35,931 bases of DNA, from positions 1-35,931 of the forward strand of contig JANQGV010000280.1 of assembly GCA_028282925.1 (NCBI GenBank), read 5' to 3'. The stretch's first letter is position 1, and every line of letters starts with the position of its first letter. Below are positions 1 to 35,931 of the stretch, one piece after another. A program made the translations under genes and the position numbers. Below the pieces are notes generated by a model. The model worked only from the letters and a program-made list of their open reading frames with translations. It was not told where the DNA came from and did not search any database. Source of the DNA: Thermodesulfobacteriota bacterium. Its GTDB lineage: Bacteria > Desulfobacterota > WTBG01 > CAIYCZ01 > CAIRTM01.

Positions 1-1193
1 TCGGTCAGGCCGCCGGTGTCTTTCACCTCAAGGGTTGCGGTGTACTCACCCGGGATGTCGAAGCGGTGTCGAGCAATGGGGTCGGAATCATACTCCGTGT
101 CCCAGTTGCCGTCGGTGTCGAAGTCCCAGCGGAAGGTAAGCTGTTCCAGCGGGTCTTCGGCATCAGTGCTCTGGTCGGCAACAAACGTAAATTCAATAGT
201 GACCGGGCCCTCGGGCGGGTCAACCTCCGCCATGGCGGTTGGGGCCGTATTGCCGCCGGTTGCGGGTACGGTTGTGGTGGTTGTAGTTGAAGAGCTGATC
301 ATGTTGCTCCAGGTGCTGCCGTTATATACAAGTATGGCATCGGAACCACTGACGGCATATACGTTGTTTGCCGAGGATCCCCAGACCCCGTGAATATCGT
401 CTGGTATGCCGCTGGTCATTGAAGACCACGAGCTGCCGTTGTAATGAATGATCGTGCCGGAATTCCCCACGGCAAACACATCGGTTCCCGACGACCCCCA
501 GATGTCCCAGAGTGTTTCCGTTGTAGGGCTTGACATCAGGAAGTTCCAGGTGGAGCCGTTATACGAAGCAAGGAATCCCGAATCACCCGCAACGTAAACG
601 TCCGAGCCGGCTTCAAACCATACGCCGTAGTAGTCGGGAGATGGGGTAAAACTTCCCGTCCATTTGCTGCCGTCATAGTACATAAGGGTTCCTTTCTCAC
701 CGCTGGCATACACATCGGCACTTGATATGCCCCAGACATCAAAAAGATCGCCAAACGAACCAGCAGTCATGGTGGACCAGGAGGATCCGTTGTAATGTAC
801 AACAGTGTCGTTTTCACCTACTGCAAACACATCGTTTCCCGATGAACCCCAGACGCCGTTGAGATTTTCAGTTGTTCCGCTGGTCATGGTGGACCAGGAG
901 GTACCGTCGTAATGAATAATTGCTCCGCCGTAGCCGACTGCAAACACATCACTCCCCGAACTGCCCCAGACCGCCTCAAGGGTTCCCACCCCGGGATAGG
1001 TCATGGTAGACCAGGAGGTGCCGTCATAATGCATTATGGTGGTACCTACGGCAAAAATATCGCTTGCAGAACTGCCCCAAATACCATAGAGAGTTTGTAC
1101 TTTACCCAGTGCGCTTTGGACGGGTGTGGCAGCAATTACGGAAAAACAAATGACATAACATACCATTACAAGCCTGAACAGTATCGCTTTCAT
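1..1193 (-). CDS. Secreted seven-repeat beta-propeller protein with poly-Thr linker and PKD-like domain (3' truncated)
   Basis: I translated this by hand from the ATG at 1193; it stays open to the left edge (about 397 codons), so the C-terminus is missing. A good Shine-Dalgarno (AAGGGGGA) lies about 8 nt upstream. Residues 1-28 form a signal peptide (MKAILFRLVMVCYVICFSVI then AATPVQSALG). From about residue 35 come seven repeats of about 37-40 aa, each with a VWGSSGxDVFAVG core followed by an IxHYDGxSWSxMT strand. The count of seven fits a closed seven-bladed beta-propeller. A linker of six Thr follows, then a PKD-like domain (FRWDFDTDGNWDTEYD, then a GEYTATLEVKD strand) that runs off the window. 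The role is unknown; exported or surface-bound is the reasonable inference. Blades 4 and 5 are the most diverged. Confidence 0.85.
   Translation of the reverse strand, partial: MKAILFRLVMVCYVICFSVIAATPVQSALGKVQTLYGIWGSSASDIFAVGTTIMHYDGTSWSTMTYPGVGTLEAVWGSSGSDVFAVGYGGAIIHYDGTSWSTMTSGTTENLNGVWGSSGNDVFAVGENDTVVHYNGSSWSTMTAGSFGDLFDVWGISSADVYASGEKGTLMYYDGSKWTGSFTPSPDYYGVWFEAGSDVYVAGDSGFLASYNGSTWNFLMSSPTTETLWDIWGSSGTDVFAVGNSGTIIHYNGSSWSSMTSGIPDDIHGVWGSSANNVYAVSGSDAILVYNGSTWSNMISSSTTTTTTVPATGGNTAPTAMAEVDPPEGPVTIEFTFVADQSTDAEDPLEQLTFRWDFDTDGNWDTEYDSDPIARHRFDIPGEYTATLEVKDTGGLT
300..1091 (-). repeat. Seven tandem coding repeats (propeller blades)
   Basis: DNA-level tandem repeats of about 110-120 bp inside the propeller gene. 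The motif ATGGTGGACCAGGAGG on the plus strand (the SWSTM codons) recurs nearly unchanged at about 770, 886 and 1005, while the units nearer 430-700 are more diverged. The gradient suggests recent duplication or gene conversion among the N-terminal blades. Confidence 0.75.
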
Positions 1194-1252
1194 AGATATG
1201 ATCCCCCTTCTAGTTTTATTAAAAAATGGTGGTTTCTAAAACATTTCGGTCG

Positions 1253-1276
1253 ATGTTGTCCATCTATTAACAACAT
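1253..1276. promoter_or_regulatory. Inverted repeat upstream of the propeller gene
   Basis: Perfect 7-bp arms ATGTTGT (1253-1259) and ACAACAT (1270-1276) with a 10-bp spacer, about 60-80 bp upstream of the start codon at 1193. It could be an operator or a 5'-leader hairpin. I found no convincing promoter hexamers next to it. Confidence 0.3.
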
Positions 1277-1411
1277 TTTTCTTTTTTTAGCAACGCTTGA
1301 TTCTGCTTCCTGAAAAAATGTTTTCGCATACGCTCCCAAGGCCCTCAGGGCAACTCGTGTAAAAACAGTCGCGGTGTTAAACCGAACAAAGCATAATACA
1401 TATATTCAGAC

Positions 1412-1448
1412 AAAAAAAGGCGGAGCCGTATATGCTCCGCCTTTTTTT
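1412..1448. terminator. Bidirectional intrinsic terminator
   Basis: Perfect 15-bp inverted repeat (AAAAAAAGGCGGAGC at 1412-1426 and its complement at 1434-1448) with a 7-nt loop. It gives a GC-rich stem flanked by A and T runs on both sides. It lies 22 bp past the stop codon of the minus-strand PAS gene (1470), so it most likely ends that transcript. Confidence 0.85.
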
Positions 1449-1469
1449 GTTCCATCGGGTATCAGGCTG

Positions 1470-2165
1470 TTATTTCCTCTTTATCCCTGGATACAGCTTT
1501 TCCCGGCATTCGGGACAGATGCAGTGGCTGAAGTCCGCGTCGGAATGCTCGCTGACGTAGGACTCTATCTGTTGCCAGTAGCCCGAATCGTTCCTCACCT
1601 TTTTACAGGATGCGCATATGGGCAGCAGCCCGCTCAGGGTTTTCACCTTTTCAAGTGCCAGTTGCAATTCGTAAATGAGGTTTTCCCGGTCTGCTTCGGT
1701 TTTTTTCCGCGCAGTGATATCACGAACGACTATGGTAACAAAACGTTCTCTGTCGGCCCGGCAGGTTGAGGTTGTCACTTCCACGGGAAATTTCTGACCC
1801 TTACTGTTTCTGGCATAGGCTTCATTGGGACCGATCACATCCTCTTCTTCGGCAATAACGGCTTTAAAACGGTTTTTATGTTTTTGCGGCGCAACCGTTA
1901 TGAGATCAAAAAAAGCATCCTTTACTTCATCAATCGTATACCCGAACATGTTTTCGGCCGCCTTGTTCCAGAGTATTACCTTTCCCCTGCTGTTCATGGT
2001 TATCATGGCATCATTGGCGGAATCAATAAGCCGATGATAACGCTGCTCTTTTTTACGAAGAGTGGCAATCGCCTTTCTCTGTCTATCGGCCTGCCTGGCA
2101 GACTTTTCCTGCAGTTCGTCAAGTTTCTGAATAAGTTGCTCTTTAGTTTTTTTCTGATTATTCAT
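1470..2165 (-). CDS. PAS-domain protein with C-terminal Cys-rich (putative zinc) tail
   Basis: 231 aa, probably cytoplasmic. Residues 5-45 are a charged coiled coil. A PAS domain spans about 42-152 (RLIDSANDAMITMNSRGKVI, then a VVRDITARKK end). A short coiled coil leads to a tail with C184-x2-C187, a GYWQQIESYVSEHSDADFSH segment, and C215/C217/C220. This tail (SGLLPICASCKKVRND type) is common on PAS and receiver proteins of Desulfobacterota and is probably a metal site. No kinase or cyclase domain follows, so it is probably a stand-alone sensor or adaptor. I chose the ATG at 2165 over an in-frame TTG at 2231 because GGAGGA lies 13 nt upstream (slightly long) and the conserved region starts later. 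Confidence 0.85.
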   Translation of the reverse strand: MNNQKKTKEQLIQKLDELQEKSARQADRQRKAIATLRKKEQRYHRLIDSANDAMITMNSRGKVILWNKAAENMFGYTIDEVKDAFFDLITVAPQKHKNRFKAVIAEEEDVIGPNEAYARNSKGQKFPVEVTTSTCRADRERFVTIVVRDITARKKTEADRENLIYELQLALEKVKTLSGLLPICASCKKVRNDSGYWQQIESYVSEHSDADFSHCICPECREKLYPGIKRK

Positions 2166-2202
2166 GGTGATAGCGTTTCCTCCGCGGCAAAAAGTATTCT
2201 TT

Positions 2203-2231
2203 TTTGTAATATGCGGAATCGACTGCGTCAA
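2203..2231 (-). promoter_or_regulatory. Candidate sigma-70 promoter of the PAS gene
   Basis: On the minus strand, TTGACG (2231-2226), a 17-nt spacer and TACAAA (2208-2203), about 40 nt before the ATG at 2165. The -35 is good and the -10 is 4/6. Confidence 0.45.
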
Positions 2232-2279
2232 GCATAAAAAACAGAGGCATTCCAGCGACTACTGTCCACCCGGTTTCAT

Positions 2280-2308
2280 TTGACTTCCTCTGCGTTCAGG
2301 AATATAGT
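2280..2308 (+). promoter_or_regulatory. Sigma-70 promoter of the ABM/alcohol dehydrogenase operon
   Basis: TTGACT (2280-2285), exactly 17 nt, then TATAGT (2303-2308). Predicted start is near 2315, leaving a leader of about 112 nt before the ATG at 2427. An 8-bp inverted repeat, CACCCGGT (2267-2274) and ACCGGGTG (2374-2381), brackets the promoter and most of the leader. Confidence 0.6.
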
Positions 2309-2426
2309 TGGGCAGCAACAGGGCAATGCAGGATGCTTCGAACACAAAAAAATACCATGCCGTGTTAATGTTTACCGGGTGCCGCCTGAAGTTCATTTAA
2401 AAACATCTTTTTCAGGAGTTGCTGCC

Positions 2427-2732
2427 ATGCATATCATTCATGTATGTGTCCATGTAAAAAAGGACACGATAGAAGACTTTAAACAGGCCACCATGCATAA
2501 TGCAAGAAACAGCGTCTGCGAGGCAGGCGTTGTGCGCTTTGACGTGATTCAGCAGCAGGATGACCCCGCGCGGTTTGTCCTGGTTGAAGTATACAAAACC
2601 CCTGAAGACCAGTTGCTGCACAAAGAAACCGGGCATTACCAAACCTGGCGCGATACGGTTGCCGACATGATGGAGGAACCACGAAAGGGAATACAATATA
2701 CGAACGTATATCCGGATAATGAAAACTGGTAG
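2427..2732 (+). CDS. Antibiotic biosynthesis monooxygenase (ABM) family protein, LsrG-like
   Basis: 101 aa, the usual length of the ABM dimeric ferredoxin-like fold. The N-terminal strand MHIIHVCVHVKKD, the segment EAGVVRFDVIQQQDDPARF and the LHKETGHYQTW motif match the LsrG/YgiN group, which act on quinone-like or dicarbonyl small molecules without cofactor. The ATG at 2427 has AGGAG 9-10 nt upstream and starts at the first strand of the fold. The gene is followed after only 5 nt by an alcohol dehydrogenase, so the pair is probably one operon handling a small carbonyl or aldehyde. The substrate cannot be told from sequence, and there is no evidence of a complete lsr system here. Confidence 0.85.
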   Translation: MHIIHVCVHVKKDTIEDFKQATMHNARNSVCEAGVVRFDVIQQQDDPARFVLVEVYKTPEDQLLHKETGHYQTWRDTVADMMEEPRKGIQYTNVYPDNENW

Positions 2733-2737
2733 CTACC

Positions 2738-3895
2738 ATGCACTTTGAATTCGCCACCGCCGGCCGCATCATATTCGGGAGCGGCACCGTCTCCCAACTC
2801 CCGGAATTGTTGACGGCTTTTGAAAGCCGGGTTCTGATCATCCATGGCCGCAATGCCGACAGGATACAGCCGTGTATTGACTTTTCTGCCGACAGCCACA
2901 TAGAGGCGGTAACCTTCAGCGTGCCCGGTGAACCGACCATTGAGTGCATTATGAACGGCCTCAGTCTGGCCCGGGATGCCCGATGCAAATGTGTGGTCGG
3001 CATCGGGGGAGGCAGCGTTGTTGATGCGGCAAAAGCCGTTTCCGCCCTTCTGACAAACACCGGTGACATATTCGACTACCTGGAAGTTATCGGCCGGGGC
3101 CGACCGCTGCTGACCCCCGCAGCACCCTGCATTGCCATACCCACCACCGCCGGAACCGGTGCCGAGGTAACCCGCAATGCTGTTTTGCAGTCTCCTGAAC
3201 ACAAAGTAAAAGTCAGTATGCGCAGTCCCCTGATGCTTCCCCGCATTGCCCTGATCGATCCGAATCTGACCCGTACCATGCCGCCCGAGGTCACCGCTGC
3301 TACCGGCCTTGATGCGCTTACCCAGTTGCTGGAAGCCTTTGTTTCCCGGCGCGCAAACCCGTTCACCGACGGCCTGTGCCGCGAAGGTATTACACGCGCA
3401 GCACGGTCTCTGAAAAAAGCCTACGACAACGGAAACGATCCCGCAGCACGTGAAGATATGTGTATTGCCGGATTGTTCGGCGGTCTGGCACTTGCCAATG
3501 CCGGGCTGGGTGCCGTGCACGGATTTGCGGCACCCCTCGGTGCCATGTACGATATCCCCCACGGCGTTGCGTGTGCCAGCATGCTCCCCCATGTCTTTGC
3601 GACCAATGTGGCCACCCTGCCAAAAGACGGAACCGACCCATCCGCTCTTGAGCGGTTTACAGAAGCCGCCCGTTTGCTTACCACCAACAGCCAGGCCGGT
3701 CCCGATGATGGTGTGACCTGGATCAGGCAACTCTGCCTGGATCTTGCTGTGCCGTCGCTGTCGAAATTCAATGTTCCGGAAAACGATTTGAGCACCATCG
3801 TTGAAAGGGCAAAACGATCAAGCAGCATGAAGGGCAATCCCGTCGATCTTTCCAGCGATGTTCTGATGGAAATGCTCATTACCGCTTCCATGTAA
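2738..3895 (+). CDS. Iron-type (group III) alcohol dehydrogenase
   Basis: 385 aa, full length for the Fe-ADH family. The N-terminal NAD(P)-binding half carries GIGGGSVVDAAKAV (about 88-101) and the PTTAGTGAEVTRNAV loop (about 135-149). The C-terminal helical half holds the metal site: D192 in GLDALTQ, H261 in VHGFAAPLG and H275 in IPHGVA. The fourth usual ligand (His in DALTH, as in FucO) is Gln196 here; I recall a DALTQ subgroup, so this is a subgroup trait rather than decay. Predicted reaction: NAD(P)-dependent interconversion of an alcohol and aldehyde, substrate unknown. Only a weak ribosome site precedes the ATG, which fits translational coupling to the ABM gene 5 nt upstream. Confidence 0.92.
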   Translation: MHFEFATAGRIIFGSGTVSQLPELLTAFESRVLIIHGRNADRIQPCIDFSADSHIEAVTFSVPGEPTIECIMNGLSLARDARCKCVVGIGGGSVVDAAKAVSALLTNTGDIFDYLEVIGRGRPLLTPAAPCIAIPTTAGTGAEVTRNAVLQSPEHKVKVSMRSPLMLPRIALIDPNLTRTMPPEVTAATGLDALTQLLEAFVSRRANPFTDGLCREGITRAARSLKKAYDNGNDPAAREDMCIAGLFGGLALANAGLGAVHGFAAPLGAMYDIPHGVACASMLPHVFATNVATLPKDGTDPSALERFTEAARLLTTNSQAGPDDGVTWIRQLCLDLAVPSLSKFNVPENDLSTIVERAKRSSSMKGNPVDLSSDVLMEMLITASM

Positions 3896-3976
3896 TACCC
3901 CACTACCGGCAGATATACTGATGAAGACCGCATCAAGCTGTTTTTCTGCACAATCCAAATTGAGTATTTATACGCA

Positions 3977-4005
3977 TTGCCCTCATTCGTTTTCTTTGTT
4001 ATAAT
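3977..4005 (+). promoter_or_regulatory. Sigma-70 promoter of the STAS-like gene
   Basis: TTGCCC (3977-3982), 17 nt, then a perfect TATAAT (4000-4005), 57 bp before the ATG at 4062 in an AT-rich stretch. Confidence 0.6.
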
Positions 4006-4061
4006 TTACGTTATTTACTATTTATTAACGAATTAATACGATTATTTCTCGAGCTCAACAA

Positions 4062-4484
4062 ATGAAACACACCTTTACCTTTGATTCTGATAAAACCGTC
4101 ATTCGGCTCTCAGGCACGGCCACCCTCCAGGGATTTCGCTCTTTTTTTGTCGATCTGCTCAAGCAGCCCCAATGGAAAACCGGTTCCCATATTCTCATCG
4201 ATTACTGTAGCCTTAATGTTGATACCCTGGCAGTGCCGGAAATACGAACCATATCAAAAATTGTTGCCGGCTTTCGCGAAGGGCTTGGAAAAGGAAAATG
4301 CGCTCTTGTTACCGATAAGGCCCTCGGTTTCGGCCTGGGCAGGATGCTGGAAATGGTTTCAGAACAGGAGGTATCCATGGTAATGAAGGCTTTTCAGTCT
4401 TTAACCGAAGCACATGCGTGGCTGCAAGGCCCCGGTGCTGCAGACGAATATTCCGACCAAAACAGTGCTGGAAACGCCTCGTAG
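4062..4484 (+). CDS. STAS/SpoIIAA-like domain protein
   Basis: 140 aa, cytoplasmic, no signal peptide. An N-terminal strand pair (FTFDSDKTVIRLSGTATLQG) leads into a beta-strand with SHILIDYCSLN, then alternating helices and strands (KCALVTDKALGFGLGRMLE, then FQSLTEAHAWLQ). This is the pattern of the small SpoIIAA-like/SEC14-type STAS family, in which single-domain proteins are usually of unknown function. The typical anti-anti-sigma phospho-Ser context is not evident, so I do not call it a sigma-pathway component. It has its own promoter and a probable terminator, so it is monocistronic. The start is supported by the fold beginning at once; the ribosome site is weak. Confidence 0.7.
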   Translation: MKHTFTFDSDKTVIRLSGTATLQGFRSFFVDLLKQPQWKTGSHILIDYCSLNVDTLAVPEIRTISKIVAGFREGLGKGKCALVTDKALGFGLGRMLEMVSEQEVSMVMKAFQSLTEAHAWLQGPGAADEYSDQNSAGNAS

Positions 4485-4594
4485 TACACCGGGCAGTATA
4501 ACCTTTCTCCAACAACGCCCTCTTAGTTACGTAAGAACTGCCGATCCGGCAGGTGCATCGTCACCGTAGTCACAAACAGTAACTACCATTCAGA

Positions 4595-4622
4595 AGAGTG
4601 CCTGAGAGCATTCTTTCTTTTT
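4595..4622 (+). terminator. Intrinsic terminator after the STAS-like gene
   Basis: Stem AGAGTGC (4595-4601) with GCATTCT (4608-4614), including one G-U pair and a 6-nt loop, followed by a T-rich run TTCTTTTT. It lies about 110 nt after the stop codon. Confidence 0.5.
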
Positions 4623-4633
4623 GCTGTAGCCCT

Positions 4634-4758
4634 TAAAAGCACAGGCTGATGCGGTGAGAGCAGCCGCGGGGGTGCGAGCGGTGGTTTCTCTCTTGTATCT
4701 CCCCTTTCCTGCGAGCACATGGCCGCAGGCAATCTAACCGCATCAGCCTGTGCTTTTA
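4634..4758. other. Structured intergenic element: 22-bp perfect inverted repeat enclosing two hairpins
   Basis: This fills the 313-bp gap between convergent genes. A perfect 22-bp stem (4634-4655 with 4737-4758) encloses 81 nt holding two further hairpins. The first is GAGAG (4656-4660) with CTCTC (4688-4692), carrying an inner GCCGC/GCGGT stem. The second is CCTGCG (4708-4713) with CGCAGG (4724-4729). Both apical loops have purine-rich GAGC-type segments. The predicted fold is a three-way junction. It could be a structured RNA, a convergent-gene terminator or a MITE. I saw no target-site duplication, no core recombination sites and no known riboswitch consensus. Confidence 0.6.
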
Positions 4759-4797
4759 TTCCCCGCGGCTATAGTATTGTGGAAATTGCTCTAGTAC

Positions 4798-5313
4798 CTA
4801 CTGAACACCTGCAAGTTCTTCCGAATCCCCCACAAGCTCCGGGTCGACCACTGTATACTCAAGCGATCCGAGATGCAGGTCATTACTTTCTGTTTCCTGG
4901 AGAATGGAAACACTCCACGTGCCGGTTTTGTCGGTGGGAATGACTTTCCAGGTCCGGAAACGAATGGAGCCCGTTGCGGTTGTGTTGATAACCTTGCGGA
5001 TCTTGTTGTTCCTGGTAAACTGTATCAGTAGATCTGCCCTGTCGCCCGACGGCACCAGCATTTTCATCCATAAAAACGTCTTTTCTCCCTTATATACTTT
5101 TCCATCCGTTACTTTTGAGGTGCACTCGTTTTTCTGTTCGCCCTCTTGGTCTACCTCCCTGCACAAGGCGTAGTCCATTAAAAGAGCTCCTTGACCGGCA
5201 CCATTGTAATAATAGTCGATCACTTTTTGCGCATCGGCGGGACTCGGTTTGGTTTCTGCAAAGGCGGGCGCCGACAGGCAGACCACGGCAATAAAAACAC
5301 ACAGTTTTTTCAT
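4798..5313 (-). CDS. Secreted protein of unknown function, DUF2914-like C-terminus
   Basis: 171 aa with a clear signal peptide (MKKLCVFIAVVCLSAPAFA, cleavage before ETK), so exported. The mature part is one small domain: a helical start (PADAQKVIDYYYNG), two Cys (in ALCREV and NECTSKV) that could form a disulfide, a strand-rich middle (KTFLWMKMLVPSGDRADLLI), and an end of WKVIPTDKTGTWSVSILQET with a LGSLEYTVV strand. That last part resembles the WRVxVxxxxGxxLGxxxFTV ending of DUF2914 proteins, but I am not certain. The ATG at 5313 has GGAGGA at ideal spacing; longer in-frame starts would bury the signal peptide. Confidence 0.8.
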   Translation of the reverse strand: MKKLCVFIAVVCLSAPAFAETKPSPADAQKVIDYYYNGAGQGALLMDYALCREVDQEGEQKNECTSKVTDGKVYKGEKTFLWMKMLVPSGDRADLLIQFTRNNKIRKVINTTATGSIRFRTWKVIPTDKTGTWSVSILQETESNDLHLGSLEYTVVDPELVGDSEELAGVQ

Positions 5314-5488
5314 GATATCTTCCTCCGAAATAAATGAGTTTTGGAAACACACTGCCGTCGTACAGACAGTCTGATCCGGGACAGCAGAATAAACTGAGAA
5401 GAATAAACACCAAAATACAAAATATCTCAGTGAAATATTTACATATCCTACATTTTTTTGATTTTTACTGGGAAAGACGGGACTGGAA

Positions 5489-5830
5489 TCAGCCTCTTTT
5501 ACCGGCACATTCTACACACATACGGGCCCCCGGCATAATCATAAGCCGTTTGAAAAGGATTTCTTCACCGCATTCAACACAATAGCCGAAATCAGGGTTG
5601 TCGATCATCTTCAAAGCACGCTCCAGCCCGGCCAGGGAACTTTGGGCCTTGCGCAATGCCTCTTCGCTGATGCTTTTGCTGTTGATGGCTTCCATACGGC
5701 TCAAGCGCCCGATGGCATTGTCAGGCGCAACGGGTTTAGCTGATTTTTTGTGCGAAGCAATGATGTGTTTTACCGCTTCTATTTCCTGAAGGATGTGCTT
5801 GTGCAACTGTTCTTTTTCCGTGGTGGTCAT
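5489..5830 (-). CDS. DksA/TraR family C4 zinc-finger protein
   Basis: 113 aa from the ATG at 5830 (an in-frame TTG at 5854 is less likely). N-terminal helices predicted as a coiled-coil hairpin (residues 1-75, with DNAIGRLSRMEA near the tip) are followed by the C4 finger C84-x2-C87-x17-C105-x2-C108. Family members bind in the RNA polymerase secondary channel and modulate initiation, often with ppGpp. This one is shorter than E. coli DksA (151 aa) and nearer TraR-like forms. The acidic DxxDxA tip of DksA is not clearly present, so its effect on polymerase may differ. Confidence 0.88.
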   Translation of the reverse strand: MTTTEKEQLHKHILQEIEAVKHIIASHKKSAKPVAPDNAIGRLSRMEAINSKSISEEALRKAQSSLAGLERALKMIDNPDFGYCVECGEEILFKRLMIMPGARMCVECAGKRG

Positions 5831-5926
5831 GGGAACGGACTCTCTTTGAATCAAGCATATGCTTTTTTACTTGTACGACCATGTTTGTACCACATGCTGA
5901 CGCTTAACAAACAAGGCACAAGCCCT

Positions 5927-6412
5927 TTATTGCCTGTTTTTCCCGGCCGAAACATTCTCTCCGACAAGCTTTACCGTATTGCGGCCCTGTTTCTTTTGAA
6001 TATACATCTGCCACCGGGTGGCACTCGGCCCCGTGCCCGCCTTTTCGGTTCGCACATGCACGGCGGACGTTTCGGTCATTTCAACATGTGCAATCGCCTT
6101 GAGCGCCGGGGGAGTACTCGCGGAAGTATAGATGCCTATCCGGGCCAGGATTTTTCGCCCGGACGTATCGCTGCAGGCCCCGATTTTTTTTATTTCAAAG
6201 CTCACCTTTCCCGCCTGGCCGGGTGCCAGGCGGTATCCCCGGGCAAGTGCATGAACGTAGAGGCAGCGTGATTCTTCCGCCCTGAACAGCATGGGATGGG
6301 TGGTATTGTTTTCTATTTCAAAGCGGAGTCCTTCAGCAGCAAAGCCGGCGCCTGCCATACATACCATGGACACGCCGACAAGAGCTGCTGACAAGAGAAA
6401 ACGTAAACGCAT
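5927..6412 (-). CDS. Secreted protein of unknown function
   Basis: 161 aa, with signal peptide MRLRFLLSAALVGVSMVCMA then GAGFA (cleavage near residue 25). The mature part is beta-rich: LRFEIENNTTHPMLFRAEES, then RLAPGQAGKVSFEIKKIG, then HVEMTETSAVHV. Two Cys (in SRCLYV and GACSDT) could form a disulfide. I do not recognise the family; the strand pattern suggests a small Ig-like or lectin-like sandwich, which is a guess. It lies 37 nt downstream of the 8543-6450 gene on the same strand, probably co-transcribed. No strong ribosome site precedes the ATG. Confidence 0.7.
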   Translation of the reverse strand: MRLRFLLSAALVGVSMVCMAGAGFAAEGLRFEIENNTTHPMLFRAEESRCLYVHALARGYRLAPGQAGKVSFEIKKIGACSDTSGRKILARIGIYTSASTPPALKAIAHVEMTETSAVHVRTEKAGTGPSATRWQMYIQKKQGRNTVKLVGENVSAGKNRQ

Positions 6413-6449
6413 TAGGGTTTCATCGTGTGCGGCTCAATGCCGCCTTTTT

Positions 6450-8543
6450 TTAATTTCCGAACAGCTTTTTTGTGGTGGCCGGCAGCGGCCCGAAATAGAC
6501 CCTGTTTCCTGAGTTGTCGACAGCCTCTATCTTATAAAAATAGGTGGTGTTGAACCACAGCGGACTGTCGGTATACTCATAGTTAGCAGTCTGTCCGGGA
6601 GCGCTCCAGGCATTGATCATTTCGCTGTTTACTTTCTTATACTCTGTATTGTTCTTTTCGGATGTCGAGCGGTACACATTATACCCGGCAATATCCGTTT
6701 CATTGTCTGCCTGCCAGCTGAGGGCAACCGATGTCTTTTCCGGGACGGCCGTAAAGGCAACCGGCACTACCGCAACCGGTATTTCTTTCAGGCGGTACAC
6801 CGCGCCGCCTTTATATCCCTCGAGCTGGTCGCCGGAAAAATTACCGAACAGATTGGAGCCGCCCACGTAGAGCGTTTCCCCAAACGTACAAAATGATCCA
6901 AAAGTAAGGGTAGCTTTATCGCCGAATCCGTCTGAGGTAATACGGGTCCATACCAGGGCCTCGGCCGGGCCGGTCGCCCGCCAGATATCGGCGCCGTCCA
7001 GAATATTGCCTGCGAACAGGGCCGGAGAGTAGTTGTTTGCCATTGTTCCGGCATACAGTGCCGAATCAAAGGCAAACATGTGGGAGCCGAGATTTGCACC
7101 ATATCCGACAAAATTTCCTACACCGTCAAAACCGTCGGGCATCGCTGCATCGCCGCCCACGGCATATTTCCAGGCCCCGTCTTCGGCATCGCCGGTGTCG
7201 GTATACATTACCCGGGAACCCACCGGACGGGCAACGCCCACGAACAGTTTATCGTCGTAGTCGGCCCATGACCAGGCCTGGAAGTTCGAACTTAAAAACG
7301 ATCCGGCATCGCCCAGGCCGTTTTCGTTGGTGCCTTCGTCGTTGTCGTCCACAAAATAGTCTACAATGAAATTCCATTCGCCGTTTTCATATTTCAGCAC
7401 CCGCGCTCCCCTGCCGTTACAGCCGCTGGAGCCGGTTCCACCCACATACAGGGTTTCCGTTCCATCGACGGCGGTTTTTGCAAAATAGGTCGAGCTCGAA
7501 CAGACCGGCGCGCCGTTGCGGTCTTCCACGCCGTCAATCAGGCACATGCCGGTTTCGCTGCCGTCGGGGTCGAACCCATGGAAAAGCCCGAAGCTGTAAT
7601 CGGTGATGGCTTCCCAGGTGAGACCGTCGGCGGTTTTCCAGATCCGTGTCCCGTCTTCATAGTTATGGGCAATGGATGCGAATAGTTCGCCGTTGAACAC
7701 CTCGAAATCGATGAAGTTTTTGTTCCACATCTCACCGAAACCGTTTTCATCATCACCGATCCCGATTGCATAGGCATCGCCGGAAACAATGGCCCCGGAA
7801 ACAAGGTCCGTGTGGTCTTCATCCGGTACGATTTCACCACATACGGTATACTCGTCGGTATTGGACTCTTCGTTTTGCTGGATGGTAAGGGCCGTGGCCG
7901 TATTGGATACAATATCAAAAACACGCCCCTTGCCCGATCCCGATGTTATTCTCAAAACACCACCGGCCCACTGGTTACTTTCCCAGGCTTTACCGGAGTC
8001 GGTAATCACGGCTGTTATGTCTCCATCGGCGGCGGCGCATCCGTCGATGCCGGTAATCGTTCCCGCTTCATCCTCATCGCGGCTGTTTGATATGACGGGC
8101 TCCCACTGGGTTCCGTCAAACCGCCAGATCTCAAGGCCCACCGATTTATAGAGGTAGGCCCCCTCGTAACCCGACCCAACAGCTACATACAGGTACCCGT
8201 CAAACTCGATCATCTCACCGTATCCATTGTTCATAAACTCATGAAAGGTGCCGTCGGTAAAGCCGGCGGCAGAGACCTGCTCCCAGGCAGTACCGCTGGT
8301 GCGCCACAGCTCAAATCCTGTTGATTCATTCCTTGTCAGGACATAGAGCTGATTTTGAAAGGGGGTCAGGGCCACAATACCCAGATTCTCTTTATTGCCG
8401 AACCCAAAATCGCTTACCCTCTCCCAGACCGATCCGTCTTCACCGGTTATGGTATCCACGGCAGTAGGTATGCTCTGTGCAGACAAGAGCAGAGGACACA
8501 GCAAAACAATTAAACTCGTCAGAATAAAAAACTTCTTTTTCAT
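6450..8543 (-). CDS. Large secreted propeller-like protein with C-terminal fibronectin type III domain
   Basis: 697 aa with signal peptide MKKKFFILTSLIVLLCPLLL then SAQS. Most of the protein is a run of strand motifs of the type FNGELFASIAHNYEDGTRIW, FDGYLYVAVGSGYEGAYL and FGETLYVGGSNLFG, each a short beta unit followed by W or WR. This is the look of a propeller domain with extended insertions. Residues about 605-690 form an Fn3 domain (SVALSWQADNETDIAGYNVY, then a YEYTDSPLWFNTTYFYKIEA stretch). It has many Asp/Glu and many Gly-Asn turns, as in calcium-binding exported proteins. Function unknown. The ATG at 8543 has AGGAGC at proper spacing; an upstream in-frame start at 8603 is rejected. 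Confidence 0.82.
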   Translation of the reverse strand: MKKKFFILTSLIVLLCPLLLSAQSIPTAVDTITGEDGSVWERVSDFGFGNKENLGIVALTPFQNQLYVLTRNESTGFELWRTSGTAWEQVSAAGFTDGTFHEFMNNGYGEMIEFDGYLYVAVGSGYEGAYLYKSVGLEIWRFDGTQWEPVISNSRDEDEAGTITGIDGCAAADGDITAVITDSGKAWESNQWAGGVLRITSGSGKGRVFDIVSNTATALTIQQNEESNTDEYTVCGEIVPDEDHTDLVSGAIVSGDAYAIGIGDDENGFGEMWNKNFIDFEVFNGELFASIAHNYEDGTRIWKTADGLTWEAITDYSFGLFHGFDPDGSETGMCLIDGVEDRNGAPVCSSSTYFAKTAVDGTETLYVGGTGSSGCNGRGARVLKYENGEWNFIVDYFVDDNDEGTNENGLGDAGSFLSSNFQAWSWADYDDKLFVGVARPVGSRVMYTDTGDAEDGAWKYAVGGDAAMPDGFDGVGNFVGYGANLGSHMFAFDSALYAGTMANNYSPALFAGNILDGADIWRATGPAEALVWTRITSDGFGDKATLTFGSFCTFGETLYVGGSNLFGNFSGDQLEGYKGGAVYRLKEIPVAVVPVAFTAVPEKTSVALSWQADNETDIAGYNVYRSTSEKNNTEYKKVNSEMINAWSAPGQTANYEYTDSPLWFNTTYFYKIEAVDNSGNRVYFGPLPATTKKLFGN

Positions 8544-8634
8544 AACACGCTCCTTTTTTTCATTTTCTGCAGAGCAAAGCCCGACAACCGGTACTCTGCT
8601 CAATACAGTTTTACAGATACTTCTATCCTTCCAT

Positions 8635-9423
8635 CTATTCTATCAGGTTTGTAATTTTGGAACCCGCCTCCGACAAAACCGGTTCTCCATGGCCGAAGCC
8701 ACATAAATTAAAAGAAAGCTCTGAAATCTTTTCAACCGACACCAGCGCCTTTTTATAATCGGCACAGCCCATCTGCTGCGGCAGCCCGGGTTTGGGAACA
8801 CCCGTCAGGGCGTCTCCGGAAAACAGCACCTTCCTGTCCGGCAGATAATAGCTGAGGCTGCCCATGGAATGTCCGGGCGTTGCCACAACATGCACCGGGC
8901 CGTTCAAAGAAAGCTCTTCGCCTCCGCTACAGGCAATATCAACCGTTGTGGAATCATAGGGATACACAACGGTTTCCATTATATAGAGCATCATGCGGAA
9001 AATCAAACCACCAATCCCCTGGCGGCCCATGGAACCCGTCTTCTTCCGCCCGGCAACAAAATCCGTCTCCGCCGACGAAGCAACAACGAGGGCGCCGGTC
9101 TTCTCTTTCAGATATGCCAGCGAGCCCATATGATCGATATGGGCATGGGTGAGCAGAATATGGGAAACATCTTCAGGCTTCCTGCCGATGTTTTCCAGAA
9201 CCCCCAGCACCTTCTCTCCGTCGCCCTTCATGCCGGTATCAACGACTACAAGACGCTCACCGGCCACAAGGTAGATATTTGATCGCATACCTTTAACATG
9301 ATAAATGCCGGGTACAATCTCTTTATAGGATAAGGAGGGGTCGGATTCGGACCGGCGTCCGGCAAACATACAGATCCCGAGAAGGCCCGGAAAGACAACA
9401 CTGAGGACTAATACCATGTTCAT
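8635..9423 (-). CDS. MBL-fold (metallo-beta-lactamase superfamily) hydrolase, membrane-anchored N-terminus
   Basis: 262 aa. A hydrophobic start (MNMVLVLSVVFPGLLGICMF) is a signal or anchor. The MBL core follows: VVDTGM, the metal motif THAHIDHMG (H93, H95, D97, H98), TPGHSMGS (His near 184), FSGDAL (Asp near 204) and a late GFGHGEP His. All dinuclear zinc ligands expected for a glyoxalase-II-like MBL hydrolase are present. Substrate unknown. A 91-nt gap separates it from the next gene downstream, and 167 nt containing a repeat separates it from ybaK, so it may be transcribed alone. Confidence 0.88.
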   Translation of the reverse strand: MNMVLVLSVVFPGLLGICMFAGRRSESDPSLSYKEIVPGIYHVKGMRSNIYLVAGERLVVVDTGMKGDGEKVLGVLENIGRKPEDVSHILLTHAHIDHMGSLAYLKEKTGALVVASSAETDFVAGRKKTGSMGRQGIGGLIFRMMLYIMETVVYPYDSTTVDIACSGGEELSLNGPVHVVATPGHSMGSLSYYLPDRKVLFSGDALTGVPKPGLPQQMGCADYKKALVSVEKISELSFNLCGFGHGEPVLSEAGSKITNLIE

Positions 9424-9520
9424 AGGTGTGCCGCCCGTAGATTGTTAAGGATATGTATAGAACCTATTGCAGTTGGAAGGAAAAGTCAAGCAAACTAGAG
9501 AGTCTACATACCCCGACCCG

Positions 9521-9602
9521 GCGGGAAATGCATACATTCAAGACGAATAATAAGCTAAAAAATGAGGAGTGTTTTCCCGCAGCCTCCTGTTCAGGTTTTT
9601 TT
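9521..9602. repeat. Degenerate palindromic repeat copy overlapping the end of ybaK
   Basis: GCGGGAAA (9521-9528) pairs with TTTCCCGC (9573-9580). The segment 9571-9602 (32 nt) is identical to 17395-17426, so it belongs to the dispersed family described at 17152-17426. The interior is AT-rich and has lost the conserved body. The segment runs over the ybaK stop codon (9591-9593). A second 9-bp stem, CTGTTCAGG (9587-9595) with CCTGAACAG (9610-9618), straddles the end of the gene. Confidence 0.7.
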
Positions 9603-10082
9603 TATTCCCACCTGAACAGTGGTAGATTCCAGAATTTTCACAATATCCTGCGGATTTAAACCTACCAGGAACCCGCGCTTTCCGCCGTTGATATAGACCC
9701 TGGGAAGGTCAAGGATGGTTTCTTCCACATACACCGGCATCCGGGTCCGGGTTCCAAACGGTGAGGTGCCGCCGACTAAATACCCCGACAGCTTATTGGC
9801 CTTATCTGGGGCGCAGGGAGAAACGCTTTTCGCCCCCAGGGTTCTAGCCAGGTTTTTGGTCGACACCTCGCAGTCGCCATGCATAAGCACCACAAGGGGC
9901 TTGCCCTGGTCATTCTCCATGATGAGGGTTTTTATAACACTGTGCTCATCCACCTGAAGCTCCCGGGCGGACAGGGCCGTGCCCCCGTTATCTTCATACG
10001 TATAGAGATGCTCTGAAAAATCGATCTTTGCACCACGCAGCACCCGTATTGCCGGGGTGACCGGCATCTTCTGCTTACCCAT
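9591..10082 (-). CDS. ybaK: YbaK/EbsC-type Cys-tRNA(Pro) deacylase
   Basis: 163 aa, standard for the family. Characteristic segments are KIDFSEHLYTYEDNGG, ALSARELQVDEHSVIKTLI, CEVSTKNLARTLGAKS, KLSGYLVGGTSPFGTRTRM and the late INGGKRGFLVGLNPQDIV. YbaK proteins hydrolyse misacylated tRNA (Cys-tRNAPro, some also Ala) in trans in the cytoplasm. The ATG is one nt past the stop of the upstream lipoprotein (TGATATG), so translation is probably coupled. The final codons lie inside the intergenic repeat, so the tail GIKKT is probably repeat-derived. Confidence 0.93.
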   Translation of the reverse strand: MGKQKMPVTPAIRVLRGAKIDFSEHLYTYEDNGGTALSARELQVDEHSVIKTLIMENDQGKPLVVLMHGDCEVSTKNLARTLGAKSVSPCAPDKANKLSGYLVGGTSPFGTRTRMPVYVEETILDLPRVYINGGKRGFLVGLNPQDIVKILESTTVQVGIKKT

Positions 10083-10083
10083 A

Positions 10084-11430
10084 TCAGGACCCTACGCTCC
10101 ATACATGCACCAGGCTTTTTTCTTCATCAACCCGCCGCTCCATAATATAGAGCAGTCCGTTGGCCCGGTCAAAAGCACACGCGCCCAGCAGGTAGCGTTT
10201 CTTGCCTTCGTGGTCGAAACCCGGATCATACAGATATTCGTCGATATCCAGGGTGGCATAGGGCTGCGGTTCCCATGAATCCATTTCTCCCGAGGCAACC
10301 GCCGCGAGGTCTGCCGGGTCATAGAAAATAATCTGCCCCACAATACCGTCCGACCACCAGCCGCGGTCGTCATAGGGCCAGGGCGGTACCTCGGGATACA
10401 CCTCTCCCGGCTCCCCGGATATGGGATACACCACCCCATTAGCAAAGCCGTACCAGCAGTTGCCCGTGGCTTTGGTGCCCACCAGGATAACCGCTGTTTT
10501 ATTATCGGTGGTAAGCCAGGCACCGCCCGACCATTCGTCGGCTTCCTTGAAATTATTAATCGCCTGGTCTTCGCTATACGTTATTTCAATCCCGCCGGGA
10601 TTCTGCTCGCCATACAGCAGCAGCGGGGTAATGCTGCTGAGAGTGCTGTTTGCAGCGGGCGGATTGCCGTCGTTCCAGGGACCGTAGGCAAACATCGCCG
10701 GGCCCAGCCCGCCCCAGTGTCCGTCACGAAAACGCCCAGAGACAAGCCGCATCCCCGGCGTGTAACGACCCGCCCATTCCGCGGGGATCTCAAACAGGTA
10801 ATCATTGCTGACGTAGTTGGTATAGGGCCCGAAATTCCAGGGGCCTTTGGGCTGCGGAAATGTCAGGTTCAGCTCGCACCAGCCGTGCGATGCCTCGAAA
10901 TCCTGGAAATGCTGCCCCCAGCAGAAATACAGCTTATCACTGGTTTGGGAGCCTTGGGCCGGAAGATAGGCAAGTCCGGCCCGGGCGATTTCAAGATACC
11001 CGAACAGCGATCCGGTAATGCTGTTGAACGGCTGCAGGGTTTCAGCGGTGTTCAGCTCCGAAAGATCTTTTTGCGCCGAGACAACCGGCTCGGGTATGCT
11101 GATTTCTGAAACATACTGGTCCTGGTCGTGCCCGACGGCAAAAAGCGAACCCGGATATCCGTCGTCATCGCCGGACGCGTCACCGCCGGGGTAATAGGTC
11201 ATTGCATAGCCGCTGTATTCCCAGTTCGAGCCTCCCGAGCCTTCCGGAAGTCTGAAGGCACCGAGATATTCCAGGTCGTCGGGCACCAGCAGATCGGTAC
11301 TCAGGTTGCCTGAAATTGTTGTGGTGGTTGTCGTTGCGGTCTGGTTGTCCGTCGGGTCACCGTTAAGGTCACAACCGGCACCTGAAAAACAAACCCATGC
11401 AGTCAGCAAAAGCCCTATTGTTTTTTTCAT
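10084..11430 (-). CDS. Secreted lipoprotein of unknown function with poly-Thr linker
   Basis: 448 aa. The lipobox is FSGAGC with the lipidated Cys at 20. It is followed by a disordered linker with six Thr (NQTATTTTTTISGN), then one large domain from about residue 48 (LLVPDDLEYLGAFRLPEGSG, YFCWGQHFQDFEASHGWCEL, TVGTKATGNCWYG-like segments, and an end of KKRYLLGACAFDRANGLLYI). Strand-turn units with many Trp, Gly and Pro suggest a propeller. Several Cys pairs fit a periplasmic or surface location. I do not recognise a named family. It is in a probable operon: the beta-helix lipoprotein ends 24 nt upstream and ybaK starts 1 nt downstream. Confidence 0.8.
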   Translation of the reverse strand: MKKTIGLLLTAWVCFSGAGCDLNGDPTDNQTATTTTTTISGNLSTDLLVPDDLEYLGAFRLPEGSGGSNWEYSGYAMTYYPGGDASGDDDGYPGSLFAVGHDQDQYVSEISIPEPVVSAQKDLSELNTAETLQPFNSITGSLFGYLEIARAGLAYLPAQGSQTSDKLYFCWGQHFQDFEASHGWCELNLTFPQPKGPWNFGPYTNYVSNDYLFEIPAEWAGRYTPGMRLVSGRFRDGHWGGLGPAMFAYGPWNDGNPPAANSTLSSITPLLLYGEQNPGGIEITYSEDQAINNFKEADEWSGGAWLTTDNKTAVILVGTKATGNCWYGFANGVVYPISGEPGEVYPEVPPWPYDDRGWWSDGIVGQIIFYDPADLAAVASGEMDSWEPQPYATLDIDEYLYDPGFDHEGKKRYLLGACAFDRANGLLYIMERRVDEEKSLVHVWSVGS

Positions 11431-11454
11431 AATGTACCCCTGTTGTATTTGTAA

Positions 11455-12696
11455 TTATAATTCATCTGCACCAATATCATAGGCCGCCCCTCCGGGACGG
11501 CTTTCGCAGTCGATATCAACGCTTACATCCGTAAGCATGCTGCCGCTGTCCACAATTCCGTCGGTATTTCCGGCAAGATGGAGGTCACCCGAGGCTGCGT
11601 CTACAAAAAGCTTCTCTGTCGCCTGGGTATAGTTTGAGTCCAGACGTGCCGAGCCGCCGTCACGCTCTGTTATGGCCTGACTTGTCAGGTTGTTGATTAT
11701 GGTAATGCCGCTGCTGCCCGCGAACCGGCATTCGATGGAGTTTGCATAGTTTTCCGTATAGAGCGTGTTGTTGTAAACGGATGTGTTCGCGGCATTCTCA
11801 AGACCGATGCCCACATCACGGTTGGTATGCACCATATTGTTCCTGATCATGCCGCCCACATGGCCGCGGTCGCCCAGGCCGAAACCGATACCCCGGTCGC
11901 ACCGTGTTATTACATTGTTTTCAACCAGCGTGTTTTCGGAATTCGACCAGAAATGAACGGCATGCTCGGCCAGATCGTTCTCCGGGCTTCGGATACCGCT
12001 GAAGGTATTATTACGCACAATATAGTTTTTGCAGCTGTGTCCGTCGATTCCGCCGATATAGTATTGCGGCCCGATGCCTTGTGAATACTCGAAGCTGCAG
12101 CATTCAATGATACCGTTGTCGGAGCTGCTCTGAACGTTTTCTGAAAAGGATATTTTGATCATCTGCTCGCCGGTATCCACAATGCGCACATTATGGATAA
12201 GCGGACTGTCGGCATCCTCATTACCGTGGATCTGTATGGCATGATTGGCCACCCAGCCGATGGTCATATCCGCCACCCGGAAATCATCGCCGGCAACATT
12301 AAAAACATGGCTTACGCCGCCGGTCATACCCTGCCCGCGGATGACAACAGCATCCCGGTTGCCCGACACGCTTTGAAAAGTAACTCCGTCTCCGCTGATC
12401 CACAGCATCTGATCAAGCTCATAGGTGCCGTCCGCGAGCTGAATGGTGAGGTTTCCACCGCTGTTTGCAGACTCTACGGCTGAACGAAGCTCTGAGACGC
12501 TGTTCACGGTAACCGTAGTATTACTGGTTGCAGCAAATGAATCGCAATCACAACTGCTTTCCATCACAATCGCAGTTGTTGTGGTTGTGGTGCCGTTATC
12601 GCCGGGCATTTCGTTATCGCACCCAAAAAGAAGAGATCCTGCAACCAGCAGACACGTACAAATCCCTGCTATGTCTTTTTGTACCGATGATTTCAT
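11455..12696 (-). CDS. Right-handed parallel beta-helix lipoprotein
   Basis: 413 aa. The lipobox LLFGC puts the lipidated Cys at about 26. A linker with GTTTTTT and a Cys pair (CDCD) follows. From about residue 60 the protein shows short parallel beta-helix coils: NLTIQLADGTYELDQM, VIRGQ, VFNVAGDDFRVADMTI, NYIVRNNTFSGIRS, TLVENNVITRCDRGIGF, GMIRNNMVHTNRDVGI and TSVYNNTLYT. It ends in GGAAYDIGADEL, the usual close of such exported proteins. This fold is typical of polysaccharide lyases and hydrolases and of adhesins, but I see no catalytic triad that settles the activity. Its poly-Thr linker matches that of the next gene. Confidence 0.85.
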   Translation of the reverse strand: MKSSVQKDIAGICTCLLVAGSLLFGCDNEMPGDNGTTTTTTAIVMESSCDCDSFAATSNTTVTVNSVSELRSAVESANSGGNLTIQLADGTYELDQMLWISGDGVTFQSVSGNRDAVVIRGQGMTGGVSHVFNVAGDDFRVADMTIGWVANHAIQIHGNEDADSPLIHNVRIVDTGEQMIKISFSENVQSSSDNGIIECCSFEYSQGIGPQYYIGGIDGHSCKNYIVRNNTFSGIRSPENDLAEHAVHFWSNSENTLVENNVITRCDRGIGFGLGDRGHVGGMIRNNMVHTNRDVGIGLENAANTSVYNNTLYTENYANSIECRFAGSSGITIINNLTSQAITERDGGSARLDSNYTQATEKLFVDAASGDLHLAGNTDGIVDSGSMLTDVSVDIDCESRPGGAAYDIGADEL

Positions 12697-12923
12697 CGTG
12701 GTTCGGCCTTTCGATCAGAGTGGTCGGTCCTGTCAATAATACTAAAATGTGCCCCTTGCGGCCAGTTTTTTATACAAATGCACATTAAATATAATTGACG
12801 TATGACCAGAAATTTCTTAAGAAAAAATATCCAAAACATGGAAACATCCCAGCATCACGGATCATCTCATTCTATTGCTCATAAGGCGCATTCGTCCTAA
12901 CTCAAGTGAGAATTCATTTTCAG

Positions 12924-13048
12924 GAGACGGCCGGAAAATGTTCAGATTCAAGGCGTGCGAAACCCTGAGGAATGAGGCGTACTCAGTTGTACGCCGCAGT
13001 GACGAAGGGTGAGCACAACACAGAAGATGGATGTTTTCCGGCCGTCTC
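12924..13048. repeat. Palindromic intergenic repeat, best complete copy
   Basis: 125-bp imperfect palindrome with perfect 15-bp ends (GAGACGGCCGGAAAA at 12924-12938 and its complement at 13034-13048) and a central hairpin GCGTAC-TCAGTT-GTACGC (12977-12994). The body reads GAAACCCTGAGGAATGAGGC, then CGCAGTGACGAAGGG and ACAACACAGAAGATGGATG. It lies directly after the stop of the thioesterase gene. Related copies are at 9521, 17152, 18500, 18636 and 33082. It has no coding capacity, so it is mobilised in trans or decayed. The rest of this gap (12697-12923) shows nothing else I can support. Confidence 0.85.
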
Positions 13049-13056
13049 ACCGTGCG

Positions 13057-13542
13057 TTAGTGCTTCTCTTCCCTATGCTTATTCCTCTCATCCAGCCTGG
13101 CTTTGCGGCGCTCGAGGGCCTGGCGGTTGCGCCGTTTCTCTGCTTCCGTTTCAATGAGGAGCGGCGGTACTTCTTTGGGGTGACCCTGTTCGTCAAGGGA
13201 CACAAAGGTAAGATAGGCAGAGGCGGTGTGCCGCACCTCGCCGGTCAGCAGGTCCTCGGACTCGACCCGCACGCCCACTTCCATGGAGGTTCTGGCGGCC
13301 AGGTTCAGATTTGCTTTAAGGGTCAGCAGGTTGCCGATAAAAACCGGGTAATGAAACACAATACTGTCGATCGAGGCGGTAACCGCATTTGTACGGCAGT
13401 GCCTGAAGGCCACCACACCGGCGGTCTCGTCTATGTGCTTCATAATAACACCACCATGAACGTTACCGGCCGGATTGGCATCCTCCGGCACCATAAGAAT
13501 TGATGTAATCACACTGCTCTCACCGGACCGTTTGCCTTGCAT
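13057..13542 (-). CDS. Acyl-CoA thioesterase, hotdog fold (YciA/BACH-like)
   Basis: 161 aa. The start is set by GGAG 8 nt upstream of the ATG at 13542; a longer reading from 13596 lacks a ribosome site and overlaps the neighbouring gene's end. The core is ANPAGNVHGGVIMKHIDETA (residues 22-41), with N27/H29-G-G and D38 as the expected catalytic and CoA-site residues of hexameric acyl-CoA thioesterases. The IDSIVFHYPVFIGN strand follows, then a strand with TASAYLTFVSLD. The C-terminus (about 130-161) is a highly charged Arg/Lys/Glu helix. It hydrolyses acyl-CoA to free acid and CoA in the cytoplasm. It lies 43 nt downstream of the secreted protein 13586-15505. Confidence 0.92.
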   Translation of the reverse strand: MQGKRSGESSVITSILMVPEDANPAGNVHGGVIMKHIDETAGVVAFRHCRTNAVTASIDSIVFHYPVFIGNLLTLKANLNLAARTSMEVGVRVESEDLLTGEVRHTASAYLTFVSLDEQGHPKEVPPLLIETEAEKRRNRQALERRKARLDERNKHREEKH

Positions 13543-13585
13543 GTCATTTTCTCCAATGTATGGTTTTGTTTGATCAGTAGCAACG

Positions 13586-15505
13586 CTACTCAACACTTAA
13601 ACTGTAACCCAACGGGTACGGAGCTTCATCGCGCGACAACCTGATATACAGGTTCCACTCTCCGGCGGGAACAATTGCTCCGAGCCGGCATTGAATGTTG
13701 CTGGCCGGAAAATCCGTTTCGTCGTCAAGCACGGCAACAAACTGCAATGAGGTTGTTCCGTAAACAAATCCCGGTTTTGTTATGTAGACCAGAGGCAACG
13801 TGCTGAAGTCATTCAGGCCCGGCACATCATCTGCATCAATTTCAATCTGACCGCCGGGGACTACGTTTTGTGTATTTCGCTGGACCTGAAAAGTTCCCAC
13901 CCGGGTACGCCAGGAGTTCAGCAGCGGCAATGTCACTCCGGCCATATATTCATTGGTATACCAAAACGTCGTATCATCGGCGGGGTCTATGGTCATGGCG
14001 CTGTAATCGCCCCAGCGGTTGATGCCGGTTTGAGACGCCCGGCCTTCCCACAACGACGCTTCTCTCCGTAGCGTCCCTGCAGGGTCATCGGCTTTTCTTA
14101 CCGCGTAGCGGATAGACGGATAGTGAGTTGCACCGGACACACTATAGCCGAGGGCGATGTTACCCTGCCCGTCCATTGCAATGCTGCCCATCCAGCGGTG
14201 GAGCCGATCCGCCGGGGCATGGGTTGCTTCCTGGTAAATGGACCAGTCGGCATCCCCGCTCTTGCGCAGCTCAAACCAGTGGATGCCGGCTTGTCCCAGG
14301 TACGCCTTTTCGCGCTGGTCGGCGTCAACGGTAAAGTTGCCCAGCAGCACTTCATGGGTACCGAAATTTCTATACACCAGACGCCACATGGGCCACTCCC
14401 CTATCAAATCCAACCGCTGAAACGTACCGCGCTGGGGAACCGCATTCAAGCTGTAAAAATAGTTGAACGGTTCTGTTTCCAGGTCAAGAGTATGGGCAAA
14501 TGAAGCAGTATCAGGATTTTCAAAATCCGCCCGAAACTCCCAGATTTCCAGCCGGTCGTCTCCCGGAAAACCGCTTTCAGGCCAGAGGTTATCGTCCATG
14601 ATGGTATAAAAATAATTGGGAGAACCGTCTGGGGGCGCCATACTGCCGTCCAGGTCGCAGGGCAGCATAAAATTGCGCTCCACCGTAAATTTCTGCCAAG
14701 TGGCCGGCTCCCCGGCAAGCATCTTCTCGCGGTCGAAAGCCCACACACCGACATAATAGTGCCCTTCTTCGTCGGCTTCCGCACTCGCTTTTTCCTTTTC
14801 ATCTTTTTCACTGGCGGGGTCGACATCATTGGTCGACAGGTAATAAGCATCGGGCCAGACTGCATACTTGGGATAGTCCGGAAACAGATCATCGGATTCA
14901 AAGCAATACACATAATAGCCCCCTACAGGATCGGAGGTCTGTGACACAGCGATACAGAGAGGAAAGGGGGGTGCCGGTTCGCCGTCGTCGGTCCAGTTTG
15001 GTATAGCAAACTGGCTGAGCATCCAGCGGTCGGCAAGCTGGTCATACAACACCACCGGATCACCATATCCGTAGTCGCCGCAGTCGGAGCCGTTCGTCCA
15101 CAGATCGGAAAGAGAAAACTGTTTCAGCGTGTTGCCGCGCTTGTCGAACACCGCTACCATTGTTCCGAACCAGCTGTTTACCGCCTGGACATACTGGTTC
15201 GGCCCTGTGTCCCCGATTGTGTCGGGCGGCACCGCTCCGTCCGACTCCAGGCCGTTAAAGCTGACAATCGGCGGGGGGGTTTGTGCGCCGGATGAAAAAC
15301 TAAGGCTCGATACCGCTTCCGGGAATTCCGGGAAAAGATCTCCCGCCGTCACATCCTTGTCATAGGGGGAAGCGGCCATACCGTCAGGTACGATTACAAC
15401 GGGGTCAACCACCTCTCCCACCAGGGGTGCAGCACAAAAAGCAGGGCTGCATACCAGCCCTGCCACCAGTCCGAGCAGTATAAACAGACCATAGTATCTT
15501 TGCAT
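13586..15505 (-). CDS. Large secreted protein with PPDTIGDTGPNQYVQ-type propeller start
   Basis: 639 aa. Signal peptide MQRYYGLFILLGLVAGLVCS then PAFCAA. The ATG at 15505 is preceded by GGAGAGG at good spacing. The mature protein opens with FNGLESDGAVPPDTIGDTGP and NQYVQAVNSWFGTMVAVFD, a conserved opening of secreted bacterial propeller proteins. WMLSQFAIP, YYVGVWAFDREKMLAGEP and IAMDGQGNIALGYSVSG-type strands follow. The last 90 residues (VPGGQIEIDADDVPGLNDFS onward) look like a separate Ig-like domain. A lysine/glutamate insertion (SEKDEKEKASAEADEE) near residue 250 breaks the pattern. Function unknown. Confidence 0.83.
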   Translation of the reverse strand: MQRYYGLFILLGLVAGLVCSPAFCAAPLVGEVVDPVVIVPDGMAASPYDKDVTAGDLFPEFPEAVSSLSFSSGAQTPPPIVSFNGLESDGAVPPDTIGDTGPNQYVQAVNSWFGTMVAVFDKRGNTLKQFSLSDLWTNGSDCGDYGYGDPVVLYDQLADRWMLSQFAIPNWTDDGEPAPPFPLCIAVSQTSDPVGGYYVYCFESDDLFPDYPKYAVWPDAYYLSTNDVDPASEKDEKEKASAEADEEGHYYVGVWAFDREKMLAGEPATWQKFTVERNFMLPCDLDGSMAPPDGSPNYFYTIMDDNLWPESGFPGDDRLEIWEFRADFENPDTASFAHTLDLETEPFNYFYSLNAVPQRGTFQRLDLIGEWPMWRLVYRNFGTHEVLLGNFTVDADQREKAYLGQAGIHWFELRKSGDADWSIYQEATHAPADRLHRWMGSIAMDGQGNIALGYSVSGATHYPSIRYAVRKADDPAGTLRREASLWEGRASQTGINRWGDYSAMTIDPADDTTFWYTNEYMAGVTLPLLNSWRTRVGTFQVQRNTQNVVPGGQIEIDADDVPGLNDFSTLPLVYITKPGFVYGTTSLQFVAVLDDETDFPASNIQCRLGAIVPAGEWNLYIRLSRDEAPYPLGYSLSVE

Positions 15506-15637
15506 AAAAGCCTCTCCACGTTGACCTGTTATAAGACTTTGCTGTCGTTTGACATAAATCGCAAAAAGACAGCTTGACACCACCACAGGGACGTAGTGTT
15601 ATTTCTACGTTTTCTGAAAAAGATTTGAAAAGAAAAG

Positions 15638-15671
15638 TGAAAAAATGCCGAAACAAAAAGCCTGGCGGCAT
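15638..15671 (-). terminator. Intrinsic terminator of the 55-aa protein gene
   Basis: On the minus strand, stem ATGCCG (15671-15666) and CGGCAT (15650-15645), a 15-nt loop, then a run of T. It begins 6 nt after the TAG at 15677, so this gene has its own transcript end. Confidence 0.65.
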
Positions 15672-15676
15672 CTGCA

Positions 15677-15844
15677 CTACCGCGCCATACCCAACAGGCT
15701 TTTAATTTTTTGCCAAAGGGTGGGCTTTTTTTGCGAAAAAGATTTGCCATCTTCTCCCGGTATGTAGGCTACGGTATCACCTCGACTGATGTCACGGGCC
15801 ATCTGTAACGTATCGGGCCTTTTAGGCTGCTTTTTATCTTCCAC
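15677..15844 (-). CDS. Small 55-aa protein of unknown function
   Basis: I found this by hand; it is short and starts with GTG at 15844. The ribosome site is strong (GGGGAGGA, 4 nt before the GTG). The product is 55 aa, rich in Lys/Arg (MEDKKQPKRPDTLQMARDIS, then RGDTVAYIPGEDGKSFSQKK, then PTLWQKIKSLLGMAR). No signal peptide; the last 13 residues form an amphipathic helix with Trp that could sit on a membrane or bind a partner. A consensus-like promoter, an operator-like palindrome and a terminator fit it exactly, which is good support for a real gene. No family recognised. Confidence 0.7.
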   Translation of the reverse strand: MEDKKQPKRPDTLQMARDISRGDTVAYIPGEDGKSFSQKKPTLWQKIKSLLGMAR

Positions 15845-15868
15845 TCGGTCCTCCCCGTATACTGTGGT

Positions 15869-15908
15869 TTCTATCTTGTTAGATAGAACTTTCCCGAACC
15901 TATGTCAA
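15869..15908 (-). promoter_or_regulatory. Promoter with overlapping operator palindrome (55-aa protein gene)
   Basis: Minus strand: perfect -35 TTGACA (15908-15903), 17-nt spacer, -10 TATCTA (15885-15880). A perfect palindrome TTCTATCT-TGTT-AGATAGAA (15869-15888) covers the -10 and the predicted start. That is a typical place for a dimeric repressor. Its regulator is not identifiable in the window. Confidence 0.6.
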
Positions 15909-16057
15909 TATAATTACAAAAATCCATCTTCGGCCGCTGTAAAGAAACCCTTTGCAATAAAAACAAATCAGAATTGTCATCCCGATATTAAGGACTGAGC
16001 GCACGCTTCACACCAAAACACGCTACCGATAAACGGTGTAACCATACCCCTGAACCG

Positions 16058-16086
16058 TTGACATTGCTAAAAAAACCATCTGTAAA
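16058..16086 (+). promoter_or_regulatory. Possible sigma-70 promoter in the small-RNA region
   Basis: Perfect TTGACA (16058-16063), 17 nt, then TGTAAA (16081-16086; 4/6). It points towards the sigma-54 promoter and small-RNA candidates and could give a longer transcript of the same RNA, or be chance. Confidence 0.35.
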
Positions 16087-16133
16087 ATCTGCCAGATTTT
16101 GAATATTTGCACACTACATTGGGAGTATTTGCA
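16084..16133 (+). promoter_or_regulatory. Candidate activator sites upstream of the sigma-54 promoter
   Basis: A perfect inverted repeat AAAATCT-GCC-AGATTTT (16084-16100) is followed by two direct copies of TATTTGCA (16104-16111 and 16126-16133). These have a 22-bp period, two helical turns, so they lie on one face. They sit roughly 80-130 bp upstream of the -24 element, where enhancer-binding proteins of sigma-54 usually bind. The assignment is inferred from position and symmetry only. Confidence 0.4.
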
Positions 16134-16210
16134 AGATACACTCAACAGTAACCACATGACCAAAACCTCCAATGCATCGTTTTACCTGCTCTTTTATTTT
16201 GTTCTTAATC

Positions 16211-16226
16211 TGGCACTACTATTGCA
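16211..16226 (+). promoter_or_regulatory. Sigma-54 (RpoN) promoter
   Basis: TGGCAC (16211-16216), N5, TTGCA (16222-16226). This matches the -24/-12 consensus at all key positions with exact spacing. No annotated coding gene follows for more than 600 bp, but a strong terminator does, so the target is probably a small RNA. Predicted start is near 16237. Confidence 0.72.
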
Positions 16227-16236
16227 ATATGACAAA

Positions 16237-16312
16237 TGCATATCCTGTGTTTTTCTCAGGTTATAGTAATCCCCTCCGAAAAGGAAACCGGGGTTCGCCC
16301 CGGTTTCCTTTA
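16237..16312 (+). ncRNA. Predicted sigma-54-dependent small RNA (about 75 nt)
   Basis: It runs from the predicted sigma-54 start to the terminator. The layout is a small 5' hairpin (CCTG at 16244-16247 with CAGG at 16257-16260, plus three outer pairs after a T-T mismatch), a single-stranded middle with CCCCTCCG (16271-16278), and a terminator stem with TTCG loop. The middle is complementary to Shine-Dalgarno sequences (GGAGG), as in several trans-acting small RNAs. Sigma-54-driven small RNAs are known (Qrr in Vibrio), but I recognise no homology to them. A predicted element, not a known family. Confidence 0.55.
16281..16310. terminator. GC-rich intrinsic terminator with TTCG loop
   Basis: Perfect 13-bp stem (AAGGAAACCGGGG, 16281-16293, with its complement at 16298-16310) closed by the very stable TTCG tetraloop. 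The T-run after it is short, so it may also work from the minus strand. It ends about 70-75 nt after the sigma-54 promoter's expected start. Confidence 0.8.
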
Positions 16313-16372
16313 CCGAAACAAAAGAGAAACAGACCGGGGACAATTGAATAGAGTAAAAAGCTGCATTATCTG

Positions 16373-16524
16373 CACAGCGATAACAGACTGTTCGCACACT
16401 TTCCTTACCCCCCTCCGTACCCTGATACAAAAAAGTGCGGGCAGGCAGCTACCCCTACAATGCTATATTCGGTACCCTGGCTGGTGACAAAAGGCAGGAC
16501 ATCCCCTATGTCCTGCCTTTTTTT
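16373..16524 (+). ncRNA. Second candidate small RNA with C-rich loop
   Basis: The 3' end is well defined by the terminator at 16489-16524. The 5' end is a guess from a weak promoter TTGAAT-17-TATCTG (16344-16372). Inside, GCACACTTT (16394-16402) pairs with AAAGTGC (16432-16438) with one bulged A. This closes a large loop that contains CCCCTCCG (16410-16417), the same 8 nt as in the first candidate. No open frame with a ribosome site is present. Confidence 0.35.
16489..16524 (+). terminator. Strong intrinsic terminator
   Basis: Stem AAAAGGCAGGACAT (16489-16502) with ATGTCCTGCCTTTT (16508-16521), a 5-nt loop, and a run of seven T (16518-16524). No coding gene lies upstream on the plus strand for several kb, which supports a non-coding transcript ending here. 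Confidence 0.85.
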
Positions 16525-16640
16525 CTGCATATACCTATTACTCATACAAACAATATTCCCGCCTTCACCTTATACAATTCATCATGAATACATCTGTTCA
16601 GATGTCCCACCGAGCCCACATGCACATTGTTGTGTTTGTC

Positions 16641-16664
16641 GCTTCCCCCCTTGGGGCGGGAAGC
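16641..16664 (+). other. GC-rich hairpin with C-run
   Basis: GCTTCCC (16641-16647) pairs with GGGAAGC (16658-16664) around a short CCC/GGG inner stem. T-rich sequence follows after about 8 nt. It may be a third terminator. A DNA palindrome ACATCTG-TT-CAGATGT lies about 50 bp upstream. Nothing else is seen in 16525-16784 except strong AT bias. Confidence 0.35.
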
Positions 16665-16784
16665 ATCACTTTTAAAGTATTTTTTGCATAAAAATATTTA
16701 TACGCTTTTTATATGGATTTACAGCATGAATACTGGAATAACTATATTATATTAGTCGATACTATCCATATTTTGTATTTATAT

Positions 16785-16813
16785 TTGTCTAAAATAACAA
16801 TATATGGTACTAT
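16785..16813 (+). promoter_or_regulatory. Sigma-70 promoter of the coiled-coil gene
   Basis: TTGTCT (16785-16790), 17 nt, TACTAT (16808-16813), 42 bp before the ATG at 16855. The -10 overlaps GGTACTAT (16806-16813), whose exact complement ATAGTACC (16846-16853) covers the ribosome-binding area. This 8-bp inverted repeat could be an operator. Confidence 0.5.
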
Positions 16814-16854
16814 TAGGTAAATTTACTTATTTTATAAGCAGTGAGATAGTACCA

Positions 16855-17106
16855 ATGTCGAACAGATTCAGCGAAATGAAAGAACTTAGGGAAGAATTGC
16901 AGGAACTGCTGGAAGAATTCCCCCACTTGGCCGATCTCCAGGAACAGATTGATGAGCGCATGGCCCATGCCGGTAACCAGTACAATCGCCTGGCAATCAT
17001 CAACCAGATGATGCTTGATCAATTCAACCGGCTGGCCGATGAAATGAACGATTTTCTTGCAACGGATGTCTCAGACTCCGCTGACCGGAAGAGAACCCTT
17101 CAGTAA
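16855..17106 (+). CDS. Small coiled-coil protein (possibly DUF3135-related)
   Basis: 83 aa, cytoplasmic. Almost wholly helical: MSNRFSEMKELREELQELLE, then a LADLQEQIDERMAHAGNQYN helix, then RLAIINQMMLDQFNRLADEM. The spacing of the QID-R and QMM-x-F-L segments resembles DUF3135 proteins, but I would not insist on it. No ribosome site of strength precedes the ATG at 16855 (GTGAGAT only), although the promoter placement supports this start. A start at 16804 would lie upstream of the predicted transcription start and is rejected. Function unknown. Confidence 0.7.
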   Translation: MSNRFSEMKELREELQELLEEFPHLADLQEQIDERMAHAGNQYNRLAIINQMMLDQFNRLADEMNDFLATDVSDSADRKRTLQ

Positions 17107-17151
17107 ACGGCTTGTCCTTAACGGCCTGACAGCGCAGGCAACGATTAAAAT

Positions 17152-17426
17152 TCACGTTGTGCGAGGCGGTAGTTCCAAAGCAAGTGAGGATTCGTAGCGA
17201 GGTCGCCGGAAGGGCCGGAGATACCGGCTGCACGGACCGGAAGCCGAAGAATCGTACTTGTCAATACGTTGATGAGGCTGGAAGGAGTACAGCCTGTAGA
17301 TTCGGTCCTTCCGGCGAACGTAGTAGAATTCTTCGCTTGTTTTGGGACCGGTACGCCGCAATGACGAAAGGCGAGCACAACACAGAAGATGGGAGTTTTC
17401 CCGCAGCCTCCTGTTCAGGTTTTTTT
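17152..17426. repeat. Long composite palindromic repeat (about 275 bp)
   Basis: GTTGTGC (17155-17161 region) pairs with GCACAAC (about 17373-17382). Inside, CCAAAGCAAGTGAGGATTCG matches the complement of the CTTCGCTTGTTTTGGG side, and CGCCGGAAGG (from about 17203) matches CCTTCCGGCG near 17311-17320. The apex holds CGTA-N8-TACG and AGGCTG-N9-CAGCCT hairpins. The right part (GTACGCCGCAATGACGAAAG onward) equals the right half of the 12924-13048 repeat, and the final 32 nt equal 9571-9602. This fills most of the gap 17107-17495. Confidence 0.8.
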
Positions 17427-17495
17427 CATTGACACAGTACCCCCTTTTCCCTATAGTTGCCACAAAATCCGATACTCCGGACTGAGGGGGTGGGC

Positions 17496-18407
17496 ATGCA
17501 GTCTTTCGACGTAACGCACACAACCATATACAACTATCCCAAAGTTTTTACCAGCAGGCACGGCGAACCCATTGTCATCAGGCTGTTCAGCAAAAAGCAG
17601 CTTGAGCAACTGATCTACCTGTATCTGAAATTTACGCCCCGCCCCTGCTTCAATGACCTGCCGCCGCCGTCGGATAGCGCCTGTGTTAAATGGGTACACA
17701 ATATGATTGCCGACGGCATCAACATGGTTGCCTACTCCCTGGACACCGGCATTATCGGCCATGCCGCCCTCTTTCCAATGGATGAAAAAAAATGTGAAAT
17801 GTTGCTGGCGGTTTCCCCAAGATATCAGCTTCGCGGCATCGGCACCCAGATGATCCACAGTATTGTGCAGCTTGCCTATGAAGTCGGGTTCCAAAAAGTA
17901 TGGCTGGCCGTCAACACATCCAACTTCATCGCCAAACATTTGTACGGCAAATGCGGATTTAAGTTCCTGCCCGACAGTGATCTTGATGAAGTGCAGATGA
18001 TCCTGGACCTGCACCAGTATCACCGGGCTGCAAACATTGTTGTACAGGAAGTGATGAACCGCGATGTTATCACCGTTCCGTGTGATATGTCCGGCAAGAA
18101 AATCATAGAAATGTTCCTGCAGAACAACATAGCCGCTATGCCGGTCATCGATAAAAACAACAAAATAATCGGTGTGGTTTCCGAAGCCGATCTCATTATC
18201 GAAGAAAACGCCTACCGCATAGCCAAAGAGGTCGCCACCCGCAACATCATAACGGTCCGGGAAGACAGCTCCCTTGAAACAGCCGTCCGCCTGTTGCAGT
18301 CTGCCAAAATCCGCTGCATCCCGGTCTTAAACGACAAAGAAGAACTGGTGGGAATACTTGGCCGCAAGGACATCCTGGCCTACTACTACAATACCTACAT
18401 AAAGTAA
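17496..18407 (+). CDS. GNAT acetyltransferase fused to a CBS-domain pair
   Basis: 303 aa. The GNAT domain spans about 26-175, with the acetyl-CoA loop SPRYQLRGIGTQM (107-119) and a TSNFIAKHLYGKCGFKF end. A CBS pair follows: CBS1 about 184-236 (RDVITVPCDMSGKKIIEMF, then a VSEADLI end) and CBS2 about 247-298 (NIITVREDSSLETAVRLL, then a GRKDIL end). CBS pairs bind adenine nucleotides, so acetyl transfer could respond to energy state or c-di-nucleotides; the acceptor is unknown. The start at 17496 follows GAGGGGGTGGG; a TTG-initiated extension to 17457 is rejected. Flanked by repeats on both sides. Confidence 0.9.
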   Translation: MQSFDVTHTTIYNYPKVFTSRHGEPIVIRLFSKKQLEQLIYLYLKFTPRPCFNDLPPPSDSACVKWVHNMIADGINMVAYSLDTGIIGHAALFPMDEKKCEMLLAVSPRYQLRGIGTQMIHSIVQLAYEVGFQKVWLAVNTSNFIAKHLYGKCGFKFLPDSDLDEVQMILDLHQYHRAANIVVQEVMNRDVITVPCDMSGKKIIEMFLQNNIAAMPVIDKNNKIIGVVSEADLIIEENAYRIAKEVATRNIITVREDSSLETAVRLLQSAKIRCIPVLNDKEELVGILGRKDILAYYYNTYIK

Positions 18408-18499
18408 TCTTCGCCCTTCATAAAATCCCCGGCTTTTTAACAAACGAAGGTTTTGAGGCTTTTCTTTTTTACAACCCATAAAACAAGAGGGGTGCTCTA

Positions 18500-18618
18500 A
18501 AATTTTCAGACACAAGGTGCACGAAACCCTGAGGAGCGAGGAGACTTATTCATGAACAAAGCGAGGTTTCATCGCAAGGTCACTGAAATGCCCGAAGATG
18601 GCGGCTTCACGGACGGGA
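18500..18618. repeat. Palindromic repeat copy, partial
   Basis: It starts with TTTTCAGACACAAGGTGCAC and the conserved body GAAACCCTGAGGAGCGAGG. It then departs into GCAAGGTCACTGAAATGCCC and CGGCTTCACGGACGGG, which match the left half of the composite repeat near 17200-17240. So it joins modules of two repeat types. Together with the next copy it fills 18408-18768; the first 90 nt of that gap hold no clear terminator. Confidence 0.65.
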
Positions 18619-18635
18619 TATAAATCGACTTATAG

Positions 18636-18761
18636 GGCTGTTAAAAAGTGTTCAGATGCAAGGCATGCACGAAACCCTGAAGGAATGAGACGTACTTTCC
18701 TGTACGCCGTAGCGATGAAGGTTACGCGCAACACAGAAGATAGATGCTTTCCGACAGTCTC
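18636..18761. repeat. Palindromic repeat copy, nearly complete
   Basis: Left end CTGTTAAAAAGTGTTCAGAT and right end TAGATGCTTTCCGACAG, with the central GTAC-TTTCCT-GTAC and the body ACGAAACCCTGAAGGAATGA / CAACACAGAAGATAGATG. It stops 8 bp before the stop codon of the minus-strand gene at 18769. Its hairpin may act as that operon's transcript end. Confidence 0.75.
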
Positions 18762-18768
18762 TCTCCAC

Positions 18769-19704
18769 TCACCCTTGCAAAGTCATCAGGTAATGATGCC
18801 CCTCGGGATGGATCTTCTTAATGAGCGACAGATCAAAAACCTCGTCGACCGCCAGATCGCGGTCCAGGTATCCCATCTGTCTGAGGGCCGGTAAAAACCG
18901 CATGGTTGCATCGATATATTCAGGAGGCAGGAAGGCACAATAGCGTGGCGACACGTTGAATACTTTTTTCACAAAGTCCGGCTCGACAACCTGCACCTCC
19001 CCGGCAACTGCCCGGGCCGCCTCATCCGGCTGTCGCACAATCAGGTTGCAGGCTTTTTCATGAATAACGAGAAACTTCTCCAGAACTTTTTCTTCGTTAA
19101 ACATTTCCCGCCTGACCACAATACCGTAGCTCGGATTAAAAGGCCACAGCCTCCCGGGGGACATGACCACCTCGTGCCCGTACCAGGTTCCGGCCAGCAC
19201 CGCCAGGGGCGGGGTGCCGAACGCCCCTTCAATCTCCCCATCCTCGATTGCATCGGGAATAAGGTCGGCCCAGGGGTAGTTCTTCACCGCTATGTCGTCA
19301 AAACCACTCCGGCTGATAAGGTAGCGGGCAATCACATCGTGGATCGACCCGACTGAAGGTGCGCCCAGGCTTTTCCTACGAAATTGTTGCAGCAGCGTTC
19401 CTGTTTCTTCGTCCTGCCGGGCGGTACGGTAGCCCTTACGGGCAATCATAACCGTGCCTTCTGCATGCCCTCCCGCAATGCACACGAGGGGCAGGCCCCG
19501 CCCGATTCCTATCATGGCCGGCGGCAAACCGATATAACCGATATCAAGTTCATCGGCCGCAAAAGCTTCAACCATCGACGGCCCGGTACCGAACAGATTC
19601 CAGCATCCCTCCAGGCTGATATACTCTTCCACCCACTTATTGTGCTTCAGTATATGCGACGTATGATACATCGTCGACAGATAGCCGATTCGCAGACGGT
19701 CCAT
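18769..19704 (-). CDS. NMT1/SsuA-like substrate-binding protein without signal peptide
   Basis: 311 aa. It opens with MDRLRIGYLSTMYHTSHILK and continues with WNLFGTGPSMVEAFAADELD, IGYIGLPPAMIGIGRGLPLV and CIAGGHAEGTVMIARKG. These are hallmarks of a nitrate/sulfonate/taurine-type periplasmic binding-protein branch I associate with methanogens and sulfate reducers. Unlike transport components it has no signal peptide and no permease or ATPase nearby, so it may act in the cytoplasm as a ligand sensor or enzyme-like protein. GAGGGG precedes the ATG at 19704. It is the last gene of the glycan operon, 20 nt after the ligase-TPR gene; whether they work together is unknown. Confidence 0.82.
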   Translation of the reverse strand: MDRLRIGYLSTMYHTSHILKHNKWVEEYISLEGCWNLFGTGPSMVEAFAADELDIGYIGLPPAMIGIGRGLPLVCIAGGHAEGTVMIARKGYRTARQDEETGTLLQQFRRKSLGAPSVGSIHDVIARYLISRSGFDDIAVKNYPWADLIPDAIEDGEIEGAFGTPPLAVLAGTWYGHEVVMSPGRLWPFNPSYGIVVRREMFNEEKVLEKFLVIHEKACNLIVRQPDEAARAVAGEVQVVEPDFVKKVFNVSPRYCAFLPPEYIDATMRFLPALRQMGYLDRDLAVDEVFDLSLIKKIHPEGHHYLMTLQG

Positions 19705-19724
19705 AACACATCCCCTCAGCTCTG

Positions 19725-22406
19725 TTACTGCACTTTCTGTTTAAGCTCGGCAATAAACTGTTTTGTCAGCTTGATATCCATCAGGGGCGACGGATTTTCC
19801 ATGGATTTTTCAAAATGATACAGGGCCTCTTTATGTTTACCCTGATGCCGCCTGATCGTGCCGATATTATAGTGGGCCACTGAAAATCGGGGATCAATGG
19901 CCAGGGTTTTTTCATGCATTTCAAAGGCTTTGTCGAGTTGGCCCTGCCGCAAATAGAGAGTACCCAGGTTGAACCAGGCATCCCGAAACTGCGGGTTTGC
20001 CTCCACCGCTTTTTCGAACAGGATGCAGGCTTTGAAGTCTTCTTTCTTGCGCACCATCAACTGTCCGAGCAGGTGGAGTGAGTCCGCCAGATCGTTCTTC
20101 AGGTTTATGGCGATTTCAAAGGCACGCTGCGCTTTTTCAAAATCCTTCAGGTGATAATACATAAGCCCGATGCTGTGAAAAATAAATGCATTCTTGGGGT
20201 CGCGATCAGCCGCCTTGAAATACTGCTGCAATGCATCTTCATACTTACCCTGTCGCTGATACAAGAGTCCCTGCAACACAACGGCCTTGGCCGCATGCTG
20301 CTCCGACTGCCCCAGCGCGGTAATGCGCTGTTGAGCCTTTTCGTACTGCCCTTTTTCAATATACAGGTTCACCAGATGCTCAATCGCATTTATCGTATCC
20401 GGATTCATTTCCACCAGCAATTCATATTCCCGTATCGCTCCGTCTGGATTTCCGATAACCCGATACAGATTACCCAGGTTAAACCGTGGCTCAACATATT
20501 CCGGTTCAAGCTCAATGGCTTTTTGGTAGTGCTGTATCGCTTTGTCATATTTGCCGGTGTTGTAATACACAATTCCCATGTTGTTATAGCCCTTGGAGGA
20601 GGCCGGCATGATTTTCAAAAACCGCTGGAAGTACTCCTCCGCCTTGTCGTACTGCTTCATCTGCAGATAACAGTATCCGATATTCAACATTGCATTCACA
20701 TTATTGGGGTGGATTACCAGAGCGGTGTCATATACCTCAAGGGCGCGTTCATATTTTTTCTGCAGGGTATAATTGCGGGCCAGCAACGTTGTAATGTTGA
20801 AGTTCCACTGTGGAAACATGCTTATTGCTTTCAGAAGAGCGCTGTTGGACCGGTCGAGCTGTTTCTGTTCCTGGAGGGTCAGTCCCTGTACAAAATATTT
20901 GTCCGACAACACGATCTTGCGTAAAAAAACAAATGACGCTACTGTAAACCCGACCAGCAGCAGACACAGCACGGTACGCATCCATGCCGGAAAATGTGTT
21001 GCTTTTTTTACGGTACGTTCCGGGTCATTTCTCCCATACAGTACCCCCATCAGCCCGAAACACAAAAACAGATACACAGGCGGCATGGCTCGCTCCCAGG
21101 GAAACGTAAGCCCCGCTATTAAAACAAAACTGACGACAATGAGAAAAAGTAGCAGAGACAGGATTTTTTCCTGCCCCCTGCTTTTTTTCAATACTTTCCA
21201 GAACATATACACAAAAGCTATAAACATCCAGACATAGGCGCAAAACCCGACAAACCCCAACTCAACAAGCATCTGCAAATGGTCAAGGTGCACCCGGTTC
21301 AATTGCCGCGATTCTCCGAATGTCCAGTCGACCTCAACCGCCCTGTGATACAAGGGATACACGATCTTGAAGTTTCCCAGTCCGATCCCCGGCAGGAAAT
21401 GGTCTTTAACCATTTCAAGGGTATTTTTTCGCCAGTAAATCCTGAGCTGCGATGTTGAGCCCTTTTCCACCGTCCAGATGGATGAAAACCGCTCCTGCAC
21501 CGTAGTAAACAGTTTGGGGTCTTTTTTTACCGCAGCGCCCCCGATCAGAACGACCACAATACCAAAAACAACACACATCGCCGCAAACTTTTTACTTTTA
21601 ACATATGCCCTGATTGTTCCCGAGAACTCTTTGGAAAAAAACATAAAGCCCACAAAACCGGCTATGGAAAGCATAACGGCCAGCCACCCCGACCGGGCCT
21701 GAGTGTACATCAGGTAGATACCGGCAAGGGTGAGGCACACCATTCCCGTTATTTTAATCCACAATCTTCGCGACATGATAATCGAACCAAGCATCAGGGG
21801 AAAGGTCAGGGCAATATACTGGGCCGCCATGTTCCTGTTTGAGAAGGTACTTGCCGGGCCGATCAGTTGTGGGATCCACGTTGAAACGTCCGGAGGATAC
21901 TGCACCTGTTGCATAATCCCCACAATCGACACACACGCAGCGCTTACCGTACAGACAAACAGCAGGGCCTGGACCGTGGAAAGCCGTATTGAGGACCTGA
22001 CCATGAAATAGAGCAGCACACACGCTCCCCAGTGCAGGAGATACGGCACGGCCAGCCAGGGGTTCTGTGCCTGAAACAAAGAGACAAGACAGGCGACATA
22101 AAAAAGAAGTATCGGTATATCAAGCGGGGTTCTCTTCCAGATCACCGGCTTTTTGAGAGCTTTTAAAACAGCCAACAGCGCCAGCAGGGCTATACCCCAC
22201 TGCAAAAAAGCCATCTTGGGATTATTTTCAAACTCACCGGCTATTTTTAAAAAAATAAGCGGAGCAGCACCCATTAAAAACAGAAAGCCTGTTTCAAAAA
22301 CCGCATTCATCCGGCGTTCTAAAGGGGTAGCGCCGCTGCAAAGCACCTGCTTTTTCGGCTGTGCACCCGCCCCGGGGCCCGGCTTTGTTTGTTTTTTCTT
22401 CTTCAC
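19725..22406 (-). CDS. O-antigen ligase/polymerase (Wzy_C/WaaL-like) fused to TPR repeats
   Basis: 893 aa, inner-membrane. A basic N-terminus (1-34) leads to about 11-12 membrane helices up to about residue 495. Ligase signatures are STFSNRNMAAQY (near 186-197), QARSGWLAV (near 238), GLGNFKIVYPLYHR (near 340) and NRVHLDHLQMLVELG (near 370; the catalytic-type His loop). The C-terminal 380 residues form about ten TPRs (PNNVNAMLNIGYCYLQMKQY, PASSKGYNNMGIVYYNTGKY, FRDAWFNLGTLYLRQGQLDK type). WaaL/PglL-type enzymes transfer undecaprenyl-linked glycan to lipid A-core or protein. The TPR part is expected in the periplasm and may recruit the acceptor. The start is 2 nt after the GT4 stop. Confidence 0.92.
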   Translation of the reverse strand: MKKKKQTKPGPGAGAQPKKQVLCSGATPLERRMNAVFETGFLFLMGAAPLIFLKIAGEFENNPKMAFLQWGIALLALLAVLKALKKPVIWKRTPLDIPILLFYVACLVSLFQAQNPWLAVPYLLHWGACVLLYFMVRSSIRLSTVQALLFVCTVSAACVSIVGIMQQVQYPPDVSTWIPQLIGPASTFSNRNMAAQYIALTFPLMLGSIIMSRRLWIKITGMVCLTLAGIYLMYTQARSGWLAVMLSIAGFVGFMFFSKEFSGTIRAYVKSKKFAAMCVVFGIVVVLIGGAAVKKDPKLFTTVQERFSSIWTVEKGSTSQLRIYWRKNTLEMVKDHFLPGIGLGNFKIVYPLYHRAVEVDWTFGESRQLNRVHLDHLQMLVELGFVGFCAYVWMFIAFVYMFWKVLKKSRGQEKILSLLLFLIVVSFVLIAGLTFPWERAMPPVYLFLCFGLMGVLYGRNDPERTVKKATHFPAWMRTVLCLLLVGFTVASFVFLRKIVLSDKYFVQGLTLQEQKQLDRSNSALLKAISMFPQWNFNITTLLARNYTLQKKYERALEVYDTALVIHPNNVNAMLNIGYCYLQMKQYDKAEEYFQRFLKIMPASSKGYNNMGIVYYNTGKYDKAIQHYQKAIELEPEYVEPRFNLGNLYRVIGNPDGAIREYELLVEMNPDTINAIEHLVNLYIEKGQYEKAQQRITALGQSEQHAAKAVVLQGLLYQRQGKYEDALQQYFKAADRDPKNAFIFHSIGLMYYHLKDFEKAQRAFEIAINLKNDLADSLHLLGQLMVRKKEDFKACILFEKAVEANPQFRDAWFNLGTLYLRQGQLDKAFEMHEKTLAIDPRFSVAHYNIGTIRRHQGKHKEALYHFEKSMENPSPLMDIKLTKQFIAELKQKVQ

Positions 22407-22408
22407 GT

Positions 22409-23521
22409 TTAGTCCTTTAACAGATCAAGGTACACTCTTTTTGTTTGTGCCGCCATACGTTCAAGCGAAAACAGTTCTTCCCGCCGCAAGCGGGCTGTGT
22501 CGCCGAGCCGCTGCCGGAGTTCACCGTCTGCGGCCACCGCATCCATGGCCTTTGCCAGCGTAGAAACATCTTTGGGCGGCACCAGCACGCCCGATTGCGT
22601 ATCCTCTATCAACTCCGGGATGGCACTTACCCGGGTCGCAATAATTGGTTTTGCCGCATCCATTGCCTCCAGTATGGAAAGACCAAAGCCTTCCCACAGG
22701 GAAGGATGCACAAACACATCCAAGGCCTGCAGAAGTTCCGACACATCCGGGCGGTATCCGGTAAAGAGTACGGCTTCCTCAACGCCGCTCTGCCGGACCC
22801 GGCCTTTCAGCTCCGACATAAGCTCACCGTCGCCGACTATCAATAGCCTGACATCACAATTTTTGCGATAGACCTCTGCAAAAGCGTCAATAAGGTACCG
22901 GTGTCCCTTTTGCTCTGTAAGCCGGGCGATGATCCCGAAAACAATCTCCGTATCGCCGTAACCCAGGTCGGCCCTCAGTTTTCTGCCGTCCGGAGTTGTA
23001 CGTGTGTCGGCAAGGCCGTAATGAATGGTTACAACCTTATCCGGGTCCACACCTTCAACCTGTTGCGCAAAACGACACACCCAGTCGGAAATGGCAACAA
23101 CAGCGCCGGTTTTGCGGTTGAGCATCCTGTTTACCGTTTGGATAATCGGCCTGCGTCTGAAAGCATCATCATTATGCTTTGTCGAAACAATACAGGGAAC
23201 ACCGGCAAGCCATGCCGCTGTAATGCCGTACAGGTCCCCGTGAATAAGATGGGTATGGACCAGGTCCGGACCGAACGCTTTAATACAGCGAAAAACCCGC
23301 ATCAAACAGGCCGGGTCAAGATCGCAGCCGATGGACACCGGCTCCACCCTGATACCTTCGTCCTGCAAAAGACGTATATAGGTATCAACCGGCTTTTTTT
23401 GTTCAGTCAGGATGAGGAACCGGAGGGAATAGTCTTCAGCAAGAGCAGGCAAAAGATCCAGAAGATGCTTTTCCATCCCGTGGATGCCGGTCACTTTTGA
23501 AACATGCAGAATTTTTTTCAT
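22409..23521 (-). CDS. GT4-family glycosyltransferase
   Basis: 370 aa, GT-B fold. N-terminal domain: MKKILHVSKVTGIHGMEKHL, HTHLIHGDLYG and STKHNDD. C-terminal domain: IARLTEQKGHRYLIDAFAEV, LLIVGDGELMSELKGRV, FTGYRPDVSELLQALDVFVH, and the EGFGLSILEAM E-x7-E nucleotide-sugar motif near residue 280. It is a retaining transferase, probably adding a sugar to a lipid-linked surface glycan. First gene of a three-gene operon (2-nt and 20-nt gaps). It starts at the ATG 23521; a possible promoter is at 23648-23621. Confidence 0.93.
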   Translation of the reverse strand: MKKILHVSKVTGIHGMEKHLLDLLPALAEDYSLRFLILTEQKKPVDTYIRLLQDEGIRVEPVSIGCDLDPACLMRVFRCIKAFGPDLVHTHLIHGDLYGITAAWLAGVPCIVSTKHNDDAFRRRPIIQTVNRMLNRKTGAVVAISDWVCRFAQQVEGVDPDKVVTIHYGLADTRTTPDGRKLRADLGYGDTEIVFGIIARLTEQKGHRYLIDAFAEVYRKNCDVRLLIVGDGELMSELKGRVRQSGVEEAVLFTGYRPDVSELLQALDVFVHPSLWEGFGLSILEAMDAAKPIIATRVSAIPELIEDTQSGVLVPPKDVSTLAKAMDAVAADGELRQRLGDTARLRREELFSLERMAAQTKRVYLDLLKD

Positions 23522-23995
23522 GTCCGAAAGCCCTGATCCCCTACAAATACCATTATTTTCTACTATTCCTCACCTTCAGCACTGCAAAAAATATCACCAT
23601 ACACCAACTTGTCGCGTATGTCTATATATAGATTTAAACATAAATCAATATATATACTATTTTTATGTTATAATTTATTAATATTAAAGCAATTAAATCT
23701 GCGTAAACATGCATTTAATACACTTTGTTTCCAGAACTCCCCGGAACTGACACGGGAGAGTGCATACAGACTCTGGGCACAGGAACTGTGTATACCCCTC
23801 TAGGGACAACATTTTTTACAAATAATTCATTAATTTATGGAGGACGTTATTCCGATTACAGTACATATGCACCTTCGTATGTGCACTATAAATTCACCTA
23901 AAAAAAGAGCGTAAAAAACCCGCTAATCCTTGAAAAAACACCACATATAGTGTATATTATAATATAATATTGTTAAATATCGATAAAATAGAAAT
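23522..23995. other. AT-rich divergent intergenic region
   Basis: 474 bp between the divergent GT4 operon (-) and secreted-protein operon (+). A plausible minus promoter is TTGATT (23648-23643), 16 nt, TATAGA (23626-23621). A 25-codon frame at 23837-23914 has no ribosome site. A tract near 23860-23885 contains close direct copies of a TATGCAC/TATGTGCAC word. No terminator or RNA is evident. Confidence 0.4.
23930..23958 (+). promoter_or_regulatory. Sigma-70 promoter of the secreted protein/M64 operon
   Basis: TTGAAA (23930-23935), 17 nt, TATATT (23953-23958), 38 bp before the first ATG at 23996. Confidence 0.55.
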
Positions 23996-24688
23996 ATGCG
24001 TTTTTTACACGTACAACAAAACACCGCTATGACGTGTGCATGCCCCGGAATCGTTAAAACGGTGCTTTTCAGCGCTACGGTGCTGTTGCTTATTGTGTTA
24101 ACGGCATTGAGAGCCCAGGCCGAAGACGGCGGTCTTTCTTCCGGCGACAAATCCTTTTTCCACCAGGTGACGTCGGGTAAATTCAATCTCATTGAGGACG
24201 ATTTCGACGACATCCGCCACAAAACCACCCGCTATGATTTTATAAAGGAAAAAATGGAAACCATCCGGCCCTTCAGCCGCCCCGACGGCCCGGAATTTGC
24301 CATTATCAACCTGCAGTGGAAAGACGGATCTGTCCATATCAACGATTTTCAAACCGTCAGCGGCACGGCTAAAGCCCGCCGCGGCGGCACGACCGGTGGT
24401 CGACCGGCCCGTTTCTTTTACCGCCTGTTTGCCGATACCGACCAACCCCTCCATGAGGACCGGTTCAACGTTCCGTTGCGTCTGCATTACGACCTCCTGG
24501 ATGAAGATACCGGACTGCTGACCGGCGGGGCCATAGACCGCTATGAAACCGATTTTGTCATAAAAGTTCCCCTTTTAGATAAAGCCGCCGACAGAATTAT
24601 CTTCTATCGGCAGCCGGATTTCACTTTGCGCCAAAGCGGACAGGACCAGGTGACACAGGACACCGTTATCGGAGAAACTACTTTCTAG
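23996..24688 (+). CDS. Secreted protein of unknown function
   Basis: 230 aa from the ATG at 23996, or 219 aa from the ATG at 24029. Neither has a good ribosome site, and both keep the signal segment (IVKTVLFSATVLLLIVLTAL then RAQAEDGG). The mature part has no membrane helices and is rich in Asp, Arg and Phe: FHQVTSGKFNLIEDDFDDIR, PEFAIINLQWKDGSVHIND, RFFYRLFADTDQPLHEDRFN, FVIKVPLLDKAADRIIFYR. I do not recognise the family. It starts the operon, 59 nt before the M64 peptidase gene, so it may be a partner or substrate of that enzyme. Confidence 0.72.
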   Translation: MRFLHVQQNTAMTCACPGIVKTVLFSATVLLLIVLTALRAQAEDGGLSSGDKSFFHQVTSGKFNLIEDDFDDIRHKTTRYDFIKEKMETIRPFSRPDGPEFAIINLQWKDGSVHINDFQTVSGTAKARRGGTTGGRPARFFYRLFADTDQPLHEDRFNVPLRLHYDLLDEDTGLLTGGAIDRYETDFVIKVPLLDKAADRIIFYRQPDFTLRQSGQDQVTQDTVIGETTF

Positions 24689-24747
24689 GATCCGGCCGGA
24701 TTTTTAGAAAGGTTCAGATACAAAATATATCAACAAGCAGGGGCACC

Positions 24748-26994
24748 ATGTTGAACAAAAATTTCGTCATTTCTACCATATGCCTCCTGGCCGTAGTGGT
24801 CTGCCCGTACATGGCTGCGGCCGATATCATCATCGATAAACACGTTGACAACGGCGATGACCTGAAGCGCTTTGTCTGCGTCATGCTCGCCGAAGGCTAT
24901 ACCGCTTCGGAACATGACAAGTTTCGGGAAGATGCCGCCGACATCATATCCGCCTTCTTTGCAACATCACCGTTCAAGGAATACCAGGCCGCTATTAATT
25001 TCTACACTCTTTTCACCCCATCGGAACAGTCCGGGGCGGATCACCCTTCAGACGGCATATACGTCGACACCGCTTTTGATGCCACCTACGACACCTACGG
25101 CATCAGGCGCCTGTTGACGGTAAACGAGACCAGCGCCCTGCAGGCGGCCGCTGAAGTACCCCATTTCGATGTTGTATTTGTTGTAGTCAACGATGAGCAG
25201 TATGGCGGCAGCGGCGGCTCGATCCTTGTTTTTTCAACCCACGACACCGCAACCGAAATCGCTTTGCACGAGGCAGGTCATGTTATTGGAAAACTTGCCG
25301 ATGAGTACGAAACCCCGTATCCCGGATTCCCCCCCGGAGACCAGGAACCCAACGTTACCTTTCAAGACACACGGGAGAAAATTCCCTGGAAAAACTGGAT
25401 CGGCGGCGACACCGAAATTCCCACACCGGACAACACCCTTGAAACCATCGGTCTGTTTGAGGGAGCCCGGTATCAATCATACGATATTTTTCGCCCCAAG
25501 CACAACTGCCGCATGCGCCAGCTCAACAAGGATTTCTGCGAAATCTGTCGGGAAGCACTTGTGCTCAGTCTCTTCTCCATTGTCAGCCCGATAAACAGTT
25601 TCAGCCCGGCAACGGAATCGGTTACCCTTTCTCGCGGCACTGCGGTTACCTTTCAGGCGGAACCGCTTGTGGGCGACACCGAACATCTCTATGAAAGCAT
25701 GTGGGAAATCGACGATGAGTTCATCGAAACAGAATCCCCGTTCACAATGACGCTTGAGCCCGGCGCCTGCACACAAGGAACCACTACCGTAAGCCTTTGG
25801 ATCAGCGACCTTTCATCCCTGGTAAAAACAGACCCCCAAAGCCTGCTCTCTTCCCGGCAGACCTGGACTGTTGAAAAGAACTTCTGTTCCGGCATGCTGA
25901 CCGGAACCCTTAACGACACCACATCAGGGCTTCCGGTAGTGGATGCCGTTGTAACCATCGCGGAAACCGGCAAAACAGCAACCAACACGGCAGGCGGTTT
26001 CCGGTTTTCCGATCTTGACTGCGGCTCCTACACCATTGCCGCCGAGGCCGACGGGTTTGCATCTGCACAGCAAAGCATAACCATCAGCGATGGTGAGGAG
26101 ACCCGGATGGACCTTGTCCTGGAGCCGGGAGAAGATTCCTATTATATTACCGGAACCATAACGGGTGATCTTACCGACCCTGTCTCTCTGGTTTTGACAG
26201 GTGATAAAAATACCCGCGCAACAACCCGGGCCGACGGCACCTTCTCCCTGGGTCCCGTTCCTCCCGGCACATACCGGCTGGCCCCCCAGGCCTCCGGATA
26301 CCGTTTTTTTCCCATCTCCCGCACTGTAACCGTTGGAGATCAAAGTCTGTCCGATATTCTTTTTACGGCTTCACCCTCTTTATTCGCCCAGCTTTCGGGC
26401 CTTATCACCGGAGAAACCCGGGCCGGCGTTATCATTCGCGCAACAGGTCCGAAAAACCAGGCCACTGTTTCCGACGAAAACGGCTCTTTCACTTTCACAA
26501 GCCTGCCTCCCGGCACCTATGTCATCCGCCCGGTTTCAACCGGGGCCGTATTCGATCCGCCCCAGCGTGAGGTCACCCTGTCGGACACCAATCCGCCCAC
26601 TGTCCGGTTTTCACAAAAGGAAACGCCCTGCCCGGCCACGTTGGCGCTCTCGGGCCAGGCCCAGCAGCTCGCAAAGATCAGGCTGTTTCGCGACACGGTC
26701 TTAAAAAAGAGCAGGCAGGGCCGTTCATATGTCAGCCGTTTTTACCTGGTCAGCCCCGAGGTAGTCCGCATCCTGTCACAAAGTGAATCTCTGCAGCGCG
26801 AAGCACGCCGGATACTCCTGCAGGTGTTACCGGTAATCAATAAAACCCGAAAGGGCAACCGTGTGGTCCTTTCCCCGGAAACCCTGAACGCGATTACAGA
26901 GTTTGCGGAACACCTTTCATCACACGGCTCGCCCTTACTGCAGAAGGTAATCGAAGACCTGTTGAAAGACCTCAAGCAGGGAATACAACTGTAG
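24748..26994 (+). CDS. Secreted M64-family metallopeptidase with carboxypeptidase-regulatory-like repeats
   Basis: 748 aa; signal peptide MLNKNFVISTICLLAVVVCP then YMAAA. The M64 domain (about 28-285) has the entry strand FVCVMLAEGYT, FFATSPFKEYQAAINFY and the zinc motif HEAGHVIGKLADEY (H174, E175, H178, D185), complete for the IgA-peptidase M64 family. A beta-rich domain follows, then three CarboxypepD_reg-like Ig domains (about 390-460, 466-540, 548-625; each with a DGTFSLGPVPPGTYRL type turn). The C-terminal ~115 residues resemble the later part of a CFI-box tail (LFRDTVLKKSRQGRSYVSRF), with the usual CFIATAAYGS start degenerate (CPATLALSG). Exported protease; substrate unknown. GGGG 4 nt before the ATG is the only ribosome site. 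Confidence 0.93.
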   Translation: MLNKNFVISTICLLAVVVCPYMAAADIIIDKHVDNGDDLKRFVCVMLAEGYTASEHDKFREDAADIISAFFATSPFKEYQAAINFYTLFTPSEQSGADHPSDGIYVDTAFDATYDTYGIRRLLTVNETSALQAAAEVPHFDVVFVVVNDEQYGGSGGSILVFSTHDTATEIALHEAGHVIGKLADEYETPYPGFPPGDQEPNVTFQDTREKIPWKNWIGGDTEIPTPDNTLETIGLFEGARYQSYDIFRPKHNCRMRQLNKDFCEICREALVLSLFSIVSPINSFSPATESVTLSRGTAVTFQAEPLVGDTEHLYESMWEIDDEFIETESPFTMTLEPGACTQGTTTVSLWISDLSSLVKTDPQSLLSSRQTWTVEKNFCSGMLTGTLNDTTSGLPVVDAVVTIAETGKTATNTAGGFRFSDLDCGSYTIAAEADGFASAQQSITISDGEETRMDLVLEPGEDSYYITGTITGDLTDPVSLVLTGDKNTRATTRADGTFSLGPVPPGTYRLAPQASGYRFFPISRTVTVGDQSLSDILFTASPSLFAQLSGLITGETRAGVIIRATGPKNQATVSDENGSFTFTSLPPGTYVIRPVSTGAVFDPPQREVTLSDTNPPTVRFSQKETPCPATLALSGQAQQLAKIRLFRDTVLKKSRQGRSYVSRFYLVSPEVVRILSQSESLQREARRILLQVLPVINKTRKGNRVVLSPETLNAITEFAEHLSSHGSPLLQKVIEDLLKDLKQGIQL

Positions 26995-27063
26995 CTTCCA
27001 CCAGGCTCTCCGCTTCGGCTTCAGCCGGAAAAAGTTCTTAAATCTTGCCTCGTTTTACCTGCT

Positions 27064-27093
27064 AAAAAAACAATAATGCATTACTGTTTTTTT
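27064..27093. other. AT-rich near-perfect palindrome
   Basis: AAAAAAACA (27064-27072), then a TAATGCATTA core, then TGTTTTTTT (27085-27093). It is about 70 nt after the M64 stop and 165 nt before the kinase gene. It might be a weak terminator (no GC stem) or a protein site. Confidence 0.35.
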
Positions 27094-27257
27094 TCGATAC
27101 TATGTACGAAACCAGACTCCGGAAGATTCTATTACGTGTGTTCGGTTGTAAAACGCTCATAAATGGTTGTTACTGGTTTCCAGCGGCCCGGCACGACAGA
27201 ATTGTATTTTTATGAAGCTTTTATAGACACTTAGACAAAAACTGCGGAAGATATGGT

Positions 27258-29597
27258 ATGTTTTTTCGTGACGGCTCAATCACGCAAAAGCTTCGCTTTA
27301 CCATTATTGCCTCAATCAGCGCTTCGCTTTTCCTTGCATTCTCCGGTTTCCTTGTCTACGACTTCTTTTCAGTCCGGAACAGTCTTATCAGCGAACTTGC
27401 GGTTCTGTCACAAATACTAGGTGACCGTGCTACAGCAGCACTTGTTTTTGAAGATCAGGATTCCGCCCGGGAAAACCTGTCTGCCTTACAGGAAAAAGAG
27501 AGCATTGTAGCTGCAGGCATTTACTCCTCTGACGGCTGTATTTTTGCCCAATATGTACGAAACAGCCAAAACCCTGCTCCCCTGCCGAACCACCCCCGCG
27601 AACAGGGGCACTTCTTTCACAAAGGCAGCCTGCACTTCTTTACGGATATCTTCCTCAACCAGGAACGTATCGGAAGCGTATACCTTCGCTCAAGCCTGAA
27701 CACAACCCTTATCCGCGTAATACGCTATGCTCTGTACGCGTTTATCCTGACGGTTATCTCTTTCTATTGCGCCCTGCTGGTTTCCAAAAGACTCCAAAAA
27801 CAGATTACCGACCCCATTCAGAACCTGGCACATACGGCCAGAGCCGTTTCAGATAGCGAGAACTACTCAGTTCGGGCGGTTAAACAGAGCAACGATGAAC
27901 TGGGCCTCTTTACCGAGACCTTCAATACCATGCTTGGTCACATTCAGGCCCGGGACAGCCAGTTGCGCGAGGCGTACCGGAAACAGCAGGCCGGTGAAGA
28001 AAAGTTCAAAACCCTGGTTGCCAATTTCCCCGGCGCAATCTACCGCTGTACCGACGGTGAATCACGGCCGGTGGAATTTATCAGCAGCCAGATCGAAAAA
28101 ATTTGCGGATATCCGGCCGCCGATTTTCTAAACAAAGAAATCCCCTCCTACGATCACATTATTCACCCCGACGACAGGACAATGGTGAAAAAAATCGTCT
28201 CCCAGGGCATATCCGTCAAATCGCCCTTTTTTATAACGTACCGGGTTCTGCACACAGACGGCACCACACACTGGGTGCACGAGCGCGGACAGGGAATTTT
28301 CGATGAGGGCGGTGCTCTGCTCTGGATCGACGGCGCCATTGTAGATGTTACTGAACGCATTCAGGCCCAGGAAGAAATCCGCCGCATGCGTAACTATCTG
28401 CAGAATGTTATCAACTCAATGCCTTCAGCCCTGATCGGCATTGATAAAGAAGGCTGTATAACCCAGCTCAATTATCAGGCCGAACAGGTGACCGGCGTGC
28501 CTTTTACCGAAGCCCGGGGCAGGGAGGTTCTCTCCGTGTTTCCGCAACTCGAACAGCAGATGGAAAAAATCAACTGTGCCATCCGGGAAAAAACCATTCA
28601 GAAGTCGGAAAAGGTGCCTGCCGAAAAAGACGGTGAAAGCCGGTATCAGGATATTATGGTATACCCACTTGTTGCAAACGGGGTTGAAGGCGCCGTTATC
28701 CGCATTGACGATGTAACCGCCCGGGTCCGCATCGAAGACATGATGATACAGGCGGAAAAAATGCTTTCGGTCGGCGGGCTTGCCGCCGGCATGGCACATG
28801 AAATCAACAATCCCCTCGGCGGCATTCTGCAGAGTGTGCAAAATATCATGCGTCGCATTGCTCCTGAAATCCAAAAAAACCGTGCAGCCGCCCGGGAGTG
28901 CGGCATCAGTCTCAACGCCCTGCAGGCATACTTTGAGAAGCGTGGCATTACCGCCTTCCTGCGCGGCATTCAGGAGTCCGGAACCCGGGCCGCAAAAATT
29001 GTAGACAACATGATCACCTTCAGCCGCCGCAGCGAAAATACAGCCAGGCCCGTTGATATTCCCGCCGTGCTTGAAAAATCCCTTGATCTCGCATGTCATG
29101 ACTATGACCTGAAAAAAATGTATGATTTCCGTAACATAGAAATCATTCGGGAGTTTGAGCCCGACCTGCCGCAGGCCCTGTGTATCGACGCGGAGATCGA
29201 ACAGGTGCTGTTATACCTCCTGCGCAACGCGGCCCAGGCGATCTTTGATCAAAACCCACCCAACGCCGCCCCCCGCATTACGCTACGCTGTAAAAAGCTG
29301 AACGCCAAGGTCAGGATTGAGGTTGCGGACAACGGGCCGGGAATACGTCCGGACCTGGCCAAACGGATTTTTGAACCATTCTTCACCACAAAGGAAATCG
29401 GTATCGGCTCCGGGCTGGGCCTTTCCGTATCCTACTTTATCATTACCCGAAAGAACAAGGGCTCTCTGAACGTCGTTTCCGAACCCGGCAAGGGAGCAAC
29501 CATTATTATTGATTTACCTGCACAAAAGGACCGGCAGACAGGAAACATTCACACAGAATCGCACCGGGTTTGTGCACCGCGGGATAGCCGGTCATAA
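27258..29597 (+). CDS. Membrane sensor histidine kinase (CHASE8-like/HAMP/PAS/PAS/HisKA/HATPase)
   Basis: 779 aa. TM1 about 14-35; periplasmic sensor about 36-152 with a CHASE8-type RATAALVFEDQDSARENLSAL segment; TM2 about 153-175; HAMP about 176-230. PAS1 about 248-368 (PAS_3 style, with HPDD and HTDGTTHWVHERG), PAS2 about 378-488. HisKA has H514 in GMAHEINNPLGG; HATPase boxes follow at LLRNAAQAI (N-box, about 653-661), DNGPGI (691-696), FEPFFTTK and GSGLGL (717-722). All catalytic boxes are intact. An insert of about 45 residues sits between H514 and the second HisKA helix. It signals by phosphotransfer, probably to the hybrid kinase encoded 132 nt downstream. Confidence 0.93.
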   Translation: MFFRDGSITQKLRFTIIASISASLFLAFSGFLVYDFFSVRNSLISELAVLSQILGDRATAALVFEDQDSARENLSALQEKESIVAAGIYSSDGCIFAQYVRNSQNPAPLPNHPREQGHFFHKGSLHFFTDIFLNQERIGSVYLRSSLNTTLIRVIRYALYAFILTVISFYCALLVSKRLQKQITDPIQNLAHTARAVSDSENYSVRAVKQSNDELGLFTETFNTMLGHIQARDSQLREAYRKQQAGEEKFKTLVANFPGAIYRCTDGESRPVEFISSQIEKICGYPAADFLNKEIPSYDHIIHPDDRTMVKKIVSQGISVKSPFFITYRVLHTDGTTHWVHERGQGIFDEGGALLWIDGAIVDVTERIQAQEEIRRMRNYLQNVINSMPSALIGIDKEGCITQLNYQAEQVTGVPFTEARGREVLSVFPQLEQQMEKINCAIREKTIQKSEKVPAEKDGESRYQDIMVYPLVANGVEGAVIRIDDVTARVRIEDMMIQAEKMLSVGGLAAGMAHEINNPLGGILQSVQNIMRRIAPEIQKNRAAARECGISLNALQAYFEKRGITAFLRGIQESGTRAAKIVDNMITFSRRSENTARPVDIPAVLEKSLDLACHDYDLKKMYDFRNIEIIREFEPDLPQALCIDAEIEQVLLYLLRNAAQAIFDQNPPNAAPRITLRCKKLNAKVRIEVADNGPGIRPDLAKRIFEPFFTTKEIGIGSGLGLSVSYFIITRKNKGSLNVVSEPGKGATIIIDLPAQKDRQTGNIHTESHRVCAPRDSRS

Positions 29598-29729
29598 CGG
29601 ACTTCAATCCCGGTCCGGGCCCGCCGGGCACCTGCAGGCAGAGATACAATCTTTTCAAAAAACAGCTTGATGATATACGAATCATATTCAATACTATAAT
29701 ATAAAATATTCACAAACAGGGTACGCACT

Positions 29730-32702
29730 ATGGGCAAAAAGCGCATACTGGTTATTGATGATGAAGAGATTATTCGTTTTACCATTTCTTCGTACCTTGA
29801 AGATTGCGATTTTGAGGTTGATCTGGCTGAAAACGGCAGGCTGGGTATAGAGCAGTTTCGGCGGCAAACCCCCGATGTGATTTTTGTCGATTTACGCATG
29901 CCGGAAATGGACGGTTTCAGCGTTCTGCAAACCGTTAAAAAAGAATCTCCCGAAACACCGGTTATTGTAGTTTCAGGTACCGGCCGCATGCAGGATGTTA
30001 TTGAGGCCGTTCATCAGGGCGCGTGGGATTTTATCACCAAACCCATCGAGGATCTCGGACTCCTGGAGCTTGCCGTCAACAAGGCAACCGAGCAGGCTGA
30101 GCTGCTGAAACAAAACCGGCGTTACAGCGAATATCTTGAAAAAGAAATCAAAAAAAGCGCCGCCGAACTTGAACAGCGCAAGCTGGCCGAGGACCGGCTG
30201 CGCCAGCAAAATGAAACGCTTTTTTTACAAAACGCCTTCAGCCGGATTATCCAGAATGCGACAACCATCGACAACCTGCTGCAAGAAGCTCTGGATAAAA
30301 TCGTTACCATTGAGGAACTTAAAAGACACGGCCGGGGCGGCGTCTTTCTGCTTGACCGGGAACGCAACATCCTGCATCTTACAAAGACCCACGGCGCATT
30401 ACCCGATGCATTGGTCCGTAACGAAACCTGGCTGCCGGCGGATTCCTGCCTGTGCGGTCAGGCCGCCCAAAGTGGAGAAATTATTAAATGTGACGACTGG
30501 CGGTTCAGTTGCAGCAATAAGTATTGCTGCCACGAAACCGAAGCCCACGGCCTGTACATCATTCCCCTGAGATCCGGCACTGATCTGCTGGGCGTTATGT
30601 TCCTGCATACCGACACGAACCCGTCATGGGACACCCGATGCATCGACCTCCTGCAATATATCCAGGCCCATATGGGGCTGGCCATCGAACGCCTGCAGCA
30701 GCGCGAGCACCTGATACAGGCCAAAGAAGCCGCAGAGTCCGCCAGCATTGCCAAAAGCCAGTTTCTGGCAAACATGAGCCACGAAATCCGCACCCCCATG
30801 AACGGCGTTATCGGCATGTCGGAACTCTTGCTCGACACCGAACTGTCGACCAGGCAACTGACCTATGCCAAAAGCATACATAAAAGCGCTGAGAATCTGC
30901 TCGAAATCATCAATGACATCCTGGATTTTTCCAAAATCGAGGCTCGAAAGCTGGTACTGGAACAAATCGATTTCGACCTGCGCCTCGCCCTTGAGGATTT
31001 AAGCGTTCCCCTGGCCTTCAAGGCCCAGCAAAAGGGTCTTGAATTCGCCTGTGTCGTCGACCATGCCGTGCCCGCCCTGATACAGGGTGACCCTGGACGC
31101 CTGCGCCAGATTCTTATTAATCTTGCCAACAACGCCATTAAATTCACCAGCGAGGGTGAAGTCTCCATTTATGTTTCCCTTGAGGAAGAGACGGCCGGCC
31201 GAGCCCTACTCTCTTTCTCCGTCCGTGACACCGGCATCGGCATTCCTGAAAACCGCATTGAACAACTCTTCCAGGAATTCACCCAGGCCGACACGTCAAC
31301 AACCCGGACCCATGGCGGGACCGGGCTGGGGCTGGCGATCTCCAGCAGACTGTGCGAAATGATGGGGAGCACCCTTACCGTCGACAGCCGGGAAGGCAGG
31401 GGCTCAAACTTTTCCTTTACGGTCGGTTTTGAAAAGCAGCCGGAACCGAAACGCCCGGCCCCTCCCCTGGAAGAAGACATCCGTGCTTTACGGTTTCTCA
31501 TCGTGGACGACAATGCCACCAACCGCCGGGTGCTGACCGAACAGTTGACATCCTGGGACTGCACCCGCTTTGACGAGGCCGCAAACGGAGAAGAGGCGCT
31601 TGAAAAACTGTCTGCGGCGGTTGCTGAAAACGATCCGTACCGCGTGGCAATCCTCGACATGGCCATGCCCGTAATGGACGGCTGGACCCTCGGCCTGCAA
31701 ATACGGCAAAACCCCCGCATGAATGACACCCTGCTGTTTATTTTGACATCCATCGGCGAGCCGGGTGATGCCGCCCGCTTCCGGGAAGCAGGGTTTAATG
31801 CATACCTTACCAAACCCGTCCGGCAGTCTCAGTTGCATGATTGCCTGCTTACCGCACTTGGAAAGCAGTCCTTTTCAAAACAGGAAGGAGCGGCCGGCAT
31901 CATCACCAGGCACACACTTGCCGAAATCAGAAAACAGCGCATACGCATTTTGCTTGCCGAAGACAATGAAACCAATCAGGTTGTTGCTTTGGGCATGCTT
32001 GAAAAGCTGGGGTTTCACGCCGAAGTTGCCGCCAACGGCTATGAAGTACTGAAACTGCTCCAGGACGACAGACCCTACAGCCTGGTCCTTATGGACATCC
32101 AGATGCCGAAAATGGACGGCTATACTGCAACGGGCAAAATTCGAAAGCTTGAAAAAGCAGGTATTCTGCCCGGCTCGGAACCGCTTCCCATCATTGCCAT
32201 GACGGCCCATGCCATGAAGGGCGACCGCGAGCGTTGTCTGGATGCCGGCATGGATGACTATCTATCCAAACCCATCCGGGCTGAAGAGCTTAAACGGATT
32301 CTGCACACCTACCTTTTCGACGGCAACACGCCCCCGAAAAGACCCTCAGTTGAGTCTTCAGATGAAAATCCGGTTTTCGACCGGGACGACCTTCTTAACC
32401 GCTTGAGCAATGACAAAACCCTTTTTGAAAGCACCCTAAAAAGCTTTCTTGAAAAAATGCCCGACCGCATCAAAGAACTGAAACAGGAGGCCGGGGGTCA
32501 TAACATTGAGTCGGTTATGCATAAAGGACACAGCATCAAAGGTGCTGCCGCCACCGTGGCAGCCGTTGCCGTCAGCAATGTCGCGGGCAGAATCGAAGAG
32601 GCGGGCAGGAAGCGTTCTCTTGACGTCGTTGATCGACTTATTGTAGAATTGGAAGAGGAGTACAAAAAATTCACCAACCACATGGACACGCTTGGGTTTT
32701 AG
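29730..32702 (+). CDS. Hybrid sensor kinase REC-GAF-HisKA-HATPase-REC-REC-HPt
   Basis: 990 aa, cytoplasmic. REC1 about 4-118 (phospho-Asp D54 in [11 protein letters not shown]), coiled coil about 119-165, GAF about 170-325, HisKA with H351 in [15 protein letters not shown], HATPase to about 567 (N-box [24 protein letters not shown]), REC2 about 587-710 (D643), REC3 about 738-862 (D789 in [13 protein letters not shown]), HPt about 885-985 with H934 in HSIKGAA. A complete phosphorelay in one chain. The GAF has eight Cys and a His in 240-268 ([29 protein letters not shown]), which could hold a metal or redox site. TATAAT at 29695-29700 may be a -10, but no good -35 is seen. Confidence 0.95.
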
Positions 32703-32745
32703 AACAGCATGTAAGTAGGCACGGAAAGGTTTTGAGCAACACGGC

Positions 32746-33011
32746 ATGTTTCAAAACAACCTCTCCTATAAAGAACAGTACGTACAGGCCAAAAACGGCG
32801 TCGCGAAATCATCCTTGTAACCCTTTCGATTCTGCTGGGGCTGTTGTTGATCTATGTTTTTGATATCCTGTCCTTCAGCCCGTCGGCCGACCCCAAAGCC
32901 GCCTTGAAAAAACAGGCCCGACAGCTTTCAGACAAAGACAAAAAGCGTATCTGGAATAACCTTTCCGATGAAGAGAAAGACGTGGTTAAAAAATATCTGG
33001 GTCGCAAGTAA
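32746..33011 (+). pseudogene. Small membrane-anchored protein gene split by a -1 frame change
   Basis: The ATG frame from 32746 gives only 24 codons and stops at 32818-32820. The next frame (-1) continues from the AAAAAC run near 32791-32796 to the TAA at 33009. It encodes REIILVTLSILLGLLLIYVF (a membrane helix), then a charged tail with LSDKDKKRIW and LSDEEKDVVKKYLGRK. Adding one A to the five-A run joins them into about 88 aa: N-terminal MFQNNLSYKEQYVQAK, helix, tail. So it is a real gene that is frameshifted, an assembly error, or programmed slippage. No family recognised. Confidence 0.6.
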
Positions 33012-33081
33012 ACCGATCAACCCTTATCCTTTTGTGCCTTTCTTTTTTGCAATACGTCTTTTGGAATGCCCCCGCAACAAT

Positions 33082-33148
33082 CTCCTCATAAGTACGTCGC
33101 TGTGACGACGGACCGGCGCAACGCAGGTGATGGCCGTTCTCCGACATC
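33082..33148. repeat. Half copy of the palindromic repeat
   Basis: CTCATAAGTACGTCGCTGTG ACGACG, then CGCAACGCAGGTGATGGCCG TTCTCCGACA matches the right half of the family (central GTAC, GCAGTGACGAAGG, AACACAGAAGATGG, TTTTCCG). The left half is absent. It lies in the gap 33012-33476, where I see no other structure and no terminator for the frameshifted gene. Confidence 0.6.
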
Positions 33149-33476
33149 CCCACGGCACGAAAAGATTATTACAACCCGCTTGTTTTCATAAGCAAGCACC
33201 CAAAAGGGCAATGAAGGTGCACCCGCCTTGATTTATAATTAACTGATATTTCTTTCTATTTTCCAGGCAGGCCATCTCTCCGACTCCCTTCTACACCGGT
33301 GGCACCGTGCAGCCCCGGACATTCATGCCTGTTCAGGCCCAGTCGGCATTATCGGTTGACACACCCCGAAGAAACCGCTAGAAAAAGGGGGGCGGAAAGA
33401 CATCGCCGTAAAATTCATACAAAGAATATGAATACAGTCCTTATATGTACTACAGCTACTACAAAAACGCCGCGAC

Positions 33477-34313
33477 ATGACTTCGATACCTGCAGGATAT
33501 AAGCAGACCCGACAGGGGGCTGCACTCCTTTTCGTCAAAGAACCCTACGAGCAGCTCCTGCTCGACATGGGGATAACCGACCCCGAGCACCTGCTGCGTC
33601 ACAACAGCCGTGAGAGGGAAACCCGCAAGGGACGCGGTATGGTTACCGCCATTCCCATAGCTGGTTCCCCCGGCGAACAGATGCTCATCCGTAAATATCT
33701 GCGTGGAGGCCTTATCCGGCACGTGAACCGCGATCTGCACCTCGATGGGCAACGGCCTTTTAAGGAACTGGCCGTCACGGTTGCAGCGGCTGAAGCAGGC
33801 ATACCCACCATAGACATTCTTGCGGCTGTAAGCATCAAGTCCTTCGGACCTTTTTTTCGGGGCTATTTGATCTCAAAAGAACTTCCCGCATGCAGAGACC
33901 TGCCCACCTATATAGAAACAACTCAGCCTGCGGACGATGAAAGGGCGACACTCATGACAGAGGTTGCCGATCTTATCCGCCGGATGCATGAAAAGGGCTT
34001 CTTTCACGGCGACCTGAACCTGAAAAACATACTGATTGACGTTAAAAAGCCCGGCCTTCTGTATATTATCGACTGGGACAAATCGGTACGCACCAGCTCC
34101 CTCGGCAACGCTGAAAGACATAAAAACATCGTCCGTTTCTGCCGTTCGGTAATAAAATTCATCCGGACCGGGCTGCCGCTTACCGAGAAAGATCTGCACC
34201 GGTTTCTCACAGCCTACTGGCGTGAGCAAAACACCGCTTCTCCCGAAACCGCCGAATCATTGTCCAGACTGCGCCGGGCCCTTGCCGTCAGGAAGACAAT
34301 CGGCTCCTATTAA
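33477..34313 (+). CDS. Lipopolysaccharide core kinase family protein (WaaP/KdkA-like)
   Basis: 278 aa, cytoplasmic, a small-lobe-reduced protein-kinase-like fold. Motifs: a start strand [27 protein letters not shown] (Gly-rich/KdkA-like), [17 protein letters not shown] (K96/E97), the catalytic loop [10 protein letters not shown] (H177, D179, N184) and metal motif IIDWDKS (D199). All catalytic residues for phosphotransfer are present. Family members phosphorylate heptose or Kdo of the LPS core. No ribosome site precedes the ATG, but it is the only possible start (an in-frame TGA is at 33429). The surface-glycan operon elsewhere in the window supports an outer-membrane role. Confidence 0.88.
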
Positions 34314-34320
34314 CCCCCGG

Positions 34321-34335
34321 GAGCCTGTCGGAAAA
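34321..34335. repeat. Solo terminus of the palindromic repeat family
   Basis: GAGCCTGTCGGAAAA resembles the outer ends of the full copies (GAGACGGCCGGAAAA at 12924, complement of the end at 18747-18761). It stands alone between the LPS kinase gene and the ComM gene, so it may be a remnant or a coincidence. Confidence 0.35.
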
Positions 34336-34449
34336 CCCAAAAATATCTACCAGAAAAAACGTCCCATACCCTGTTTGGGCTATTTACAAAATGCAGGAGA
34401 ATTTGATAGAATTCATTTTTCAAATCGCAATCCAACCTTCTGGAGGGGC

Positions 34450-35931
34450 ATGTTATCTAAAATATTAAGCAGCGCAATTCTGGGCATTGACGCCCACCTG
34501 GTAGAAGTAGAAGTGGATATCTCGGCGGGTCTGCCCTGTTTCGCAACCGTGGGTCTGCCTGACGGCGCCGTAAAAGAGAGCAAAGACCGGGTGCGGTCCG
34601 CCATCAAAAACATGGGCTATTCCTTTCCCGGGACCCGCATTACCGTTAATCTCGCCCCGGCCGATATAAAAAAGGAGGGCTCCTGCTTTGACCTGCCCAT
34701 AGCAGCCGGGATACTGGCCGCCCACAAACAAATCACCGATGGTATCTTCTTAAAAAACCATATCCTCCTTGGCGAACTTTCCCTCGACGGGCGCATAAAG
34801 CCGGTTCACGGCGTTTTGCCCATTGCCTCTGCCTGCCCGCGGCACAATATCAGCGGTATCATCCTGCCCAGGGAGAATGCCCCTGAAGCGGCCCTTGTCG
34901 AGGGCCTGGATGCAATCGGGGTTGATACGCTGTCCGAGGTGGTTGACCTGCTCAACGGGAACCTGACAATCCCGCCCACCCGGGTAGATGTTGAAGCACT
35001 GTTTTCAAGCCTGATCGACCACACCATCGATTTTTCCGATGTCAAAGGGCAGGAACACGCCAAGCGCGCCATTGAGATAGCAGCCGCAGGCGGACACAAT
35101 ATCTTGATGGTTGGCCCTCCCGGGTCCGGCAAAACCATGCTGGCCCAGCGCATACCCACCATTTTACCGCGCCTTACCTTTCAGGAAGCCATTGAAACAA
35201 CCAAAATACACAGCGTTGCCGGCACCCTGGACCAGGACAGCCCCATGGTTGTCAATCGCCCTTTCCGGGCGCCGCACCACACCATATCAGATGCGGGCCT
35301 GATCGGCGGCGGCACCATACCGCGGCCCGGTGAAGTGAGCCTGGCTCATAACGGCCTACTGTTTCTCGACGAACTGCCTGAATTCAAGAAAAACGCCCTT
35401 GAGGTTATGCGGCAGCCCCTTGAAGACGGACAGGTAACCATCTCCCGCGTACTGACATCACTCACCTATCCCTCGCGTTTTATGCTGGTGGCGGCCATGA
35501 ACCCCTGCCCCTGCGGCTATTTATCCGATCCCAAGCATGAATGCACCTGTACCCCCACCCAGATCCAGCGCTACATGGCCAAGGTGTCCGGCCCCCTGCT
35601 GGACCGTATCGATATCCACATCGATGTGCCCGCGCTCGAGTACCGGGAACTCGCGGACCGGCGTGACGCCGAGCCCTCCGAAGCCATTCGGGAGCGTGTC
35701 AACCGCGCCCGCGTTGTTCAGCAGAAGCGCTTTGCCGGGTCTAAAATCCACTGCAATGCCCAGATGTCCGCCCGCAGGATAAAAAACCACTGCCGGGTCG
35801 ACACTGCATCACACCGCCTACTCGAGCAGGCTATCAACAAGCTGGGGCTGTCGGCCCGGGCCTATACCCGCATCCTTAAAGTTGCCCGCACCATTGCCGA
35901 CCTGGAAGGCTCGGACACCATACAATCGGAA
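34450..35931 (+). CDS. comM: YifB/ComM-family AAA+ ATPase (Mg-chelatase-like), 3' truncated
   Basis: 494 codons are visible; about 15 residues are missing beyond the edge. Residues 1-180 are the ChlI-like N-domain ([59 protein letters not shown]). The AAA+ core has Walker A GPPGSGKT (222-229), Walker B LLFLDE (303-308), FRAPHHTIS, and a zinc-like Cys cluster ([17 protein letters not shown], about 353-369). ComM is a hexameric branch-migration helicase used in natural transformation; YifB homologues are widespread even in non-competent bacteria. GGAGGGG 3 nt before the ATG at 34450 fixes the start. No competence genes are seen here. Confidence 0.95.

Follow-up and report, generated by a model that had tools for sequence, protein, structure and literature searches.

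A probable sigma-54-dependent small RNA gene with an exposed anti-Shine-Dalgarno segment in a Thermodesulfobacteriota genome, and a conserved RNA family of similar design in its phylum

Within a 35,931-nt stretch of a Thermodesulfobacteriota genome, analysed at its full length and called here the window, positions 16211-16311 probably form a stand-alone gene for a sigma-54-dependent small RNA (sRNA) of about 75 nt. This is the best reading of a -24/-12 element followed by an exposed segment complementary to Shine-Dalgarno (SD) sites and a terminator, an architecture that demonstrably exists in other members of the phylum. The stronger result is a conserved sigma-54 RNA family, R1/R2, uncovered by our search; R1 is well supported as a real sigma-54 RNA family that carries a ribosome-site mimic in sulfate-reducing and syntrophic bacteria. 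An earlier note on this DNA had singled out the window element, and its sighting is probably real, with reasons thinner than it stated and a novelty that it overestimated.

The candidate sRNA gene in the window

The element falls within the roughly 1 kb of intergenic DNA that separates a probable 55-aa ORF on the minus strand from a DUF3135-like gene. The features of the region are as follows.

15677-15844, minus strand: probable small ORF of 55 aa, bounding the intergenic region
16104-16111 and 16126-16133, plus strand: exact direct repeat TATTTGCA, candidate activator-binding site by its presumed function
16211-16226, plus strand: -24/-12 sigma-54 promoter element TGGCAC-TACTA-TTGCA, by motif match, with a predicted start near 16237
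16237-16311, plus strand: predicted sRNA of about 75 nt, from promoter geometry and the hairpin
16237-16268, plus strand: weak 5' stem-loop of the predicted RNA, from the predicted fold
16271-16278, plus strand: CCCCTCCG, predicted to be unpaired and complementary to the SD sequence GGAGG, from the predicted fold
16280-16311, plus strand: 14-bp UUCG hairpin with UUUCCUUU in its 3' arm, candidate intrinsic terminator, bidirectional by sequence, from fold and terminator score
16410-16521, plus strand: another C-rich stretch, with CCCCTCCG at 16410-16417, and another terminator, at 16489-16521 with TTTTTTT after it, by sequence, of putative function
16855-17106, plus strand: gene for a small DUF3135-like protein, beyond both terminators (22.0 bits where the cut-off is 22.7, E 2e-4)

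As the earlier note had stated, TGGCACTACTATTGCA at 16211-16226 on the plus strand agrees with TGGCAC-N5-TTGCA at every position, and it is the sole exact match in the window. With the GC taken as -13/-12, promoter geometry places the transcription start at about 16237. The genome encodes rpoN and yields about 42 matches to the domain of sigma-54 activators. Genome-wide, exact TGGCAC-N5-TTGCW sites number 10 against 8 for a backwards control pattern, which amounts to no enrichment, so that the motif alone is little proof. Four of these ten sites, that of the window included, are intergenic, and TTGCAAT(A/T)AT is common to all four. Another site (L040, G000:C66:6998) leads into a gene that has a ribosome site and probably encodes a secreted protein; on its upstream side are an activator-domain gene and GTTGCAT-type palindromes.

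The two copies of TATTTGCA are spaced by 22 bp, about two helical turns, and stand 85-107 bp 5' of the -24 element, a distance at which activator sites are usually located. The pair is unique in the approximately 395 kb of own-genome sequence examined on both strands, and when the 250-bp region was shuffled 2000 times by mononucleotide, 36 of the shuffles had any 8-mer repeat at 20-23 bp (a chance of about 2%). The window proteins that we searched include no activator. Near the other activator genes of the genome there was no convincing sigma-54 site with a terminator and no significant match to the R2 model described below.

The 78-nt RNA from 16237 to 16314 has a predicted folding energy of -32.4 kcal/mol (z -6.0 against shuffles). 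Its TTCG-loop hairpin, reported before, was confirmed with a stem of 14 bp, in which 16280-16293 pair with 16298-16311. Likewise, the SD-complementary segment described as unpaired, CCCCUCCG (16271-16278), is free in the minimum-free-energy (MFE) and centroid structures alike. Terminators comparable to this hairpin occur 15-75 nt downstream of about 0.3-0.5% of positions per strand in this window. Since its UUUCCUUU tail falls partly within the stem and it scores 24.5 on the plus strand, we regard the hairpin as an acceptable but not a strong terminator; its U-tract is mediocre, and it drops out under a stricter rule for the tail. On the minus strand the score is higher (34.5), so the hairpin is at least equal on that strand and could be used bidirectionally or by a minus-strand transcript. 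The proposal of a sigma-54 promoter firing into a terminator-ended noncoding RNA holds as the best reading, with a mediocre, bidirectional terminator tail and a promoter motif that is not enriched genome-wide counting against it.

Downstream, 16410-16521 may belong to a second transcript or may serve to stop read-through. The segment 16360-16526 has a strong terminator with a CCCCU loop, gives the best R1 match of the window (16.5 bits, E 0.011), and is possibly a second small RNA.

Searches for relatives of the element itself were negative. We found no second copy in its own genome, no match to the Rfam model of Vibrio Qrr, and no Rfam family at gathering score, with far-below-cutoff matches only at low thresholds. 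No DNA homologue was detected in 57 relatives, a set with no genome of the same genus. Orthologue synteny gave no shared intergenic region because the window neighbours are too diverged: in relatives, the GNAT-CBS gene is 43-44% identical and the one DUF3135 orthologue 43%.

A sigma-54 RNA family in Syntrophobacteria

A pattern consisting of -24/-12, 32-62 nt, and CCCCTCC, searched in 297 phylum genomes, matched the window and five other genomes, at seven places in total against one control match. Three of the other places share CTCTTTCCTCCTC and a terminator with GCCCC in its loop. Scanning 84,980 genomes returned 24 places, most of which belong to Syntrophobacterales or to unclassified deltaproteobacteria; among the species matched are Desulfacinum hydrothermale (class Syntrophobacteria in its NCBI lineage), D. 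infernum, and Desulfoferrobacter suflitae. Matches in Blautia, Cyanobacteriota, Clostridia, and Arenibacter were treated as chance, since no family-type hairpin follows them.

Aligned from the inferred start, 22 copies have in common a terminator stem of 12 bp, 7 pairs of which show compensatory changes. The R1 covariance model, which does not include the promoter, detects the RNA in 41 of 56 Syntrophobacteria genomes at one to six copies each; the CUCUUUCCUCC segment of R1 is invariant, and its terminator covaries.

R1 copies: L105-L177, for example L105:1501-1572; L071:1130-1182 (pattern match)

In the model-fitted alignment of 69 copies, standard pairs fill 94.9% of pair cells and two-sided changes occur in 10 of the 12 pairs, values that no shuffle attained. 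Of the 70 copies scoring at least 50 bits, 65 have a -24/-12 element between -75 and +20, compared to 5 of 6036 background windows. Because the promoter pattern was used to choose the 22 seeds only, this association is largely independent. Moreover, 25 of 34 top R1 copies and 16 of 36 middle ones have three or more TGGCG repeats within the preceding 220 bp, against 1.4% of background windows. Often set in a ATTATGGCGNGATT context, these repeats are as expected for activator sites. Near the sRNA gene of Desulfoferrobacter suflitae there is also a c-di-GMP-I riboswitch (L071:1601-1691, 83.6 bits).

Activator-linked copies and paralogues

Across 395 phylum genomes, R1 also matches families outside Syntrophobacteria at 29-47 bits, many of the copies with -24/-12. 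At about 15 of these outside loci (such as L195-L204, L209, L210, and L212), the RNA lies approximately 190-290 bp 3' of two genes on the same strand, the first for a histidine kinase and the second for a sigma-54 response regulator of about 454 aa; the domains of both proteins were confirmed for L195. Of 16 activator-linked copies, 11 have a GTAC-N8-GTAC-type palindrome upstream, against a background of 0.7%. The module at these loci begins with the histidine kinase and the NtrC-type response regulator; then come the palindrome GTACAA-N4-TTGTAC, the -24/-12, and the sRNA, the last present as two tandem copies in L204. Several module loci have a convergent gene for an Era-like GTPase next after the sRNA.

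R2, the model of this activator-linked group, recognises the R1 members L105 (48.1 bits) and L178 (26.8 bits), and R1 and R2 therefore form one superfamily, for which we found no Rfam counterpart. Independent lines make the promoter-RNA unit of R1/R2 well supported, and its invariant anti-SD segment suggests that it may act on translation.

Syntrophobacteria also contain a paralogue type (for example L178-L181, L184-L186, and L215-L219) that keeps CUCUUUCCUCC and in which TTGAC...TATAAT-like promoters replace -24/-12. The paralogous RNAs at loci L178-L181, L184-L186, L188-L194, and L215-L229 share the CUUUCCUCC segment of the family and have sigma-70-like promoters, an RNA start GGAAAG, and a C-rich terminator loop.

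Two other loci have related parts. At L064 (G257:C29:6798-6879), -24/-12 leads into a hairpin. Its CUCCCCCUCCG loop could base-pair with AAGGAGG, the ribosome site of a gene about 60 nt downstream, making it a possible cis-acting sigma-54 leader. At L091 (G116:C64:225682), -24/-12 precedes CCCUCUUAGCAAUCCUCCAAAAUGGAUUGCUUUUUUUUU in what may be another sigma-54 RNA, with UCCUCC in the terminator loop.

Weighing the readings of the window element

The sRNA reading draws on the exact -24/-12 with its shared extension, the stability of the fold, the unpaired anti-SD segment, and the rarity of terminators at this distance. To these are added rpoN and the 42 activator-domain matches, the TATTTGCA repeat, a precedent in the same family, and precedent across the phylum that is backed by sequence, covariation, promoter, and synteny. 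The same-family precedent (L253 in G007) has a PAS-Sigma54_activat-HTH_8 gene ending about 140 bp before an exact -24/-12, then AAACCUCC, then a 19-bp terminator stem, in the layout of the window element. Against the reading count the missing enrichment of exact sites, the lack of a homologue in relatives, the weak bidirectional tail, the finding of no activator gene in our search of window proteins, and the lack of an R1/R2 match. A candidate sister element, L232 in G001, combines -24/-12 with a long hairpin whose loop holds CCCUCC; it may instead be a leader, since it sits upstream of an electron-transfer-flavoprotein-like gene.

The rival that survives best, though we consider it unlikely, is that the parts are chance neighbours: a fortuitous -24/-12 beside a hairpin that ends some other transcript, from the minus strand or from an unrecognised promoter. 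The near-equal counts of exact and control sites, the higher minus-strand score of the hairpin, and the lack of conservation in relatives all agree with it. However, the site is intergenic and has the promoter extension of the other intergenic sites, the spacing is fitting, a repeat lies upstream, and L253 offers a precedent in the same family.

It is improbable that the element is a sigma-54 leader or attenuator whose hairpin serves as a conditional terminator for the DUF3135-like gene at 16855. Sigma-54 promoters with long leaders exist, this gene is on the same strand, and a second terminator follows the first; but about 620 nt and two terminators separate promoter and gene, and the Rfam search, with no leader at gathering score, returned far-below-cutoff matches only.

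Still less probable is a diverged true member of R1/R2. The order of parts is the same, CCTCC-G-AAAAG followed by an ACCGG stem resembles members by eye, and the R1 model aligns to 16258-16317. Yet the scores led us to reject membership: the R1 score is 10.8 bits (36-kb search, filters off, E 0.3), the R2 score is 8.0 bits for the hairpin alone, and examined genomes of the family, order, or class of the window contain zero R1 matches. The window element shares with R1/R2 a sigma-54 promoter at the 5' end, an exposed CCUCC, and a terminator, but the CUCUUUCCUCC segment of invariant columns is absent from it, with AAUCCCCUCCG in its place. It therefore resembles the family in design, and homology appears unsupported by any sequence evidence.

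Finally, a short peptide gene read from 16229 or 16236 can be all but dismissed, since, although open frames exist, their start codons lie 5' of the inferred transcription start, they cross the terminator hairpin (the 83-aa frame at 16236 extends through it), and they have no ribosome site, in line with the earlier judgement that no coding frame has merit.

Discussion

The promoter motif, the hairpin, the unpaired segment, the intergenic position, rpoN, and the many activators are read directly from the sequence. From them we infer the transcription, activator, targets, and action of the window sRNA along the following lines. Once activated, an enhancer-binding protein that probably occupies the TATTTGCA repeat around 16104-16133 would open sigma-54 RNA polymerase at 16211-16226, and transcription would begin near 16237 and halt at the UUCG hairpin. 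The exposed CCCCUCCG would then pair with G-rich SD sites of target mRNAs and reduce their translation. The anti-SD segment suggests such pairing at ribosome-binding sites; sequestration of a protein or of ribosomes would be an alternative.

Vibrio Qrr RNAs depend on sigma-54 and an NtrC-type regulator and occur in several copies per genome. The Syntrophobacteria family is like them in all three respects and differs in that there is no sequence match and no quorum-sensing partners were seen. The kind is already known from other bacteria as well. The earlier note held that sigma-54-dependent sRNAs are rare outside Vibrio and that a Desulfobacterota example would be new; the first view is contradicted by Desulfovibrio vulgaris, GlmY, CrcZ, and Campylobacter (PMC4641369, PMC3333781, PMC7073468, PMC8657755, PMC11187230), and the second by four sigma-54-controlled ncRNAs already published in the D. 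vulgaris regulome (PMC4641369, PMC3333781). The four are Dv_sRNA2, downstream of DVU0679, and the ncRNAs of DVU0653, DVU1419, and DVU2359 (PMC3333781, PMC4641369). Each has a sigma-54 promoter leading into an ncRNA, and two lie just 3' of a response-regulator gene, as in our kinase-regulator-sRNA module. Unlike those two, the window element showed no activator gene beside it in our search of window proteins; a site downstream of a sigma-54 response-regulator gene is a property of R2-type loci and not of the window element.

Campylobacter jejuni CJnc230/FlmE is an RpoN-dependent sRNA with a single-stranded anti-SD stretch exposed between two stem-loops, but it is processed from the flgE mRNA and is without its own intergenic sigma-54 promoter (PMC11187230). 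GlmY and CrcZ are sigma-54 dependent; in GlmY (QseEF/GlrKR) and CrcZ/CrcY (CbrAB), a two-component sigma-54 activator turns on the sRNA, whereas action is by protein binding (RapZ; Hfq/Crc) and not by an anti-SD segment (PMC7073468, PMC8657755). An incomplete literature search found no published CUUUCCUCC sRNA family in these bacteria. R1/R2 thus appears undescribed and is not in Rfam, the D. vulgaris ncRNAs having been compared by description.

We advance a wider proposal tentatively, as possible rather than probable: sigma-54 activators of Desulfobacterota may drive a recurrent class of SD-mimic sRNAs, with R1/R2 multicopy and in many families and the device evolved separately in the class of the window (the window element and L253), amounting to convergent, phylum-wide global translational control. 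The R1 family is directly testable, since cultured species carry it (Desulfacinum hydrothermale, D. infernum, and Desulfoferrobacter suflitae). Sigma-54 activators are plentiful in Desulfobacterota, with 42 activator-domain matches in this genome alone. If a regulator does drive a multicopy anti-SD-mimic RNA, a single signal could reset the translation of many genes together, and sulfate reducers and syntrophs would possess a Qrr-like circuit.
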